Assembly: GCF_000190755.2 (NCBI RefSeq)
Contig: NZ_JH109152.1
Location: 992,001 to 1,056,000, forward strand
Reading direction: 5' to 3'
DNA length: 64,000 nucleotides
DNA from: Methylobacter tundripaludum SV96
GTDB taxonomy: Bacteria > Pseudomonadota > Gammaproteobacteria > Methylococcales > Methylomonadaceae
Both the position numbers and the translations under genes were made by a program. Every line of letters starts with the position of its first letter. Within the stretch, counting starts at the first letter, position 1. Positions 1 through 64,000 of the stretch are shown here, in pieces. The notes under the pieces were generated by a model. The model did no database searches, was not told the origin of the DNA, and saw only the letters and a program-made list of their open reading frames with translations.

Positions 1-605
1 CGTAGCTCGCATTCGTCATCAATGGTGATTTCAGCATCTTCATGCGGGCCTTGATCATTAGCCAGCCAACCAGTCATAACGCTGACGGGGCTGTCGACGG
101 TTATGCGATTGATTGGCGTAGCCGGTAACGAGCCCAGGCATTTACGCAAACTGCTGAGCAAGCCTTCGGCTTTACTGGTAGACGCTGAATCAACAATCAG
201 CCAGCCGTTCTGGGGATCGATATAGGCGAAGGTTTTGGTTTGGAAGGTGAACGCCCTGGGTAACAACTCAAAGATTAGTTCGTCTTTGATGGCGTTTCTT
301 TCTTTTTTGGATAACTTACGGCCCTGTTGTTCTTCAGTTTCAAGAATTTTTTCATTCGTCATATCATTGACGACGGCCGTAGGCAGCACTCGTTCTTCAT
401 TTTTGCCACACAGCATCATAAATCCGTTCGAGCTATGTACCAGTTGTTCTGATGATTTGCCCAGTGGGGGTGTCCAGCCAAAGGTCGATGCTTCTTGATT
501 TCCGCAAGGCCTGAACGCCATTGGGATAAGTTTTTCTTGCAGGTCTTCTGGAGTAAGCATAAAGCGTTCGTCCAGCCGGAAGATGATTAGATTTTTAAAC
601 CACAT
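1..605 (-). CDS. rdgC: Recombination-associated protein RdgC (C-terminus off the left edge)
   Basis: Reading the complementary strand from ATG at 603-605 gives about 201 codons without a stop before the window edge. The product begins MWFKNLIIFRLDE and contains blocks typical of RdgC: an early FRPCG segment, a GWTPPLG segment, and later ELLPRAF and a SLRKCLGSLP stretch. E. coli RdgC has the same blocks in the same order (SMAFTPCG, GWVPPMG, LLPRAF, LLRKSLGSLP). RdgC is a ring-forming DNA-binding protein that modulates RecA-dependent recombination. A copy at the edge of a prophage early arm is likely a phage-borne recombination factor. It is last in a leftward arm transcribed from a promoter near 1519-1547. 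The C-terminal third is missing only because the window ends. Confidence 0.9.
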   Translation of the reverse strand, partial: MWFKNLIIFRLDERFMLTPEDLQEKLIPMAFRPCGNQEASTFGWTPPLGKSSEQLVHSSNGFMMLCGKNEERVLPTAVVNDMTNEKILETEEQQGRKLSKKERNAIKDELIFELLPRAFTFQTKTFAYIDPQNGWLIVDSASTSKAEGLLSSLRKCLGSLPATPINRITVDSPVSVMTGWLANDQGPHEDAEITIDDECEL

Positions 606-789
606 AAATTAATGTCCTGGGTTAAGGCCGCATCCTTGCGGCTCTGTTGTTGGCGTTTCCGCGTTTTTGCCCAGCTTGAGACGAGTCGGGCTACTCGTTT
701 GATGTTATGTGCAGTCCTGACGTTACTCAGGATATGATGATTGGGTCATCAGCCAGGTTGTTATCGACTAGCCTATTCATGTCGTCTTG

Positions 790-1003
790 CGCGTTTCTAC
801 TTTCAACGCCGCTGCACAGAAAAAAGAGCGGGCCACGCGCACTTTGCAACCCATACCGTGCTTATGTGCCATGCTTCCTTCCCCGAGTCTTTTATGCATC
901 AAGTGCTCGGCTATCCCCACAATCAATCCGGTTGCGTACCCGTTACAGTTTTTAACGCTCGCGCTCTTTTCTGTGTCCTCTCTTTACTGCCCAGAGAGAG
1001 GAT
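790..1003. ncRNA. Candidate structured non-coding RNA in a prophage intergenic region
   Basis: The 590-bp gap between rdgC and the next gene has no convincing ORF but has nested complementary segments. An outer stem pairs 814-830 with 962-976 (15 bp including one terminal G-U pair, with a 2-nt A bulge). Inside it, 846-851 pairs with 930-935 (GCAACC/GGTTGC), and inside that 883-887 pairs with 906-910 (CCGAG/CTCGG). Flanking hairpins lie at 791-809 (GCGTT/AACGC) and 977-1001 (CCTCTCT/AGAGAGG). This multi-level nesting is unlikely in plain spacer. The strand cannot be decided: purine-rich loops favour the minus strand, while the one terminal G-U pair favours plus. No known RNA family was recognised. 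Confidence 0.4.
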
Positions 1004-1034
1004 TCTGGTTGCACCCGGTAAACACACCGGTTTT

Positions 1035-1057
1035 AAAAAAAGCCCGCCGAAACGGGC
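1035..1057 (-). terminator. Intrinsic terminator, leftward
   Basis: On the minus strand a GCCCG/CGGGC stem is followed directly by seven T residues. It is the second of two leftward terminators below the 78-aa gene, so the roughly 75 nt between them could be a separate short transcript. Confidence 0.6.
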
Positions 1058-1129
1058 AAGGTTATGGCTGTATAACTGCACCGGTCTTTTTTGGGAGCCG
1101 GTGGACTCCCGCCATTCTGTTGCAGTCCT

Positions 1130-1156
1130 AAAAAATGCCCGCTATGTAAGCCGGGC
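1130..1156 (-). terminator. Intrinsic terminator after the 78-aa gene
   Basis: The minus strand reads GCCCG, an 10-nt loop region, CGGGC and then ATTTTTT. It lies about 38 nt past the stop codon of the leftward gene 1194-1430, as expected for its transcription stop. A further hairpin (GGGAG/CTCCC, about 1094-1110) lies between this terminator and the next. Confidence 0.6.
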
Positions 1157-1193
1157 TGAAGGTAGGCTGCTTGGTAAATCGGTTTTCGAACCC

Positions 1194-1430
1194 TTATATT
1201 TTTTGCAGGGTTCTTAATGTTGTCGCTAAGTCGGTTTCGTTGACGTGCAGCCGGTTTGCCAGCGCGGCTTTGTTGTCGCTGTCCAGGTTGTTGCACCAGA
1301 GCAGCACGGACAAGCGGTCTCGGCCTGTTAGAGTCTTTTGGGTATCTTCGATGTAGGCCGCATTAAGTCCGCGCTCTTCAAATACGGCGATGATTTGCAG
1401 TGCCAGCCAATCAAGTGTTTTTTTGGCCAT
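1194..1430 (-). CDS. Small prophage early protein, unknown function (78 aa)
   Basis: A 78-residue soluble, predicted mostly helical protein (starts MAKKTLDWLALQII). It has no recognised domain and no membrane segment. It is the first gene of the leftward arm driven by the promoter at 1519-1547, which is overlapped by two repressor operators, so it should be silent in the lysogen and expressed on induction. The helical segment with RLHVNETDLATTLRTL faintly resembles a small winged or HTH helper fold, but I do not assign one. A terminator follows immediately. The coding call rests on the clean ORF, its placement just after a promoter and its terminator. Confidence 0.65.
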   Translation of the reverse strand: MAKKTLDWLALQIIAVFEERGLNAAYIEDTQKTLTGRDRLSVLLWCNNLDSDNKAALANRLHVNETDLATTLRTLQKI

Positions 1431-1513
1431 GGTTACGCTCCTGTTTTTTATTGTTTTTAATGTCGGGTTACGTTGTCGTTAACTCGACCTACGTGGCTAT
1501 TTTGTCTCAGTGG

Positions 1514-1561
1514 TTAGCAATTTATTGCTAATATGGTTTCATGTCAAGCAATTTATTGCTT
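1514..1561. promoter_or_regulatory. Tandem prophage repressor operators
   Basis: Two identical copies of AGCAATTTATTGCT (1516-1529 and 1547-1560) extend to palindromes of 18 and 16 bp. Their centres are 31 bp apart, about three helical turns, so bound repressors would lie on the same DNA face. The same 14-mer, in the reverse-complement form with AA in the centre, sits beside the repressor gene at 4964-4977. The shared site at two loci is the evidence that the repressor at 4498-4893 controls this arm. Confidence 0.75.
1519..1547 (-). promoter_or_regulatory. Leftward sigma70-type promoter for the rdgC arm
   Basis: On the minus strand a perfect -35 (TTGACA, 1542-1547) and a -10-like TAAATT (1519-1524) are separated by exactly 17 bp. 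The -35 abuts one operator palindrome and the -10 lies inside the other, so repressor binding would block polymerase. The transcript would run into the 78-aa gene starting at 1430. Confidence 0.65.
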
Positions 1562-1582
1562 AACTAAAATTTTAGGCAATAA

Positions 1583-1605
1583 AAAACCCGCTCAGGGCGG
1601 GTTTT
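1583..1605. terminator. Bidirectional intrinsic terminator
   Basis: AAAACCCG and CGGGTTTT arms surround a 7-nt loop, giving A and T runs on both sides. On the minus strand it closes the lysogeny cassette ending at 1622, and it insulates that cassette from the repressed promoter just to the left. Confidence 0.75.
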
Positions 1606-1621
1606 GTAATGGTGTTGTTGA

Positions 1622-2542
1622 CTATGGATTAAATAGATCGATCTGACGGTTTGCTGAGCGGTGTTCTATCACTTCAAGTATCGAATACTCTGACTTCATT
1701 CCTTTCATGGTGAGCCATTGTAGGAGCTGAACCTTGGCTTTTAAGATGTCGTTTTTGGCAAAAACTTCTTCGCTTGCATTAACGCGAGCTAAAAAGTCTT
1801 CATCCAGTATTTCAGCATAAAATGTTTGAATACCGTCGGTAAAGCGCCATTTATTTCCATCTGCAAATGACGCATTGATGATTTGCAAGCTGACGATCGT
1901 CGTTTGGTCGTTTATTTTTTCATCGCCAGGATCGGGGGCGACAAAATAAATTGACTCCCTCTTATCTATCATTAAGAGCGGTTTTCCGGGTGCATCAGGA
2001 TCAACGATTGCGAATGACTCAATACCATCACGCAGCAGGGGCTTGGTTATGATGTTTTCGAATGCTTGTCTTATTTTATGGTTTTGCAGAAGGGCAAGGG
2101 CGGTCTTTTCAATATCATAATGATCATCATCAATATAAACTCTAACGATTCCATTGTCAGCAACTTCTGTTTTAGTGATTTTCCTATTCCGAACCCAACG
2201 CAAAAAACCTATTAATGTGCCGCCAGTATAGTTAGCAAGGCCAATAATACCGGCTGCATTTAAAACAGCCGTTGTATTGCCATGATTAAATATGTCAATA
2301 GCGTCTAAGATTAGGCTTTTAGCGGTAGCAACCATTTCGACGCCAAAGCAACCTGTTTTAAATGATCCCTTTACGCTGACGCCTATTTTAAATTTATCGC
2401 CATATAGCGAGTTTCCAACCTCTTCCATAAGGCTTCCGATAGCCATTAGAGCGGGTGCAAGGTCATGCACATCCATCTCGTGGTTATCGAGAGCAGGTCC
2501 GTCATAGATTACTTGGAATTTAGCTGGCTTCATGTCAATCAT
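1622..2542 (-). CDS. Uncharacterised 306-aa protein, lysogeny cassette
   Basis: The 306-residue protein begins MIDMKPAKFQVIYDGPAL and has an N-terminal segment with the pattern YDGPAL..HEMDV.DLAPAL, which I associate with a widespread family of bacterial hypothetical proteins without a known role. A hydrophobic, glycine-rich stretch around residues 88-115 (AAGIIGLANYTGGTLIGFL) could be one or two membrane helices. The C-terminal half looks soluble, mixed alpha/beta. It is the last gene of a leftward group downstream of the phage repressor and ends at a strong terminator, so it should be expressed in the lysogen. The start uses the first ATG; ATG four codons later is also possible. Confidence 0.7.
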   Translation of the reverse strand: MIDMKPAKFQVIYDGPALDNHEMDVHDLAPALMAIGSLMEEVGNSLYGDKFKIGVSVKGSFKTGCFGVEMVATAKSLILDAIDIFNHGNTTAVLNAAGIIGLANYTGGTLIGFLRWVRNRKITKTEVADNGIVRVYIDDDHYDIEKTALALLQNHKIRQAFENIITKPLLRDGIESFAIVDPDAPGKPLLMIDKRESIYFVAPDPGDEKINDQTTIVSLQIINASFADGNKWRFTDGIQTFYAEILDEDFLARVNASEEVFAKNDILKAKVQLLQWLTMKGMKSEYSILEVIEHRSANRQIDLFNP

Positions 2543-2730
2543 TTTAACGCCTTATTTATCGTAATGCACGTTACGCTAAACCAGTTCGTAATCATGGAAG
2601 TCGGGAAAGCTGCTTATGGCCTACACTCACAGGCCTCAAAGTGTCGAGCATTGAAAAATTGTTCCCGATCTATGAATTTACAGTGCAGGTCACTGCGGTT
2701 TTTTATTGTTTTTATTAAAGTTTATTTTAA

Positions 2731-3033
2731 TTACTCAGGTACGCCGGCTCGGCTGCAATCGTCTTTTTTAATCTTTTTCCATTGTATAAAGTTAGGCTCA
2801 TCTTTTGCGTTAAGATAGCTTGACGTAATTACGGTAGCCTGTACGCAAATATCCATTGGTGTTCCACTGCGCTTGACTATTTCGTATCGTTCAAGGGAGT
2901 CGCTAATGGCTTTGTAATAGGTATCTTGCAAAGCATCCGCTTGGCTATATCCGGAAATTAAATACAAGCAAGAGGCAATCGCACCAATAATGTTGGCGTT
3001 AGATTGTAATGGGCTTTTTTTCTTTATTGTCAT
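2731..3033 (-). CDS. Small exported or membrane-anchored protein (100 aa)
   Basis: A 100-residue protein with a basic N-terminus (MTIKKKSP) and a hydrophobic stretch at residues 14-30, consistent with a signal peptide or single anchor. The mature part contains two cysteines (residues 62 and 93), which could form a disulphide outside the cytoplasm. The motif YYKAISDSLERYEIV is reminiscent of small periplasmic immunity-like proteins, but I cannot assign a family. It lies between the 306-aa gene and the BRCT gene, all in the same direction. About 190 bp separate it from the next gene. Confidence 0.55.
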   Translation of the reverse strand: MTIKKKSPLQSNANIIGAIASCLYLISGYSQADALQDTYYKAISDSLERYEIVKRSGTPMDICVQATVITSSYLNAKDEPNFIQWKKIKKDDCSRAGVPE

Positions 3034-3059
3034 AATTGATCCTATTTTTGATTGAAGTG

Positions 3060-3734
3060 TTAGTTGGTGATGTTGATAAATTTTGCCCAGGATTCCTCAC
3101 ATAGTATTGTCACGGGGCTGCCTTGCTCTTGGTAAAGTAAGGCTTTTTCTATTTTTCTGCCGTGGCTGGTGGCTATCCAGTCGCGGCTGGCGAGTGCGCC
3201 GATGACTAGATAATCAAGCTTTTTAGTGACGGATTTGGCCGGTATGCCGCCCAGCTCGGTGATGATTTGTTCGCATTTATCACGGGTTCCGGTGATAAAT
3301 GCGCCGGTTAAGCAAAATGTTGAGCCATTAACAATGAGTTCGTCAGGCTCTTGGTTGCCGAAGCTGGTGCTAAAGCCGCCCGCTGCACCGGTCTCTTGAA
3401 AAGTTCCACCTATAAGTTTAGATAAGGTTTGGTAGAAGTCTTCCCGCTCTTCCTGGGTGATGATGTTGTCGGCCAAGATGTCGTCAATACGTTGTTTAAC
3501 AACGTTGAGCGGGAATGATCGAGTATAGGCCTCGTTGTCTTTTAGCCATAGATTGAGGAAGTGAATTTCGTTGTCATTGATAACCTGGTCTGCGGTAATG
3601 CCCATAATGAGGCCATACAGGGTATTGATAGCCTTGATCTCGTTGCTTGCGGCGTGGAAGCCGGGCGGTAGTTGGTTGTTATGGTAACGGTTCATTCTAT
3701 TTGCTCGTCTTTGGTGCTGCTGATTGTTAGCCAT
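3060..3734 (-). CDS. TerB-like plus BRCT domain protein
   Basis: This 224-aa protein has two parts. Residues about 30-115 form a helical, acidic segment (IMGITADQVINDNEIHFL) resembling TerB-like domains. Residues about 133-222 match a BRCT domain of the DNA ligase type: LIVNGSTFCLTGAF, then an LGGIPAKSVTKKLDYLVIG block with the conserved glycine pair, and a tryptophan near the end (ESWAKF). BRCT domains bind DNA ends, nicks or partner proteins. Ligase, exonuclease and topoisomerase domains are all absent. Its first 43 bases overlap the end of the zinc-ribbon gene, suggesting translational coupling. A role in sensing damaged or foreign DNA in the lysogen is plausible but only inferred. Confidence 0.75.
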   Translation of the reverse strand: MANNQQHQRRANRMNRYHNNQLPPGFHAASNEIKAINTLYGLIMGITADQVINDNEIHFLNLWLKDNEAYTRSFPLNVVKQRIDDILADNIITQEEREDFYQTLSKLIGGTFQETGAAGGFSTSFGNQEPDELIVNGSTFCLTGAFITGTRDKCEQIITELGGIPAKSVTKKLDYLVIGALASRDWIATSHGRKIEKALLYQEQGSPVTILCEESWAKFINITN

Positions 3735-4396
3735 GTCCCCATGGTTTCAGTCTGGGTCAGTGTGTATTTAATGCCGTTACGAATGGCGGTTCCACCAAGC
3801 TGTCCTCTTTTAGAACCAAAGCCGAGTGAGTTTATTACACTCCCTCTATCGGCCTTTGATAGCTTGGGATTCGTTGCAATCACAGCGGAAAGTATGCCTT
3901 CGAGCACGTTAGCTCCCGACTTCAGAGTTCCGTCTCCCGTTCCTATAAATATGATGTCAGTTACATCGCCGGAAATCTTATTTGCCGTAATTATCAGTGC
4001 GAGGTTATTGGATAGTGCTGCATTCGTTATTTGTTCTTCGCCGTTATCGCTATCATTAACCGTTAGGTTATTTGGATTGATGGTTAGGTTCATTTCCTTA
4101 GCGGCATTTTTATAAGCACTTATAAATTCGGTAGTGGTAAAGCCCATGCCGAGATTTTCTTTCTTAATCGGCTTAGCCGTCTCGGATTTTGGTTGGGTGG
4201 GGCTTCCATCGGTGGTTACGGTATTGTTATCTTTAATGATTCCGACAAGGGAACCTACTGCCGCAATTAATATGAAAACGACTAAACAGCCTGTCCATGC
4301 CTTAACTCCTGGATTTGCCGCGCCGCAATTCGGACAGGTTTTTGCACTTCTATCAACTTGGTGTTTGCAGGATTTGCATTCAACCAGACTACTCAT
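3692..4396 (-). CDS. Zinc-ribbon membrane protein, unknown function
   Basis: A 234-aa protein with an N-terminal zinc ribbon (Cys7, Cys10, Cys21, Cys24; CKSC and CPNC) and one transmembrane helix at about residues 35-54. A Pro/Ser/Lys-rich linker leads to a C-terminal domain of about 150 residues with a mixed alpha/beta pattern. The cytosolic zinc ribbon, helix and external domain arrangement is common in bacterial envelope-associated proteins. It is the first gene after the phage repressor in the same direction and overlaps the following BRCT gene by 43 bp. Function is not known; exclusion or membrane sensing would fit its place in a lysogeny cassette. Confidence 0.7.
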   Translation of the reverse strand: MSSLVECKSCKHQVDRSAKTCPNCGAANPGVKAWTGCLVVFILIAAVGSLVGIIKDNNTVTTDGSPTQPKSETAKPIKKENLGMGFTTTEFISAYKNAAKEMNLTINPNNLTVNDSDNGEEQITNAALSNNLALIITANKISGDVTDIIFIGTGDGTLKSGANVLEGILSAVIATNPKLSKADRGSVINSLGFGSKRGQLGGTAIRNGIKYTLTQTETMGTWLTISSTKDEQIE

Positions 4397-4445
4397 ATCT
4401 TTATGCTCCCTTTTTTTATGGTTTGTATATAGGCAATTGCTTACG

Positions 4446-4480
4446 CCGTAGCTGATGCGACAAAAGCAAAGCAGCTACGG
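4446..4480. other. Stem-loop between repressor and zinc-ribbon gene
   Basis: CCGTAGCT at 4446-4453 pairs with AGCTACGG at 4473-4480 across a 19-nt loop. A T-rich tract follows on the plus strand only. On the minus strand, in which both flanking genes are read, it could attenuate or protect the transcript between the repressor and the downstream cassette. Confidence 0.4.
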
Positions 4481-4497
4481 TTTATTTATCGTAATAG

Positions 4498-4893
4498 TTA
4501 TGTAGATCCGTTAACGACTTTATTTATGTATTCCTCACCTTGATAGTGAGCGCGTGTCTCAGAGACAACCATTGTCGCGTGTTTGCCGCTGTTGTCGCTG
4601 TGTAAATAATTTTCTACCAGTTTTTCGATGCGATTGCTGAGCAATTCTTCAATTGGTTGGTTAGGGATCATCAAGTGAAATGCTTGCAAGCCAAAGTGCT
4701 CGGCTAGTTTATCGATGGTATCTGAGCGGATACTTTCCACATTTTCTTCATCAAATAAATAGCTGACGGTGCGTTGTGATAATCCAACCAGTTTTCCGAA
4801 CTCAGCTTGGCTCATTTTGCGGCCGGTTTCCCTGGCTCTATGGTCTAGTAAAGTTTTGACGTTCCCTGCAACTATTTTCTTAGTATTAATCAT
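4498..4893 (-). CDS. Prophage repressor, XRE/Cro-CI family
   Basis: An HTH transcriptional repressor of 131 aa. The open frame extends to 5166, but that would place coding sequence across the operators and the divergent gene. ATG at 4891-4893 (MINTKKIVAGNVKTLL) gives a normal XRE-type N-terminus. The HTH is MSQAEFGKLVGLSQRTVSYL, followed by a segment typical of these regulators (SIRSDTIDKLAEHFGL). The C-terminus lacks a LexA-type peptidase domain, so induction would not use RecA-stimulated self-cleavage. Palindromic operators upstream at 4941-4978 and at 1514-1561 are the likely binding sites. It diverges from the Cro-like gene at 4990. Confidence 0.8.
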   Translation of the reverse strand: MINTKKIVAGNVKTLLDHRARETGRKMSQAEFGKLVGLSQRTVSYLFDEENVESIRSDTIDKLAEHFGLQAFHLMIPNQPIEELLSNRIEKLVENYLHSDNSGKHATMVVSETRAHYQGEEYINKVVNGST

Positions 4894-4940
4894 GTGTTCA
4901 ATGATAAATCCACGGCCTAGCAATGGTTTATTTTTAATTA

Positions 4941-4978
4941 AGCAATTCTTTGCTTGTTTAACTAGCAATAAATTGCTA
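4941..4978. promoter_or_regulatory. Operator pair between divergent repressor and Cro-like genes
   Basis: A perfect palindrome AGCAATAAATTGCT lies at 4964-4977 (with flanking T/A at 4963-4978). An imperfect copy AGCAATTCTTTGCT lies at 4941-4954, with centres 23 bp apart. They lie in the intergenic region between repressor and Cro-like starts. The perfect site is the reverse complement of the two at 1516-1560. One strong and one weaker site is the usual layout for autoregulation. Confidence 0.7.
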
Positions 4979-4989
4979 AATTGTTGTGT

Positions 4990-5184
4990 ATGAAAATTAT
5001 GAAGCATGTCGAAAGCCTCCAAGAGCAGGTGGCAAAGCACGGGGATTATAGGGGCCTTTCTAGCAAGGCCGGGGTTAGCTTTCATTGGCTTTCCAAGTTT
5101 GCCGCTGGGCATATGCCAAATCCGACGATCAAGAACATCGCTAAGGTGGAGTCGTTTTTTAATCATGAGATTGGCTCGGAGTAG
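4990..5184 (+). CDS. Cro-like small DNA-binding protein
   Basis: This 64-aa protein starts at ATG 4990 (MKIMKHVESLQEQVAKHG), or at the internal ATG 4999. Its HTH reads YRGLSSKAGVSFHWLSKFAAG, followed by PNPTIKNIAKVESFF, the classic XRE/Cro pattern. It is divergent from the repressor with the operators only 12 bp upstream of its start, so the mRNA may have a very short leader; no clear Shine-Dalgarno is visible. It likely acts as the lytic-side antagonist that shuts off the repressor promoter. Confidence 0.75.
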   Translation: MKIMKHVESLQEQVAKHGDYRGLSSKAGVSFHWLSKFAAGHMPNPTIKNIAKVESFFNHEIGSE

Positions 5185-5276
5185 TGGGGTCTTTTGGTGT
5201 GAGGTCTGATTTGTTTGAGTTGCCGCCCTATAGGTTAGGCATGTTGTTTAAAGAGCAAAAATAATTTTAACCCCCT

Positions 5277-5300
5277 CAGCCCTGTCTAGTAATAGGGCTG
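5277..5300. other. Stem-loop upstream of the 81-aa gene
   Basis: CAGCCCT (5277-5283) pairs with AGGGCTG (5294-5300). It lies in the leader of the gene starting at 5322 and has no T run, so a leader structure is more likely than a terminator. Confidence 0.35.
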
Positions 5301-5321
5301 ATTACCTAGGTAGGTTTACCT

Positions 5322-5567
5322 ATGATTCCAGATAGTTATCAACCGGCAGATTGGCGTAATACGACGAGCGCGGACGCGGACAACCAGCAAATTGGTGTCG
5401 GCTTTAATTTGTTAGACGGCAGCATTATGAGGCTGGCTTTGTCATTGGATGGAGCAAAGGATTTGGCTGAGACGTTGATTCAGTCACTGAGTATTGTCCA
5501 TTCGCCTAGTTCATCCGGTAGTCCAAGTGTTGATGTATCAATGTCATTTGATGGTGAAAATGTATGA
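5322..5567 (+). CDS. Small prophage early protein, unknown (81 aa)
   Basis: An 81-residue acidic protein beginning MIPDSYQPADWRNTTSADADN. A central part (GFNLLDGSIMRLALSLDGAKDLAETLIQSL) reads like a beta-hairpin followed by a helix, and a Ser-rich tail follows. No family recognised. An AGGTAGGT stretch about 10 nt upstream of the ATG can serve as ribosome binding site. It is in the rightward early region, after the Cro-like gene and before a very strong stem-loop at 5598-5641. Confidence 0.55.
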   Translation: MIPDSYQPADWRNTTSADADNQQIGVGFNLLDGSIMRLALSLDGAKDLAETLIQSLSIVHSPSSSGSPSVDVSMSFDGENV

Positions 5568-5597
5568 CCGCCTACTAAGTCGTCAAGGGCATGTTGC

Positions 5598-5641
5598 GGC
5601 ATGTGATCTACCAAGGCTGTCGTCTTGATAGATCACATGCC
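5598..5641. other. Strong 13-bp perfect stem-loop
   Basis: GGCATGTGATCTA at 5598-5610 pairs perfectly with TAGATCACATGCC at 5629-5641. After one mismatch, CAAG/CTTG extends the stem inward. A CTTTTTG stretch begins 9 nt downstream. It could be a phage transcription terminator or antitermination target after the 81-aa gene, or a protein-binding site. Confidence 0.55.
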
Positions 5642-5755
5642 ATCGGTTGCCTTTTTGTTTGATAAAGAATGTTCCTGCTTGGGTTTTGTGAAGGTAGGTC
5701 ATGGCGGATCTGATGTGGTTGGTTAAATTTTTAAGCATAGCAGTAAAGGGTATTT

Positions 5756-6154
5756 ATGACTATTAAGGCGAAAATGGTTAATCAGGGTAGGCTGACGGCG
5801 CGGGAAGCTGATGTGGCAATGCTGATGGCTGAGGGTCATGCGGATAAGGTTATCGCGCGTTTACTGGCGGTCAGTATTCGCACGGTTAATGCGCATGTCG
5901 GCAATATCTATGAGAAGTTGGAGTTGCATTCTGAATCTATTGGCGTCAGTACGGCGGTCATTAATAACCGGTGTTATGCGGTGGCGGTGATGATCGCCAA
6001 GGGCATGATCAGTGTGTCGATTAAGTCGATTGTGATGGTTCTTATTTTTAACGCGACGCTGGTTGATGATGACAGTGCGGTGCGGGTGCGTAACGGCCGG
6101 GGTAGGGCGCATGCGCATGTGTCTCGACTGCGCAGCAGGGTTGGCGATGCTTAA
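5756..6154 (+). CDS. LuxR-type HTH protein with hydrophobic C-terminus
   Basis: A 132-aa protein. Residues about 12-58 (LTAREADVAMLMAEGHADK, then RTVNAHVGNIYEKL) form a LuxR/GerE DNA-binding domain with the usual recognition-helix pattern. It has no receiver or ligand-binding domain. The C-terminal half has a hydrophobic stretch (residues about 83-104) and an Arg-rich tail. A membrane-tethered regulator is possible, but the hydrophobic part is not clearly a helix anchor. It is in the prophage early region and may control early or late promoters. Its stop overlaps the start of the next small gene (ATG inside GATGCTTAA), so the two are probably co-translated. Confidence 0.65.
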   Translation: MTIKAKMVNQGRLTAREADVAMLMAEGHADKVIARLLAVSIRTVNAHVGNIYEKLELHSESIGVSTAVINNRCYAVAVMIAKGMISVSIKSIVMVLIFNATLVDDDSAVRVRNGRGRAHAHVSRLRSRVGDA

Positions 6155-6308
6155 GATTGCCCGTGGGCTGTTTTGGCTTTTGGTCGGGTTGCTGGTTTTG
6201 TTTACATTTGTTGTTGCTAATGCAGTGATGACGGTTGTTGATGGTTTATGGGCATGGGTTGCACTCATGATTAATCGTAAGTTCGATGCTCAGTTTGGGG
6301 ATTGGTGA
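6147..6308 (+). CDS. Small membrane protein (53 aa)
   Basis: Starts at ATG 6147, which overlaps the stop of the LuxR-type gene. The product (MLKIARGLFWLLVGLLVLF...) has one strong transmembrane helix at about residues 7-27 and a second, weaker one at about 30-44, then a short polar tail. Small membrane proteins in early phage regions are often exclusion or host-takeover factors, but nothing in the sequence proves that. It ends at the TGA that overlaps the start of the next gene. Confidence 0.5.
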   Translation: MLKIARGLFWLLVGLLVLFTFVVANAVMTVVDGLWAWVALMINRKFDAQFGDW

Positions 6309-6676
6309 TGGTTGGTTTGCACAATGCTCATGTGATTCTTTACAAGGGTATTTTATGTCGCTGCGCGGCATTGCAAGGACGGCCGTTGTCCCAATTGGTT
6401 TATTACACAGAGTACATGCAGGAGGCTGATCCGGAATGGAAGCCGATGCATTTAAGGAATATAGAAATTATGACGGGTATGGATGTGGGTTTAGGTGATT
6501 ATAGGGTCGAGTATTACACGGCCGACAAGCGGCTGATTGTTACTGAGCCTGCAATGTCGTTAGGTGCCGCCAAGCAGATGGCTGATGTTAATCGGAATCG
6601 CCCAGATATTGCCGCCGCTAATTATGCAGTGATGCGTTGCGTTTTGAACTCACTGGATGAGCAGGATGCCCCATGA
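6308..6676 (+). CDS. Uncharacterised prophage protein (122 aa)
   Basis: The likely start is ATG 6308, overlapping the stop of the preceding small membrane gene (TGATGG). An alternative TTG lies at 6302. The product is soluble and mixed, with a C-terminal stretch (MSLGAAKQMADVNRNRPDIAAANYAVM) that is probably helical. No family recognised. It is the last gene of a three-gene overlapping set (5756, 6147, 6308), and a 170-bp gap follows before the replication gene. Confidence 0.5.
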   Translation: MVGLHNAHVILYKGILCRCAALQGRPLSQLVYYTEYMQEADPEWKPMHLRNIEIMTGMDVGLGDYRVEYYTADKRLIVTEPAMSLGAAKQMADVNRNRPDIAAANYAVMRCVLNSLDEQDAP

Positions 6677-6849
6677 TCTATCCCCGCTCCCCTTTATTAA
6701 TTAAAGCATTTTTAAATTTAATGTTATTGCTTGTTAAGTTAGCGATTGAATGTCTGATGCCGGGTAAAAGGTACTTCCCAGCATCCCCCCTTGCGGGTAC
6801 GAAGGGGCTCGATTTGTTTGTAGGTAGTGGCGTTGTGAGTTACTAAACA

Positions 6850-9261
6850 ATGTCTTCGAATTATGATGATGTAAAATTACAGCTGGTTGGGTTTGGCCTT
6901 CAGGTCGATCGACTGACAACTGGGCGCATGATCCGCTGCCGGGTTGAAGGTGACCGAGAGAAACGCGGCTGGTATATCCTGCATGAAATCACCCTGACCG
7001 GCGGCGACATCGTCTTTGTCGGCTCGTATGGCATCTGGCAGGGCGCGGACAACAATGCGCAAAAAATAGAGATCACCCGAACCGACCTCAGCGCCGAGCA
7101 AAAAGCCGCCATCAAACAGCGCATTGCCGACGACAAAAAGCGCGTGGACGCGGAGCAAAAACGCAAAGCTGAACAGTCCGCTGCCAAAGCCAGTGCCGCC
7201 TGGCGCAACCTTGAAATAGACGGCGATTGCGATTACCTACACCGCAAAGGCATCATCCCTCACGGCGTAAGATTCACCGAAAAAGGCGCATTGGCCGTGC
7301 CTATGCTCGACACCCAAGGCCGCATCCACGGCCTGCAATTCATCCTGGACAAAGACAAACAAAAAGACCTGATCGCAAAACACAACGGCCGCGACAAACA
7401 ATACTGGCCAGCCGGTGCAGTAAAAAAAGCCCACTTCCACCTGATCGATAGCCCAACCACACTGATACTGGTTGCCGAAGGCTATGCCACCGGCGCTACC
7501 GCATACGAAGCCACCGGTTTCCCGGTTGCGATCGCATTCGATGCTGGTAACCTTCAAGCAGTCGCCCAGGCGCTAAAAAAATACTACCGCGAAGCGCAAA
7601 TCCTAATCTTAGCCGATGATGACGCCTTTGCCCGCTGCCAACATTGCCAGAAACCGGTACAAGTCAACCTATCCGCGACCTGCCCACACTGCAACGAACC
7701 CCACGGCAAGAAAAACGCTGGCAAAGAATGCGCAGAACTGGCCGCGCTGGCCGTCAATGGCCGCGTCGTATCGCCAAAATTTGCCGATCCGGAAGCCCGG
7801 TTCGACCACTATTGCCGCAACCAAGGCAAACTGACCGACTTCAACGACCTACACCTGACCGACGGCCTACACACGGTAAGGATTCAGATCGAGGAAGCCA
7901 TCAAGCAAGCAGGATTCACCGTCACCGCCAAAGCGCGGGAAGCGCAACCACAGGGGGGAGGGGAAGCTACAAAAGCCGCACTAAAACCCATCGACTGCTA
8001 CGACCACGCCCTGGGTCGATTCAGCCTCGTCTATGCTATGGGGGGTATGCTATTCGATGCCCAAGAGCACATGCGCATAGCGCTCAACGACTTCAAGCAA
8101 GCCTGCGTCCACTCCGACATACCCAAGCGCTGGCAAGAAAGCAAACAGCGGCGGATCGTCAGGCCCGATGAGGTCGGCTTCGACCCGACCGAAAAAGACA
8201 AGAACATCACCTGCAACGTCTGGGACGGCTTCCCGACCACACCGATTGATGGTAACTGCGATCGCCTGCTAGACCTGCTCATGTATATGTGCGCCGACGA
8301 GAAAAACAGCGACGCCGTTTACAACTGGGTACTGCGCTGGCTGGCCTATCCACTACAACATCCCGGCGCCAAGATGAAGACCACCATCGTCATCCACGGT
8401 CCGCAAGGCACCGGAAAAAACCTATTTTTCGACGTCATTCTCGGTATATACGGCAAATACGGCCGCATCATCGACCAGTCCGCTATCGAAGATAAATTTA
8501 ACGACTGCTTCGGCGGAAAACTGTTCATGCTTGCCGATGAAGTCGTGGCGCGATCCGATCTATACCATATCAAGAACAAGCTCAAAGGCCTGATCACCGG
8601 CGACCGCATCCGCATCAACCCGAAAAATATGGCCGCCTACGAAGAGGCCAACCACGTCAACCTTGTTTTCCTATCGAACGAGCGAATGCCCGTCGTCCTC
8701 GACCAAGACGATCGGCGGCACCAAGTCATCTGGACGCCCGCCAAACTAGGCCCCGACTTTTACAAAGAAATAGCCCTGGAAATCGACAACGGCGGCGCGG
8801 AAGCCCTGCATTATTACCTGGTCAACCTGCCGCTGGGCGACTTCAACCCGCATACCAAACCGTTGATGACCGCCGCCAAACAAGACCTGCAAGACCTCAG
8901 CAAAGACAGCATCATCCGTTTTTACGACGAATGGAACACCAAGGAAATCAGCGGCGTCCCGCCTATTCCGGCGCTGTCGGAAGACATCTACACCCTATAC
9001 ACCCACTGGTGCCGACGGGAAGGCGTCAGAGCCGCCCCAAAAAATAAAGCGATCGATGCCATAGCCAAGCGCCCTGGCGTAAAAAAAGAACGAAAGCGGT
9101 ACCTAAACGGAGTGTCTATGGTTGAAAACCCGAAAACTATCATCACTCCCGCCAACGCCGAAGAAATGTCGCCCGGTAATTCAGAAGCCGGTTGGCTTGG
9201 TTTTAACATCAATAATTTCAAGGATTCAGTCGATGCGTACAAAGAAGATAGCCGCGCTTAA
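6850..9261 (+). CDS. Phage primase-helicase (TOPRIM plus SF3-type helicase, DUF5906-like)
   Basis: This 803-aa protein is the phage replication enzyme. A TOPRIM-type core is seen at about residues 206-258: LVAEGYATGATA with the catalytic Glu, then ILILADDD. A small zinc-binding pair follows (CQHC near 261 and CPHC near 277). The C-terminal helicase has a Walker A GPQGTGKN near 515-522, a Walker B-like LFMLADEV near 557, and a following arginine-containing block (DRRHQVIWTP). This organisation matches virulence-associated-E/DUF5906-type primase-helicases. It would prime and unwind at the phage origin. A dense inverted repeat array begins immediately after its stop codon and is a candidate origin. 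The region upstream (6677-6849) has only a weak hairpin. Confidence 0.9.
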   Translation: MSSNYDDVKLQLVGFGLQVDRLTTGRMIRCRVEGDREKRGWYILHEITLTGGDIVFVGSYGIWQGADNNAQKIEITRTDLSAEQKAAIKQRIADDKKRVDAEQKRKAEQSAAKASAAWRNLEIDGDCDYLHRKGIIPHGVRFTEKGALAVPMLDTQGRIHGLQFILDKDKQKDLIAKHNGRDKQYWPAGAVKKAHFHLIDSPTTLILVAEGYATGATAYEATGFPVAIAFDAGNLQAVAQALKKYYREAQILILADDDAFARCQHCQKPVQVNLSATCPHCNEPHGKKNAGKECAELAALAVNGRVVSPKFADPEARFDHYCRNQGKLTDFNDLHLTDGLHTVRIQIEEAIKQAGFTVTAKAREAQPQGGGEATKAALKPIDCYDHALGRFSLVYAMGGMLFDAQEHMRIALNDFKQACVHSDIPKRWQESKQRRIVRPDEVGFDPTEKDKNITCNVWDGFPTTPIDGNCDRLLDLLMYMCADEKNSDAVYNWVLRWLAYPLQHPGAKMKTTIVIHGPQGTGKNLFFDVILGIYGKYGRIIDQSAIEDKFNDCFGGKLFMLADEVVARSDLYHIKNKLKGLITGDRIRINPKNMAAYEEANHVNLVFLSNERMPVVLDQDDRRHQVIWTPAKLGPDFYKEIALEIDNGGAEALHYYLVNLPLGDFNPHTKPLMTAAKQDLQDLSKDSIIRFYDEWNTKEISGVPPIPALSEDIYTLYTHWCRREGVRAAPKNKAIDAIAKRPGVKKERKRYLNGVSMVENPKTIITPANAEEMSPGNSEAGWLGFNINNFKDSVDAYKEDSRA

Positions 9262-9265
9262 TATT

Positions 9266-9512
9266 GTGCAGGGTGTGCAGGCAGTTGTGCAGGGTATTGT
9301 GCAGAGTCAAAGCCGCGCCGCGCGTGGCCTGTGCAGGGTGTGCAGTACTTCACTTTACGTGACGCGCGAGAAACAAACCGCCACCACTGCCAAAAATAAA
9401 ACCGCCCTCGCGTATATGGGTATCCTGCACACCCTGCACACCCTGCACAGACCACGAATGATAACGCCTCGCGTTTTTTCGCGCCCTGCACTCGCTCCTG
9501 CACACCCTGCAC
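9266..9512. repeat. Inverted iteron array (6 x GTGCAG, then 6 x CTGCAC), candidate phage origin
   Basis: Six GTGCAG motifs start at 9266, 9275, 9287, 9299, 9331 and 9340. After an 80-bp centre, six reverse-complement CTGCAC motifs start at 9425, 9434, 9443, 9486, 9498 and 9507. Spacings are mostly 9 or 12 bp, and the extended unit is GTGCAGGGT. The array begins right after the primase-helicase stop and fills the gap before 9534. Iterons beside a replication gene suggest origin function; the mirror arrangement could also form a large cruciform. Apparent ORFs through it are low-complexity shadows. Confidence 0.75.
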
Positions 9513-9533
9513 AACCTTTATTTTATTAAAAAA

Positions 9534-9791
9534 ATGAAAAAGATAGTTTGTGGACCAGAGAACGTAAAAGCCTTTAACGGGCAAATGAAAGAGCTGGTGC
9601 CTGAATTTCACGCGCTGGCTAAGCAGCTCCACGCCGCTGGCTTAATTAACGGCCTACGCGGCGCTACGCTCGAATTACCCCCGTTTACTGAACAAACAAT
9701 AGCAGAGCAGCCGAAAGCGGCGCAATATTGCAAAGAATGCGGACACTGGCATATCCCGTTGGAATGCACTAAACAAGGGGCGACCGCATGA
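9534..9791 (+). CDS. Small phage protein with Cys motif (85 aa)
   Basis: An 85-aa protein starting MKKIVCGPENVKAF. The N-terminal half is helical (FHALAKQLHAAGLI). The C-terminus contains CKECGHWHIPLEC, with Cys and His residues spaced as in a small metal-binding knuckle. It lies between the repeat array and the terminase small subunit, and overlaps the latter by 4 bp (ATGA), so it belongs to the packaging operon. Function unknown. Confidence 0.6.
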   Translation: MKKIVCGPENVKAFNGQMKELVPEFHALAKQLHAAGLINGLRGATLELPPFTEQTIAEQPKAAQYCKECGHWHIPLECTKQGATA

Positions 9792-10330
9792 CCTTCATGA
9801 GCCAAACCGCCTTCGCTGACCACATCGGCGTCAACCGTAGCCACGTCACCCAGCTGAAAAACGCTGACCGCTTAGTTATGGAAGACGGAAAAGTAAACGT
9901 CGAAGCCTCAATCCAGCGTATAGCCGAAACCAAAGACCCGTCCAAAGAAGGTGTGACCAAGCGGCATGAGCAGGAGCGTGAGCGTAAAGAACAGGATGCA
10001 GGAAAAGAGAGTTCTGCGGTTAGTGGCTCAGGCAGTCGCTATCAATCAGCCAAAGCCAGACGAGAAGAAGCTAACGCCGAATTAACTGAAATCGATCTGA
10101 AAACGCGTCGCGGTCAATTGCTGGTAGCCGACGAAGCCAGAGCCTGCGTAGCCGATGGCGACACCATCATCCGCAACCGGCTCGAATCCCTGCCCGACAT
10201 CCTAGCGCCGCAACTGGCCGCAGAAACCGACGAACAGAAAATCCGCTCCATGTTGATGGATCACATTGAATCCCTGCTCGGCGACTTGTCGCGCAGTTTT
10301 TTACACCTTAGCAAAGTAGAGAAAACATGA
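9788..10330 (+). CDS. Terminase small subunit (Nu1-like)
   Basis: The 180-aa product recognises the packaging site on phage DNA and recruits the large subunit. An N-terminal winged HTH (MSQTAFADHIGVNRSHVTQL) matches Nu1/DUF1441-type small terminases. A charged linker (residues about 58-85) follows, then a long helical oligomerisation region ending SRSFLHLSKVEKT. Start codons ATG 9788 or 9797 are both possible. It overlaps the previous gene by 4 bp and the next (PP-loop) gene by 4 bp, which makes that insertion part of the packaging operon. Confidence 0.85.
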   Translation: MTFMSQTAFADHIGVNRSHVTQLKNADRLVMEDGKVNVEASIQRIAETKDPSKEGVTKRHEQERERKEQDAGKESSAVSGSGSRYQSAKARREEANAELTEIDLKTRRGQLLVADEARACVADGDTIIRNRLESLPDILAPQLAAETDEQKIRSMLMDHIESLLGDLSRSFLHLSKVEKT

Positions 10331-11187
10331 ACTTATCTATCTCATTTAGTGGTGGAAAAACGTCGGCATATATGACTAAGTGGCTGCTTGATAATAAATT
10401 AAACGATTTCGACAACGTTGTTATTACATTTGCAAACACAGGGCAGGAACTTGAGGAAACATTAGAGTTTGTAAATCGCTGTGACAAGGAATGGAATTTA
10501 GGAGTGGTCTGGCTAGAGGCTCTTGTCGATCCAGTGAAAGGAAATGGAACCAAGTTTCGACGCGTGACATTTGAAACAGCATCACGCAATGGTGAGCCAT
10601 TTGAGGAGTATATAAAAAAACATGGTATTCCGAATCAAGCATTCCCGAAATGTACGTCTGAGCTGAAGCTTGCTCCCATGCGTTCATATTTACGGTCATT
10701 GGGTTGGAAAAATGGAACCTATAAAACCGCGATTGGAATCAGGATTGATGAAATGGATCGCGTAAGTTCGAACATGGAAAAAGAAAATCTTATCTACCCA
10801 TTGATTGAATATACAAAGGCAACAAAAGAGATGATTAATCTCTGGTGGGGACGTCAGTCATTTAATCTAAATATCATGGAGCACCAAGGGAATTGTGCAT
10901 GGTGCTGGAAGAAAAGTAAGCGGAAGTTGCTAACCCTAGCTGTTGATACGCCTGAAGTATTTGAATTTCCAATGCGGATGGAAGATCAGTATCGATTTGC
11001 TGGGCCTTGGCAAGATCCAAGTGGAGTTGGACGGCTTTTTTTCAGAAAAAATACCAGCACGAAACAATTGCTGGAAGAATCAAAATTGCCCTTTGAAAGA
11101 TGGAAGCCTGCTGCGGTCAATTTCGACTTATTTAATTATGAGCTTGATTCGGCTGGCGGCTGCTCTGAAAGTTGTGAGGTTTATTAA
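10327..11187 (+). CDS. PP-loop ATPase, PAPS-reductase-like, inserted between terminase genes
   Basis: A 286-aa member of the phosphoadenosine phosphosulfate reductase-like family of PP-loop enzymes. The PP-loop is SGGKTS at residues 8-13 (ISFSGGKTSAYM), and FANTGQE near 35-41 is the second conserved block. Cysteines occur at 52, 109, 190, 193 (CAWC), 279 and 283 (CSESC). The pattern could bind an iron-sulphur cluster or metal. Related enzymes act in sulphate assimilation, tRNA thiolation and DNA phosphorothioation; the phage substrate is not known. The sequence is visibly more A/T-rich than the flanking terminase genes, suggesting later acquisition. It overlaps the small subunit stop by ATGA and lies 3 bp before the large subunit. 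Confidence 0.85.
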   Translation: MNLSISFSGGKTSAYMTKWLLDNKLNDFDNVVITFANTGQELEETLEFVNRCDKEWNLGVVWLEALVDPVKGNGTKFRRVTFETASRNGEPFEEYIKKHGIPNQAFPKCTSELKLAPMRSYLRSLGWKNGTYKTAIGIRIDEMDRVSSNMEKENLIYPLIEYTKATKEMINLWWGRQSFNLNIMEHQGNCAWCWKKSKRKLLTLAVDTPEVFEFPMRMEDQYRFAGPWQDPSGVGRLFFRKNTSTKQLLEESKLPFERWKPAAVNFDLFNYELDSAGGCSESCEVY

Positions 11188-11190
11188 GCT

Positions 11191-13125
11191 ATGCAGGCAC
11201 AATCACAATACAGCAACGCTAGGGAGGTTATCAACACCACCCGCGCCCGCGCCTACGCCCCGCGCAAAACTCAGACCGTGTCCGAATGGTCGGATAAAAA
11301 TATCGTCCTGTCGCGCAAAACCAGTCCTGAGCCAGGGCCGTGGCGAACTGACAGAAACCCGATCCTGCGTGAGCCGATGGATTGCCTATCGGCCCGCTCG
11401 ACGATACACGAAGTCGTTATCAAATTCCCCATCCAGATCGGCAAAAGCGAGATTGGCCGCAACGCTATCGGCTACTGGATGGGTGAAGCTCCCGGCCCCA
11501 TCATGGCCTGCTTCCCGGCAGATGTCAGTATGCAAAAATGGATTAACCAAAAGCTTAATCCCATGCTGGATGACTCGCCGGCGGTAAAAAACGTCATGGT
11601 ATCCACCAACAGCCGCAATGCCGCCAATACCAAAGAGTTTAAGGACTTTTTGGGCGGCCAGCTCTATGTCGAGCATGCCGGAGCGCCGGCCAGATTGAAG
11701 TCAACATCGGTCAAATATCTTGTTGTCGACGAATTAACCGAATTTGCCAATTCGCTGAAAACCGGCGATGACCCCATGGTCATGCTGGAAGACCGTTATT
11801 CGGCTTTTACCTCGACCTATAAGCGACTGGACATATCATCGCCCGGCACAAAAGGCATCTGCCGTATCGATGAACGATATGAGTTATCGGACCAGCGCCA
11901 TTATTACATGCCATGCCCGCATTGCCTGGAAGAAATAACCTTCGAGTGGTCCGGTCTACACTGGGACAAAGGCGGTGTCCGTGTCCGCTACGTCTGCCCG
12001 GAATGCGGCTGTGAAATCGAAGAGCATCAAAAAACAGACATGATCAAAGCGGGGCGCTGGATACCGAAAAACCCGGAATCAAAAATACGCGGCTATACCG
12101 TTAATTGCCTGTATTACCAAATCGGCCTAGGCCCGCGCTGGGAAAAGCTGGTAGAAATGTGGTTAGGTGTTCAAAACGACCCGGCTAAATTAAAAACCTT
12201 TGTCAACAGCCGCCTAGCCGAAGCCTGGGAAGACCCCTCCATGCGCGCGGTAAAGCTCAACGTTATCGCCGACCGCGCCGAACCCTACCGCCTGCGCGTC
12301 GCCCCGCTGGGTGTTTGCGCCGTTACCGCCGGTGTCGATACCCAAGACAACCGCTTGGCCGTGCAAATCGTCGGCTGGGGCAAGGGCATGGCTTGCTGGG
12401 TACTGGATTACATTGAACTGATGGGCGACCCCGCCGATGATGCCGTTTGGATCGCCTTAACCGACCTGCTCAACCGGCCCATCGAGCACATCAACGGCCA
12501 CGCCCTGCCGATCCAAGCCACTGCCATCGACGCAGGCGGACACCGTACCGAAGCGGTAAAAGACTTCGTGCGCCGCCGTATGATTCGCCGCCCGATGGTC
12601 ATCTTCGGCGCAGTGCCCAACAACGCCCCGGTGCTGTCTCGTCCCAAAGCGCAAGACGTCAACTGGAAAGGCCAATACAACAAACGCGGCGTGATGATTC
12701 AGCACGTCGGCACCGTAGCGGTCAAAAACGTCCTGTTCGGGCGCATGTCCACCGACGGCGACAAAGACAATGCTTCCCGGCTGCTGCACTTTTCTGAAGA
12801 TTTACCGCGCGAATACTTCACCGGCATCGTCTCGGAAACTTTCAACCCGCGCACCAACCGCTTCGAGACCAAGCGCGGCGCACGTAACGAATCACTGGAC
12901 ACACTGGTTTACGCCTACGCCGCCGCCCATCATCACGAATTGCGTCTGCATCTGCATACCGCTGCCAAATGGGATGAGTTGGGGGCAAAACTGGCCGTGG
13001 TGTCGAGTGATGAATATAGGCGGCTACAAGCAGAGGCGGCAAAAGCCGCGCAGCAACCGCTATTGCCGATATTGCCCAAGGCAACCATAACCAAAAAACC
13101 TAAACGGAACAGTCAACTATTATGA
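11191..13125 (+). CDS. Terminase large subunit, lambda GpA family
   Basis: A 644-aa packaging motor/nuclease. The N-terminal ATPase includes a GpA-type P-loop region near residues 78-86 (FPIQIGKS), with VVDELTEF as the Walker B region. A zinc-binding insert (CPHC near 241 and CPECGC near 269) is typical of GpA. The C-terminal nuclease part includes DTQDNRLAVQIVGWG and a DAGGHRTE block. Length matches lambda GpA (641 aa). It translocates DNA into the procapsid and cuts at cos-type ends, so this phage probably has cohesive ends. It overlaps the Mor-like gene by 4 bp. Confidence 0.95.
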   Translation: MQAQSQYSNAREVINTTRARAYAPRKTQTVSEWSDKNIVLSRKTSPEPGPWRTDRNPILREPMDCLSARSTIHEVVIKFPIQIGKSEIGRNAIGYWMGEAPGPIMACFPADVSMQKWINQKLNPMLDDSPAVKNVMVSTNSRNAANTKEFKDFLGGQLYVEHAGAPARLKSTSVKYLVVDELTEFANSLKTGDDPMVMLEDRYSAFTSTYKRLDISSPGTKGICRIDERYELSDQRHYYMPCPHCLEEITFEWSGLHWDKGGVRVRYVCPECGCEIEEHQKTDMIKAGRWIPKNPESKIRGYTVNCLYYQIGLGPRWEKLVEMWLGVQNDPAKLKTFVNSRLAEAWEDPSMRAVKLNVIADRAEPYRLRVAPLGVCAVTAGVDTQDNRLAVQIVGWGKGMACWVLDYIELMGDPADDAVWIALTDLLNRPIEHINGHALPIQATAIDAGGHRTEAVKDFVRRRMIRRPMVIFGAVPNNAPVLSRPKAQDVNWKGQYNKRGVMIQHVGTVAVKNVLFGRMSTDGDKDNASRLLHFSEDLPREYFTGIVSETFNPRTNRFETKRGARNESLDTLVYAYAAAHHHELRLHLHTAAKWDELGAKLAVVSSDEYRRLQAEAAKAAQQPLLPILPKATITKKPKRNSQLL

Positions 13126-13367
13126 CCGGAATAATACAAGAAATGCGCCGCGTGGTTGCCAGCGTGGTGGGTGATGACCAAAAAGCCAGCGATGTGGTTT
13201 ATGCACTGATCACAAACTTCGGCGGCGAACGCTTAACCATGCCCGCCAATGATTACGATAAACGCAATCAGGAAATAAAAGACCTGCATGATTCCGGCGC
13301 TACGGTTGAACAGCTGGCTAGGCGTTACCGGCTGTCGCCTAAGACGATTTATAGGATTTTAGGTTAG
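13122..13367 (+). CDS. Mor-like transcriptional activator
   Basis: The 81-aa protein ends with an HTH (GATVEQLARRYRLSPKTIYRIL) preceded by RLTMPANDYDKRNQEIKDL, the arrangement of Mor/C activators of Mu-like phages. In Mu, Mor activates the middle promoter. Here the gene sits inside the packaging operon of a lambda-type head module, overlapping terL by 4 bp. That is an unusual place and suggests control of the downstream head or tail genes. The dimerisation N-terminus is short. Confidence 0.7.
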   Translation: MTGIIQEMRRVVASVVGDDQKASDVVYALITNFGGERLTMPANDYDKRNQEIKDLHDSGATVEQLARRYRLSPKTIYRILG

Positions 13368-13415
13368 GCGTAACCCAACACAATACAGCAATAACTAGAT
13401 ATGGAGTAAAGCGAA

Positions 13416-13613
13416 ATGATTTGTAGCATTGAAAAAGAGTATAGGCGCGGAGTTATTGGAACTGATTTTGTGCATATAATATGGGTTAAAAACAGATATG
13501 TTCTTGATATTTTTAAATTACGATTTTTTGGGATTGGATTTAAGACTGGCTTTTGCTTGCTTAAGAAAATACATAATATTAATCTTACCTACAAAATTAA
13601 TAAGGGTGGGTGA
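13416..13613 (+). CDS. Small basic protein, uncertain (65 aa)
   Basis: Starts at ATG 13416 with a GGAG ribosome-binding site about 9 nt upstream and ends one base before the Lar-like gene starts (TGATATG). This spacing favours a real, coupled gene. The product is hydrophobic and basic, with no domain recognised. The DNA is A/T-rich compared with terL, as is the next gene. It could also be a leader for the following gene. Confidence 0.4.
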   Translation: MICSIEKEYRRGVIGTDFVHIIWVKNRYVLDIFKLRFFGIGFKTGFCLLKKIHNINLTYKINKGG

Positions 13614-13614
13614 T

Positions 13615-13896
13615 ATGAGTGGAAATGATTGCATTAATGAAACTGGACAGGAGTTGAGTCATACGGGTAGATTGCTGCCATGTCCATTTTGCGGACTGCA
13701 AGAACCTGCCCTAGATAGTGATAGCTACGCCCACTGCTTGACGACAGAAACATTCGATGTATTTGGTGATAAGATCGGCTGTATCCCCTCGCAAACGCCG
13801 ATACACTCCGCCTCTATTCGCTGCACTCGCTGCAATGGGCAAATCAAGGGAATATCTATTGATGACGCCCGTCAACTATGGAATACGAGGGCTTAA
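13615..13896 (+). CDS. Lar-like restriction alleviation/zinc-ribbon protein
   Basis: From ATG 13615 the product has 93 aa. It contains LLPCPFCGLQEPAL near residue 20 and a second Cys pair (CTRCNGQIKG) near residue 71, ending with DDARQLWNTRA. This is the layout of the Lar family (PCPFCG ... CxxC ... A...WN.R). Rac prophage Lar modulates host type I restriction. The role in this phage is by analogy only. Ribosome binding site AAGGGTGGG lies just upstream. Confidence 0.65.
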   Translation: MSGNDCINETGQELSHTGRLLPCPFCGLQEPALDSDSYAHCLTTETFDVFGDKIGCIPSQTPIHSASIRCTRCNGQIKGISIDDARQLWNTRA

Positions 13897-13951
13897 TAAA
13901 TCAGCAGGTTGGGTTAGGAATTAGCCGAAACACAGCATAATCGTGCAAAAT

Positions 13952-13977
13952 GTTGGGTTACGCTACGCTAACCCAAC
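13952..13977. repeat. Short palindromic repeat (REP-like)
   Basis: GTTGGGTTA and TAACCCAAC form a 9-bp stem with an 8-nt loop (CGCTACGC), and the flanks read ..CAACCTACAAAAAAA. Fragments of the same sequence occur nearby (GGTTGGGTTAGG near 13907 and GTAACCCAAC near 13372). This suggests repeated insertion of a dispersed palindromic element around the small genes between terL and gpW. Confidence 0.55.
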
Positions 13978-14069
13978 CTACAAAAAAATCCGTAATCCTA
14001 CCTATAGACTTTTCCAAAATTCTCATTTTTTGCCTATTTTGTGAGAATTAAAACCGCCATGATAGCACC

Positions 14070-14279
14070 ATGGCATACACACAAACTCAACTCGACGCAT
14101 TAGAAACCGCAATCGCACAGGGCGCTTTGTCCGTGCAATTCGGCGAGCGCAAAATCACCTATCATTCTCTCGCAGAGATGGAACGGTTGCGCAACACTAT
14201 GCGTTCAGAGCTGGGTGTGGCAACACCTGCCGCCGCAAGAGCGCGCATTATCAATATTCCGACAGGGAAGGGGCTATGA
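14070..14279 (+). CDS. Head-tail joining protein gpW
   Basis: A 69-aa protein (MAYTQTQLDALETAIAQGAL). The pattern of a helix, a short hairpin with SVQFGERKITYHSLAEME, and a second helix matches lambda gpW (68 aa). gpW seals the portal after packaging and allows tail joining. It is just before the portal gene, which it overlaps by 4 bp, the same order as lambda W-B. Confidence 0.85.
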   Translation: MAYTQTQLDALETAIAQGALSVQFGERKITYHSLAEMERLRNTMRSELGVATPAAARARIINIPTGKGL

Positions 14280-15676
14280 CCAACGTCGTCCCTTTTAAAC
14301 GCCGCTACGATGCCGCCAGCAAAACTACGCGCACCAGCAACTGGCTAACGCCAGCGACAGACGCCAATTCGGCAATCTCCAACCCCTCCATTATCCGCAA
14401 CCGGGCGCGCGATTTAGTTCGCAACAACCCGTGGGCCAATAAAGGCGTGTCCGTCATCACTAACAACGTGGTCGGCTACGGCATCCTGGCGCAGTGGAAA
14501 GCAAAAACCAAAAGCAACACCAAACGCGCTCAGGATTTATGGAAGGCTTGGGCTGAATCAACCCAGTGCGACGCTTACGGGCTGACCGACTTCTACGGCA
14601 TCCAGCAATTAGCGATGCGGGCGATGGTTGAGTCTGGCGAATGCTTTATCCGGCTGCGTCCTCGTCTTGCTTCTGACGGATTGGCTGTGCCGTTTCAGTT
14701 GCAGTTGCTTGAAGCCGACTATCTTTATGAGTTTGCCGATGGGCCTTTGCAAAACGGCGGCTATGTCCAGCGCGGAATCGAATACGACGCTATCGGTCGA
14801 CGTGTTGCCTATCTGTTATATAAAGCCCATCCCGGCGCAACAGGCCGTTTTTACGGCACCTTCAGCTTCGGTTATTCCCGCGTCCCGGCTTATGAGGTCA
14901 TCCATTTATTCCGTAGCGACCGACCAGGGCAAGAGCGCGGCGTATCGTGGCTGGCTCCGGTGATGATCCGCTTGCGCGAGTTGGACATTTACGAGGACGC
15001 CTATTTAAATCGCCAAAAATTAGCCAACCTGTTTGCGGCATTCATCTATACCGACGAGCCTGCCGAGACAGAAGAAGAATTCAGCGACGTTTCAGAATTA
15101 ACCCCCGGATCCATGTACACCATGAAGCCAAACCGTCGCATCGAATTTACCACTCCGCCCAAGGCAGACGATTACGGCCCTTATACGGTTGAGGTGCAGC
15201 GCGGTGTTGCTGCTGGGCTTGGTATTACTTTCGAGTCATTAACCGGAAACTTATCCGAAGTTAATTTTTCGTCCGCTCGCATGGGTTGGCAAGAATTTGG
15301 CCGCAGCATTGATGGCTGGCGCTGGCAATTGTTTATTCCGCGCGTCTGCGGCGGTGTCGCCCGCTGGTTTTCCGATTACTGCGGCATTCCCGACTTATCG
15401 CAAGAATGGACGCCGCCGGCAAGAATGATGGTTGATCCTGCCCGCGAGATTCCGCCAATTATTGCCATGGTCAGGGCGGGGCTCTGCCCATTGCCGGAGG
15501 CGATCAGGTCCTTGGGCTACGATTTTCATGCCACGATGGATGAGATAAAACTCAGTAACGATTATCTGGATCAGTTGGGTCTGATTCTTGACAGCGACCC
15601 ACGAAAAACCGCCGGATTAGGCCAAATACAAACAATAGGGGCCAATGATGCCAAAACAAACAAGACAGCTGCCTAA
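14276..15676 (+). CDS. Portal protein, lambda gpB family
   Basis: A 466-aa portal subunit. The N-terminal part has NPWANKGVSVITNNVVGYGI and a middle VIHLFRSDRPGQERGVSWLAPV block, both hallmarks of lambda family portals (lambda gpB 533 aa). The dodecameric portal forms the DNA channel and binds terminase. The start overlaps gpW by 4 bp and the end overlaps the protease-capsid gene by 32 bp, which implies coupled translation. Confidence 0.95.
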   Translation: MTNVVPFKRRYDAASKTTRTSNWLTPATDANSAISNPSIIRNRARDLVRNNPWANKGVSVITNNVVGYGILAQWKAKTKSNTKRAQDLWKAWAESTQCDAYGLTDFYGIQQLAMRAMVESGECFIRLRPRLASDGLAVPFQLQLLEADYLYEFADGPLQNGGYVQRGIEYDAIGRRVAYLLYKAHPGATGRFYGTFSFGYSRVPAYEVIHLFRSDRPGQERGVSWLAPVMIRLRELDIYEDAYLNRQKLANLFAAFIYTDEPAETEEEFSDVSELTPGSMYTMKPNRRIEFTTPPKADDYGPYTVEVQRGVAAGLGITFESLTGNLSEVNFSSARMGWQEFGRSIDGWRWQLFIPRVCGGVARWFSDYCGIPDLSQEWTPPARMMVDPAREIPPIIAMVRAGLCPLPEAIRSLGYDFHATMDEIKLSNDYLDQLGLILDSDPRKTAGLGQIQTIGANDAKTNKTAA

Positions 15677-17579
15677 GCTACATACGAGGGCGTCATTTGT
15701 CCCGGCAACGCTGAATGAAGAAGCCCGCACGGTAGAGCTAACCTGGTCAACCGGCGCACAAGTCCGGCGGATTGATTACTGGGACGAAACAACCTGGATT
15801 GAAGAATTAAGCCTTAATCCTGCGCATGTCAATCTTGACCGCTTAAATTCCGGCGCTCCGCTGCTGGCTAATCACAGCAACTGGAGCCTGACTGATGTAT
15901 TGGGTGTCGTTGAAAAGGCATGGATTCAGGACGGCGAAGGTCGTGCATTGGTTAAGTTCAGTGAACGTGCCGAAGTAGCGCCAATCATCGCCGATGTAAA
16001 AGGCGGAATTTTAAGAAATATCAGCGTCGGCTACACGATCAATAAGCTGGAAAGACAGCCAGACCTGCAAGACGGCCTGCCTATTTATCTGGCAATCGAC
16101 TGGGAGCCGATGGAAATATCGTTAGTAACAATTCCCGCTGACGCAGGCGCACAAGTGCGTAGCGAAGGCGACACCCATTCAGTAACAATTGTTAACAAAG
16201 AGGTTAAGGCAATGCCTAGAACAGTCGAAGAAAAAACGACCGAAACACGGGCGGATAACGCTCCGACCGTATCGGTTAAACCAGAAACCAGAATTGACGA
16301 ATCCGCTATCCGTGCCGATGCAGCAAAGCAAGAGCGTCAGCGTCAGGTAGACATCCGTAAATTTGGCCAGATGTCCCGTGCTGATGATGCTGTTGTTAAC
16401 GGCTTCATTGAGCGCGGCGATAGCTTTGAGGTTGCAAAAGAGCAAATGCTTAAAAGATGGTCTGAAAAAGTTGATTCAGAAGCAACGCGCGGCGATGCAT
16501 CCGTAACCACCGACGAAAAAGACAAATTTATCGAAGCAGGGGTTAACGCCATCCGTGGCCGTGCCGGTGTCGATAAGATGGATGCCGGCAACGAATTCCG
16601 TGGTATGCGCATGACCGAAATTGCCAAGCTGTGCCTTGATCGTGCAGGCGTATCGTCACGAGGTATGGGCGAATTGGAAATGGTCAAGCGTGCATTCACC
16701 ACCAGCACCAGCGACTTCCCGGTATTACTGGAAAACGCCATGCACAAAACCTTGCAACAGGCTTATGCAACAGCTGCCGACACCTGGAGCCGTTTTTGTC
16801 ATGTCGGTTCGGTGACAGATTTTCGCGCACATAGTCGCTATCGAATGGGTTCGTTTGGCAATCTTGATGCGCTGGGTGAGAACTCAGAGTTCAAGAATAA
16901 ATCAATTCCAGACGGCGAAAAATCAACCATCACCGCCACTACCAAAGGCAATGTGATCAATATCAGCCGCCAAACCATCATCAATGACGACTTGTCCGCT
17001 TTTATCGGTCTCTCGCAAATGCTGGGACGTGCGGCGCGCAGGACTATCGAAGCGGATGTATATGCCTTGCTGGCGAGTAACCCGGTCATGTATGACGGCA
17101 TCGCCTTATTCGATGCCGCACACGATAACCTTGCAGGCACTGCGGCGGTTGTTTCTGTTACCGCCATTGAGGCCGCGCGGGTCGCAATGGCGAAACAAAT
17201 GGACGTAAGCGGCAATGACTTCCTTGATTTGCGCCCAGCATTATGGCTAGGCGGAATGGGTGCAGGCGGCGGCGCCCGCGTTGTCAATGAGGCGCAATAT
17301 GATCCTGATACCGCAAACAAGCTGCAAAGCCCTAACAGGGTGCGCGGATTGTTTAGAGATGTAATCGACTCACCGCGCATTTCTGGAAATGAATGGTACG
17401 CCTTTGCCGATCCAAGCGAAGCACCGGTCATTGAAGTCGGGTTCCTGAACGGCGAACAAGAGCCATTCTTGGAAAGCGAGCAAGGCTTTGAAGTTGACGG
17501 TTTGCAATGGAAAGTTCGCCTCGATTACGGCGTTGCAGCGATCGATTATCGCGGCGCATATAAAAACGCCGGCGCTTAA
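15645..17579 (+). CDS. Prohead protease-major capsid protein fusion
   Basis: A single 644-aa polypeptide. Residues 1 to about 190 form a HK97-type prohead protease (AHVNLDRLNSGAPLLANHS, and later NISVGYTINKLE plus MEISLVTIPADAGAQVR). A charged helical linker of about 100 residues (200-300) probably acts as scaffold. The last 330 residues are a Mu gpT-type capsid domain (GVSSRGMGELEMVKRAFTT, later DIINSPRI-like DVIDSPRISGNEWYAF). Self-cleavage should release the capsid subunit. This fusion is known from other phages. No separate scaffold gene is visible. Confidence 0.9.
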   Translation: MMPKQTRQLPKLHTRASFVPATLNEEARTVELTWSTGAQVRRIDYWDETTWIEELSLNPAHVNLDRLNSGAPLLANHSNWSLTDVLGVVEKAWIQDGEGRALVKFSERAEVAPIIADVKGGILRNISVGYTINKLERQPDLQDGLPIYLAIDWEPMEISLVTIPADAGAQVRSEGDTHSVTIVNKEVKAMPRTVEEKTTETRADNAPTVSVKPETRIDESAIRADAAKQERQRQVDIRKFGQMSRADDAVVNGFIERGDSFEVAKEQMLKRWSEKVDSEATRGDASVTTDEKDKFIEAGVNAIRGRAGVDKMDAGNEFRGMRMTEIAKLCLDRAGVSSRGMGELEMVKRAFTTSTSDFPVLLENAMHKTLQQAYATAADTWSRFCHVGSVTDFRAHSRYRMGSFGNLDALGENSEFKNKSIPDGEKSTITATTKGNVINISRQTIINDDLSAFIGLSQMLGRAARRTIEADVYALLASNPVMYDGIALFDAAHDNLAGTAAVVSVTAIEAARVAMAKQMDVSGNDFLDLRPALWLGGMGAGGGARVVNEAQYDPDTANKLQSPNRVRGLFRDVIDSPRISGNEWYAFADPSEAPVIEVGFLNGEQEPFLESEQGFEVDGLQWKVRLDYGVAAIDYRGAYKNAGA

Positions 17580-17648
17580 TTAAGCTGGGCGGCTGTGCGG
17601 TAGCAAGTCGCCTGCTCAACTCAACCCAACAGAATAGTAGGCAACAAC

Positions 17649-18320
17649 ATGGCTATAAATTTTAAACATTCCGGTGAAAACATTGATTACGTCAATGGCA
17701 CCGGTGCCATCATTAAAAGTGGCGATCCAGTCGTTATCGGCAATGCGCAAATCGGTATTGCCTTGGTTAATATCGCCATCGGCGCAACCGGTACGGTAAA
17801 AAAGGAAGGCGTTTTTTCGCTGCCTAAAAATACCAGCGATGCCGTCACTCAAGGCCAGAAACTCTGGTGGGACCCAACGGCAAAAGAAGTCATCAACGCC
17901 CCGGCGCTTAATGCCTACTTTATCGGCTATGCGGACAAAGCCGAACTGGCGGCAACTGCAACCGTGCATGTTGATCTTGAAGAATTTATCGAAGAAGGCC
18001 CCCGGACATTGACGCTGGCAGCAATAGGCGCAGAAGCTTTGAATGCGGGTGACTTCGGCAGCGGCGACTTAACAGTGCTGGCCCCGAACACAGCTGCACA
18101 GACTGTCAGCCTTGCCAGCGTAGCGGCCATCCCGCCTGGCTCTAAATTGACAGTTAAAAAAACCTCTGCCGATGCTTTTGCGGTAACGCTTGATCCTGCC
18201 GGAGCTGAAACAATTGCAGGCGGCGCAACTTTCGCAACGATTGATGCGGCGAATGATTTAGGCCAGTTCGTGTCTACCGGCGCGGCATGGGTATTGATTC
18301 ACTCGGTTATTGCGGCTTAA
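17649..18320 (+). CDS. DUF2190 capsid decoration-like protein with extra C-terminal domain
   Basis: The first 115 residues match DUF2190 proteins (INGTGAIIKSGDPVVIGNAQIGIAL-like region, then WWDPTAKEV and YADKAEL). These are small head proteins thought to decorate or stabilise capsids. The remaining about 105 residues are an Ala/Thr-rich beta-type extension (ending AAWVLIHSVIAA) not part of the usual 110-aa family. It may be a surface display domain. It lies right after the capsid fusion, as expected for a head protein. Confidence 0.8.
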   Translation: MAINFKHSGENIDYVNGTGAIIKSGDPVVIGNAQIGIALVNIAIGATGTVKKEGVFSLPKNTSDAVTQGQKLWWDPTAKEVINAPALNAYFIGYADKAELAATATVHVDLEEFIEEGPRTLTLAAIGAEALNAGDFGSGDLTVLAPNTAAQTVSLASVAAIPPGSKLTVKKTSADAFAVTLDPAGAETIAGGATFATIDAANDLGQFVSTGAAWVLIHSVIAA

Positions 18321-18322
18321 TC

Positions 18323-18502
18323 ATGTTTAGCAAAATCGGTATCGACTGGACTCAGCGCACCACAAGGCTTGGCGCAGTGACCTTAACCGGCGCTGCCTTT
18401 GCTTTGGTGTTTATCTGTCTGGGTCAGCTTGAAAAAGCAGTTGCTGTTACAGGTTTAGCCAGCACCGTTGCTGGGGCGCTTGGTTTAGCGGTGAAAGACT
18501 GA
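18323..18502 (+). CDS. Small holin-like membrane protein (59 aa)
   Basis: From ATG 18323 the product (MFSKIGIDWTQRTTRLGAV) has two hydrophobic stretches (residues 17-34 and 38-57) joined by QLEKAVAV. A small two-helix protein directly upstream of spanin genes is typical of class II holins. Its TGA overlaps the ATG of the Rz-like gene. The family was not recognised; a second holin-like gene follows at 19013. Confidence 0.55.
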   Translation: MFSKIGIDWTQRTTRLGAVTLTGAAFALVFICLGQLEKAVAVTGLASTVAGALGLAVKD

Positions 18503-18996
18503 TGCCGCCTATTCTGGTTTTCATAGTAGCGGCTTTTATTTCCGGGCTGGGGATCGGCGGTTTTTCTGTGCATAAGATAGATAGTGCCAAAATAGACCGC
18601 ATAGAGCTTGCGCTTCAAGTACAAAAATCTGAGGCACAAGCCCTTCTGTCCAGCGCACAGTCCCGCATTGCCGAGTCCGAAAAAAACGCTATTTTTGCCA
18701 ACCAACAACTGGATAAGTCCCATGAAACAGCGATTAACAGTATCAACACTTTGCATGACTCTTTTGCTGCTGTCAGGTTGCGCGACCCCGGACGTCGGCA
18801 AGGTAGTGATTGCCCCGTGCCAGCAAGTGCAGGTGCCGGAAAGTCTAAAGGCGAAGCCGATAGCGCCGAACTTTCAACAGAGCTTACAGGATTTCTTGTC
18901 GATCAAGCCTACCGGGCCGACACCATAGCCGCGTATGCAGCGGCCTGTTACCAATTTGTAGAAGCTAACTGCGGAATATCAGTACCGCAGCAATGA
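18502..18996 (+). CDS. Inner-membrane spanin, Rz-like
   Basis: A 164-aa protein with an N-terminal transmembrane helix (residues 3-22, PPILVFIVAAFISGLGIGGF) followed by a long coiled-coil with heptads of hydrophobic residues (KIDRIELALQVQKSEAQALL). This is the arrangement of i-spanins. An outer-membrane partner is encoded inside it in the +1 frame (18722-18928). Spanins fuse inner and outer membranes at the last lysis step. Confidence 0.75.
   Translation: MPPILVFIVAAFISGLGIGGFSVHKIDSAKIDRIELALQVQKSEAQALLSSAQSRIAESEKNAIFANQQLDKSHETAINSINTLHDSFAAVRLRDPGRRQGSDCPVPASAGAGKSKGEADSAELSTELTGFLVDQAYRADTIAAYAAACYQFVEANCGISVPQQ
18722..18928 (+). CDS. Outer-membrane lipoprotein spanin, Rz1-like, nested in Rz
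   Basis: ATG 18722 opens a 68-aa frame wholly inside the Rz-like gene, in another reading frame. It begins MKQRLTVSTLCMTLLLLSGC, a signal peptide with lipobox LLSGC, then a proline-rich periplasmic tail (VPESLKAKPIAPNF). This fits Rz1 o-spanins of lambda, which are likewise embedded. It is easily missed by gene callers that forbid overlap. Confidence 0.8.
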   Translation: MKQRLTVSTLCMTLLLLSGCATPDVGKVVIAPCQQVQVPESLKAKPIAPNFQQSLQDFLSIKPTGPTP

Positions 18997-19012
18997 AAAC
19001 GCATAGTCACCT

Positions 19013-19354
19013 ATGGAAAAGATGATGCCTGAAAAAGATCCGCTTTCATACTCGCTAATCACCTATGCCTGGGTGTTCGGAATATCGCTATTCGGTGGTC
19101 TTGCCGGATATTTTCGTAAAGTAAAAAGTGGATTGATCAGCCGGTTTTCATTGATTGAGTTGGTTGGTGAGATGTTTATAAGCGCCTTTGTTGGCGTAAT
19201 GACCTTTTATTTGTGCGAGTGGGCCGATATACCGGGTCCATTGGCCGCCGCTTTAATCGGCATCGCTTCTCATATGGGCAGCCGGGCAATCTTTATATTT
19301 GAAACCGCGGCTGATAAGGCATTTCAGCGGTTTGTTAATGTTGAAAAGCTATGA
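19013..19354 (+). CDS. Phage holin, LydA-like
   Basis: A 113-aa protein with three hydrophobic segments (about 15-35, 49-68, 72-95) and the pattern FGGLAGYFRK ... FVGVMTFYLCEWADIPGPLAAALIGIASHMGSRA. That pattern matches LydA/holin family 3-type proteins in proteobacterial prophages. A GGAAAAG sequence precedes the internal ATG 19025, so the true start may be 19025. It forms the lesion that triggers lysis. No endolysin gene is adjacent. Confidence 0.75.
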   Translation: MEKMMPEKDPLSYSLITYAWVFGISLFGGLAGYFRKVKSGLISRFSLIELVGEMFISAFVGVMTFYLCEWADIPGPLAAALIGIASHMGSRAIFIFETAADKAFQRFVNVEKL

Positions 19355-19554
19355 CAGACATCATCGATCAAGCCAACGACTACGCCGAGAAAGAGCGCCA
19401 AATCGCCATAGCCAACCGACTCCCGTTTACGCTGGATGCCGGCAAGCCGGGCGACTGCGACTTTTGCGGGGAATGGTTTGGTCGATTGGTAGACGGCGCA
19501 TGCGTGCCGTGCCGTCATAAGTATGAAAAAAGGGGCAGTCGTGGACGGATTTAG
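19351..19554 (+). CDS. TraR/DksA-type C4 zinc finger protein
   Basis: A 67-aa protein. It has an N-terminal helix (DIIDQANDYAEKERQIAI) and a four-cysteine zinc finger (CDFCGEWF and CVPCRHKYE). This is the phage/plasmid TraR family, truncated relatives of DksA that bind RNA polymerase in its secondary channel and alter promoter preference. It overlaps the holin end by 4 bp and is in the late operon, which is a usual place in P2-like phages. Confidence 0.85.
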   Translation: MTDIIDQANDYAEKERQIAIANRLPFTLDAGKPGDCDFCGEWFGRLVDGACVPCRHKYEKRGSRGRI

Positions 19555-19909
19555 TCGGATGTTTAGTGCTATTGACAATGTCATTATGCAGGCCGTAGGT
19601 GATGACATCACGCTGACGCCGCCAACAGGTTCAGCGATAACGCCTAAGTGCGTTTTAGATGCGCCTGGCGGAAAAAAAGGTGTGGGCAGAATTGAATGGA
19701 TCGACAACATCATTGCCAAGGTAGACATCAGTAGTGTGGTTGTGAATCTGCTTGAAAGTGATGTGCCTGACCTCGGTAAAGGATGGTCGGCGGTGTATTT
19801 TGGTAAAGCCTATGACGTTTCGGAAGTATTGCCCAAAGGCGATGGCGTATTAGTTGTTATTTTAAATCAGCCCGGCAATACCACGGCTGTTGCAAACGGG
19901 TGGAGATAG
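19541..19909 (+). CDS. Head-tail joining protein (gpFII/Phage_attach-like)
   Basis: A roughly 122-aa protein. The GTG at 19541 has an AGGGG ribosome site 5 nt upstream. The ATG at 19523, without a ribosome site, would add six residues. The core (a beta-rich stretch from LTPPTGSAITPKCVLDAPG onward to VLPKGDGVLVVILNQPG) matches the lambda FII/Gifsy-2 attachment fold. It links head and tail. It overlaps the TraR-like gene by 14 bp. Confidence 0.65.
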   Translation: MDGFSRMFSAIDNVIMQAVGDDITLTPPTGSAITPKCVLDAPGGKKGVGRIEWIDNIIAKVDISSVVVNLLESDVPDLGKGWSAVYFGKAYDVSEVLPKGDGVLVVILNQPGNTTAVANGWR

Positions 19910-19913
19910 TTAC

Positions 19914-20477
19914 ATGGCAATAACCGGCGGCGTTGATACGGGGTTCTTGAGCCTAACGGTTGAGCAGGATGATATTGAGCGTCTTGTCCAGACCGTTTTG
20001 TCTCCGGCTGCGATAAAGCGCGTCCAGTCACGGGCAATCAATGAAACTACGGCATGGGTTAAAAGCCGGTTGCTGCGAGAACTGCCTTCTGCGACCGGCA
20101 TCCCCAGAAAAGTATTGGCTCGCAGAATTAAGCAACGCAAGGCGCAAGCCAGCTTGGCCGACGTTATCAGCGGCAAGGTTTGGCTGGGCATAAACCCAAT
20201 TGATGCCATGGCGTTAAACGATGGCGGTGCGGTTAATAGCGGTTATATGGCAGGTGATTATTATTTTGAAGGCGGTTTTAAAGCCAAGATGAGATCAGGC
20301 GCAACGGCAATTTTTGCGCGTACATCCCGCGCGAGACTTCCTGTCGAACGGCAAAATATCAAGATTGATAGTCCGTTCAATGAAGTTGTGCGGCGCTTAA
20401 TGCCGCAAGCTGAGCGAGAGCTGGCCAGGCGAACGCAGCGCTTAGTCAGCTATGAATTAGAAAGGGCGACACGATGA
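19914..20477 (+). CDS. Minor tail protein Z-like
   Basis: From ATG 19914 the product has 187 aa. It contains a long central basic helix region (VQSRAINETTAWVKSRLLRE and GIPRKVLARRIKQRKA) and a block FARTSRARLPVERQNIKI, both typical of lambda gpZ/minor tail proteins that complete the tail for head joining. It ends at the TGA overlapping the next gene by 4 bp. Confidence 0.75.
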   Translation: MAITGGVDTGFLSLTVEQDDIERLVQTVLSPAAIKRVQSRAINETTAWVKSRLLRELPSATGIPRKVLARRIKQRKAQASLADVISGKVWLGINPIDAMALNDGGAVNSGYMAGDYYFEGGFKAKMRSGATAIFARTSRARLPVERQNIKIDSPFNEVVRRLMPQAERELARRTQRLVSYELERATR

Positions 20478-21019
20478 CTGCGACCACATTTGAAGCGTTC
20501 CACGCCGCTATCAAAGACCAAATAGCCGCGTTTTTCGGCGCTAACGTGAACACGGTTGAGTGGTATGAGCAAGGCGAAGATCCTGATAGTCGGCCTAGGC
20601 CCATAAAAACGCCGGCTATTATTCTGGAGTTGGAATCATTTATCCCTGGCGATGATATTGGTGATGGCAGAACTCCGTTGGACTGCCAAATCACAGCAAA
20701 TTGTATCCTCGGGCGGTCAACCCCCAATTTGCAAATACAGACGAGCAACTTTGCCGCGCAGTTTTTGGCAAACGCCAGAAATAATAAATGGGGTCTTGCG
20801 CATGATGCGAGTTTTCCTAGCGGTTTTACAGCGGGGCCGGGCAAGTTTGATCCTGAAAAAAACGGCTACGAATCATGGTTCGTGACATGGGGCCAAACAT
20901 TTTATCTGGGGAATGATGTTTGGGCCCCAACCGGCATAACTCCAACCGAAGTCTGGTTGGGCCTGTCGCCTGAAATCGGCATACCTTATGTCGATAAATA
21001 TATCAAGGAAACGCCATGA
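20474..21019 (+). CDS. Probable tail terminator/completion protein
   Basis: A 181-aa protein with an N-terminal helix (TTFEAFHAAIKDQIAAFFG), then a beta-type block (TPAIILELESFIPG and LDCQITANCILG). The order after gpZ and before gpV matches the position of tail terminators (Mu gp37-like). Assignment is by position and general fold; no diagnostic motif was recognised. It overlaps both neighbours by 4 bp. Confidence 0.55.
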   Translation: MTATTFEAFHAAIKDQIAAFFGANVNTVEWYEQGEDPDSRPRPIKTPAIILELESFIPGDDIGDGRTPLDCQITANCILGRSTPNLQIQTSNFAAQFLANARNNKWGLAHDASFPSGFTAGPGKFDPEKNGYESWFVTWGQTFYLGNDVWAPTGITPTEVWLGLSPEIGIPYVDKYIKETP

Positions 21020-21579
21020 GTTTCGATTTGACTGAGCTTGACCGGCGCTTAAGCAACCTGATCCGCATTGGTAAGGTGGATCAGGTTGATTATGGCATTA
21101 GCCCGCCCAAGGCCCGGATTTGGATAGGTGACGCGTCTAAACAGCTTGGCATTTTAACAGACTGGCTGCCGTGGTTTGGTCTTAGCGCAGGCGAGGATAG
21201 GAGTTGCGACCCGCTCGATATAGGCGAGCAGGTTATGATTTTCTCTCCTTGCGGAGAGTTGAATCAAGGCGTTGTCTTAGCTGGCATATTCCAGGCGGCA
21301 CACCCTTATCCAGTCACTTCGCCCGACAAACGCAACACAACCTATAAAGACGGCGCGGTGATCGAATACGACCGTCAGGCTCATCATTTAAAAGCGGTTT
21401 TGCCTGCGGGCGCTACCGCCGAGCTGATAGCCGACGGCGGCATTGCAATTACCGGCGATATTACCCTGACCGGCAAACTGACTGCCAGTGTTGATGTTAT
21501 CGCCGACGGCATCAGTTTGAAAAATCATAAAACCAGCTTGGTGCAACCAGGCTCAGGACAATCTGGTATGCCAGTATGA
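21016..21579 (+). CDS. Baseplate spike protein gpV
   Basis: A 187-aa protein of the P2 gpV type: an N-terminal OB-fold (IGKVDQVDYGISPPKARIWI) and a C-terminal beta-helix-like repeat (GGIAITGDITLTGKLTASVDVI). It forms the membrane-puncturing tip. The tip of typical gpV has an His-x-His that binds iron; here the corresponding place reads NHKTSLVQPG, so the second histidine is absent. It overlaps the adjacent genes by 4 bp each. Confidence 0.85.
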   Translation: MSFDLTELDRRLSNLIRIGKVDQVDYGISPPKARIWIGDASKQLGILTDWLPWFGLSAGEDRSCDPLDIGEQVMIFSPCGELNQGVVLAGIFQAAHPYPVTSPDKRNTTYKDGAVIEYDRQAHHLKAVLPAGATAELIADGGIAITGDITLTGKLTASVDVIADGISLKNHKTSLVQPGSGQSGMPV

Positions 21580-21914
21580 TCGGTATAGATAATTCTACCG
21601 GAAAGGCGTTGGCAGGCATTGACCACCTGAAACAGTCCATCCGCGATATTCTGACTACGCCTATCGGCACACGGGTTATGCGCCGCGATTACGGCTCGCG
21701 CCTGTTCGAATTGATCGCCGCGCCGATGAACGGCGCCACGATTATTGATATGGTCGCAGCAACCGCCGAGGCGCTGGATAAATGGGAGCCGCGCATTGTG
21801 TTGGAGCGTGTAGTTATTGAGTCCGCTGACAGTACCGGGCATTTTGCATTGGCAATTTTCGGCAAATATCGCCCGGACGGCAAACAGATTAAATTGGATG
21901 GCATACTGCTATGA
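21576..21914 (+). CDS. Baseplate wedge protein gpW (P2)/gp25-like
   Basis: A 112-aa protein. LKQSIRDILTTPIGTRVMRRDYGS is the signature of the gp25-like family that starts sheath assembly at the baseplate. It includes the conserved R-x-DYGS. Position between V and J fits P2 order. Confidence 0.9.
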   Translation: MIGIDNSTGKALAGIDHLKQSIRDILTTPIGTRVMRRDYGSRLFELIAAPMNGATIIDMVAATAEALDKWEPRIVLERVVIESADSTGHFALAIFGKYRPDGKQIKLDGILL

Positions 21915-22867
21915 GTTTTACGCAGATTGATTTATCGCAGATACCCGCACCCAACATTGTCGAGGCGTTGAGTTTCGAGACGATATTTGCGGAAATGCTG
22001 GCCGATTTGCAGTCGCGTGACAACACCTTTACCGCGCTGCTTGAGTCAGACCCAGCCTATAAGGTTTTAGAAGTTGCCGCCTACCGCGAGCTTGTTTTGC
22101 GCCAGCGCGTTAACGATGCGGCGCGCGGTGTGATGCTGGCTACGGCTAGACGCACTGATTTAGATCAGATTGGCGCTAATTACAACGTCGAGCGATTATT
22201 GATAACACCGGCCGATCCGACCGCCATTCCACCGGTTGCTGCTGTTTTTGAGCAGGATGAGCCATTCAAGCGTCGTATCCAGCTCGCTTTTGAGGGGTTG
22301 ACTACTGCCGGCAGTGAAGGCAGTTATATCTTCCATGGCTTAAGCGCCAGCGGTGATGTCGCAGATATTGCTGTTGATTCTGTAGAGTTTCATTTGAATG
22401 AAAGCGGTGCTGTGGTGATCGATTACGGTGCCAATTTACTCACACCTGAGCCGGGCATGGTAGCGATTACCGTGTTATCAAGGATAGGCAATGGCGCTGC
22501 CGATGCGCCGCTGTTGTCCTTGGTTGATACGGCGTTAAGGGCAGACAAAGTGCGCCCCTTGACTGACAGGCTGACTGTGCGCTCTGTAGAGGTTATTGGC
22601 TACACCGCAGACGCTACCCTGTATTTTTACGACGGCCCCAGCAGCGCGACTGCATTGCAGGCTGCTGCTGGGGCGCTTGATATATATATCGCCGCCGCGC
22701 ATAAAATTGGCGAGGACATTACGCTGGCCGGTATTTATGCGGCACTCAAACAACCGGGCGTGCAAAACGTCATTCTGGCGAGCCCTGTTGCCGACATTGT
22801 TATCGGCAATTATCAAGTCGGCTATTGCACCGGCGTGACCCTGACCAATGGGGGCGTCAATGTCTAG
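21911..22867 (+). CDS. Baseplate protein gpJ
   Basis: A 318-aa gpJ-like wedge protein. It contains DPAYKVLEVAAYRELVLRQRVNDAA and the AYRE..LRQR pattern of P2 gpJ near residues 55-75, and ARRTDLDQIGANYNVER around 92-108. Length is near that of P2 J (302 aa). It overlaps W by 4 bp and I by 8 bp. Confidence 0.9.
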   Translation: MSFTQIDLSQIPAPNIVEALSFETIFAEMLADLQSRDNTFTALLESDPAYKVLEVAAYRELVLRQRVNDAARGVMLATARRTDLDQIGANYNVERLLITPADPTAIPPVAAVFEQDEPFKRRIQLAFEGLTTAGSEGSYIFHGLSASGDVADIAVDSVEFHLNESGAVVIDYGANLLTPEPGMVAITVLSRIGNGAADAPLLSLVDTALRADKVRPLTDRLTVRSVEVIGYTADATLYFYDGPSSATALQAAAGALDIYIAAAHKIGEDITLAGIYAALKQPGVQNVILASPVADIVIGNYQVGYCTGVTLTNGGVNV

Positions 22868-23423
22868 TTTGCTGCCGCCCAATGCCAATGTGCATGAGCA
22901 TGCGCTTGATGACGCCATATCGAGGCTCGGCGCTGTTCCGGTGGATATTGTTAAGCTGTGGAATCCGCAAACCTGTCCCGTGGCATTTCTTCCCTGGCTG
23001 GCTTGGGCGCTATCGGTCGATGAATGGGATGAAAACTGGACCGAAGCGCAAAAACGCAATACGTGTGCTGCCAGTTATGACGTGCATAGTCATAAGGGCA
23101 CGCCTCATGCAATCCGCGCGGCATTGTCGGCGCTGGGTTATGACAACATTGCCATCAAGGAAGGTGCTGTTAATTACTATAACGGCGCGCACACCTATGA
23201 CGGCAGCTGGACTTATGGCGCCGACAGTGCATGGCCGATGTTTGATGTTATTTTGAATATTGGCGCATTCCCAGATGACGCCATGGTTCAGAGAATCCGA
23301 GACAGTATTGAGCGCTATAAAAATAAACGCTCGGTATTGCGTAACCTAATTTTTATGAATTTATTTTATGACGGGACGTGGGCTTATGATGGGTCTAAGA
23401 AATATAACGGCGGGGTATTGTAA
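22860..23423 (+). CDS. Tail protein gpI
   Basis: A 187-aa product from ATG 22860 (MSSLLPPNANVHEHALDDAI). A start at 22848 would add four residues. The block CPVAFLPWLAWALSVDEW and HKGTPHAIRAALSALGY are strongly conserved in P2 gpI. It joins baseplate and fibre. The last part is rich in Tyr/Gly/Asn repeats (YDGSWTYG, YDGTWAYDG, YNGG), which may be fibre-interacting. Confidence 0.9.
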   Translation: MSSLLPPNANVHEHALDDAISRLGAVPVDIVKLWNPQTCPVAFLPWLAWALSVDEWDENWTEAQKRNTCAASYDVHSHKGTPHAIRAALSALGYDNIAIKEGAVNYYNGAHTYDGSWTYGADSAWPMFDVILNIGAFPDDAMVQRIRDSIERYKNKRSVLRNLIFMNLFYDGTWAYDGSKKYNGGVL

Positions 23424-24277
23424 TGGCTAATTTACCAGAAACGCCCATCTATGATGCAGGTGTTTATCAAAAGGAAACTACCGATATTGCATTGGGTGGT
23501 CCTGACGGAAAGGCTAATGAGGGTGCCAGAAACCTGGCTAATCGCACCGCATACTTAAAGCAGCAGGTAGATGTGCTTGTGGCTACCAAAGCGCCTCTTG
23601 CATCACCGCCGCTGACCGGAAACCCAACTGCACCAACTCAGGCTCTTGGTGATGTCTCGACGAAGATCGCTACTGACGAATTCGTGCAGAAAACTGTTGG
23701 CGGCGTATTGAGCAAATCAGTTGCCGGTGGCTCTAATGTAACGCTTACAGCGGTTGAGGCTGGCCACGGTATTTTGCAATTTACTGGTATTTTGACCGGG
23801 AATGTCGCTGTTATCGTGCCGGTATCACCAACCAGATCATGGGTTGTAAAGAACGATACGACCGGGGCATTTGCGCTAACTATTAAAACGCCCGCTGGGA
23901 CTGGCGTTGTGGTTTTACCAGGAACGTCCATCACGTTGTGGTGTGATGGCACAAATGTCTACTCCACCATGCTCCCGCTGGGATATAACCAAACCAATCA
24001 AAATATGCTGGCAAGTCGCGCCCCGTCAACTACTTACACAAACTCGACCGGTGGACCTATTGGTGTCCACATAAGAGCTTCATCGAGCGCAACAAGCTCT
24101 TGGTTAGTCGTCACGTTAACGACTACTGCGGGTGCTGTTATAACGTATTCGAGCGCGTCGGAATCAGCTGTTAATTTTAGTACCAGCGTTGGCTTAATTG
24201 TCTTGCACGGCGAGACCTACAGTGCGGCGATGGTATCAGGCGTAACAACTCTTGCAGAATGGAATGAATTAAGATGA
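23423..24277 (+). CDS. Tail fibre protein
   Basis: A 284-aa protein. The N-terminus (LPETPIYDAGVYQKETTDIALGG) attaches to the baseplate as in P2-type fibres. A linker APLASPPLTGNPTAPTQALG, a motif frequent in tail fibres, follows. The C-terminal beta-rich, Ser/Thr-rich half (SSSATSSWLVVTLTTTAGAV) would be the receptor-binding head. It is short compared with P2 H (669 aa), so the receptor domain is different. Confidence 0.8.
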   Translation: MANLPETPIYDAGVYQKETTDIALGGPDGKANEGARNLANRTAYLKQQVDVLVATKAPLASPPLTGNPTAPTQALGDVSTKIATDEFVQKTVGGVLSKSVAGGSNVTLTAVEAGHGILQFTGILTGNVAVIVPVSPTRSWVVKNDTTGAFALTIKTPAGTGVVVLPGTSITLWCDGTNVYSTMLPLGYNQTNQNMLASRAPSTTYTNSTGGPIGVHIRASSSATSSWLVVTLTTTAGAVITYSSASESAVNFSTSVGLIVLHGETYSAAMVSGVTTLAEWNELR

Positions 24278-24660
24278 AACTTTATAAAAATATTGCAGGA
24301 ACTGTTTTTGCTTATGAGTCTGATGGCTCTCAAGATGCGTTCATTCCTAATGACCTTATTGAAATTACAGAAGCTGAGGCAGACGCGTTGCGAGCTCCGT
24401 CTGCACCGACAATTGACGATCTTAGAGCTTTAACGCAATGTGCGAGTTGGCAATTCAAACGCGCATTGACTCAACTAAATTTACGCTCGGCGGTTGAGAC
24501 GCTGATATCGTCTGCAGATCAGGATACCAGAGACATGTGGGCAAGCGCAGCTAATTTTAAGCGCATAAGTCCGTTTATTATGTCGGCTGCTGCCGCATTA
24601 AATAAAACGCCTGAAGAAGTCGATGCGGTTTTTTCTATCGCCTTGGAAATCACGGAGTAG
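24274..24660 (+). CDS. Tail fibre-associated protein/chaperone-like
   Basis: A 128-aa protein overlapping the fibre gene by 4 bp. An N-terminal beta part (MKLYKNIAGTVFAYESDGS) carries the usual tail-fibre assembly-like start, and a helical C-terminus (CASWQFKRALTQLNLR) follows. The position just after the fibre suggests a chaperone or fibre cap. The 128-bp gap before the sheath gene holds only a 22-codon frame at 24664. Confidence 0.6.
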   Translation: MKLYKNIAGTVFAYESDGSQDAFIPNDLIEITEAEADALRAPSAPTIDDLRALTQCASWQFKRALTQLNLRSAVETLISSADQDTRDMWASAANFKRISPFIMSAAAALNKTPEEVDAVFSIALEITE

Positions 24661-24788
24661 TTTATGTTCGATATATCAACAACCACAGCGACGATAACAG
24701 CCGCATTATTGCCGCAGCCTGAACATGTTTGATGCTTAAGATAAATACGCTCAAAAACTGACATTGATTTAATCACCTGGAGTTAACC

Positions 24789-26288
24789 ATGCCCGAACAA
24801 TTTTTACACGGCGTCGAAATCGTTGAAATAGACGATGGAGCACGCCCCATCAGCACTGTCAAATCATCCGTTATCGGGTTGATCGGCACCGCACCGAACA
24901 GCGCCCCGGCAGCGACCGCAAGTCTGTTGACCGGCGTAGTCGCCAGTAATAATGCTATCACTTATACCGCCGTAACACCGGGTAAGCCAGGCAACGACAT
25001 CACTGTGCATTTGAAAGACCCCAAAGCCAACAGCCAAGCGCTGAGTGTTGCGGTCAGCGGCACGGCGATTACCGTTAATCTGGCTACCGGTGTTACCGGA
25101 ACCATTACATCAACCGCTGCGCAAGTGATAGCGGCGATTGCCGCCAGCACCGCCGCGGCTTTATTGGTTGCGGCTGCCAATACTGGCGTATCAACCGGCG
25201 CTGTTGCCGTGGGAGCCTCGGTAAAAGCGCAAGCCCTGTCGGGCGGCGCTAATGAAGCCTTTCCGCTCAATATCCCGGTGTTGGTAACGGGGAGTCGTAA
25301 TGGCGCCGCAGGTCTGGATACGGTAGGCGATAAGTTGGGTACGCTGCCTGATGCCATGGATGATATTTTCGACCAGTGCGGCGCTATGGTTGTGGTTATC
25401 AGGGTGGCCGAAGGCATCGATTTTGCCGCCACCCAGTCCAATATCATTGGCGGCATCAATGCGGGTGTACAGGTATTTTTAAACGCCGAGTCGATTGTTA
25501 AAGTAAAGCCGCGCATTCTGATTGCGCCAGGGTTTTCGCACGAAGTCGCGGTAGTGTCAGAGCTGCTGGGCATTGCCGATCGGTTGAAGGCGGTTATTTT
25601 GGCTGACGGGCCAAATACCGACGATGCCGCCGCCATCAGTTTTCGTGAGAACTTCGGCAGCAAGCGCGTTTATGTCATCGATCCGCAGGTTAAGGTCTGG
25701 GATACCGTCAGTAATTCCGAAGTCAACCGTCCTGCATCGGCACGGGTGGCTGGCATAATCGCCAAGTCAGACAACGAGCGCGGCTTCTGGTGGAGTCCAT
25801 CCAACCGGGATATTTACGGCATTACCGGAACAAGCCGACAAATCGACTTTGCGCTGGGCGATGTCAATGCACGCGCTAATTATCTGAACGAAAACGAAGT
25901 CGCCACCATCATTCAAAAGGACGGCTATCGCCTGTGGGGCAACCGCACCTGCTCGGTAGATCAAAAGTGGGCATTTTTATCGGTGGTCAGGACGGCGGAC
26001 ATGATTCATGAGTCGCTGCTGGCTGCGCACATGTGGGCCGTAGACCGCAACATCACCAAAACCTACCTTGAAGATGTTGTAGAAGGTGTGAATAGCTACC
26101 TGCGGCACCTGGTAGCTGTCGGGGCCGTTCTGGGCGGCCACTGCTGGGCCGATCAAGACCTGAACACGCCTGATCAGATCAGTCAGGGCAGGGTCTATTT
26201 CGACTTCGACTTTACCCCGCCTTATCCGGCTGAGCACATTACGTTCCGCAGCCATTTGGTCAACGATTACATTAAGGAATTATTCTAA
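24789..26288 (+). CDS. Tail sheath protein gpFI
   Basis: A 499-aa contractile sheath subunit. The N-terminus (FLHGVEIVEIDDGARPISTVKSS) and the C-terminal part (FDFTPPYPAEHITFRSHLV) match P2 FI. P2 FI has 396 aa; the additional about 100 residues form an Ala/Thr-rich insertion at about residues 45-150 (repeat-like beta strands), likely an outward-facing decoration. It is 1 bp overlapped with the tube gene. Confidence 0.95.
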   Translation: MPEQFLHGVEIVEIDDGARPISTVKSSVIGLIGTAPNSAPAATASLLTGVVASNNAITYTAVTPGKPGNDITVHLKDPKANSQALSVAVSGTAITVNLATGVTGTITSTAAQVIAAIAASTAAALLVAAANTGVSTGAVAVGASVKAQALSGGANEAFPLNIPVLVTGSRNGAAGLDTVGDKLGTLPDAMDDIFDQCGAMVVVIRVAEGIDFAATQSNIIGGINAGVQVFLNAESIVKVKPRILIAPGFSHEVAVVSELLGIADRLKAVILADGPNTDDAAAISFRENFGSKRVYVIDPQVKVWDTVSNSEVNRPASARVAGIIAKSDNERGFWWSPSNRDIYGITGTSRQIDFALGDVNARANYLNENEVATIIQKDGYRLWGNRTCSVDQKWAFLSVVRTADMIHESLLAAHMWAVDRNITKTYLEDVVEGVNSYLRHLVAVGAVLGGHCWADQDLNTPDQISQGRVYFDFDFTPPYPAEHITFRSHLVNDYIKELF

Positions 26289-26791
26289 TGTTGAATGATA
26301 TTTTAAAGAATTTAAACCTGTTTGTTGACGGTCGCGGCTATGCCGGTAACGTCGAGGAATTGAACCCGCCCAAGCTGACCATGAAGACCGAAGAGTTCCG
26401 CAACGGCGGCATGGATGCGCCGGTGGAAGTTGAAATGGGCATGGATAAATTGGAGGCTTCATTCTCTTTGACCAAATACGATGCCGATGTATTGAAGATT
26501 TTCGGCCTTGCGCCCGGCAACACCAAGCCGCTGACCTTTCGCGGCTCACTCAGCGGCGAGGATGGCGTCGAAAAACCGGTCATCATCCAAATGACCGGCA
26601 TGCTAAAAGAAATGGATCCCGGCAGCTGGAAGCCGGGCGACAAAGCCAACCTTAAGGCGACGGTCGCGCTGCGCTATTACAAGCACACGATTAACGGCGA
26701 AGTCGTTCATGAGATCGATGTGCCGAACATGATCCGCATCGTTAATGGCGTGGATCAGCTGGCAGTTACCCGCAAGAACCTGGGGATGTAA
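26288..26791 (+). CDS. Tail tube protein gpFII
   Basis: A 167-aa inner tube protein (P2 FII is 172 aa). NLFVDGRGYAGNVEELNPPKL and MDAPVEVEMGMDKLEASF are highly typical. It polymerises to the tube around the tape measure and within the sheath. Confidence 0.95.
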   Translation: MLNDILKNLNLFVDGRGYAGNVEELNPPKLTMKTEEFRNGGMDAPVEVEMGMDKLEASFSLTKYDADVLKIFGLAPGNTKPLTFRGSLSGEDGVEKPVIIQMTGMLKEMDPGSWKPGDKANLKATVALRYYKHTINGEVVHEIDVPNMIRIVNGVDQLAVTRKNLGM

Positions 26792-27022
26792 ATGACCAGA
26801 TGCAATCTTGATCCTATTTCGCATAAACCCGAACCATGGCCTGATGCTATAAAGGGCGGCGGTAACTCGCATTTAACTGAAATCGATTATAGACGCGCCC
26901 AGCTGTGTGTTAATGCATGTGCAGGGATACCGGATAATGAGCTTGAAGCATTTGCGGCGCAAATTAAATCAAACAATAAGGATGATCGAAATGAACGAAT
27001 ACATTGTAAAAAAAGCCTTTGA
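26792..27022 (+). CDS. Small uncharacterised tail-operon protein (76 aa)
   Basis: A 76-aa protein starting directly after the tube stop. It has several cysteines (residues 4, 39, 43) and a helical centre (YRRAQLCVNACAGIPDNELEAF). Similar sequence (NACAG.P...LE) is frequent in small phage proteins of unknown function. It overlaps the next small gene by 32 bp. Confidence 0.5.
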   Translation: MTRCNLDPISHKPEPWPDAIKGGGNSHLTEIDYRRAQLCVNACAGIPDNELEAFAAQIKSNNKDDRNERIHCKKSL

Positions 27023-27137
27023 AGGGCATGCCGTGGGTGATGTCATCCTACTAAACAGCAGACAGGCAAAATACCTGCTGTTGTCCGGGCATATTAAATT
27101 GAAATCGGCTGAAAAGCCTAAAACTGAGGTTAAATAA
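26991..27137 (+). CDS. Small uncharacterised tail-operon protein (48 aa)
   Basis: ATG 26991 with an AAGGA ribosome site about 12 nt upstream opens a 48-aa frame: MNEYIVKKAFEGHAVGDVIL followed by a Lys-rich tail. The beta-type start (VGDVILLNSRQAKYLLLSGHI) is a common small phage fold. It is shorter than the open frame, which could begin at 26907. It ends one base before gpE. Confidence 0.5.
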   Translation: MNEYIVKKAFEGHAVGDVILLNSRQAKYLLLSGHIKLKSAEKPKTEVK

Positions 27138-27437
27138 ATGAGTTCAGCATCTACACAACCATTACCGATCGTCACATCTATCGATCTGCTGTTTCCGCTA
27201 GATAATGGCATAACCAAGCTGGTCATGCGCCGTCCAAAAGTCAGGGATTTACGTGCTGCAGATAAAATCAAGGGAGGCCCTGCTGAGGTAGAGGTGAGTA
27301 TGTTTTCTAATCTATGCGAAGTATCGCCTGACGATATAGATAGTATGGATATGGCGGATTATGGGGAGCTTCAGAAGACGTATGCAAGTTTTTTGTCCCC
27401 TCGCAAGAAGACATCAAAATCGGCTGCATCGTCTTAG
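27138..27437 (+). CDS. Tail assembly protein gpE (zero-frame product)
   Basis: A 99-aa tail assembly chaperone of the P2 E/Mu gp41 type (SIDLLFPLDNGITKLVMRRPKVRDL). At codon 85 the frame passes through T TTT TTG (27389-27395), the same heptamer used in P2 for -1 frameshifting to make gpE+E'. The zero-frame tail after this point (SPRKKTSKSAASS) is short. Both products would be needed for tape measure assembly. Confidence 0.8.
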   Translation: MSSASTQPLPIVTSIDLLFPLDNGITKLVMRRPKVRDLRAADKIKGGPAEVEVSMFSNLCEVSPDDIDSMDMADYGELQKTYASFLSPRKKTSKSAASS

Positions 27438-27547
27438 CATCCAATACCGGCTGGCAGCTCAGTGAGTTGCTGGAGCTGACGTGTGAAGAGCTGCTTGAAT
27501 GGCTCGAATCAGTGAAGGAAGCGAAAGCACGACAGCTAATAGCATGA
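27138..27547 (+). CDS. Frameshift product gpE+E'
   Basis: A -1 slip at T TTT TTG (27389-27395) continues as VPSQEDIKIGCIVLASNTGW and then a helical part rich in Leu/Glu (LSELLELTCEELLEWLESV), ending at TGA 27545-27547. Total length is about 136 aa, near P2 gpE+E' (142 aa). The E' frame lies completely inside the first copy of a 160-bp tandem duplication. Confidence 0.75.
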
Positions 27548-27729
27548 TTGTGGCGAGATACGGCAAGAAGACATCAAAATCGGCTGCATCGTCTTAGCAT
27601 CCAATACCGGCTGGCAGCTCAGTGAGTTGCTGGAGCTGACGTGTGAAGAGCTGCTTGAATGGCTCGAATCAGTGAAGGAAGCGAAAGCACGACAGCTAAT
27701 AGCATGATTGTGGCGAGATACGGCAAGAA
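27403..27729. repeat. Perfect 160-bp tandem duplication
   Basis: 27403-27569 is identical to 27563-27729 (offset 160), with the 7-mer GCAAGAA at each boundary. No mismatch was seen. The 7-bp homology at the joints suggests slippage or microhomology-mediated duplication. The unit includes most of E' and the 3' end of the convergent gene at 27619-27897, which lies in the second copy. Confidence 0.9.
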
Positions 27730-27897
27730 CAACAACAGGGCGGCAAAGGGCGCGGTAACAGCTGCAACAACCAGCGCCGCCCATATCAGCCCATCGCCTT
27801 GCATCGTAGCGATAAAGCAGCCAACAAAAGCGATGCCAAGAATCGTTTGCGGGTGATAAGGCCAATCGACGATGCGGTCAAAAATAGATTTAGGCAT
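27619..27897 (-). CDS. Small membrane protein, reverse strand in tail operon (92 aa)
   Basis: The start ATG (27895-27897) has an excellent ribosome site, AAGGAGG six bases upstream on the minus strand, which is stronger than most in this prophage. The product (MPKSIFDRIVDWPYHPQTIL) has three hydrophobic segments (about 17-31, 35-58, 59-75). It is transcribed against the tail operon, so it probably has its own promoter and may be expressed in the lysogen, like many exclusion morons. Its 3' end overlaps the second E' copy antisense. Confidence 0.65.
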   Translation of the reverse strand: MPKSIFDRIVDWPYHPQTILGIAFVGCFIATMQGDGLIWAALVVAAVTAPFAALLLFLPYLATIMLLAVVLSLPSLIRAIQAALHTSAPATH

Positions 27898-27949
27898 AAA
27901 TCCTCCTTCTGGAATGTGTTAAGTATAGTCAATCAGGTTAAGTTTTGTC

Positions 27950-30202
27950 ATGGCAAATAATATAGCATTAGGCATCGTTATCGGCGCATCGCTATCCAGT
28001 ACCGTGGGGCGCGCATTCCAATCACTGGATGCGAGAGCGACCGGGTTGGGGCGGAGTCTGCAAAACGTACACATGGGGCGCAACGCTGCCGATGACGTCA
28101 TCCGGTATCGGACCAGGCTGGATAACCTCATAGCGACTCAGCATCAATTCGGGGCCAGCAATACCAACTTATGGGGGCAGATTGCGCGTACCGAGGCATC
28201 GCTCCGCACTGCCTCGCAAAGAGCCGAGAGATACGGGCTTAATATCGGCGACATCGTCAATGAAAACCGTAGACTGCTACAGTCAGAGCAGTCGGTGTCC
28301 CGACAGCTCGAACGCACCAATAGATTACGAGCCAACCGTGACCGCCGCAGTGAGTTGGGCGGCCAAATGATCGGCACGGTGGGCATGTCCTACGCAGCCG
28401 CAGCGCCCATTAAAGACGCGATTGAATTTGAATCGGTTATGGCTGATGTGCGTAAAGTCGTTGATGTGTCTGACGCAGAATTTAAGGGCTTGGGCAAGTC
28501 CATACTTGATATGTCGGCCACCATGCCGATGGCCGCCAGCGGCATTGGCGCTATCGTTTCCGCTGCCGGGCAATCTGGCGTAGCCAAAGAAGAATTGTTG
28601 GGCTTTACAACCGCCGCCGTTAAGATGGGCGTAGCTTTTGATATGACCGGCGAGGAAGCTGGGCAGACTATGGCGAGCTGGCGGGCTGGCATGGCAATTA
28701 ACCAGAAACAGGCAGAATCACTAGCGGATGCCGTTAACTATTTGGATTCTAATATGAACGCCTCGGCGAAGAATATTTCCGAGGTTGTTACCCGGCAAGG
28801 TGCTGTTGCAAAAGCCGCCGGGCTTACTGAGATACAAATTGCCGCCTTAAGTGCGTCGCTGTTGAATTCTGGCGCTGCGCCTGAGATTGCCGCGACTGCA
28901 TTAAAAAACCTGACTAATGCGCTGACTAAGGGTGGATCCGCTACCAAAGATCAGGTTGAAGTCTTTAAGCAGCTGGGCATGACCTCGGAAGAGGTGACTA
29001 CTTCCATGCAAAAGGATGCTGAAGGCACCATTAAAAAAGTGTTTGCGGAATTGGCGAAGGCTCCTGCTGAAAATCGTGGTGCATTGGTAGGTGATTTATT
29101 CGGTGAAGAGGCCAAAGGCGCAATTATGCCGCTACTGGTCAACATAAAAGCGCTGGATCAGGCATTTAATTCAGTCGCCGATGCCAGTAGTTACGCCGGG
29201 TCAATGCAAAAAGAATATGACATACGGTCGCAAACAACAGCTAATAACCTGACACTGCTGGGCAATAAAGCCACGCGTCTGGGGGTTAATCTAGGTACTG
29301 TGCTTTTGCCTACACTAAACACCGTCTTCGGTGCCATGGGTGATGGGATTAATGTAGTAACTGGGCTATCTGAAAAGTTCCCTGCTGTAACCGCTGTTAT
29401 TGTAGGTGCAGCCGTCGGATTGGTCGGTCTAAAAGTCGTGGCGTTGGCAACTGGATATGCCGCCACTATTCTTTCGGATGGTTGGATTATTGCTAGGGGT
29501 GTCATGGATTTTTTTCGCTTATCTACATTGAGATCCAATGCCGCACTGGTATGGCAAAAGGCTGTTATGCTTGGTGCGACTATACAGCAAAAGGCGATGG
29601 CGGTATGGACGGGTACGGTTACCACAGCCCAGTGGTTGTGGAACGCGGCATTGTCCGCAAATCCTATTGGTTTGGTGGTTGCCGGCGTGGCTCTATTGGG
29701 CGCTGCTGCCTATCTTATTTATGATAATTGGAAACCAATCACGGCGTGGTTCGGCGGTGTATTTACGGCTATCGGCGGTGTAGTAACCACAGTAGGAAGC
29801 GCCATTGGAGCCGCTTTTTTTACTGCCGCATCATCCGTACGTGCAGTTTGGGAGCCGGTGATGAGCTGGCTTGCTGAAAAGTTCGCATGGATTGGTCAAT
29901 CAGTCGAGTGGGTGAAGGGAATAGGTAGCTCGATTGGAGGGGCTGTCTCGTCGGCAGCTAAAGGTCCCGTATTAGGTGCGGCAATGGCCGCAACGGTCGC
30001 CGCTCCTGCCATGGCGACGCCATTGCCTACGATGCCGCCTGCGGCGGGTTCAGCAGGACAAGGGGCAGTAACACAAACTACCCATGCGCCTATCACCATA
30101 GTTCAACAGCCAGGCGAGGATTCAAATGCTCTAGCCGAACGGGTAGCAAAGCATTTGAAGAAGCAGCAGGCTGCAGACGCCAGGGGCGCTTTACATGACT
30201 AA
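27950..30202 (+). CDS. Tape measure protein (TP901-type, P2 gpT position)
   Basis: A 750-aa tail length protein. A coiled-coil N-terminus (residues 25-150) is followed by the TP901 domain (EFESVMADVRKVVDVSDAEF through GLTEIQIAALSASLLNSGAA). A membrane-like central part (PAVTAVIVGAAVGLVGLKVVAL, NPIGLVVAGVALLGAAAYL) and a flexible Ala/Pro C-terminus follow. Length sets the tail length. It overlaps gpU by 8 bp. Confidence 0.95.
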   Translation: MANNIALGIVIGASLSSTVGRAFQSLDARATGLGRSLQNVHMGRNAADDVIRYRTRLDNLIATQHQFGASNTNLWGQIARTEASLRTASQRAERYGLNIGDIVNENRRLLQSEQSVSRQLERTNRLRANRDRRSELGGQMIGTVGMSYAAAAPIKDAIEFESVMADVRKVVDVSDAEFKGLGKSILDMSATMPMAASGIGAIVSAAGQSGVAKEELLGFTTAAVKMGVAFDMTGEEAGQTMASWRAGMAINQKQAESLADAVNYLDSNMNASAKNISEVVTRQGAVAKAAGLTEIQIAALSASLLNSGAAPEIAATALKNLTNALTKGGSATKDQVEVFKQLGMTSEEVTTSMQKDAEGTIKKVFAELAKAPAENRGALVGDLFGEEAKGAIMPLLVNIKALDQAFNSVADASSYAGSMQKEYDIRSQTTANNLTLLGNKATRLGVNLGTVLLPTLNTVFGAMGDGINVVTGLSEKFPAVTAVIVGAAVGLVGLKVVALATGYAATILSDGWIIARGVMDFFRLSTLRSNAALVWQKAVMLGATIQQKAMAVWTGTVTTAQWLWNAALSANPIGLVVAGVALLGAAAYLIYDNWKPITAWFGGVFTAIGGVVTTVGSAIGAAFFTAASSVRAVWEPVMSWLAEKFAWIGQSVEWVKGIGSSIGGAVSSAAKGPVLGAAMAATVAAPAMATPLPTMPPAAGSAGQGAVTQTTHAPITIVQQPGEDSNALAERVAKHLKKQQAADARGALHD

Positions 30203-30587
30203 CATTATGATGCGCCTGGGGGCGTTTAATTTCTCCATAAACACTGCTGCGTATCAGGCATTTAGCCGGTCAACCGCTTATCGATGGCAGGCAGTAGAGC
30301 GCTATGGGAAATTACCTGCGCAACAATACACAGGCCCCGGCGAAGATTCAATCACGCTATCGGGCGACATCTACCCCGATTATGCTGGCGGCCTGCACCA
30401 GATCGACGATATGCGCTCAGAAGCGGGAAAGGGCCAGCCTTTGATATTGGTTGATGGCAACGGTTATGTCTGGAAAAAATGGTGCATTCAGTCAATTGAA
30501 GAGAATAAGGACACTTTTTTATCTAATGGCGTGGCCCGTAAAATGTCCTTTACCCTGAAAATGACCCAATACGGTGAGGACGCATGA
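30195..30587 (+). CDS. Tail protein gpU
   Basis: A 130-aa protein with MMRLGAFNFSINTAAYQ, TAYRWQAVERYG and GGLHQIDDMRSEA, all P2 gpU features. It is a baseplate/tail-end protein between tape measure and gpX. Confidence 0.9.
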   Translation: MTNIMMRLGAFNFSINTAAYQAFSRSTAYRWQAVERYGKLPAQQYTGPGEDSITLSGDIYPDYAGGLHQIDDMRSEAGKGQPLILVDGNGYVWKKWCIQSIEENKDTFLSNGVARKMSFTLKMTQYGEDA

Positions 30588-30790
30588 CCCAATACCGTAC
30601 CAAAACCGGTGATATGATCGATGCGATTTGCCACCGATATTACGGCAGTCAGTCTGGCGCCGTTGAGCGGGTCTACGAGGCTAACCGATGCTTGGCCGAC
30701 TATGGACCTGTGTTGCCGTCAGGCTTGGTGATTGAACTGCCGGAAATGCCTGTAGCAGAAACGGTGAAAACGGTTAGATTGTGGGATTGA
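30584..30790 (+). CDS. Tail protein gpX (LysM-like)
   Basis: A 68-aa P2 gpX homologue. It has a LysM-like fold (TKTGDMIDAICHRYYG ... VYEANRCLADYGPVLPSGLVIELP), and binds peptidoglycan or the baseplate centre. It is encoded between U and D as in P2. Confidence 0.9.
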   Translation: MTQYRTKTGDMIDAICHRYYGSQSGAVERVYEANRCLADYGPVLPSGLVIELPEMPVAETVKTVRLWD

Positions 30791-30791
30791 A

Positions 30792-31766
30792 ATGAAGCCT
30801 ATCTTTAAAGTATTAGCCGACGGTGCAGACATCACCGCACGTATCAACCAGCGCTTAATCAGCATCAAAACCACTGATGAGGCCGGTTTTAAATCCGATA
30901 CCTGCACTATTGATTTAGACGACCGTGATGGGTTGATTGCCTTACCGAGAAAAGGCGCAAAACTAGACATTTACCTGGGCTATGAAGAAGCCGGGATCAG
31001 CAAGGTTGGTGTTTATACGGTCGATGAGATCTCTTTAACGGGATTCCCTGAAACGCTGAGTATCAGTGGCAAAGCTGCCGATATGCAGGGCGAACTTAAA
31101 TCGCAGAAAACCCGGCACTTCGATAACATCACTCTGGGTGATCTGGTAAAAACGCTGGCCGGTGATAACGGACTTGTAGGCAAAGCCTCCGCCGATCTGG
31201 CTGTTATTCAGCTGGGACATGTGGATCAAACGCAAGAATCAGATTTGCATTTACTGACCCGGTTGGCGAAACAATACGGCGGCGTCGCCAAAGTCACCAA
31301 TGACCATTTGATCCTGGCCAAGGCTGGCGAATCGAAAAGCGTCGGCGGTGCCAGCTTGTTGCCGATTTATATTGATAAAACACAGGTGTTGCCTGGCTAC
31401 CATTGCAGCATTACCGACCGTGGTAAATACGCCTCCGTAACGGCTACTTATCACGATAAGGCGACTGGCCAGAATATTGCAGTCAGCACTAGCACCGAAA
31501 AACCCGCTTATACCTTACGGCACACCTACGATAATCAGCAGCAAGCGATTGAGGCGGCGCAGGCAAAAAAATCAGCGCTGGATCAAGGAACGGCTACCGT
31601 AGACCTTAGTTTATCGGTTGGTAATGCTGATCTGTTCGCTGAGTCGCCATTGATATTGACGGGATTTAGATCGGGTATCACTGGACCGAGCTGGACGGCA
31701 ACGCGGGTTGAACATTCGTTTAGTAAGGCGGGGTTTACTACTCAGATTAATGGGGAGATAAAGTGA
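30792..31766 (+). CDS. Late control protein gpD
   Basis: A 324-aa protein of the P2 gpD family (387 aa in P2). FKVLADGADITARINQRLISI, GAKLDIYLGY and a late LTGFRSGITGPSWTATRVEHSF are typical. It forms the baseplate hub below the tape measure. It is the last recognisable prophage gene on the right side. Confidence 0.9.
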   Translation: MKPIFKVLADGADITARINQRLISIKTTDEAGFKSDTCTIDLDDRDGLIALPRKGAKLDIYLGYEEAGISKVGVYTVDEISLTGFPETLSISGKAADMQGELKSQKTRHFDNITLGDLVKTLAGDNGLVGKASADLAVIQLGHVDQTQESDLHLLTRLAKQYGGVAKVTNDHLILAKAGESKSVGGASLLPIYIDKTQVLPGYHCSITDRGKYASVTATYHDKATGQNIAVSTSTEKPAYTLRHTYDNQQQAIEAAQAKKSALDQGTATVDLSLSVGNADLFAESPLILTGFRSGITGPSWTATRVEHSFSKAGFTTQINGEIK

Positions 31767-31790
31767 ATGGGTGAAAAATAATTATTTTAA

Positions 31791-31944
31791 CGGGGTGGAC
31801 GGTTAGCTCCACCTGTGTCTACATGTTGTGGTTAGAGCATCTAACGGCATCTCCAGATGGCTATTTTGCCTGATCTTATGGGCGGGAGGCGCTTGGCGGT
31901 AATTACTACATGTTGTAGTAGGTGGAGCTAACCGTCCACCCCGC
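31791..31944. mobile_element. MITE-like element with 24-bp inverted ends and 9-bp target repeat
   Basis: The first 24 bases (31791-31814) are exactly the reverse complement of 31920-31943. TTATTTTAA flanks both sides (31782-31790 and 31945-31953), as a target-site duplication would. The inside contains a smaller palindrome (ACTACATGTTGTAGT). It has no ORF. It lies 24 bp after gpD and before prfC. Alternatives are a strong hairpin terminator at the phage end or an attachment-site structure, but the flanking repeat favours a non-autonomous transposon. Confidence 0.65.
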
Positions 31945-32109
31945 TTATTTTAAAAGCAAGCGCGCATGGCCATCGGCTTCATGACATCGACCGATACATC
32001 AATAATCTTGTAGGTCAGTCATTCTCTAAAATGCGTATAATTATAAATTGGTTATTCCTGCGATGCAGGTAAGTTTACAATTAAGTACATATTCGAGTAC
32101 ATAAACCGA

Positions 32110-33705
32110 ATGAATGAATTATTAAATTCTCTGCAAGTCAGGGAAACAAGGCGACGCAGGACTTTTGCTATCATCTCCCATCCTGATGCGGGTAAAACCA
32201 CCATCACCGAAAAACTATTGCTGTTCGGAGGCGCAATTCAGCTGGCAGGCTCGGTAAAAGGCCGAAAAGCGGCGCGTCACGCGACTTCCGACTGGATGGA
32301 AATGGAAAAGGAGCGGGGCATTTCGGTAACCACCTCGGTGATGCAGTTCGAGCATAAAGACTGCATTATTAACCTGCTCGATACCCCAGGCCATGAGGAT
32401 TTTTCCGAGGATACCTACCGCACCTTGACCGCGGTCGATTCGGCACTCATGGTAATCGACGTTGCCAAAGGTGTTGAAGACCGCACCATCAACCTGATGG
32501 AAGTGTGCCGCTTGCGCACCACGCCGATTCTGACCTTTATCAACAAACTGGACAGGGAAGGGCGCGAACCTATCGAATTGATGGACGAGGTCGAGAATGT
32601 CCTGAACATCAAATGTGCGCCGATGACCTGGCCTATCGGCATGGGCAAACGCTTTAAGGGGGTTTATCATCTGTATAAGGATGAAATTCACCTGTTCAGC
32701 GCCCAACATGGCGGCAAGATTGCCCAGGCTGAAATCATCAAAGGCCTGGATAACCCGAAGCTGGACGAACTGCTGGACGACCAAGCCGAAGAACTCAGGG
32801 ATGAAATCGATTTGGTCAAAGGCGCAAGCCATGAATTCGATCTTGAAGAGTATCTGGCGGGCAAGCTAACGCCGGTATTTTTCGGCTCGGCGATCAACAA
32901 TTTCGGGATTATCGAATTGCTGGATGCGTTCGCTGAATATGCGCCGTCACCCAGACCCCGAGAGGCAGAGCAGCGCACGGTGTTACCGGATGAACCGGCG
33001 TTTAGCGGCTTTGTGTTTAAAGTCCAGGCCAACATGGACCCGTCTCACAGAGACCGGATTGCCTTTTTAAGAGTATGTTCCGGTAAATTCGACAAGGGCA
33101 TGAAAGTTCATCATGTGCGTATCGGTAAAAATATCCAGGTTGCCAACGCCATTACCTTCCAGGCCGACAGCCGGAAAAGCGTCGAAGAAGCGTACCCCGG
33201 CGACATCATCGGTCTGCATAACCACGGCACCATTCAGGTCGGAGATACCTTTACCCAGGGAGAAACGCTTAAATACGGCGGCATTCCTTATTTCGCGCCG
33301 GAACTATTCCGCCGCGTGGTGTTAAAAGATCCGTTAAGAGCCAAAGCCCTGCAAAAAGGACTGGTGCAGTTGACCGAAGAAGGCGCGACCCAGTTGTTCA
33401 AACCGTTAAAAAATAACGACCTGATTCTGGGCGCGGTCGGTGTCTTGCAGTTTGATGTGACCGCATTCAGGCTTAAAAGCGAATACAACGTCGAATGCGT
33501 TTATGACGCCGTCCCCATCTCAGCCGTGCGTTGGGTAAGCTCAGACAAACCGGCCAAGCTGGAAGAGTTCAAGAACAAAGCCTTTGATAACCTGGCCGAA
33601 GATGGCGGCGGTTACCTGGTTTATGTCGCCAACAGTCGGGTTAACCTGCAACTGACCGAAGAGCGCTGGCCGGATATTAAATTCAGTGCGACGCGGGAAT
33701 TGTAG
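32110..33705 (+). CDS. prfC: Peptide chain release factor 3
   Basis: A 531-aa GTPase that recycles RF1/RF2 after termination. G1 (SHPDAGKTT), G2 region (ERGISVTTS), G3 (DTPGHEDF) and G4 (NKLD) are all present. The length is equal to that of E. coli RF3 (529 aa). It is host DNA just right of the prophage; the 340 bp upstream hold the MITE-like element and probably the promoter. Confidence 0.97.
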
Positions 33706-33800
33706 CAAAGTAGGTGATATACAAAGGTGTTATCACCGTCTGGTTTTTGCAGCTCATATGTTAAACTAAACTAACTTAACTTAATTCAATGAGGTTTATC

Positions 33801-34046
33801 ATGCAGACGGTCAATATTCACGAAGCCAAAACCCAATTGTCGCGGTTGATAGAGCAAGCGGTAAAGGGTGATTCCTTTATCATCGCTAAAGCCGGAAAGC
33901 CGCTGGTCAAAGTGACTCGTTTGGACGCGCCATCAGCCGGCCAAGTCAGAAGACTGGGTTTCATGGCGGGGCAGATCACCGCCCCTGATGATTTCGATCG
34001 CATGGGCAGCAAGGAAATCGAGCTGCTTTTCAGTGGTGAAGAATGA
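33801..34046 (+). CDS. Antitoxin, Phd/YefM family
   Basis: An 81-aa antitoxin from ATG 33801, with GAGG about six bases upstream. An in-frame ATG at 33789 overlaps that site and is unlikely. MQTVNIHEAKTQLSRLIEQ followed by SFIIAKAGKPLVKVTRL is the classic Phd/YefM start. The C-terminal part (GFMAGQITAPDDFDRM) binds the toxin. It overlaps the PIN toxin by 4 bp and likely autoregulates the pair. Confidence 0.9.
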   Translation: MQTVNIHEAKTQLSRLIEQAVKGDSFIIAKAGKPLVKVTRLDAPSAGQVRRLGFMAGQITAPDDFDRMGSKEIELLFSGEE

Positions 34047-34429
34047 AGCTGTTACTGGATACCCACTTGTTGCTATGGGCGGCCGGTTCGCCTGACCGGT
34101 TGCCTGTAGCGGCGCGTTCATTACTGGAAGATCCGCAGAACGAACTGCTTTTTAGTGCGGCCAGCCTTTGGGAGATTGTCATCAAACGCGGCCTTGGGCG
34201 TTCCGATTTTCAGGTGGATGCAAGAGTGCTACGTCGTGGCCTGTTGGACAACGGTTATCAGGAGTTGGCAATTACCAGTGAGCACACCGTTTCTATCGAC
34301 AGTTTACCACCCATTCATAAAGACCCGTTCGACCGTATCCTTGTTGCGCAGGCGACTGTTGAAGGGATCATCTTGCTAACAGCGGATGCTTTAGTGGCGA
34401 AGTACCCAGGGCCGGTGCGACAAGTTTAA
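34043..34429 (+). CDS. VapC-type PIN domain toxin
   Basis: A 128-aa PIN ribonuclease. Acidic residues Asp6, Glu44, Asp94/Asp97 and Asp115 fit the PIN active site (LLLDTHLLLWA, SLWEIVIKRGLG, KDPFDRILVAQA, TADALVAKY). It probably cuts RNA when not bound by its antitoxin. Translational coupling to the upstream antitoxin. Confidence 0.9.
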   Translation: MKLLLDTHLLLWAAGSPDRLPVAARSLLEDPQNELLFSAASLWEIVIKRGLGRSDFQVDARVLRRGLLDNGYQELAITSEHTVSIDSLPPIHKDPFDRILVAQATVEGIILLTADALVAKYPGPVRQV

Positions 34430-34649
34430 TTCTTGGATGGAAGGGAATAATACACTTTGCGGATTAAATTCTTACCGCGTTGGAACCGTTGTTGCAGTTC
34501 AAAAAATGATCAATTCACGGGGCGGGACTTGTTAGTTCGCGAATGACGCAGTTCGGCCAATTTGTGTCATTCCCCTCTTTAGATATACCTAAATATGATT
34601 AGTGATGAGCTAAGTACTCACGTCAATCTTGTCTTTTTTACATCTACGA

Positions 34650-35000
34650 TTACTTCGGGCAAGGCCATTCTTTCATGAGTGCAGCTTTAACAAGTGATTC
34701 GGCACTTGAACTCCATAATTCTGGATGCTCATTTAGGTATTTAGACACAACATTTGCAGCTTGATCTGAAGTGATATTTTGTGGACAAAATAAACCCGAC
34801 CCAATAGTTGCGTCAACAACCCCCATTACATAATAAACATAAGCCCCGGCATCATAGAGCTCCGCATTGTCTATATCACCGTTTTTATAGGCGGTTGACT
34901 TGTCGTGAAGCTTCTGGCCATTTATAAAAGCATTGAAACCAGCGTTAACTGAGATTGGCATCAGCATTGTAGCGATTAGGATTAACTTTGACGCTTTCAT
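34650..35000 (-). CDS. Rap1a/Tai-like immunity protein
   Basis: A 116-aa exported protein from ATG 34998-35000, with GGAG 7 bases upstream. The longer frame to 35111 lacks these features. A signal peptide (MKASKLILIATMLMPISVNA) precedes a domain with helix-rich pattern AYVYYVMGVVDAT, then CPQNITSDQAANVVSKYLNEHPE and a final CPK. Two cysteines (residues 73 and 114 approximately) should form a disulphide. This pattern is Rap1a/Tai family, which neutralises type VI amidase effectors in the periplasm. No effector or type VI gene is near, so it is an orphan. Confidence 0.7.
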   Translation of the reverse strand: MKASKLILIATMLMPISVNAGFNAFINGQKLHDKSTAYKNGDIDNAELYDAGAYVYYVMGVVDATIGSGLFCPQNITSDQAANVVSKYLNEHPELWSSSAESLVKAALMKEWPCPK

Positions 35001-35275
35001 TTTTACACTCCATGGATTTTTTGTTACATCAGGACAGTTTATATCGATATAAGCTGGATTACACGTGCAGCTGATAATGACAGGATTCGGCCATAAGCGG
35101 TCTTTAGCCATAGATTCAGAACTTACTTCCCAAGTTATCCCCCAATTTCATATTTTTTTAATATTAGATTAGGATTCAATTAAATATCTATACTTTTCGG
35201 TAACTTATGCAATGATATGTAAAAGTATGTCAATCAGCGTCCAATATTTACCAGTAAACAGAGCCATAATTGACC

Positions 35276-35431
35276 ATGAAAATTATTAGAAGATTGTTTT
35301 TTAAGGTTTATTTTATAGGGCTGGTAAAAATTGATGCTGAAAGTGGTAACTTTTGCACGCCGATTTCTACAAATGACTTACCAATGGATCGGAACCAGCC
35401 TGTAATAAATGTCGTAGCTCGGCCATGTTGA
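35276..35431 (+). CDS. Possible small protein upstream of the dehydrogenase (51 aa)
   Basis: ATG 35276 opens a 51-codon frame (MKIIRRLFFKVYFIGLVKID) whose TGA at 35429-35431 overlaps the ATG of the next gene at 35425. The N-terminus is basic and hydrophobic. There is no clear ribosome site. It may be a leader or coupling ORF for the membrane dehydrogenase. Otherwise the 420-bp space between 35001 and 35424 shows nothing recognisable beyond A/T-rich promoter-like DNA. Confidence 0.25.
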   Translation: MKIIRRLFFKVYFIGLVKIDAESGNFCTPISTNDLPMDRNQPVINVVARPC

Positions 35432-37431
35432 GACATCAAAGGCCGTCTGTTATCTTTCTGTTTGCTTGGCACATCCTCATTCTTGTCGGCATATGCCTCG
35501 CCATTGTTTTGCAGAAAGACATTCAATTGTGGCAGTTGGATCAGTTATTTCACCCCGGGGCACGGCGCATAATCTTACATGTCGCCGTTTTGGCAGCTAT
35601 CTATATAACCGGAGCCGTCCTTGCGAAACTCCGAGCCACAGTGAATGACCATGCGGGGCCGCTGGATTTCTGGATCGTATCCCTCGCGCTATGTGGCTTG
35701 GTCCTGCTCGGACTGTTTCTCCTGCGCATCGATGCCTCGCGGTTCGCGGTAGGCGTTGCATTTGCGTCCACCATTTTCCTAGCCCCGGCCCCGTATTTCA
35801 TTCCTCGGCCGTTCCAGCCGTCGGCATTGGTCACAATCATGGTTGTGCTATTGTGCGCCGGTGCTGTATCAATAAGTGAGCGACTGGGTTCGTTGATTCC
35901 GATCAAACTGGCAGCCACATCGCAGACTCGGTCGATAAAGACCGAATACTATATTCTTGAGGAACGGATCGACCGAGAGCTAATTCCGAAGCCACGCATC
36001 AAAGGAGGCGGCCTCGCGCGGATCGGTGCAGACGTTATAGTATCGACCGGTGATGGTCAATTGTATTATGTTGAATTGGCCGGTGACAGCGCACAGCCGC
36101 GCGTCAGGTTGTTGCCGTATCATGTGCCGATCAACGGGGATGCTTTTGCACGCGCGGACGGACAAACGGGGGTATCATCCCCGCCGGTCGACACGACGCC
36201 GGTGGAGGGCAACGCGGAAATAGAACGGCTGCATCCCGAGTGGTTTCGGGTTAGCGACCTGCTGGTCCAAGAACTCGGCCAGCGAATCCGCATCTTCGCC
36301 TCCCACCTGTTCTGGTACGCGAAAGACTCCTGTTGGGTCGAGCGCGTGTCGCTGCTGGAGGGATATCAACAGGCATTGACCGAAGGTAGTGGGACAGAGC
36401 ATTGGAAGACGCTCTTCGAATCGACTCCTTGCCTGTCGGCTAAGGGTCCGAATCGGCGACACGGGATACCCGTTGTCGGTTACATGGGCGGCGGACGTAT
36501 GGCCCTCTTGGACGACGAGCATCTCCTTCTGACGGTGGGGGATTTCGGTTTCGACGGGGTGGCATCTCCTTGGGCCGTATCTCAGGACCTGACAAATTCT
36601 TACGGGAAAACCCTGAAAATAGACATCAAGGACGGGGCGTCCAAGATCTTCACATCGGGACATCGCAATCAGCAGGGACTGTTCGTTGGCTCGGACGGAC
36701 GCATCTGGTCGACCGAGCATGGTCCTAAAGGCGGGGATGAGTTGAACGCCCTCTTGGAAGGCAGTAATTATGGCTGGCCTAATGCGACATACGGCACCGA
36801 CTATGGTTCATACCATTGGCCAAGAGCAACGGTAGAAGGAGAGCACACCGGGTATAGGTTGCCGATGTTTTCATGGGTTCCTTCGATCGGCACGTCAGCT
36901 GTCATCGAAGTACAGGAAGGCTTGTTCCCTGCCTGGAGACACGACCTCCTTGTAAGTTCGCTGAGGGAGGCGACACTGTTTCGGATCCGCATCCGATCCG
37001 ACCGCGTAATTTATACAGAACCTATCCCGCTGGGCTGCTCGGTGCGTGATTTCGTAGAAGCAAGCGACGGTAAGCTGGTGATCTGGTCCGACAGTTGCGG
37101 GCTCGTGTTATTACAGCCTCAGGCAATCAAGACGGGAGAGTCCCTGTTCAATGAGTGGTGCAGTGGCTGTCACCAATCGCAACTTGTCAGCGGGAATAGA
37201 ATCGGTCCTAACCTCGTTGGGATTATCAATCGACCAGTGGCATCTCTGCCAGGCTACACAGACTATTCGGTATCCTTGAAAGCTAAGGGCGGCAAATGGT
37301 CGCGTGAAAGGCTCGACCAGTTCATTTCGAGTCCCGCCGCCTTCGCTTCCGGCACTACCATGGATTTTGCGGGTGTACCGTCACAAAGCGATCGGATTGC
37401 CATAATGAGATTTCTAGAGGAAACGCATTAG
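35425..37431 (+). CDS. Membrane PQQ-type sugar dehydrogenase fused to cytochrome c
   Basis: A 668-aa three-part protein. Residues 1-160 have about five transmembrane helices. Residues about 165-570 form a beta-propeller of the glucose/sorbosone dehydrogenase family (SGHRNQQGLFVGSDGRIWSTEHGPKGGDELN is the diagnostic run, here in two pieces). Residues about 570-668 are a class I cytochrome c domain with CSGCH at 579-583 and a possible Met ligand in GTTMDF near 645. Electrons would pass from PQQ to heme and on to the respiratory chain in one polypeptide. The substrate is unknown. Soluble aldose dehydrogenases normally lack both extra parts. Confidence 0.85.
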   Translation: MLRHQRPSVIFLFAWHILILVGICLAIVLQKDIQLWQLDQLFHPGARRIILHVAVLAAIYITGAVLAKLRATVNDHAGPLDFWIVSLALCGLVLLGLFLLRIDASRFAVGVAFASTIFLAPAPYFIPRPFQPSALVTIMVVLLCAGAVSISERLGSLIPIKLAATSQTRSIKTEYYILEERIDRELIPKPRIKGGGLARIGADVIVSTGDGQLYYVELAGDSAQPRVRLLPYHVPINGDAFARADGQTGVSSPPVDTTPVEGNAEIERLHPEWFRVSDLLVQELGQRIRIFASHLFWYAKDSCWVERVSLLEGYQQALTEGSGTEHWKTLFESTPCLSAKGPNRRHGIPVVGYMGGGRMALLDDEHLLLTVGDFGFDGVASPWAVSQDLTNSYGKTLKIDIKDGASKIFTSGHRNQQGLFVGSDGRIWSTEHGPKGGDELNALLEGSNYGWPNATYGTDYGSYHWPRATVEGEHTGYRLPMFSWVPSIGTSAVIEVQEGLFPAWRHDLLVSSLREATLFRIRIRSDRVIYTEPIPLGCSVRDFVEASDGKLVIWSDSCGLVLLQPQAIKTGESLFNEWCSGCHQSQLVSGNRIGPNLVGIINRPVASLPGYTDYSVSLKAKGGKWSRERLDQFISSPAAFASGTTMDFAGVPSQSDRIAIMRFLEETH

Positions 37432-37848
37432 ATCAGCGGCTCTGCAGCGTTTGCTGCTTTAGCTATATCCGTATAACTACGCATGATGGTTAATAGCTTG
37501 CTCTAGGCTTTTTGAGGCTGTTTTTGGTGGTAGCTATCATTGCAAGGTATTAATTTAATTTGCTTTTAATGGAGAATTTAATATTCGTAATCAGTAGGTC
37601 GTGTGTTCGGTAACAATCATTTTCTGCGTATGAATCAAGGGGATATAATAAAATCTAAGGCCCTTTTTTATTGCCTGTTATTTTTTAATAAGCACATAAT
37701 ATGCAGTTGATACAAAAACTGGAGTTATTTGATCTTGGTTGCTACGTTATAAATTCAATTTTTACGTATGAGCGGATCATGATGAAGAATCTATCGCTAT
37801 TTTAATGCGCCTTTGAACGACAACTAAGGGTCGTTTAACTCAACACGC
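37432..37848. other. Intergenic region without identified gene (417 bp)
   Basis: A/T-rich, with only a 34-codon frame at about 37700 and no ribosome site. It separates convergent genes, but no clear intrinsic terminator was found. Confidence 0.5.
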
Positions 37849-39600
37849 CTACGCCTTATCATCAAACAATTTTTTCCCTGCCAGTTGCTGTGGATGCGCC
37901 GCTTGCGTTTTTTGAGCGCCGTCGTGGGCGTCCATGTGCCCCGTTTTTAATCCTGATTCTTCAAGCTGGTTTTTCAGGTAATCAAGGTTGTGTTTGATAA
38001 GTTCTGTCGTTTGCGTGTTTTGGCTTTTGAAAAAGGTATTGATAACATCGTTCCGGTAGGAAACTATGCAATGAATAGTACCCAGCCCCGGCGGCGTAAT
38101 GGTGATATTAACCGACCAGTCGCCGCTGCCGGATTGTTGTTTGTTTTCCTTGTCCTGCTGCACTTCAATCCTGACCGATTCCGCCTGTTGCCGGTCAATA
38201 AAAGGAATGTCGATAATCCACAGTTGCTTTGGGTTGTCTTCCTTGGGCAAGGACATTAATTGATCCAGTACTAACTTGGCAACGGTGTTTTCGGTTTTAT
38301 GTTGCAGATTCTTGAGCAGGTCAAGATCAACTTGATTTAATGACTGTTCGTCTTGATGAGTGATTTCCTGCTTTAAGGCTTGAATAAATTTAAGCAAATT
38401 GGCTTTAAAATCCTCGGCAATCAAACCGGTATCGCCTAAAGCGCCTGCTTTGGGTGTGTTACTCCCTGCATCCATGGCGTCATCTGTCGGATTTAATTTT
38501 GAAGGTACTAATTCAGCTCCATGAATAGGCTTCGAATTAGTATCCGGTCCGTTAGGCAATGGCTGTTTTTGCGTCAGATTCTGTAATATTTCAGCGGCTA
38601 TGCGCTGTAATGATTGGGGCACGCTTTCATTTTTTATCAGCTGCGGTAGTTCTTTAATTAACTCGGCTTGAGCCGGTAGTTTAGCCTCAAGAAACAGCCC
38701 TGAATTAATAATTGCCAGCTTAAGGCCCTGGCTAGTAATCAACTGCTCTTTTGGCGGCAGGTTTTGGACTATTTTTGCGGCAATATCCTTTAAGACCTGG
38801 GGAACGCTTTCGTTCTTCATCAGTTGCGGCAAATCTTTTATTAACTGATTTAAAAAGAGGGGCGAAGCTTCATGTCGCGGTAGAAACTGCTTTATAAATT
38901 CGGCTACCTTGGCCTCGGGAATATGGGGGGCGGCAGGAATAATCTTAAATTCCGGCGTGGTTCCTGTTTTGACGATTTCCAGGTTCAGGTTTTGCCCGAT
39001 TTTTAAATCCGAAGGCGCATTGGTCAGTTGAGTTCGATCGATAGTGATAACAGCAACTTGTTTATTGCCGGTATTCGCTGTCGATGGGTTAGAAACCTGT
39101 AGCTGAATTTTATTGCCGATGAGGCTGATTATCTTTGCGTCCAAAAGCTGCTTTACGGACGATGGGGAGGCGGCGTTATCCTGTTTTTCGGTGATTGTCA
39201 GTCGACCGGTTGCGACATCTTTTGCAGTCGGCCGCATCGGTTCCCTACCACTTGCGGCACTCCCACCATCCCTGGCAGTCGGTATTAACTTTAAGCGCAA
39301 TTCAATGGCTTGGTTTTTTAGTTCGGGTAACGGATCGAGAACCTTAAATTCGATGGAAGGCGCTATTTGGGTCACCTGAATTTTCAAATCCTGCCCTGGG
39401 CTTAACGTAATCGGCTGGTTGCTTTGTACGCTGACGTCCTTGCCGCCCAATGATAAGGTAATCGCATTTTTTGCCGCTTGTATCTCGGCGTTGATCACTT
39501 TTACGTCAAGCTGTTGCCCGACTTTCAGGTTTAAGGTGTTTTCCAACAGTCTGCCAGGAGCTGACAGGGACTGGGTGTTTATTAGCGAGTTAATGTCCAT
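37849..39600 (-). CDS. FliK-like flagellar hook-length control protein
   Basis: A 583-aa protein. The N-terminus and long Gln/Lys/Pro-rich middle (residues 100-400) have low complexity, with a repeated segment around ELPQLIKNESVPQ/DLPQLMKNESVPQ. The last 150 residues (GSGDWSVNITITPPGLGTIH and NLDYLKNQLEESGLK) match the Flg_hook C-terminal domain of FliK, which signals substrate switching in the flagellar export gate. It is far from other flagellar genes and co-transcribed with an HDOD protein (overlap TAATG). Confidence 0.75.
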   Translation of the reverse strand: MDINSLINTQSLSAPGRLLENTLNLKVGQQLDVKVINAEIQAAKNAITLSLGGKDVSVQSNQPITLSPGQDLKIQVTQIAPSIEFKVLDPLPELKNQAIELRLKLIPTARDGGSAASGREPMRPTAKDVATGRLTITEKQDNAASPSSVKQLLDAKIISLIGNKIQLQVSNPSTANTGNKQVAVITIDRTQLTNAPSDLKIGQNLNLEIVKTGTTPEFKIIPAAPHIPEAKVAEFIKQFLPRHEASPLFLNQLIKDLPQLMKNESVPQVLKDIAAKIVQNLPPKEQLITSQGLKLAIINSGLFLEAKLPAQAELIKELPQLIKNESVPQSLQRIAAEILQNLTQKQPLPNGPDTNSKPIHGAELVPSKLNPTDDAMDAGSNTPKAGALGDTGLIAEDFKANLLKFIQALKQEITHQDEQSLNQVDLDLLKNLQHKTENTVAKLVLDQLMSLPKEDNPKQLWIIDIPFIDRQQAESVRIEVQQDKENKQQSGSGDWSVNITITPPGLGTIHCIVSYRNDVINTFFKSQNTQTTELIKHNLDYLKNQLEESGLKTGHMDAHDGAQKTQAAHPQQLAGKKLFDDKA

Positions 39601-40481
39601 TAAGCCAGCATTTGCCGAATGTGCTCGATTTCATCTTTGGCAGTATCCAGTATATTGATGCTGTCGTTTGCATCCAAATGCCCTGCCAGCTTTTTATAAG
39701 CGGGCAGGGCATCTATTTTGGGTATTTTTTTTATATCAACTTTCCCGATAAAACTGTGCAACTGCGAAATCATCACAATGTCTGCGTAATTGGCCTGGTT
39801 ATTGTTATTGCGAAACCAATTTTCGGCATTAATCACCACCTCTTCAAAATCCTCAGGAAAATCCCAGTGACGAATGATTTGCACGCCAATATCTGCTCGC
39901 AATTCCTTGACCGTTTCTACAAGGTCTTTTGGATTAGCAAGAATATCGGGATGGTTATCGGCATAAGTCAAAATGGGTACGATGCCAATATCATGAATCA
40001 GTCCGGCCAGCATGGCTCGGTCCGGGTCGAATCCGGGAATTTTATGGGCGAAAACGGCGCTGATGGAGGCAATGTAACTGCTGTGCGCCCATAACTCGGC
40101 CATTTTTTGACGGATAACGTGGGACTTGGCGTTAAATACCGATTTCATCGCAAACGCAGTGATAATGTCCTGGGCCGTTTTCAATCCCAATCGGGTTAGC
40201 GCTTCGGGGCAACTTTCAATTTTTTTTCGCCCCCTATATAAAGGGCTGTTGGCGATTTGTATCAGTCTGGCGGTGATTGACGGATCAATTTGGACTATGC
40301 GGGCTATTGAGGAGGTGCTGGATTTATCGTCATTAATGGCGCGGCGAATTTTAAAAGCAACATCCGGGATAGTCGGCAGCATCAGGTCATCGGATTGCAT
40401 ATGCCGATAACAGTCCGTCAAAAGTTTGTTTTTAGCCAAACTTGCGGTGACATTGTTAAGGTTGGTGTTGGTTTGGCCCAT
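39600..40481 (-). CDS. HDOD domain signalling protein
   Basis: A 293-aa protein. LPTIPDVAFKIRRAINDD, DPSITARLIQIANSPLY and LGLKTAQDIITAFAMKSVF are HDOD hallmarks. A later HD-like MLAGLIHDIGIVPIL is present, but other metal ligands are degenerate, so it is likely non-catalytic. HDOD proteins link to c-di-GMP, motility and stress control. Next to FliK-like gene, it may be involved in motility. Confidence 0.9.
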   Translation of the reverse strand: MGQTNTNLNNVTASLAKNKLLTDCYRHMQSDDLMLPTIPDVAFKIRRAINDDKSSTSSIARIVQIDPSITARLIQIANSPLYRGRKKIESCPEALTRLGLKTAQDIITAFAMKSVFNAKSHVIRQKMAELWAHSSYIASISAVFAHKIPGFDPDRAMLAGLIHDIGIVPILTYADNHPDILANPKDLVETVKELRADIGVQIIRHWDFPEDFEEVVINAENWFRNNNNQANYADIVMISQLHSFIGKVDIKKIPKIDALPAYKKLAGHLDANDSINILDTAKDEIEHIRQMLA

Positions 40482-40577
40482 GTTGTGTCTACTTAATATT
40501 CAAACAAGCTCGCAAAGTTTAGTTTAAAATCCGTCTATTCGTCGAACCGTATTACAGCTATCTTACTTTGTACAGCA

Positions 40578-41510
40578 ATGAAAACAACGCCATCTGAAGT
40601 TTTAACAACTTTATCAACCATTCGCGACTACATTCGCTGGGCCGCCAGTCGTTTTACCGAGGCCAAAGTGAGTTTCGGTCATGGGACTACAACTGCGCTG
40701 GATGAAGCGGCGGCCCTGGTTTTACATACCATTCATCAGCCCTATAATCTGGCCGATGCGTATCTGGAAAGCGTTTTAACGCTGACTGAACGTCAGGCTG
40801 TGATCGATATGATCGACAGACGCATCAACGAACGCATACCGGCCGCTTATTTGACCCACGAAGCTATTTTTGCGGGCTTGTCATTTTATGTTGACGAGCG
40901 GGTGCTGGTACCGAGATCGCCTATTGCCGAATTAATCGAACAGCGTTTTGCGCCTTGGGTGGATGAAGAGCAGGTCGTCCGCATTCTGGATTTGTGTACC
41001 GGCAGCGCCTGCATCGCCATAGCCTGCGCTTATGCCTTTGCCGACGCTTACGTTGATGCAGTGGATCTATCGGCGGATGCGCTGGCCGTAGCGGAGCTGA
41101 ATGTCGCCAAGCATCAGCTGGCCGACGCGGTAACGCTTTACCAGTCGGATTTGTTTAAAGAACTGCCCGATACGCGCTACGACATCATCGTCAGCAATCC
41201 CCCTTACGTGTGTCTTGAAGAATGGGAACAATTACCCGCAGAATTTCGCGCCGAGCCTGATATGGGCTTTAAAGGCGGACACACTGGGCTGGACATTGTT
41301 TTGCGCATTCTGGTCGATGCCGACCAATATCTGGCAGATCAGGGGATTCTGGTTGTGGAAGTGGGCAGCAGCGCCGAAACGTTGCAGAACGCTTTCCCCG
41401 ATGTGCCTTTTTACTGGCTGAGTTTTGAGCGCGGCGGCGATGGCGTATTTTTGCTGACGGCCGAACAGGTCAGTCAATATAACGAATTATTTTTAGCGGC
41501 TTTAGATTAG
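40578..41510 (+). CDS. prmB: Ribosomal protein L3 glutamine methyltransferase
   Basis: A 310-aa SAM-dependent methyltransferase. Motif [15 protein letters not shown], and the catalytic NPPY ([13 protein letters not shown]) are seen. The N-terminal helical domain and length (E. coli PrmB 310 aa) fit PrmB rather than PrmC. It methylates Gln150 of L3. It is 2 bp before aroC, an arrangement common in gammaproteobacteria. Confidence 0.95.
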
Positions 41511-41512
41511 AT

Positions 41513-42601
41513 ATGTCTGGAAATTCAATAGGAAAATTATTTACCGTCACCTCGTATGGCGAAAGTCACGGCCCGGCTATAGGTTGCATCGTTGATGGCT
41601 GTCCTCCGGGAATGGCCTTGACCGAAGCCGACTTGCAAGAAGACCTGGATCGCAGAAAGCCCGGCACCTCACGGCACACCACCCAGCGGCGTGAAGCCGA
41701 TGAAGTCAAAATCCTGTCCGGCGTGTTTGAAGGCAAAACCACCGGTACGTCGATTGGGCTGTTAATTGAAAATACCGATCAACGCTCCAAGGATTATTCC
41801 AAGATCGCCGATACCTTCAGGCCGGGTCATGCAGACTATACCTATCAGCACAAATACGGCATCAGGGATTATCGCGGCGGAGGGCGTTCATCGGCCCGTG
41901 AAACAGCCATGCGTGTTGCGGCGGGCGGTATCGCCAAAAAATACCTCAAGGAACAGGCGGGCATAGAAATACGCGGTTATTTATCGCAACTGGGACCGAT
42001 AAAAATCGAGAAAGTCGATTGGACGATTATCGACAGCAATCCTTTTTTCTGCCCGGATGTGGATAAAGTGGCTGAAATGGAAGCTTATATGGATGCGTTG
42101 CGCAAGGAAGGCGAGTCCATCGGCGCAAGAATTGAAGTCGTGGCAACGAATGTTCCGCCGGGGTTGGGTGAGCCTGTTTTTGATCGTCTTGATGCCGACT
42201 TGGCTCATGCCTTGATGAGCATTAATGCGGTAAAAGGCGTGGAAATCGGCGACGGTTTTGATTGCGTCAACAGCAAAGGTACCCAGTTTCGCGATGAAAT
42301 CACTCCGGGCGGTTTTTTAAGCAATCATGCCGGCGGTATTTTGGGCGGCATTTCCAGCGGCCAAAATATCACTGCCAGTATCGCTTTAAAACCAACTTCC
42401 AGCTTGCGCCTGCCGGGTAGAAGCATCAACCTGCAAGGCGAGGCTATTGATGTGGTCACCGAAGGCCGTCACGATCCCTGCGTAGGCATACGCGCAACGC
42501 CGATTGCCGAAGCGATGATGGCGATAGTGATCATGGATCATTTGTTGCGTCATCGGGCGCAAAACATCAACGTGCAATCGGGATTGCCTGTTTTAAGATA
42601 A
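41513..42601 (+). CDS. aroC: Chorismate synthase
   Basis: A 362-aa enzyme (E. coli 361 aa) making chorismate from EPSP with reduced FMN. Signatures: [18 protein letters not shown], then [20 protein letters not shown], and later [17 protein letters not shown]. Co-transcribed with prmB. A terminator lies at 42734-42762. Confidence 0.97.
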
Positions 42602-42631
42602 GTATATTATTTCACTCCCACGCCCTGCGTT

Positions 42632-42780
42632 ACTGCCATTAAGTTAAGAGACCAGTCCATTCTCCCACCGGGAGAAGGTTAGGATGAGGGGATCAAATAA
42701 AGCATTTACTTGTTTTTACTCTCCTCACCCCGACCCTCTCCAACAGGAGAGGGAGATTTTTTCCTTAGCTTAATGGCAGT
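42632..42780. repeat. 149-bp repeat with 17-bp inverted ends downstream of aroC
   Basis: ACTGCCATTAAGTTAAG at 42632-42648 is the inverse of 42764-42780 with one mismatch. The interior holds two GC-rich hairpins (TCTCCC..GGGAGA and the terminator at 42734). No ORF. It looks like a MITE- or RUP-type intergenic element now used as an aroC terminator. Confidence 0.6.
42734..42762 (+). terminator. Intrinsic terminator of prmB-aroC
   Basis: CCCTCTCC, loop AACA, GGAGAGGG, then AGATTTTTT. The strong 8-bp stem and T run are 133 bp after the aroC stop, carried inside the repeat element. Confidence 0.75.
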
Positions 42781-42905
42781 GACATGCGGCGCCGCGAATA
42801 ACGCAAATATCCGAAACGCAGATGGCAAAAACATGGGACCCAACGCGTCCACCAAGGCATTTTCACGCAACGCGTTCGCCGTTATACACAAGTCTATGGG
42901 AAGAC

Positions 42906-43002
42906 CGTCATTCCGGCAGGGATTGCCGAAATCCAGATTACATGGACGTATTTAAGCTCGTCATTCAGGGCACTGGATACTCGCTTCCCGGCCGGTATGA
43001 CG
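42906..43002. repeat. Second intergenic repeat with inverted ends (97 bp)
   Basis: CGTCATTCCGGC at 42906-42917 and GCCGGTATGACG at 42991-43002 are inverse with one mismatch. The adjoining inner parts (GAAATCCAG and CTGGATAC) are also inversely related. The CGTCATTCC..ATCCAG form is common to dispersed bacterial repeats of the dRS3/Correia type. It lies upstream of the MFS gene. Confidence 0.5.
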
Positions 43003-43057
43003 AGTTACGTGGGAACTTGTATATAAAGACGAGCGCAACGCGTGGGAACTAGCGAAA

Positions 43058-44230
43058 ATGAATAATTCAATGTCTATCCCATACTGGCGGCTGTCGGGCT
43101 TTTACTTCTTTTATTTTGCAACAGTAGGGGTTTTTATCCCTTATTGGGGCCTCTATTTAAAAGAAAGCGGCTTTAATCCCGTTGAAATCGGCGAGCTTTC
43201 CGCAATGCTAAGCGGCACACGAATTATTGCTCCAATTTTATGGGGCTGGATTGCCGACCGTACCGGAAAGAATTTACGCATTATTCGTATAGCCGCATTT
43301 TTAACCGCTTTATTATTTGCCGGTTTTTTATATGTTCATGGTTATTTCTGGGTTGCCTGGATAACGATTGGCTTTAGTTTTTTTTGGAATGCCGCTTTGC
43401 CGCAATTTGAAGCGGTAACCTTGTATCATTTAAAAAATGAAGCACATCGTTACAGCCAAATAAGACTATGGGGATCTATCGGTTTTATTGTTGCGGTGCT
43501 AGGCGTAGGGCGGTTGCTGGATTATCAGTCCGCGCAGATTATCCCTACGGCGATTACCCTATTGATGACGCTAATCTGGGTGGTCAGTCTAATGACGCCG
43601 ACCATACAAGCCTCTCATCATGTCGCCGCCGTCGGCATGATGCAAATTATGAAAAGGCCGGAGCTGTGGGCCTTTCTGGTCGTTTATATGCTGTTACAGC
43701 TTGCGCACGCGCCTTACTACGTTTTTTACTCGATCTATCTTAAGCATTATCAATACACGGCAAGCCTGACCGGATTTTTGTGGGCGCTGGCCGTATTTGC
43801 CGAGATCGTTTTATTCATCTACATGCGCCGTGTGTTGAAGCGTTTTTCCCTAAGAACGATTTTATTGTCCAGTATTCTGCTGTCGGTTGTTCGTTGGCTG
43901 ATGATCGCCTGGTGTGTCGACTATTTCTGGCTGCTGCTTTTTGCTCAAGTATTACACGCGGCAACCTTTGCGGGCGCTCATGTTGCCGCTATTCATTTGG
44001 TGCATCTGTATTTTGGCGACCGGCATCAGGGCAAAGGTCAAGCGCTATACACCAGCTTGACTTTCGGCTTGGGAGGCATGCTGGGCAGTTACTATAGCGG
44101 TTATTATTGGGAGTCGTTGGGCGCGGAGTTCGTCTATTCAATGGCGGCAGTATTTTGTAGTATTGCTTTTGTCATTGCCTATATCTGGGTGGGGCGGGAA
44201 AGTTCTCAAAATAGCGCTGTCTTGAGTTAA
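43058..44230 (+). CDS. MFS transporter, 3-phenylpropionate permease (HcaT) family
   Basis: A 390-aa membrane protein with about 12 transmembrane helices. The N-terminus IPYWRLSGFYFFYFATVGVFIPYWGLYL and the early ISGTRIIAPILWGW-like segment (LSGTRIIAPILWGWIADRTGK) match the MFS_1-like/HcaT group. The real substrate in this host is unknown. It is not near aromatic acid degradation genes. Confidence 0.85.
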   Translation: MNNSMSIPYWRLSGFYFFYFATVGVFIPYWGLYLKESGFNPVEIGELSAMLSGTRIIAPILWGWIADRTGKNLRIIRIAAFLTALLFAGFLYVHGYFWVAWITIGFSFFWNAALPQFEAVTLYHLKNEAHRYSQIRLWGSIGFIVAVLGVGRLLDYQSAQIIPTAITLLMTLIWVVSLMTPTIQASHHVAAVGMMQIMKRPELWAFLVVYMLLQLAHAPYYVFYSIYLKHYQYTASLTGFLWALAVFAEIVLFIYMRRVLKRFSLRTILLSSILLSVVRWLMIAWCVDYFWLLLFAQVLHAATFAGAHVAAIHLVHLYFGDRHQGKGQALYTSLTFGLGGMLGSYYSGYYWESLGAEFVYSMAAVFCSIAFVIAYIWVGRESSQNSAVLS

Positions 44231-44351
44231 AATATATCCAACGCACGTCATAAAGTCAGCTTCTTCCCCCTGTTTAAAAGCGGACAATGATGTGCAAACA
44301 GCAAAGTATCGGGTTGCGTCTAACCCACCTGCAATTTTCTTGGGAAATAAT

Positions 44352-44966
44352 GTGTTTGAAATCATAAAAAGCGGCGGCTGGATGATGTTGCCGATCATAC
44401 TGAGTTCCATTGGTGCCATGGGCATTATCGCGGAACGTTTTTGGTCCTTACGAAGAAAGAAGATTTTGCCGCCTGAGCTTGTCGCGCAGGTATGGCGGTT
44501 ATCCCGCGAAAAAAAGCTGGATGATGTTACCTTGCGGCACTTGAGAAGCAGCTCGCCGCTCGGCTGTATTTTGGCCGCAGGTCTTGCTAATAGTCATCAC
44601 GGCAGAAAATTCATGAAGGAATGCATTGAAGAAGCCGGTCGCAGGGTCGTGCATGACCTGGAACGCTTTCTCAACACACTGGGTACGATTGCCGCGGTCA
44701 GCCCGTTACTGGGTTTATTGGGTACCGTATTCGGCATGATTGATATTTTTGCCTCGCTTTTGCAGCATGGCTCAGGCAATCCCGCCGTTTTGGCCGGCGG
44801 TATTTCGGTCGCGCTGATTACTACGGCGTCGGGTTTGACGGTGGCTATCCCCAGTTTGGTTTTTCATCGCTATTTTGAAAGATTGGTTGACGAATATGTA
44901 GTCACCATGGAAGAGGAAGCGTTAAAACTGGTTGATATTTTGCATGAAGACCGGAAAGAGTCCTGA
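44352..44966 (+). CDS. exbB: ExbB/TolQ-type proton channel
   Basis: GTG 44352 gives VFEIIKSGGWMMLPII, the usual start of this family (204 aa); the open frame continues upstream to 44292 but without family features. Three helices: about 10-30, 106-130, 152-175. The conserved ALITTASGLTVAIPS and GTIAAVSPLLGLLGTVFGMI blocks are present. With ExbD it energises outer membrane processes. Overlaps exbD by 1 bp; part of exbB-exbD-lpxK. Confidence 0.9.
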   Translation: MFEIIKSGGWMMLPIILSSIGAMGIIAERFWSLRRKKILPPELVAQVWRLSREKKLDDVTLRHLRSSSPLGCILAAGLANSHHGRKFMKECIEEAGRRVVHDLERFLNTLGTIAAVSPLLGLLGTVFGMIDIFASLLQHGSGNPAVLAGGISVALITTASGLTVAIPSLVFHRYFERLVDEYVVTMEEEALKLVDILHEDRKES

Positions 44967-45397
44967 TGAAGTTTCAGCGTAAAAAAAGGGAAAATGTCGA
45001 TATTACGTTGATCTCAATGATCGACGTGCTTTTTGTGTTGTTGCTTTTTTTCATGGTTTCCACATCCTTTAATCAACATACGGAAGTCAATATCAAGCTT
45101 CCCGAAGCGGAAGGATCGGCGGCCGAGGAGCATCCTAAAACAGTCTCCCTGATGATTGATGCAGACGGTATTTACTCCCTGGTCGGCGAGGACGGCTTGT
45201 CTCATCAACTAATCGACCAAAGCCGGGCAGGCTTGAAACAGGAATTGAGTAAACTCGCGGAAAATTCAAAGGATGTCCCTTTTATCATCAACGCCGATGA
45301 CAAAACGCCCAACAAAGCGGTCATGACTGCGTTGGATATTGCCGGTCAAGTGGGATTCAGTCATATTACTTTTGCAACGCTGCATCCGACCGAATAA
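44966..45397 (+). CDS. exbD: ExbD/TolR-type protein
   Basis: A 143-aa protein with one transmembrane helix (residues 14-32) carrying the proton-binding Asp in LISMIDVLFVLLLFFM. A periplasmic domain follows (VPFIINADDKTPNKAVMTALDIAG). It is partner of the upstream exbB. No tonB lies beside it. The pair preceding lpxK is a recurrent order in gammaproteobacteria. Confidence 0.92.
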   Translation: MKFQRKKRENVDITLISMIDVLFVLLLFFMVSTSFNQHTEVNIKLPEAEGSAAEEHPKTVSLMIDADGIYSLVGEDGLSHQLIDQSRAGLKQELSKLAENSKDVPFIINADDKTPNKAVMTALDIAGQVGFSHITFATLHPTE

Positions 45398-45399
45398 CC

Positions 45400-46401
45400 A
45401 TGAAAAAAACCTTATCCCGATGGCTGGTGGACATTTGGTATAAAGACCCGTTTATCGGCGTGTTCTTGATGCCATTGGGTTTTTTATTCAGCGATTTCGT
45501 TAAATTCAGGAAATTTTTGTACCGTATCGGCGTGTTAAAAAAGCACACCCTGCCGGTTCCGGTTATCGTGATAGGCAATATTACCGTGGGCGGCACCGGC
45601 AAAACGCCGTTGATTATCTGGTTGGCCGAGTTGCTTGAAAGTGAGGGTTTTAAGCCCGGCATTATCAGCAGAGGTTACGGCGGACAAGCCGAAGCCTGGC
45701 CGCAGTGGGTAGATGCAGGCAGCACTGCGGAAAATGTTGGCGATGAGGCCCTGTTGATAGCCAAGCAAACCGGTTGCCCAATGGCCGTAAGTCCGATACG
45801 GGTAGATGCCGCCAGACTGCTGCTTGAAAAATCAGACTGCAATGTCATTTTATCCGACGACGGCCTGCAACATTACGCGCTGAACCGGGGCATTGAGATC
45901 GCCGTGATCGACGGGGAAAGGCGCTTTGGCAACGGCTATTGCCTGCCGGCAGGGCCGCTGCGCGAACCGATAGAACGTTTGCAGAGCGTCGATTTTATCG
46001 TCGTGAACGGGGAAAAATCGGAAGACAATGAGTTTTCGATGCAAATCACCGGCAATACCGCTATCAATTTGGTCACCGGACAACACAAACCGTTGCGGGA
46101 ATTCAATGCAACCGGCTGTCACGCCTTGGCGGGTATAGGCAATCCCGACCGATTTTTTAAACTGCTGGAATCAGCCGGTTTGAGCTGTAAAACGCGCAGC
46201 TTTCCGGATCATTATAAATTCCTGGTTGGCGATATCTCGTTCCCAGGCCCCGAACCGGTATTGATGACCGAGAAGGACGCGGTCAAATGCATGAGTTTTG
46301 CAGGAGAGCAGCATTGGTACATCCCGGTAAAAGCTGTTCCTGAAGAGGGCTTTTCTGAGCGATTATTAGTCTTATTGCAAGAAAAATCTAAAACAAGGTA
46401 G
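45400..46401 (+). CDS. lpxK: Tetraacyldisaccharide 4'-kinase
   Basis: A 333-aa lipid A kinase (E. coli 328 aa). The P-loop is in VIGNITVGGTGKTPL near residues 57-71. Other conserved parts: ISRGYGG, VGDEALLIA, SDDGLQHYAL and the late MTEKDAVKC. It adds the 4' phosphate to lipid A on the inner membrane. A possible membrane helix lies near residues 14-32. Confidence 0.96.
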   Translation: MKKTLSRWLVDIWYKDPFIGVFLMPLGFLFSDFVKFRKFLYRIGVLKKHTLPVPVIVIGNITVGGTGKTPLIIWLAELLESEGFKPGIISRGYGGQAEAWPQWVDAGSTAENVGDEALLIAKQTGCPMAVSPIRVDAARLLLEKSDCNVILSDDGLQHYALNRGIEIAVIDGERRFGNGYCLPAGPLREPIERLQSVDFIVVNGEKSEDNEFSMQITGNTAINLVTGQHKPLREFNATGCHALAGIGNPDRFFKLLESAGLSCKTRSFPDHYKFLVGDISFPGPEPVLMTEKDAVKCMSFAGEQHWYIPVKAVPEEGFSERLLVLLQEKSKTR

Positions 46402-46546
46402 TAGCTGTTATTTCTAAACCCTTCCAAGAGTGTACTGGTTTTTAGTTGAAACTGACTATCGGTTTTCGGCCAAAACCGGTCATTGAGAGCAAGCTTTTCA
46501 AAGTTGAGTCCACCATGACAAATAAAGCCATGGAACCGCAATAAAA

Positions 46547-47002
46547 ATGAGTATGAAAATTTCCGTTATTATAAAAAAACTATCAAATCCTCGTATTAGA
46601 AGGCGATTAAAAATTGGCCTTTCTGTTTATGGTGTCGTGATTATCATTGGTCTGTTATTTAAGGTCGTCTATGATATTGGTTATTTTAATGCGCAGTCAC
46701 TTAAAGATGATAAAAACGCTGAGCAACTCATTACGCATCAAGTGCTGACAATGGAATCTGCTCAGCGTATTGTGTCAGGTGCGCTAAAAGAAGACCCTAT
46801 GAACCCAAAAACAATTGTGGTTCAGATTATTGATAACAATCAGAAACTTTCAAGCATTATTATAGAAAACAATCAGCAAAGAAAAATTGCTTGGATTATA
46901 GATATGCGTTTGTTTTTTACCAATGATCTATTCAATTACGAAGGTTATAATTTAACCGAAGGTATTGAGCATCAACACAATATCAATCGTGGTGATCATT
47001 GA
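46547..47002 (+). CDS. Membrane-anchored hypothetical protein (151 aa)
   Basis: A 151-aa protein with a basic N-terminus, a transmembrane helix at about residues 25-46 (YGVVIIIGLLFKVVYDIGY), and a periplasmic soluble part with alternating beta strands (KTIVVQIIDNNQKLSSIIIE). A/T-rich compared to lpxK. No family recognised. A weak hairpin (CGGTTTT/AAAACCG, 46460-46478) lies between lpxK and this gene. Confidence 0.6.
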   Translation: MSMKISVIIKKLSNPRIRRRLKIGLSVYGVVIIIGLLFKVVYDIGYFNAQSLKDDKNAEQLITHQVLTMESAQRIVSGALKEDPMNPKTIVVQIIDNNQKLSSIIIENNQQRKIAWIIDMRLFFTNDLFNYEGYNLTEGIEHQHNINRGDH

Positions 47003-47332
47003 TTGCCCGTAACAGAGTCGTTCGATGGGTACGATTGCATGGACAGATATATTGCTCCATCCTCCACATCCCTGTGGGTTATGCAGCAGGTAGAGCAATA
47101 CAGGAGCAGCGTAGCGGTGTGCAGAGAGCACCAAAAGAAGGCGCTTTAGGCGATGCGAAAACCAGATTTATGAGTCGATTGCTGGGGTTCATTGTATTCA
47201 ATCCAGCCTACGGGACTACTTACCCCTCTCCTGGCGGTGTTGCTAATCGTTCTTAAGTAAAAAAGAACCAACGCAAAAAACTCACAACAGTCGTCAAAAG
47301 CCTAAAAAATCATCTTAAGGATATAAAAAAAT
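47003..47332. other. Intergenic region without convincing gene (330 bp)
   Basis: The frame at 46999-47256 has no ribosome site and a composition unlike nearby genes (repeat-like AATCCAGCCTACGGGACTAC). It may hold the remains of a mobile element. A promoter for the interrupted gene at 47333 is expected just upstream. Confidence 0.4.
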
Positions 47333-47640
47333 ATGACTGAGGAATTCTTAATCGAATGGACGTTTAGCCCAATCAACTACTTTGAAGAACCTGTGGAATT
47401 CCGTTGCAGAAATGAAACGATACGCATAGACAAAGGGTGCGCAGAATCACGCATTCCCCCTGATAGATACGCTCCCGATCACAGCATATGCGACCAGCTG
47501 CATAAAGAACTTAATCTTAAGTTTCTTGCTGTACAAATTCTTAACCATCAACCCTACACATTGAACAACCCCAGCATTTTGCAAGGCAATAACATCACAG
47601 TAGCAATAGAAGGATTATTTTGTAGAACAAAAATTAGTAA

Positions 47641-48745
47641 CTGATGTTACGCAGTCATCCCTAAATTTGGTTATTCTGTGCGAATGAAAAAAGCAGAATT
47701 AGAGTTATACACAGATTATTTGATAAGCACGTTTGGAGCGGCGACAGCCACGGGATTATCGTCGATGGTGGATGGAGATGTGAGCCATGACCGAGTGACG
47801 CGTTTTCTGTCAGAACGCGAATACACGTCTCGAGACTTATGGCGCCAGGTAAAATCGACAGTTCGCCAGATAGAGCGGGAAGATGGCGTGTTGATTTTCG
47901 ACGACACGATCCAGGAGAAGGCCTGGACGGACGAAAATGAGGTGATGTGCTGGCATTTCGATCATTGCAGCGGGCGTTCGGTACGGGGAATCAACTTGCT
48001 GAATGCCCTGTATTACAGCGGTGAGGTATCGATTCCGGTTGCGTTTGAGCTGGTGCGAAAGCCGCTGCAATTTTGCGATGTGAAAACGCGACAGGTGAAG
48101 CGGGCCAGTGAAGTCACCAAAAACGAATTGATGCGGTGCATGATAGCCACCTGCGTGAATAACGCCTTGAAATTTCGTTATGTGTTGATGGATAGCTGGT
48201 TCGCTTCCGTGGAAAACTTCGAGTTTATTGTGAAAAAGAAAAAGCATTTTATCGCTGCGCTCAAAGACAACCGTCTGGTCGCTTTAAGCGCAGCCGATAA
48301 GAAGCAAGGTCGCTTTGTACGGATCGATACCCTGGAATTATCGGATAAACAGGTCGTGCGCGGCTGGCTAAAAGGGTATGCAGATGAGGTCCTTTTAGTT
48401 CGGCAAGTCTTTACAAACAAAGACGGCAGCACGGGGTTGTTGAATCTGGTCTGCAGCGATTTGACGTGCAACGGCGACATGATCGCGACAATCTATCAAA
48501 AACGATGGAAAGTTGAAGTGTTTCATAAATCCTTGAAATCCAATGCCGCATTGGCAAAGTCGCCGACCCGCAGGGTTACCACGCAAAACAATCATGTGTT
48601 TATGGCGATTTACGCGGTATTCAAGCTGGAATGCCTGAAGTTAAAACACAAAACGAACCATTTTGCGTTGCGAGCTAAGCTCTTTATTAAAGCAACCCGT
48701 CAAGCCTATGCAGAACTTCAGATTCTGCAGGCTGCGTAACATCAG
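47641..48745 (+). mobile_element. IS4-like insertion sequence (1105 bp)
   Basis: Ends CTGATGTTACGCAG (left, 47641-47654) and its exact inverse (48732-48745). Flanked by a 7-bp target repeat TTAGTAA (47634-47640 and 48746-48752), or 8 bp if the terminal C is counted. Holds one intact transposase gene. The perfect ends and target repeat suggest a recent insertion. Confidence 0.9.
47684..48739 (+). CDS. Transposase, IS4/IS701-like DDE family
   Basis: About 351 aa from ATG 47684. DDE residues are visible: FDDT near residue 70, LMDSWFAS near 167, and the YxxRWKVEVFHKSLK block (near 276) typical of IS4-type enzymes. The stop codon lies in the right terminal repeat. The gene seems intact and probably active. 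Confidence 0.9.
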   Translation: MKKAELELYTDYLISTFGAATATGLSSMVDGDVSHDRVTRFLSEREYTSRDLWRQVKSTVRQIEREDGVLIFDDTIQEKAWTDENEVMCWHFDHCSGRSVRGINLLNALYYSGEVSIPVAFELVRKPLQFCDVKTRQVKRASEVTKNELMRCMIATCVNNALKFRYVLMDSWFASVENFEFIVKKKKHFIAALKDNRLVALSAADKKQGRFVRIDTLELSDKQVVRGWLKGYADEVLLVRQVFTNKDGSTGLLNLVCSDLTCNGDMIATIYQKRWKVEVFHKSLKSNAALAKSPTRRVTTQNNHVFMAIYAVFKLECLKLKHKTNHFALRAKLFIKATRQAYAELQILQAA

Positions 48746-49223
48746 TTAGTAACATTGACCTTATCCAATACGATAAATCTGGAAATGTGGTTGGTGATTC
48801 AAAAAAAGAACGAATTGAAGAGCAAAATAATTTCATAGGATTGGTTAGCAAGCATTCTTCGGATAGTCTACTTGTCAAAATGATTATGCACTACGATGAG
48901 GCGGTACGTGACATCAGCAAAGAATTTGTTCATCTATATGATATTCGAGACGCTATAGCGACACTTGGTGGTGAAGAAGGCTCCAGAAATACTATCAGCA
49001 AAACAGAATGGGGAAATAAATGGAGTGCTTTAGGAAAACTCTGCAACCACCCTGAAATAAGGCAAGGGCGACACACTGGAAAAAACAAGGGGCCATTAAG
49101 AGATGCGACCGAAGAAGAGTTGCAAGAAGCCCGTAGCGTAGCGCGCTTTTTTATTGAAAACTATATCAATTACTTAGAAAACAAAGACCTCGCATAATGC
49201 GGCCTATGCAAAAAAGTGCCGCA

Positions 49224-49631
49224 TTATGTTGTTGCAGGGTAAAGCTTGATGGGTAGGTGTTGTTGATAAAAACCAAAGTCCTTGTCGCTAGTAAATATTG
49301 GGATGTTTAACCGCACCGCAACAGCACAAATCAATAAATCAATGTGCGATCCCTGAACGCCTTTTTGGCGGCATTCATTATAGAACTTGGCCGCAATAAT
49401 ATAATCTTCATCCAGAATGGGCGTGTTTTCAAAATAACTCAGTTTGGTTTTTAGCAGTTCGAATTTATTCAAATCGCTGTAGCCGGATAAAATCTCTTGT
49501 CGAATAGCACCAATAATCAACACGCGCTGGTCGGCTATGAGTGTTTCCAGACTCTTTACCTGCGATTCAAACTCCGGTTTTTTAGAACGGAGCGCGTGTG
49601 ACCAGATGCAGGTATCGACCAATACTTTCAA
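49224..49631 (-). CDS. VapC-type PIN domain toxin (second pair)
   Basis: A 135-aa PIN protein. Asp6 (VLVDTCIWSHAL), Glu46 (RQEILSGYSD), Asp98 (HIDLLICAVA) and Asp116/118 (FTSDKDFGFY) make the acidic site. It follows the antitoxin with a 4-bp overlap. Downstream, the IS-split gene is convergent. Confidence 0.92.
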   Translation of the reverse strand: MKVLVDTCIWSHALRSKKPEFESQVKSLETLIADQRVLIIGAIRQEILSGYSDLNKFELLKTKLSYFENTPILDEDYIIAAKFYNECRQKGVQGSHIDLLICAVAVRLNIPIFTSDKDFGFYQQHLPIKLYPATT

Positions 49632-49825
49632 GAATGTCGCCCTTGCTTGTAATCGTAATCAGGGTCAGGGTCGAATTTGCCGAACAGATCGATAACTTCC
49701 GCTTGCTTACGGTGATTAATAAATTCTCTTAACGCCGTAACAACCGTATCTTCCTTGGTTTTAAAGTGTCCTAGTGTTAACGCCTCATTAATTAAATCAT
49801 CATCAATAGCAAGATTAGTTGTCAT
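49628..49825 (-). CDS. VapB-type antitoxin (second pair)
   Basis: A 65-aa antitoxin with an N-terminal ribbon-helix-helix of the VapB/DUF2191 type (MTTNLAIDDDLINEALTLGH, TKEDTVVTALREFI). The C-terminal acidic tail (FGKFDPDPDYDYKQ) should fold on the toxin. ATGA overlap with vapC. Confidence 0.9.
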   Translation of the reverse strand: MTTNLAIDDDLINEALTLGHFKTKEDTVVTALREFINHRKQAEVIDLFGKFDPDPDYDYKQGRHS

Positions 49826-49871
49826 AAATTTAGCCTCTATAAGATTTTTAACACAAGATTTGTTTGTTCTG

Positions 49872-50300
49872 TTATTTCACTCTCTCAATATGAATCATGG
49901 TCGCCCGTAAAGAAGTCAGCACGTCGATAAACAAACAAACCATTGAGCTGAAAATAAATAACACGCTGAACACGACAAACAAGATCAAAACTTCAGCGTT
50001 GATTTGATTAGTAAACCGCAAAGCTATTGAGCCGAGCATAAACACGCCGCTGCTGATCGCACTGCACAGCAGCAGGCCGAAACTCCACTTGAGCACATGG
50101 CACCGGTACACCATGGTGTTGAGTTCTATTTCCAGTTTTTCCGCTTCGTTGCTGGTTTTCAGCTCAGTGTAAATGTCTCTTACCCGCCCGATGGCATGGG
50201 TATAACGGGCATTCAAGGTCAGTACAAAAATACCGATACTGGAAAACAAAACCAGTGAGCTGGTTATCAGTTCAACAATGCCGTCTAGTTTGGCAAGCAT
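49872..50300 (-). CDS. DUF2721 family membrane protein
   Basis: A 142-aa protein with three transmembrane helices (about 10-30, 72-95, 102-125). The segment LTLNARYTHAIGRVRDIYTEL is a signature of DUF2721. Function is unknown. It overlaps the upstream nnrS by one base and so is likely co-transcribed. Confidence 0.85.
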   Translation of the reverse strand: MLAKLDGIVELITSSLVLFSSIGIFVLTLNARYTHAIGRVRDIYTELKTSNEAEKLEIELNTMVYRCHVLKWSFGLLLCSAISSGVFMLGSIALRFTNQINAEVLILFVVFSVLFIFSSMVCLFIDVLTSLRATMIHIERVK

Positions 50301-51475
50301 TAACCATCCTGGCCGTCAATTCTGGCACTGCTTAATATGGGGGCGTAGACAAAGACGAACAAGGAGAATGCCGCCAGCCAGGACAGTGTCGATACGTAGA
50401 TTAAATTTTCGTACCAGTGCGGCATCGCTATCGGCAACAAAACCCGAAACAATGCGGCAACATTAATCAGCACAAACGCGATAGCCATCGTATTGGAAGC
50501 CTTCATCGCCCGACCGGTATGGCCTAGCGATACCCGCGCCATCATGCCCAGTGTTAATACGCCGATACCTCCCAGCGTAAAAGCATGCAGCGCCAATGAC
50601 GGCAGCACTACGGAATAGGCCGATAATACCGTCAACATAAAACCCAGAATGATCCAGCCGTAACCGGCATAAAGCACCCATAACAAGGGTACGTACATGA
50701 CGCGTTGCACATACCAGTCGGATAGTCTGGCGACGTTAACGGCAACGGCAACAATCGCCGCCAAGGCCAGCAAGGTTCCTGAAATACCGAATATTTGCAG
50801 GGCAAATACGATAACGGCTGAAGCTACCGATGCGTTATCCAGTAATGGATTTCTGATGATCAACGTTCCCGGTATGCCGCGCTCGGTAAAAAAAGGAAAT
50901 ACCCGCCCGGCTATAATCAAAATCAAAATAATGATAGTCGCAACGACCAGCTGAATTCCTATTGTTGCAGTGTTTTCTTGCAGGCCCAGCATTTCAGCAT
51001 GGATCAATCCGTTACCCAAGGCCAATAACATTATCAGCCCTATAAAAAAGAGATTTCTATACTGTTTGGCCTCAATGATCGGTTTGCTGACTTGATAAGC
51101 CAGGGCGGGCAAAAATGCAAAATCCACCAGTGCAATCAAGGCGTCAGGCAACAGGCCTGCATAAAACGGCAGGATACGTCCATAAAGCCATAACAGGCAC
51201 AGGCTTGCCAATTGGTCGCCGGTTGAGGTCGGTTTGCCGGTCCAGTTTTTAACCGCTGTTAATAAAAAACCTGCAATGACGGCTACGGCATAGCCCAGCA
51301 GCATTTCGTGCGCATGCCAGTAGTTATTGGGATAATAATGTTCCGACGTTAACGTGCCGTTGAATATGGCATTCCAAAACACAATCAGGATCAACGCCGC
51401 GAGGCCTGCCAACGCAAAAAAAGCTCTAAATCCAAGTGCAAATAGAGGGTAATCAAAAATAGGTTGTGATTTCAT
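50300..51475 (-). CDS. nnrS: NnrS family membrane protein
   Basis: A 391-aa protein with about 12 helices. It starts with PLFALGFRAFFALAGLAAL and has WHAHEMLLGYAVAVIAGFLLTAVKNWTG with His residues that bind heme/copper in NnrS, plus a late HAFTLGGIGVLTLGMMARVSLGHTGR. NnrS proteins help cells tolerate nitric oxide and nitrosative stress. No norB-type reductase is next to it. Confidence 0.93.
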   Translation of the reverse strand: MKSQPIFDYPLFALGFRAFFALAGLAALILIVFWNAIFNGTLTSEHYYPNNYWHAHEMLLGYAVAVIAGFLLTAVKNWTGKPTSTGDQLASLCLLWLYGRILPFYAGLLPDALIALVDFAFLPALAYQVSKPIIEAKQYRNLFFIGLIMLLALGNGLIHAEMLGLQENTATIGIQLVVATIIILILIIAGRVFPFFTERGIPGTLIIRNPLLDNASVASAVIVFALQIFGISGTLLALAAIVAVAVNVARLSDWYVQRVMYVPLLWVLYAGYGWIILGFMLTVLSAYSVVLPSLALHAFTLGGIGVLTLGMMARVSLGHTGRAMKASNTMAIAFVLINVAALFRVLLPIAMPHWYENLIYVSTLSWLAAFSLFVFVYAPILSSARIDGQDG

Positions 51476-51528
51476 TGCGTTGTTTCCGGCCAGTTCAGCT
51501 CAGCGTTCGAGAATGTTTGTAATTATAC

Positions 51529-52242
51529 TCATTTCTCTATCAAAAGAGCCTTTTGTGTTTCCATGATGATTTTTTTTATTTTACTCAATACTTGCTGTTG
51601 CTGCTCTGAAGGCAGTTTGCCAAATGCTTGTTCAAATTCGGTTAGGCTGTAGGCGGATTCACCTGCAGCGTTATCGGATAAGTTAAGGCCGCAATCGGTA
51701 ACGACGTGTTTAATGGGTTCGGCGGCATTTTCTAACGGCATTGCGGCGGACAAGACCGTGCGTATCATGGTGTTGATGCGGATAAAAATGGACTGCCCGG
51801 TTAATAGGTCATCGACGATGCGTTTGGCGGATTCTTCGGTATAGCCTCTGCGCTTGGTGTCCTTAAAGGTCTTCATTTGAAGCGTAACGGGGGGATTCTT
51901 GTCGATTTGGTATTCAAAACCAAAGGCGCTGCCTTGCGAGGCGATCAAGCTGTCGGCCTCAACAGCCACTTGCAAGGTATTGTCCTTGCAGATAATGTCC
52001 AGTCTGAGGTTGTCGTAAAGACCGCGAGGCGGCAAAGGTGATTGGGCAAAGCTAAAGGTTCGATTACTTAACCGGTCGCTTTCCTGGTGATAGCTCCAAG
52101 TGTTGGCAGCGAATGCGGATAAGGGACAAAAAAGCAGCAGCGCCAAAATGAGTGGTTTTGCGGATTTGTCGAATAGGGGAATTGTCGGCGATTGCATGGA
52201 GCAATTGCCGGGAGTCATTGCCGGAAGAAAGTTAAGTTTCAT
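51529..52242 (-). CDS. Secreted hypothetical protein (237 aa)
   Basis: The N-terminus carries a hydrophobic stretch (residues 30-46, PLILALLLFCPLSAFA) typical of a signal peptide with cleavage after AFA. AGGG 8 bases before ATG 52242 supports this start; an alternative ATG is at 52197. The mature part has two cysteines and a C-terminal helical, Gln-rich part (EFEQAFGKLPSEQQQQVLSK). No family was recognised. Confidence 0.65.
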   Translation of the reverse strand: MKLNFLPAMTPGNCSMQSPTIPLFDKSAKPLILALLLFCPLSAFAANTWSYHQESDRLSNRTFSFAQSPLPPRGLYDNLRLDIICKDNTLQVAVEADSLIASQGSAFGFEYQIDKNPPVTLQMKTFKDTKRRGYTEESAKRIVDDLLTGQSIFIRINTMIRTVLSAAMPLENAAEPIKHVVTDCGLNLSDNAAGESAYSLTEFEQAFGKLPSEQQQQVLSKIKKIIMETQKALLIEK

Positions 52243-52271
52243 TTTTAATGCCCTAATCCCAAAGCACTCGA

Positions 52272-52442
52272 TTATTCCACCAACTTAAAAAAGCTTTTTG
52301 GAGCGCCGCATATCGGGCAATCCCAGCTATCGGGAATGTCCGCCCAGCGGGTTCCCGGCGCAATACCGCTATCAGGGTCGCCTTTGGCTTCATCATAGAT
52401 GTGCTCGCATTCCAAACAATGATACTTTTTAAAATCTGACAT
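52272..52442 (-). CDS. Rubredoxin
   Basis: A 56-aa iron protein missed by 60-codon cut-offs. CLEC near residues 9-12 and CPIC near 42-45 hold the Fe(Cys)4 site. The typical middle IYDEAKGDPDSGIAPGTRW and the final CGAPKSFF are present. It transfers single electrons, often to oxygenases or peroxide-reducing enzymes. It stands alone between the secreted protein gene and rimK. Confidence 0.95.
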   Translation of the reverse strand: MSDFKKYHCLECEHIYDEAKGDPDSGIAPGTRWADIPDSWDCPICGAPKSFFKLVE

Positions 52443-52503
52443 GCTCTGCCTACTTAAGATAATTGAAAGGGTAGTCTACGCGTCTTGAAAACCGGTTGCA
52501 CGG

Positions 52504-53448
52504 TTAACCTTTACCGCGAGTACGGGTTCTGGTGTTGGTGCTGGTAGGGGATCTGTCTTTACAGATTTCCAGTGTCTCAAAGCGTTTTTCAATAAACTGG
52601 ATGATTAAATCTGCAATATCCTTGCCGCTGGCAGCTTCGATACCTTCCAATCCGGGCGATGAGTTAACCTCCATAATGACCGGGCCGTGATTGGAACGCA
52701 GCATATCGACGCCGCACACGTTCAGCCCCATGATTTTTGCAGCTCGCACTGCGGTAGAACGTTCTTCTGGCGTTAATCGCACTAAAGTTGCAGAACCGCC
52801 GCGATGTAAATTTGACCGAAATTCACCGGCCGTTGCTTGGCGTTTCATCGCGGCAACGACTTTGCCGTCCACCACAAAGCAGCGAATGTCACTGCCGCCG
52901 GCTTCCTTGATAAACTCCTGCACCATGATGTTGGCTTTGAGTCCCATGAAAGCCTGAATAACGCTCTCTGCGGCGTTATGGGTTTCCGCCAGGACCACAC
53001 CAATGCCTTGCGTGCCTTCCAGCAGTTTAATCACCAGCGGAGCGCCGCCGACTTGAGCAATCAAGTCCTCAATATCATCGGGATTATTGGCAAAGCCGGT
53101 TACCGGCAGGCCGATACCTTTTCTGGCCAGTAACTGGGTCGATCTTAATTTATCGCGTGACCGCGAGATGGCCACCGACTCATTCAAAGGAAAAACATTC
53201 ATCATTTCAAACTGCCTTAATACCGCAGTTCCGTAGAAAGTGACTGAAGCGCCAATCCGGGGAATAACGGCATCGAATCCCGTTAAGTCTTCACCTCGAT
53301 AATGGATAGAAGGATTATGCGAGGTAATATTCATATAGCAACGCAACACATCCAAAACCCGTACCTTATGACCCCTGGCTTCTGCGGCTTTGACCAATCG
53401 AGAGGTCGAATACAGTTTGGGGTTACGGGACAAAATAGCTATTTTCAT
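52504..53448 (-). CDS. rimK: Ribosomal protein S6 glutamate ligase RimK
   Basis: A 314-aa ATP-grasp enzyme. [42 protein letters not shown] and [14 protein letters not shown] match E. coli RimK (300 aa). It adds glutamates to the C-terminus of S6. The C-terminal Thr/Arg-rich tail ([15 protein letters not shown]) is additional. No rimA/B gene nearby. Confidence 0.93.
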
Positions 53449-53659
53449 AAAGACTTAAGTTCTCGATTTATACATTTAAGGTAAAGGCATATTTTGACAC
53501 GAAATAAGGCAGGATGCTTTAGAAATGGGACACTAGAAGGAACGTGTACGGTTTCACTATTGAAGTAGCGCAGCCCCATCACTTAACTGCTGTATATCCA
53601 GCCCAAGTTTGTGCGACTAAACAGAGTTAAAAATCATGTTTGGGCAATAGGTCGAATTG

Positions 53660-55087
53660 TTACTTTTTGTTTTTAAGCGTAAGCGCCGCGCCATGCAGAG
53701 CTTTGGCGAGGGTAGGGTGGGCGTGTATGGTTCTGGCCAGGTCTTCGCTGCTGGCGGAGAACTCCATGGCCAGCACGGCTTCTGCAATCATTTCGGAGGC
53801 TTGCGTGCCAATGATATGAATGCCGAGCAGGGCATCGGTTTCTGCGTGTGCGATGATTTTAACCATACCCTCAGTCTGGCCCATGGCTTGGGCGCGAGCG
53901 GTGGCTTTTAACGGAAAGGTGCCGATTTTGATGGGTTCGCCCATCGCCCTTAAGGCTTGTTCGGTTTGGCCCACCCAGGCAATCTCGGGGTCGGTAAAAA
54001 CAACGCTGGGCAGGAGGTCGTAGTTGACGGGGTTGTGGAGACCGGCGATTTGTTCGGCAACGAATAATCCTTCTTCTATGCCTTTATGGGCAATCATCGG
54101 GCCGAGCAAGGTCAGGTCGCCTATCGCGTAAACGCCGGGCAGGGTGGTGCGGCAGTTTTCATCGACGTGAACATAGCCGTTTTCGTCGAGCAGTAAATTG
54201 GCTTCCGCAGCGGCCAGGTTTTCGGTATTGGGTTTTCGACCGGATGCAACAATCAGTTTATCGACGCGCAGGGCATGGGTGCCCTCACTATCCTGGTATT
54301 CTACGGTGACTTTTTTACTGCCTTTTTTGGCTGAAATAACCCGTGCGCCCAGACGCAGTTCCAGTCCTTGTTCGGTGTATATACGATAGGCCTCCCGCGC
54401 AATTTGCTGGTCGGCCAAGCCTAAAAATGATTCCTGCGCTTCCAGCAGAATGGTTTCGGCGCCGAGTCTGTTCCAGATGCCTGCTAATTCGAGGCCTATG
54501 ATGCCTGCACCGATAATGGCCAATCTCTTGGGTACCGCGTCGAGATTCAAAGCCATGGCGGTGTCAATAATAAATTCATTATCAATCGGTGCGCAGGATA
54601 AATCGACCGGGGAGGAGCCGGTGGCCAGGACAATATGCTTGGCTTCGATTATCGATACAGCGGAATGATCGGTCGGCGTGATTTCCACCCGCCGCTCATT
54701 GAGCAGCTTGGCCTCCGCCTGAATGCAGTCGATTTTGTAATGGGCGAACGAGTCGGCGATTTGTCGGCTGAGTGCGTCAATAATATTGTTTTTGCGCTGC
54801 ATCATCAGCGCAATATCCACCGAAACGGCCTCTGCCTGAATACCGTGTTCTTTCAGGTTGTGGTTGATCGATTGATAAATTTTCGCCGATTCCAGCAGGG
54901 CGATAGACGCAACGCAACCGGCGTTCAGGTATGTGCCGCCCAGACTGCTTTGGCCTTCTTCATCATGCCAGTTATCGATACAGGCGGTTTTTAAGCCGAG
55001 CTGGGCGCATCGGATGGCGCTGGAATAGCCTGCCGGTCCTGCGCCGATGACGATGACATCAAACGACTTTACTTGTTTTTTTGACAT
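53660..55087 (-). CDS. lpd: Dihydrolipoyl dehydrogenase-like protein (E3) with altered active site
   Basis: A 475-aa flavoprotein of the E3 family, third in sucA-sucB-lpd. FAD motif VIVIGAGPAGYSSA and NAD motif LAIIGAGIIGLELAG are intact. The redox disulphide region, normally GGTCLNVGCIPSKAL, reads GGTYLNAGCVASIAL: first cysteine replaced by Tyr53 (TAC codon), second kept as Cys58, and the conserved Lys by Ile62. The C-terminal HPTLxE reads HPTLAK (His457, Lys462), losing the catalytic Glu. Normal E3 thiol chemistry would be lost, while the fold is conserved. The rest of the operon looks intact. Confidence 0.9.
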   Translation of the reverse strand: MSKKQVKSFDVIVIGAGPAGYSSAIRCAQLGLKTACIDNWHDEEGQSSLGGTYLNAGCVASIALLESAKIYQSINHNLKEHGIQAEAVSVDIALMMQRKNNIIDALSRQIADSFAHYKIDCIQAEAKLLNERRVEITPTDHSAVSIIEAKHIVLATGSSPVDLSCAPIDNEFIIDTAMALNLDAVPKRLAIIGAGIIGLELAGIWNRLGAETILLEAQESFLGLADQQIAREAYRIYTEQGLELRLGARVISAKKGSKKVTVEYQDSEGTHALRVDKLIVASGRKPNTENLAAAEANLLLDENGYVHVDENCRTTLPGVYAIGDLTLLGPMIAHKGIEEGLFVAEQIAGLHNPVNYDLLPSVVFTDPEIAWVGQTEQALRAMGEPIKIGTFPLKATARAQAMGQTEGMVKIIAHAETDALLGIHIIGTQASEMIAEAVLAMEFSASSEDLARTIHAHPTLAKALHGAALTLKNKK

Positions 55088-55091
55088 GGTC

Positions 55092-56360
55092 TTATATGTT
55101 AAGCAATAGGTGGGCGGGCGCTTCCAGGCATTCTTTGATGGTGACTAGAAATTGCACGGCCTCGCGCCCGTCAACCAATCGATGATCGTACGATAAAGCC
55201 AGATACATGATCGGCCTGATAACAATCTGTCCGTTTTCAACCACGGGGCGCTCTTTGATGGCATGCATGCCCAAGATGGCGCACTGCGGTGGATTGAGTA
55301 TCGGCGTGGACAGCATCGAACCGAAAATGCCGCCGTTGGTAATGGTGAAGGTACCGCCTTTCAAATCGTCGTAAGTCAAGGTGCCGGACCGGGTTTTTGC
55401 GCCGAAATCGACGATGCTTTGTTCGATGCCGGCAAAATCGAGTTGGTCCGCATCGCGCAATACCGGCACGATCAAGCCGCGCTCGGTGCTGACCGCAATG
55501 CCTATGTCATAGTAGCCGTGATAGATAATATCGTTATCGTCGATGGAAGCATTGATGGCCGGGAAGCGCTTTAAAGCCTCGATAGACGCCTTGACAAAGA
55601 AAGACATAAAGCCCAGTTTGACATGGTGCTTTTTTTCAAAGCGTTCTTTGTACTGGTTGCGAAGATCAATCACGTTTTGCATGTTAACTTCATTAAATGT
55701 GGTCAGCATCGCCGCATTTTGCTGCGCCTGTAACAGGCGTTCGGCAACTTTGGCCCTTAGCCGGGTCATAGGGACACGCTGCTCCGGACGCAGATTTGAA
55801 ATCACCCGGCCTGTTTCCTCTTTAGGCGCAGGGTGACTGATGGCGGTAGCTGTCTCCTCCTTTGTCAAAGGGGGGCTGAGGGGAATTTCGGCCTTGGCGG
55901 TCGGAACTATCAGTTGAGCTTCCTGCAGGGTTTTTTTATGGAGGTAATCCAAAACATCGGTTTTAGTAAGACGGCCGTCTTTTCCTGAACCTTTGATAAT
56001 GGAAGGGTCCAGCGCATTTTCAGCAATCAACCGGCGTACCGACGGGCTTAGCGGGATGTCCGATTCATCCTCGTCCTCAGGTTCGGGAGCGGTCGCCGCT
56101 GTTTTTTGGCCTTCTTCCACGGCTTGCGGTTCCAGCAAAGCCAGTACTTCGCCGCCGACCACAATGGAGCCGTCTTCCTTGAGTATTTTGCCAAGGATGC
56201 CGGATTCCGGCGCAGGAACTTCAAGCACCACCTTGTCCGTTTCAAGATCAACGAGGTTTTCGTTCTTGATAACGGTATCGCCGGGTTGCTTATGCCAGGT
56301 GATCAACGTTGCATCGGAGACGGATTCGGGTAGGTTGGGAACTAGGACTTCAATGCTCAT
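55092..56360 (-). CDS. sucB: Dihydrolipoyllysine succinyltransferase (E2)
   Basis: A 422-aa E2 with N-terminal lipoyl domain (lipoyl Lys in [12 protein letters not shown] near residue 43), a peripheral binding domain ([18 protein letters not shown] ~106-140) and a C-terminal acyltransferase with the catalytic [10 protein letters not shown] (His393, Asp397). Only one lipoyl domain, like E. coli SucB. It lies 1 bp after sucA and 4 bp before lpd. Confidence 0.96.
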
Positions 56361-56361
56361 G

Positions 56362-59190
56362 TTATTTTCCTGAAAGTTTGCCGTAAAGGGCCGATTGAAC
56401 GACCGCTTTTTGTTGTTCTATATGGACGCGGAAATTGCCGACAGCGGGCGCCGCCGATGCCTCTCGACCGGCATAAGTCATGCTGATTTTGGCGCCGAGA
56501 TTATCGGTAAAGTGATGCCGGGATTGATACCAGGCGCCTTGATTTTGGGGCTCTTCCTGACACCAGATGAACTCTTTAAGCTGCGGGTATTTGCCGACTT
56601 CCGCTTTGAATAACTCATCGGGAAAAGGGTAGAGCTGTTCTATGCGGGCAATGGCGACATGCTTAAGGTCGTCCTGGCGCCGTGTTTCCAGCAGGTCGTA
56701 ATAGACTTTGCCTGCGCACATGACCAGGCGAGTTACCTTTTTGGGATTGATGTCGTCCTGCTCGCCGATGACCGGCAGGAATTGACCGTTCGTCAAATCT
56801 TCCAGTGTGGAGACCGCAAGCTTGTGACGCAGCAAACTCTTGGGGCTCATAATTATTAAGGGTTTCCGATACGGTCGCAGCATCTGGCGACGCAGCAAAT
56901 GAAATATTTGCGCGGGCGTAGTCGGGCTGCAAACCTGCATGTTATGTTCGGCACACAGTTGCAGATAGCGTTCCAGCCTAGCCGAGGAATGTTCCGGTCC
57001 CTGGCCTTCAAAGCCGTGCGGAAGCAGCATCACCAGATTGCACATGCGGCCCCATTTGGTTTCGCCGGAACTGATAAACTGGTCGATAACCACTTGCGCG
57101 CCATTGGCAAAATCGCCGAACTGCGCTTCCCAAATAACCAGGGTATTCGGCATCGTGGTGCTGTAGCCGTATTCGAAACCCAACACGCCCGCTTCGGAAA
57201 GCAGCGAGTCGAAAATCTGCGCATTGCCTTGATCTTTGTCCAGGTGTTTAAGCGGCGTGTAGGTTTTATTATGCAGTTGATTATGCAAAACAGCATGCCG
57301 ATGCACAAAAGTGCCGCGACCGACATCCTGCCCGGTCAGACGAACGTGGTATTTTTCCGTTAACAGCGTCGCATAGGCCATGTTTTCGGCAAAACCCCAG
57401 TCCAGCGGCATGGCTCCCGCCGCCATTTTACGGCGGTTGTCCATGACTTTGGCGACTCTGGGGTGCATTTCAAAACCGGTCGGCAAGCGCTGCATCCTGT
57501 CGTTACAAAAGCGCAGGCGATCCATGGAAACGGCTGTATTACAAGCTGATTTCCAGTCGCTGCCCAGGAATTTATTCCATTGGTTGGTGTAAGGGTAGGG
57601 GCCGTCGGTCAGGACGGGCCGGGACACCACTTCACCGGCTTCGAGCAGTTTTTGGTAATTTTGCTCCAACTCGGTGGCTTGTTCATGGGTGATGAGCCCG
57701 GTTTTGATGAGTTTTTCGGCGTAAAGCTTCCGCGTCGTCTTGAGCTTGCGGATTTTTTTATACATCAAGGGCTGGGTGGTTGAAGGCTCATCGGCTTCAT
57801 TATGCCCAAGGCGGCGATAGCAAATAAGATCGATGACCACATCTTTATTAAAGGTCATCCGGTAGTCCATTGCCAATTGGGTTACAAAGATAACGGCGTC
57901 GGGATCATCGCCGTTGACGTGAAAAACCGGCGCCTGGATCATGCTGGCTACATCGGTGCAATAAAGCGTGGAGCGCGCATCCAGCGGGTTGCTGGTAGTA
58001 AAGCCGATTTGATTGTTGATGACGATATGCACGGTTCCGCCGGTGGAAAAAGCGCGGGTTTGCGACATGTTCAGGGTTTCCATGATGATGCCTTGCCCGG
58101 AAAAGGCCGCATCGCCGTGGATTAAAATGGGAATTACCGTATTGCTGCCGTTTATTCCCGCCCTGTCCTGACGGGCCTTGACCGAGCCTTCGACCACCGG
58201 GTTGATGATCTCCAAATGCGATGGGTTGAATGCCAGCGTTATATGAACCGGGCGGCCGCCGGGCGTACTGATGTCCGATGAAAAGCCCATGTGATATTTT
58301 ACGTCGCCGGTACTGACACCCGGAGAAAGCGGCGAAGTGCCGGCAAATTCGTTAAACAGGCTCGCAGGGCTTTTGCCCAGGATGTTGACCAGTACATTCA
58401 AGCGGCCTCGGTGGGCCATACCGATCACAATCTCATTAACGCCTTTTTCGCCAAACCCTTGCGTTAATTCATCCAGAATCGGAATCAGCGATTCGCCGCC
58501 TTCCAGAGAAAAACGCTTTTGACCGACAAATCGGTTATGCAAATGGCTTTCTATGCCTTCAGCGGCGGTCAATAGCTTAAGCGTCCAGAGTTTTTTTTCA
58601 GGCTCCAGCTCCAAGTTGGCTTTAGCGCTTTCCAGACGGTTTATTATCCAGCGCCTGATTTGGGTGTCGACGATGTGCATGTATTCAGAGCCGATGCTGC
58701 CGCAGTAAATCTCTTGCAGATTGGCAATGATGTCGCGTAAAGGCAGCCGGTCAATACCGTAAAGCGCGCCCGTGTCGAATAAGGTGTCCATATCAGGCTC
58801 GGAGAGACCGTAATAAGAGGGGTCCATATCGGGAGGCGGCGGCAAGGTTCTGCCCAGCGGGTTGTTGGCGGCAATCTGATGGCCGCGAACCCGGTAATGA
58901 TTAATAAGGCGGGCAACAGCCGATTGTTTTTTGACGCTTTCTTCGGTAAAGCCTTGTAATTTCGCCAATCGGCCTTGGGATTTAAGCGCAAGCTGCGCAA
59001 AGCGTTCTACGACAGGGCTATGAGGCGTCTCATAATCAGCGCCGTTGTGAATTTCGCTGAATTTCTTTTGCCAGCTGGGTTCAACCGAGTCGGGGTCTTC
59101 CAGGAATCGTTCATACAAGTTCTCAACAAAGCCGGCGTTGCTGCCATAGAGGGAGGAAGAATCTTGAAAAAGTTTAAGCAGCTTACTCAT
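56362..59190 (-). CDS. sucA: 2-oxoglutarate dehydrogenase E1
   Basis: A 942-aa thiamine diphosphate enzyme (E. coli 933 aa). Seen: the N-terminal [44 protein letters not shown] (TPP binding), [11 protein letters not shown] and the late [20 protein letters not shown]. It decarboxylates 2-oxoglutarate and hands the succinyl group to SucB. Its presence means the TCA cycle could be closed in this organism, if E3 works. Divergent from the DUF2914 gene. Confidence 0.97.
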
Positions 59191-59348
59191 TATGAATGTC
59201 CAATTTATTCTGTAAGGATTTTGTCTTTGTCTGAACTCTTAAGTAGTATATTACCAAGGTTTAACGCATTCGCTGACTAAAATATGCGATGCCGAGCCAA
59301 GAAAAACAACCCATTGTTTTCACCTATAAGTATGGTCGATATGATTTT

Positions 59349-60110
59349 ATGACAGACAAAAGAAATATTGTAATTAAAGTTAGCTATCCGGCACGTGGAA
59401 AAGCGACGGAGAATTTTCAGCCTAAAATGACAACCGAATGGGATTTTAAAAGGATATTGCTTGCCGCTGGTGTACTGGTTTTAATTTTAGCAACGTTGTT
59501 TTATGTTATTAATAAAGATACGCAAAAAAACGATGCAGATAATGCGACGGTGGTAGTTAATACTGTAGAAGAAAAGGTAGTGCCGCAGGTTGAGATTAAG
59601 GAGGTCGAGGTAAAAAAATCGGATAGTTCCAAACAGGTAGCCGCAAAAACTAACTCCCTAATTAAGCCGACAAAAGAATCCAATAAGAAAAGTAAACCGG
59701 CTTCCGACATTACGGTTAAGAAAACTGTAAAAAAACCACCCAATGAAAAAGTCATTAAAGATCCCGGGCATTCGAAGGTTAATCATAATGTGTCAAGGGC
59801 AGTGTTAACTTACGATCTTAATAATAAAGAACCCGCAGGTGAAATAACGCGGACCGTGAATGTTAGCGGAAAAAATCCGACATGGATCTATTATTTTACT
59901 GAGTTAAAATCAATGAATGGTAGAAGGGTTTATCATGAGTGGGTGAAAAATGGTGTGCTTGTTTCCAAGCAAGAGCTGATTATATCGGGTGATTCATGGC
60001 GCACATCCAGTCGCAAGTTATTCACCGATTCTACAAAAGGTAACTGGTCTGTAAGACTGGTTGATGAGCACGGCCAGTTATTAAATGAAAAGAATTTTAA
60101 GGTTGAATAA
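59349..60110 (+). CDS. DUF2914 membrane-anchored protein
   Basis: A 253-aa protein starting at ATG 59349 (MTDKRNIVIKVSYPARG); ATG 59289 would add 20 residues, and no ribosome site is decisive. A transmembrane helix (FKRILLAAGVLVLILATLFYVI) is followed by a Lys/Val-rich linker. The C-terminal domain of about 90 residues (ISRTVNVSGKNPTWIYYFTEL-like) with a conserved W..YHEWVKNG is DUF2914. The role is unknown. Confidence 0.75.
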   Translation: MTDKRNIVIKVSYPARGKATENFQPKMTTEWDFKRILLAAGVLVLILATLFYVINKDTQKNDADNATVVVNTVEEKVVPQVEIKEVEVKKSDSSKQVAAKTNSLIKPTKESNKKSKPASDITVKKTVKKPPNEKVIKDPGHSKVNHNVSRAVLTYDLNNKEPAGEITRTVNVSGKNPTWIYYFTELKSMNGRRVYHEWVKNGVLVSKQELIISGDSWRTSSRKLFTDSTKGNWSVRLVDEHGQLLNEKNFKVE

Positions 60111-60192
60111 CTTTGTACGCCATATCTCTAATATATTTATAATTAGATTGATGATATAGTTAATATAACTTTTCTTATTTTAAGGACTCAAA

Positions 60193-60507
60193 ATGACTGA
60201 ATATCAAAATCTTTCCGAACGTGAATTGCAGGCTGTTATTGAAAATGCAGAAAAAGCATTAAAAAATAAACAGGCTAATAAGCGCAAAGAAGTTATAGCG
60301 CAAATTAAAGAATTGGCAGCTTCTATTGATGTCATTGTGGAGATTCATGAGCCTGAGAAGAAGCCTGTTCGCAAGGGCGCCAAGGTTGCTATTAAATATC
60401 GTCATCCTGATGATCATAATAAAACATGGACAGGTCGCGGAGTGGCACCAAAATGGATGCAGGAATTGCTGAACGCCGGGTGTAATCGTTCTGAATTTGA
60501 AGTATAA
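60193..60507 (+). CDS. H-NS family nucleoid protein
   Basis: A 104-aa protein. N-terminal coiled-coil (LSERELQAVIENAEKALKNK) for dimerisation, and C-terminal AT-hook-like DNA binding domain KYRHPDDHNKTWTGRGVAPKWMQ, with TWTGRG at the core. It silences A/T-rich DNA. An AAGGA ribosome site precedes the start. Confidence 0.93.
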   Translation: MTEYQNLSERELQAVIENAEKALKNKQANKRKEVIAQIKELAASIDVIVEIHEPEKKPVRKGAKVAIKYRHPDDHNKTWTGRGVAPKWMQELLNAGCNRSEFEV

Positions 60508-60900
60508 AGATTAGTGTATATTCAATGATACGTATGTGGAAACGCTGAACTTTCATCGTTTCCACGATTCCAGTGCTTTTCAATTTTGGTGCGCTGGATT
60601 TTTAACACATGTCTCCATCTTCGGGCTTTTGCCCGCCCCGCGTTAAACTTTGTTAAGTCGCCGTGTTACACGTTGCATTTATAAAAAGACTTCGATTTCC
60701 ATGAATGCATCATCCTTCTGTCTTTAAGATCAAAGCAAGGGCAATTGTTTACGCGCCCCTTTTCCCCCACCCATAAAAACACCCGCTTAAAAATACGGAA
60801 ATTACACGGATTATTGTGATATAGTTTCTTTAATGAGAATGATTGTTGATAACTTCTGGAGCGGTTGATTTTTAATGCACTTTATTTCAATGGTTAATTT
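60508..60900. other. Intergenic region between H-NS-like gene and feoA
   Basis: The 393-bp space contains a 9-bp hairpin GTGGAAACG/CGTTTCCAC at 60536-60565 (probable 3' structure of the H-NS-like gene) and the feo promoter with a Fur-like box near its right end. No ORF of note. Confidence 0.6.
60831..60852. promoter_or_regulatory. Fur box-like site upstream of feoA
   Basis: TAATGAGAATGATTGTTGAT resembles the Fur consensus GATAATGATAATCATTATC, with three repeated AAT/GAT-type hexamers. It lies about 50 bp before the feoA start and just downstream of A/T-rich promoter sequence (GATATAGTTT). Iron repression of feoABC is expected. Confidence 0.6.
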
Positions 60901-61134
60901 ATGACAATAAGCTTAAAAAACCTGGCTGTGGGCGATTCGGGAAAGATAGTCGGCTTTGAACAGTCGGGCAAGGCTTATCGAAAACGCTTGCTGGCCATGG
61001 GCTTGACGCCTGGAACCGAGTTTAGCGTTACCCGTTTTGCACCAATGGGAGATCCGGTTGAAATTAAATTGCGTGGATTTTCATTAACCCTGCGCAAGGA
61101 TGAAGCAGCCATATTGTTGATAGAGAAACTCTAA
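60901..61134 (+). CDS. feoA: Ferrous iron transport protein A
   Basis: A 77-aa cytosolic SH3-fold protein: MTISLKNLAVGDSGKIVGFE, then YRKRLLAMGLTPGTEFSV, and the late RGFSLTLRKDEA. Modulates FeoB. Last base overlaps feoB. Confidence 0.95.
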   Translation: MTISLKNLAVGDSGKIVGFEQSGKAYRKRLLAMGLTPGTEFSVTRFAPMGDPVEIKLRGFSLTLRKDEAAILLIEKL

Positions 61135-63479
61135 TGAAAACTGATTTTACGGTTGGCGTTGTTGGTAATCCAAATTGTGGCAAGACGACATTATTTAATG
61201 CGCTCACCGGCGCAAGGCAGCATGTCGGTAATTGGCCTGGGGTTACGGTCGAGAAAAAAACCGGTGCATACAGCTTCGATCATAAACTGATCGAATTAGT
61301 CGATCTGCCCGGCACCTATTCTTTAGAAGCCGCGGACGACCAGGTTTCCTTGGATGAAAAAGTCGCCCGTGATTATGTCGCCTCCAAGCAGGCCGATTTA
61401 ATCATTAACATTGTCGACGCCTCCAATTTGGAACGAAATTTGTATTTGACCGCGCAACTGATCGAGATGCGGGTGCCGATGATTTTAGTGCTCAATATGA
61501 TGGATGCCGTCAAGCAACGCGGCATTAAAATTGATGTTGATTTTCTTGAACAGTTTTTAGGCTGCCCGGTTATACCGATTACCGCCTCCATCAAGGGCGG
61601 CATCGGCACATTAAAGTCGGCAATCAATAGCGCCGCTATCGTCAAGCCGATACCTTCGGTGAAAATCACTTATACACCTGCGCTGGAGCAAGCTATCAAT
61701 GACATTTCACCGTTATTGCTTGAGAGCGCGCAACAGAATCGGTGCGACCTGCGCTGGCTGGCCGTCCGCTTGTTGGAAGACGATACGCTGGCCCAACAGT
61801 TTGCCGGAACTCGCTTGTTACCGACAGTCAGCCAATTACAGCGCCGGGTAGAAGCGGAAACGGATGATGAAATAGACATTCTTGCGGCAGACGCCCGCTA
61901 CGGCTTCGTTAATGAATTAACCCATGGCGCAGTCTGCAAACTCACCGAAGTGGGTCGGCACATTACCGATAAAATCGACAACATCGTCTTGAATCGTTTT
62001 TTGGGCATCCCGGTTTTCCTGTTAGTCATGTATGCGATGTTCATGTTTACCATCAATATCGGCAGCGCCTTCGTCGATTTTTTCGATCAATCCGTGGGCG
62101 CTTTATTGATCGACGGCCTGAGGCAGACACTTACCGGCCTGAATTGGCCGCAATGGCTGATTGTATTAATCACCAATGGCGTAGGCGGCGGCATTCAGGT
62201 TGTCGCTACCTTTATCCCCATTGTCGGCTTTCTGTTCATGTTCCTGTCGGCGCTGGAAGACTCCGGCTACATGTCCAGGGCGGCGTTCGTGATGGATAGG
62301 TTCATGCGCATGATCGGCTTGCCCGGCAAATCCTTCGTGCCGATGATCGTCGGTTTCGGCTGTAACGTCCCGGCGATTATGGCGACGCGGACGCTGGAAA
62401 GCCAGCGCGACCGGATATTGACCAACCTGATGAATCCGTTCATGTCCTGCGGCGCCAGATTGCCGGTTTACGCCTTATTTGCCGCCGCATTTTTCCCGGT
62501 CGGCGGCCAGAATCTGGTGTTCGGCCTGTATTTGTTGGGTATTGCAATCGCGGTATTGACCGGCTTGATCATGCGCCACACCCTGTTTAAAGGCGAATCG
62601 GCCCCCTTTATTATGGAACTGCCTGCCTACCACATGCCCACAGTGCGGGGTGTCTTTATCAGAACCTGGGACCGGCTCAAATCGTTCTTGTTCAATGCCG
62701 GTAAAGTCATCGTGCCGATGGTATTAGTGCTGAACTTTCTTAATGCACTGGGTACGGATGGCACCTTCGGACAGGAAAACAGCAATAAATCGGTATTAAG
62801 CGAGATCGGCCGCGGCCTGACACCGGCGTTTAAACCGATGGGCATAGAAAAAGACAACTGGCCTGCAACGGTAGGTATTTTTACCGGCGTTTTAGCCAAA
62901 GAAGCGGTGGTCGGAACGCTGGATGCTTTATACAGCCAGATGGCAACAGCAGACGCAAGCGTCGAAAAAGCGCCGTTTAATCTTGAGCAGGCTTTGATTG
63001 ACGCCTGTTTAACCGTACCTAAAAATCTGCAGGACGTTGCGGATAACCTGTTAGATCCATTGGGTTTGAATATCGGCACAGTCGATGATGTGGCCGCAGC
63101 AGCCAGCGAGCAGGAAGTCAATGCCGGTACCTTTGCCGCCATGCAGCAAAGTTTTGACGGCAAAGCCGGCGCTTTCGCCTATTTGTTATTTATTTTGCTG
63201 TATGCGCCTTGCGTCGCGGCAACCGCCGCAATCTACCGGGAAACCAATTTTAACTGGACACTGTTTGTGGTGTTCTGGACAACCGGCATTGCCTACATGA
63301 CCGCAACGATTTTTTATCAATCGATGACCTATAGCCGACATCCCGACTATTCTTTGGTTTGGATAACAGCATTAATCTTTGCGTTTTTAGCGGTATTGTT
63401 CGGGCTGTGGCTGCTCGGCAAAAATACTGATGCGGCAGGCGTAAAACCAAGCGGAGAGTCTTTAAGTGATCCTGTCTGA
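61134..63479 (+). CDS. feoB: Ferrous iron transporter B
   Basis: A 781-aa transporter with an N-terminal G domain (GNPNCGKTTLFNAL near residues 10-23; DLPGTYSL near 57; NMMD near 121) and about 8-11 transmembrane helices with the typical GFGCNVPAIMATRTL and MSCGARLPVYALF motifs. It takes up Fe2+ across the inner membrane. Overlaps feoC by 14 bp. Confidence 0.97.
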   Translation: MKTDFTVGVVGNPNCGKTTLFNALTGARQHVGNWPGVTVEKKTGAYSFDHKLIELVDLPGTYSLEAADDQVSLDEKVARDYVASKQADLIINIVDASNLERNLYLTAQLIEMRVPMILVLNMMDAVKQRGIKIDVDFLEQFLGCPVIPITASIKGGIGTLKSAINSAAIVKPIPSVKITYTPALEQAINDISPLLLESAQQNRCDLRWLAVRLLEDDTLAQQFAGTRLLPTVSQLQRRVEAETDDEIDILAADARYGFVNELTHGAVCKLTEVGRHITDKIDNIVLNRFLGIPVFLLVMYAMFMFTINIGSAFVDFFDQSVGALLIDGLRQTLTGLNWPQWLIVLITNGVGGGIQVVATFIPIVGFLFMFLSALEDSGYMSRAAFVMDRFMRMIGLPGKSFVPMIVGFGCNVPAIMATRTLESQRDRILTNLMNPFMSCGARLPVYALFAAAFFPVGGQNLVFGLYLLGIAIAVLTGLIMRHTLFKGESAPFIMELPAYHMPTVRGVFIRTWDRLKSFLFNAGKVIVPMVLVLNFLNALGTDGTFGQENSNKSVLSEIGRGLTPAFKPMGIEKDNWPATVGIFTGVLAKEAVVGTLDALYSQMATADASVEKAPFNLEQALIDACLTVPKNLQDVADNLLDPLGLNIGTVDDVAAAASEQEVNAGTFAAMQQSFDGKAGAFAYLLFILLYAPCVAATAAIYRETNFNWTLFVVFWTTGIAYMTATIFYQSMTYSRHPDYSLVWITALIFAFLAVLFGLWLLGKNTDAAGVKPSGESLSDPV

Positions 63480-63690
63480 TTTGAGAGCTTATTTAAAGGA
63501 ACAACACCGCATTGCCTTGGCGGATTTAATTATTCATTTCGATATGGATGCCGATGCCTTGCGGGGTATGCTGGATAAATGGATCAGCAAAGGTAAGGTG
63601 CGTAAGCTGCCTTTGACTGCTTCTTGCGGTACCAGCTGTTGCCAGTGCGACACTACCTTGACAGAGATTTATGAATGGGTTGATGAGTAA
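63466..63690 (+). CDS. feoC: FeoC-like transcriptional/regulatory protein
   Basis: A 74-aa winged-helix protein starting at GTG 63466 with a GGAGAG ribosome site (63452-63457). LSDLRAYLKEQHRIALADLI is the FeoC wing start. A cluster of cysteines (CGTSCCQC) near residues 54-61 could hold an iron-sulphur cluster, as in other FeoC proteins. Confidence 0.88.
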   Translation: MILSDLRAYLKEQHRIALADLIIHFDMDADALRGMLDKWISKGKVRKLPLTASCGTSCCQCDTTLTEIYEWVDE

Positions 63691-64000
63691 ATGTCTCGCC
63701 TACTGTTTTAATAAGGCCGCTTATTTAAAAATATTAGTTACGCGTGATCTCGTCTTTTTTGCGTCTTCACCTCAAGCGCGAAAGGCATGATTGCCAAGCC
63801 ACGAACGGTACAACAATATTCTCGCGCAGGGGAAGAAAGCGGCCATTCCATCCTAATTAAAAGTCTAACGATGATCGACGCCAAGCGGGCGATAACCGTG
63901 TCAGCGCCTGATGACATCACGCGTCTCTTTAGCAAGAGCGGCACCCATCGATAAAATCAGAGAAACTGCCATGCTGTGCGTATAACCTCTTCAGTTAGCC
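63691..64000. other. Right end of window, no clear gene (310 bp)
   Basis: A 55-codon frame (63787-63954, MIAKPRTVQQYSRAGEESGH) has no ribosome site and no known family, and the reverse strand frame is similar in quality. Either could be the remains of a mobile gene. No terminator for feoC was recognised. Confidence 0.3.

Follow-up and report, generated by a model that had tools for sequence, protein, structure and literature searches.

The sucA-sucB-E3 locus

The window, meaning the whole stretch of 64,000 nucleotides of Methylobacter tundripaludum SV96 DNA that was analysed, carries three genes on one strand in the order sucA-sucB-E3. The E3 gene is the third of these and lies 4 bp downstream of sucB. 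The features are as follows.

56362..59190, minus strand: sucA/odhA, E1 of 2-oxoglutarate dehydrogenase (NCBIfam, Pfam)
55092..56360, minus strand: sucB/odhB, E2 dihydrolipoyl succinyltransferase, with lipoyl, E3-binding and catalytic domains (PF00364, PF02817, PF00198)
53660..55087, minus strand: disulphide-free E3-like flavoprotein of the OdhL/LpdG type, 475 aa, ATG start (open reading frame list, TIGR01350, Pyr_redox_2 and Pyr_redox_dim)
54929..54931, minus strand: codon TAC of Tyr53, at the position of the first redox Cys
54914..54916, minus strand: codon TGC of Cys58, at the position of the second redox Cys, retained in the window
54902..54904, minus strand: codon ATC of Ile62, which replaces the Lys of CIPSK
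53717..53719, minus strand: His457 of the His-Glu dyad, retained in the window
53702..53704, minus strand: Lys462, which replaces the Glu of the dyad

Both sucA and sucB exceed their own NCBIfam cut-offs. The product of the third gene scores 455.7 bits with TIGR01350, the NCBIfam model for dihydrolipoyl dehydrogenase (cut-off 408.8), and it possesses the FAD and NAD binding motifs of that enzyme. Three other hallmarks of dihydrolipoyl dehydrogenase are missing, namely the CxxxxC motif, the Lys of CIPSK and the His-Glu dyad (HPTLSE). The open reading frame from 55087 to 53660 reads GGTYLNAGCVASIAL, and the active site is LGGTYLNAGCVASIALLE, with YLNAGC at the position of CxxxxC. The C-terminal motif is HPTLAK, in which the His is present and Lys stands in place of Glu. 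Tyr53, Cys58, Ile62 and HPTLAK had all been reported in an earlier sequence-only reading, and all were found again when the minus-strand frame was re-read. Elsewhere in the window, inspection by eye picked out reading frames like those of an IS4-type transposase (47678-48739) and a PIN-domain protein of the VapC type (49224-49631).

Active-site residues in related proteins

Homologues were drawn from 58 named loci, of which 55 were from Methylococcales and three from Prevotella (distant, and left uncounted), and from searches of 201 family genomes and 201 order genomes. The two genome sets overlap each other and the named loci overlap both, so these samples are not independent. Altogether, 243 loci yielded 199 distinct proteins and 193 full-length aligned rows, the window protein among them. 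Rows possessing both redox cysteines were classed as intact (42), and those without both together as variant (151). Seven of the distinct proteins were left out, five as fragments (L057, L059, L061, L065, L068) and two for internal stops (L182, L258); L057, L059 and L182 read as variant, and the other three fragments stop short of the active site. Also left out were fragmentary matches in seven genomes (G064, G113, G157, G176, G182, G188 and G194), a second copy found in G180, and unlisted matches.

All 42 intact rows have Cys, Cys, Lys, His and Glu at the five active-site positions. By genome, they comprise 12 of 12 in family f7, two of two in f8, and 28 of 28 other members of the class. All 151 variants belong to the Methylococcales. 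Every readable genome of the window's family (f1) is variant, 139 of 139, representing 25 of 25 genera, and the remaining variant genomes come from f2 (one), f5 (one) and f6 (two). The sequence-only reading had proposed that conserved loss across genera would indicate a real change, and the absence of the first Cys from all 25 family genera read bears this out.

At the position of the first Cys, none of the 151 variants has Cys; the residues found are Tyr (77), His (42), Phe (28), Ser (2), Val (1) and Asn (1). The Lys of CIPSK is replaced by a hydrophobic residue in 149 (Met 60, Ile 48, Leu 24, Val 16, Phe 1), and the two that retain Lys are both from f6. The second Cys and the dyad are lost in some lineages only. 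Cys remains at the second position in 113 variants and is replaced in 38 (Ser 18, Gly 15, Asp 2, Asn 2, Thr 1), while the dyad His is present in 114 (otherwise Arg 23, Tyr 9, Phe 2, Ser 2, Asn 1) and the dyad Glu in 119 (otherwise Lys 24, Asp 5, Ser 2, Arg 1). In genus g11, to which strains 20Z (Methylomicrobium alcaliphilum) and 5GB1 (M. buryatense) may belong, the five fetched genomes all read Tyr, Cys, Met, His and Glu. The change of Glu to Lys is separate from the loss of the first Cys and narrower, being found in 18 of the 19 fetched genomes of the window's genus and in one f5 genome. Thus, the earlier claim that the catalytic Glu is absent stands for the window protein and does not extend to the variants in general.

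Other positions distinguish the two classes as well. Next to G323-D324, 147 of the 151 variants carry one additional residue (position 326) that no intact row has. Intact E3s agree to 95% or more at 156 window positions, a few of them gaps in those rows. At 97 of the 156, no fewer than 90% of the variants have the same residue, and the changed positions include the disulphide cluster (52-54, 58-62 and 68) and 103-113.

No variant was seen outside the Methylococcales among the best matches read in the phylum and class searches. When 397 phylum genomes were searched with a profile built from variants only, each of the 29 top-scoring loci read GGTCLNVGCIPSK. Both cysteines and CIPSK are likewise present at every one of the 29 loci from the class search, including L258 with its internal stop. 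These two sets consist of best matches only and overlap in part.

Origin of the variant and selection upon it

In a FastTree phylogeny of all rows, the 149 variants from f1, f2 and f5 form one clade with a support of 1.0, nested within the intact E3s, with the two f6 rows placed basally, outside this clade. A second tree was built from a 75-row subset with a mixture model after removal of the active-site columns. Here all 47 variants, including the f6 pair, lie on one side of a branch with moderate support (SH-aLRT 86), beside the intact f7/f8 group, and the branch of the f6 pair has a length of 1.49. Because the variants cluster in both trees, a single loss accounts for nearly all cases, with f6 possibly representing a second. 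The first Cys was lost already in an ancestor of the family. The two f6 proteins (L130 and L131, from G216 and G228) are distant and E3-like, with Ser at the first Cys position and the Lys retained; no sucA or sucB match was present in the fetched stretch, and their loss may have been independent.

The variants have kept their cofactor motifs. The glycines of the NAD GxGxxG motif, G323-D324, H334 and K335 are present in 151 of 151, and the FAD glycines at 15, 17 and 20 in 150, 150 and 148, which agrees with the earlier statement that both motifs remain. Some cofactor residues do vary, Gly157 being present in 136 and replaced in 15, and position 216 having Glu in 127 and Asp in 24. Among the 149 clade members, site 53 has changed at least 10 times yet holds Tyr, His or Phe in 147, and site 62 has changed at least 23 times yet holds Met, Ile, Leu, Val or Phe in all 149. 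Such frequent change within narrow residue sets suggests that the two sites form a new constrained pocket rather than decaying freely.

The median dN/dS of the Methylobacter variant E3 is 0.103 (166 pairs), compared with 0.078 for sucB (151 pairs) and 0.053 for sucA (150 pairs), and that of all variants is 0.104 (355 pairs). Pseudogene status was rejected for the window gene and most of its relatives on the basis of dN/dS and open frames. Nevertheless, constraint on the variant E3 is partly relaxed, since its dN/dS is higher than that of the intact f7/f8 E3s (0.034, from two pairs only) and its mean root-to-tip length is 2.63 vs 2.10 for the intact rows.

The variant E3 is also dispensable in some lineages, because 43 of the 137 f1 genomes in the order search lack the gene and two further copies are broken. 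Those 43 genomes (30 from g12, nine from g14, three from g21 and one from g9) reach about 1e-82 at best, with PDH-type E3s as their only matches; 93 of the 137 have the gene, and G008 has a broken copy. In G160 the copy has an internal stop and still reads as variant, and in G008 the gene is spread over three reading frames. The latter (L278 5059-6461, genus g9) follows sucAB, and either decay or an assembly error may have produced it.

Which E3 serves the complex

Wherever a variant locus contains an E2 match (188 of 188), the variant gene comes immediately after sucB, in the same orientation and no more than 426 nt away; 12 of 200 loci have no E2 in the fetched stretch, some of these stretches being ended by contig ends. 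The E2 partner retains its E3-binding domain, with PF02817 detected in the window E2 and the matching motif in 127 of 128 f1 E2s. Comparison of this domain (PSBD) among the E2s did not separate the competing readings.

The genome of the window contains nine matches, including the window gene. A search for a second lpd with CxxxxC had been proposed in the sequence-only reading, and it returned two other E3s, both with an intact CLNVGCIPSK and 34% identity to the window protein. One belongs to an aceE-aceF-lpd cluster (C1:664 kb), and the other stands alone (C3:123 kb). The stand-alone E3 (L011 8379-9800) has its closest relatives, at 93-95% identity, in eight further genomes of the same genus, and some genomes of other f1 genera encode relatives with 76-86% identity to it. 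It was rejected as the general cause of a takeover of the lipoamide reaction, since the majority of f1 genomes gave just one PDH-type match.

Across the order, a PDH-type E3 match was found in 198 of 201 genomes (E up to 1e-130), and a sucA match likewise in 198 of 201. The PDH-type E3s fetched from 20 different genomes, 14 of them from f1, all possess CLNVGCIPSK. Among 20 loci around sucA, 12 have sucAB without an adjoining E3 match in the fetched stretch (six from g12, four from f4 and two from g16), and the two g16 genomes encode a variant E3 elsewhere. In seven cases (L265-L269 from five g14 genomes, and L274 and L275, in genomes G204 and G201) sucA occurs without sucB in the fetched stretch, and sucB is found elsewhere in each genome. 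In bacteria with a single lpd, one shared E3 serves the different complexes. Given that the PDH-type E3 is nearly universal in the order and intact wherever fetched, and that sucAB lacks an adjoining E3 in some lineages, the simplest inference is that a shared PDH-type E3 also serves 2-oxoglutarate dehydrogenase here. No separate ferredoxin-dependent enzyme oxidising 2-oxoglutarate was seen in the genome of the window with the POR_N model. The one match to this model lies within a 1215-residue open frame, which resembles a pyruvate:flavodoxin oxidoreductase.

Function of the altered E3

Based on these observations, the third gene of the operon would be a former dihydrolipoyl dehydrogenase that has become a disulphide-free FAD/NAD(H) protein, with lipoamide oxidation moved to a shared E3. 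We assign this reading a probability of roughly 0.68. An ancestral E3 dedicated to 2-oxoglutarate dehydrogenase would have lost its redox disulphide and, because that disulphide is gone, the altered protein would no longer oxidise dihydrolipoyl-E2, which the PDH-type E3 would re-oxidise instead. The disulphide-free protein would still bind FAD and NAD(H), and electrons could then pass only from the flavin to an acceptor, in diaphorase or quinone-type chemistry like that measured for yeast Irc15p. It may work as a subunit that responds to NADH or has a structural part, either on the complex or next to it, and it might occupy E3-binding domains of the E2. This role is argued only from gene order, which makes docking on E2 plausible, and from the E3-binding domain. 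The sequence-only reading had posed a dead E3 replaced by a second one against a new role in electron transfer; these are not exclusive, and the sequences favour both together, with a second E3 serving the complex and the window protein under purifying selection with its cofactor motifs. The window protein therefore probably has a different job, hidden by its annotation. A more specific proposal, offered tentatively, is that the 2-oxoglutarate dehydrogenase complex of type I methanotrophs has a new subunit peculiar to this lineage, a disulphide-free E3 docked on E2. This subunit would either transfer electrons between NAD(H) and an acceptor other than a thiol (a quinone or another carrier) or sense NADH, and flux through the TCA cycle would be set or redirected as a result.

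Other explanations can be weighed against the same evidence. A sequencing error or a recent point mutation in one strain might be supposed because TAC is one base from a Cys codon, but this candidate was rejected, and its probability is negligible, as no fetched family copy covering site 53 has the first Cys. The protein is also very unlikely to be a redox enzyme working with Cys58 alone, in the manner of NADH peroxidase or CoA-disulphide reductase. Although Cys58 is present in 113 of the 151 variants, Ser, Gly, Asp, Asn or Thr takes its place in the rest, with at least 14 changes at this site on the tree, and the score against the NCBIfam model for CoA-disulphide reductase is 84.9, far below the cut-off of 578.8.

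A relic seems improbable, though less so. After takeover by the shared E3, the protein would have persisted as an inert folded dimer, perhaps as filler on E2, with no redox role. In several lineages the second Cys, the His and the Glu have eroded, some f1 genomes are without the gene, the copies in G160 and G008 are broken, and the root-to-tip length is longer than in intact relatives, all of which would be expected of such a protein. These points must be set against its low dN/dS, which stays at 0.073 in the lineage whose catalytic His was replaced (six pairs only), its invariant NAD motif, the narrow replacement sets at sites 53 and 62, and its maintenance in 25 genera. A regulatory plug is a possibility of somewhat greater, though still limited, weight, and it overlaps with the preferred reading. 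Here an E3 unreactive towards lipoamide would compete for the E3-binding domain of E2 and throttle 2-oxoglutarate dehydrogenase. The retained E3-binding domain and the linkage to sucB are consistent with this, as is the enzyme table for Methylomicrobium alcaliphilum 20ZR in the available part of its source, where pyruvate dehydrogenase (PDH) was measured and 2-oxoglutarate dehydrogenase is listed as 'N.D.' (PMC5802761). However, that entry may mean not determined, a working E3 needs the same domain, so that its retention does not discriminate, and a plug would not require conserved NAD chemistry.

Implications for the TCA cycle of type I methanotrophs

The disulphide-free, non-lipoamide reading touches on a long debate. 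Type I methanotrophs possess the genes of 2-oxoglutarate dehydrogenase, yet according to a 2015 paper its activity had never been demonstrated (PMC5023229). The 2018 table for 20ZR gives pyruvate dehydrogenase values of 120 on methane and 290 on methanol, and 'N.D.', either not detected or not determined, for NAD-linked 2-oxoglutarate dehydrogenase (PMC5802761, in part). For M. buryatense, 13C evidence as cited in excerpts of PMC6373157 and PMC10602362, and reported in part by PMC6456754, points to an oxidative TCA cycle on methane with little contribution on methanol, which argues for a working route from 2-oxoglutarate onward, although bypass routes are also named in PMC5802761 and PMC6373157. 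The link between the variant E3 and this debate is a testable connection, short of proof.

The loss is a real and old change in a textbook enzyme complex, found in every family copy read. Among the matches listed in a literature search of titles and abstract openings, no report was found of this loss in methanotrophs, nor of disulphide loss in an E3 whose gene lies within an operon for 2-oxoglutarate dehydrogenase. An operonic E3 predicted from its residues to be incapable of the lipoamide reaction makes the long-standing TCA question testable, in terms of which E3 serves the complex and what the altered one does. It is also an annotation trap. Because the curated model TIGR01350 names the variant dihydrolipoyl dehydrogenase above its cut-off, metabolic models may include an activity for which the sequence gives no support.

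Comparison with known systems

The window protein resembles E3s of the OdhL/LpdG type in its length, its FAD and NAD motifs, its place in the operon after sucAB and its TIGR01350 score above the cut-off. It differs from them in lacking the CxxxxC disulphide, the CIPSK Lys and the dyad Glu, and in the extra residue at 326. The closest solved structures by sequence, 5u8u and 1lpf, are of this type. Among relatives with altered cysteines, the window protein scores 303.5 bits against the model for soluble pyridine nucleotide transhydrogenase (STH; NF003585, cut-off 465) and 249.8 against that for NAD(P)H-quinone dehydrogenase (NF005883, cut-off 479), below the cut-off in both cases. The latter model presumably covers LpdA. 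As described in the available text of PMC6296175, STH is an E3 relative without at least one redox Cys, and the LpdA quinone reductase of Mycobacterium tuberculosis is one without one Cys and the dyad.

A further likeness is to Irc15p of Saccharomyces cerevisiae, which is a paralogue of a working E3 and has its redox cysteines replaced by Tyr and Ala. It binds FAD, its flavin is reduced by NADH, and it has no lipoamide activity but reduces dyes and the quinone menadione, as stated in the same partial source (PMC6296175). The chemistry proposed for the variant thus has precedents in Irc15p and LpdA, as far as that text describes them. Like the window protein, Irc15p lacks the Cys pair and has Tyr at the position of the first Cys. 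In contrast, it is eukaryotic and microtubule-associated, with both cysteines lost and the His-Glu dyad retained. Judged by the combination of two replaced cysteines and an intact E3 elsewhere, the first Cys is gone in all 151 variants and the second in 38, and the window protein keeps the second while its genome encodes two intact E3s.
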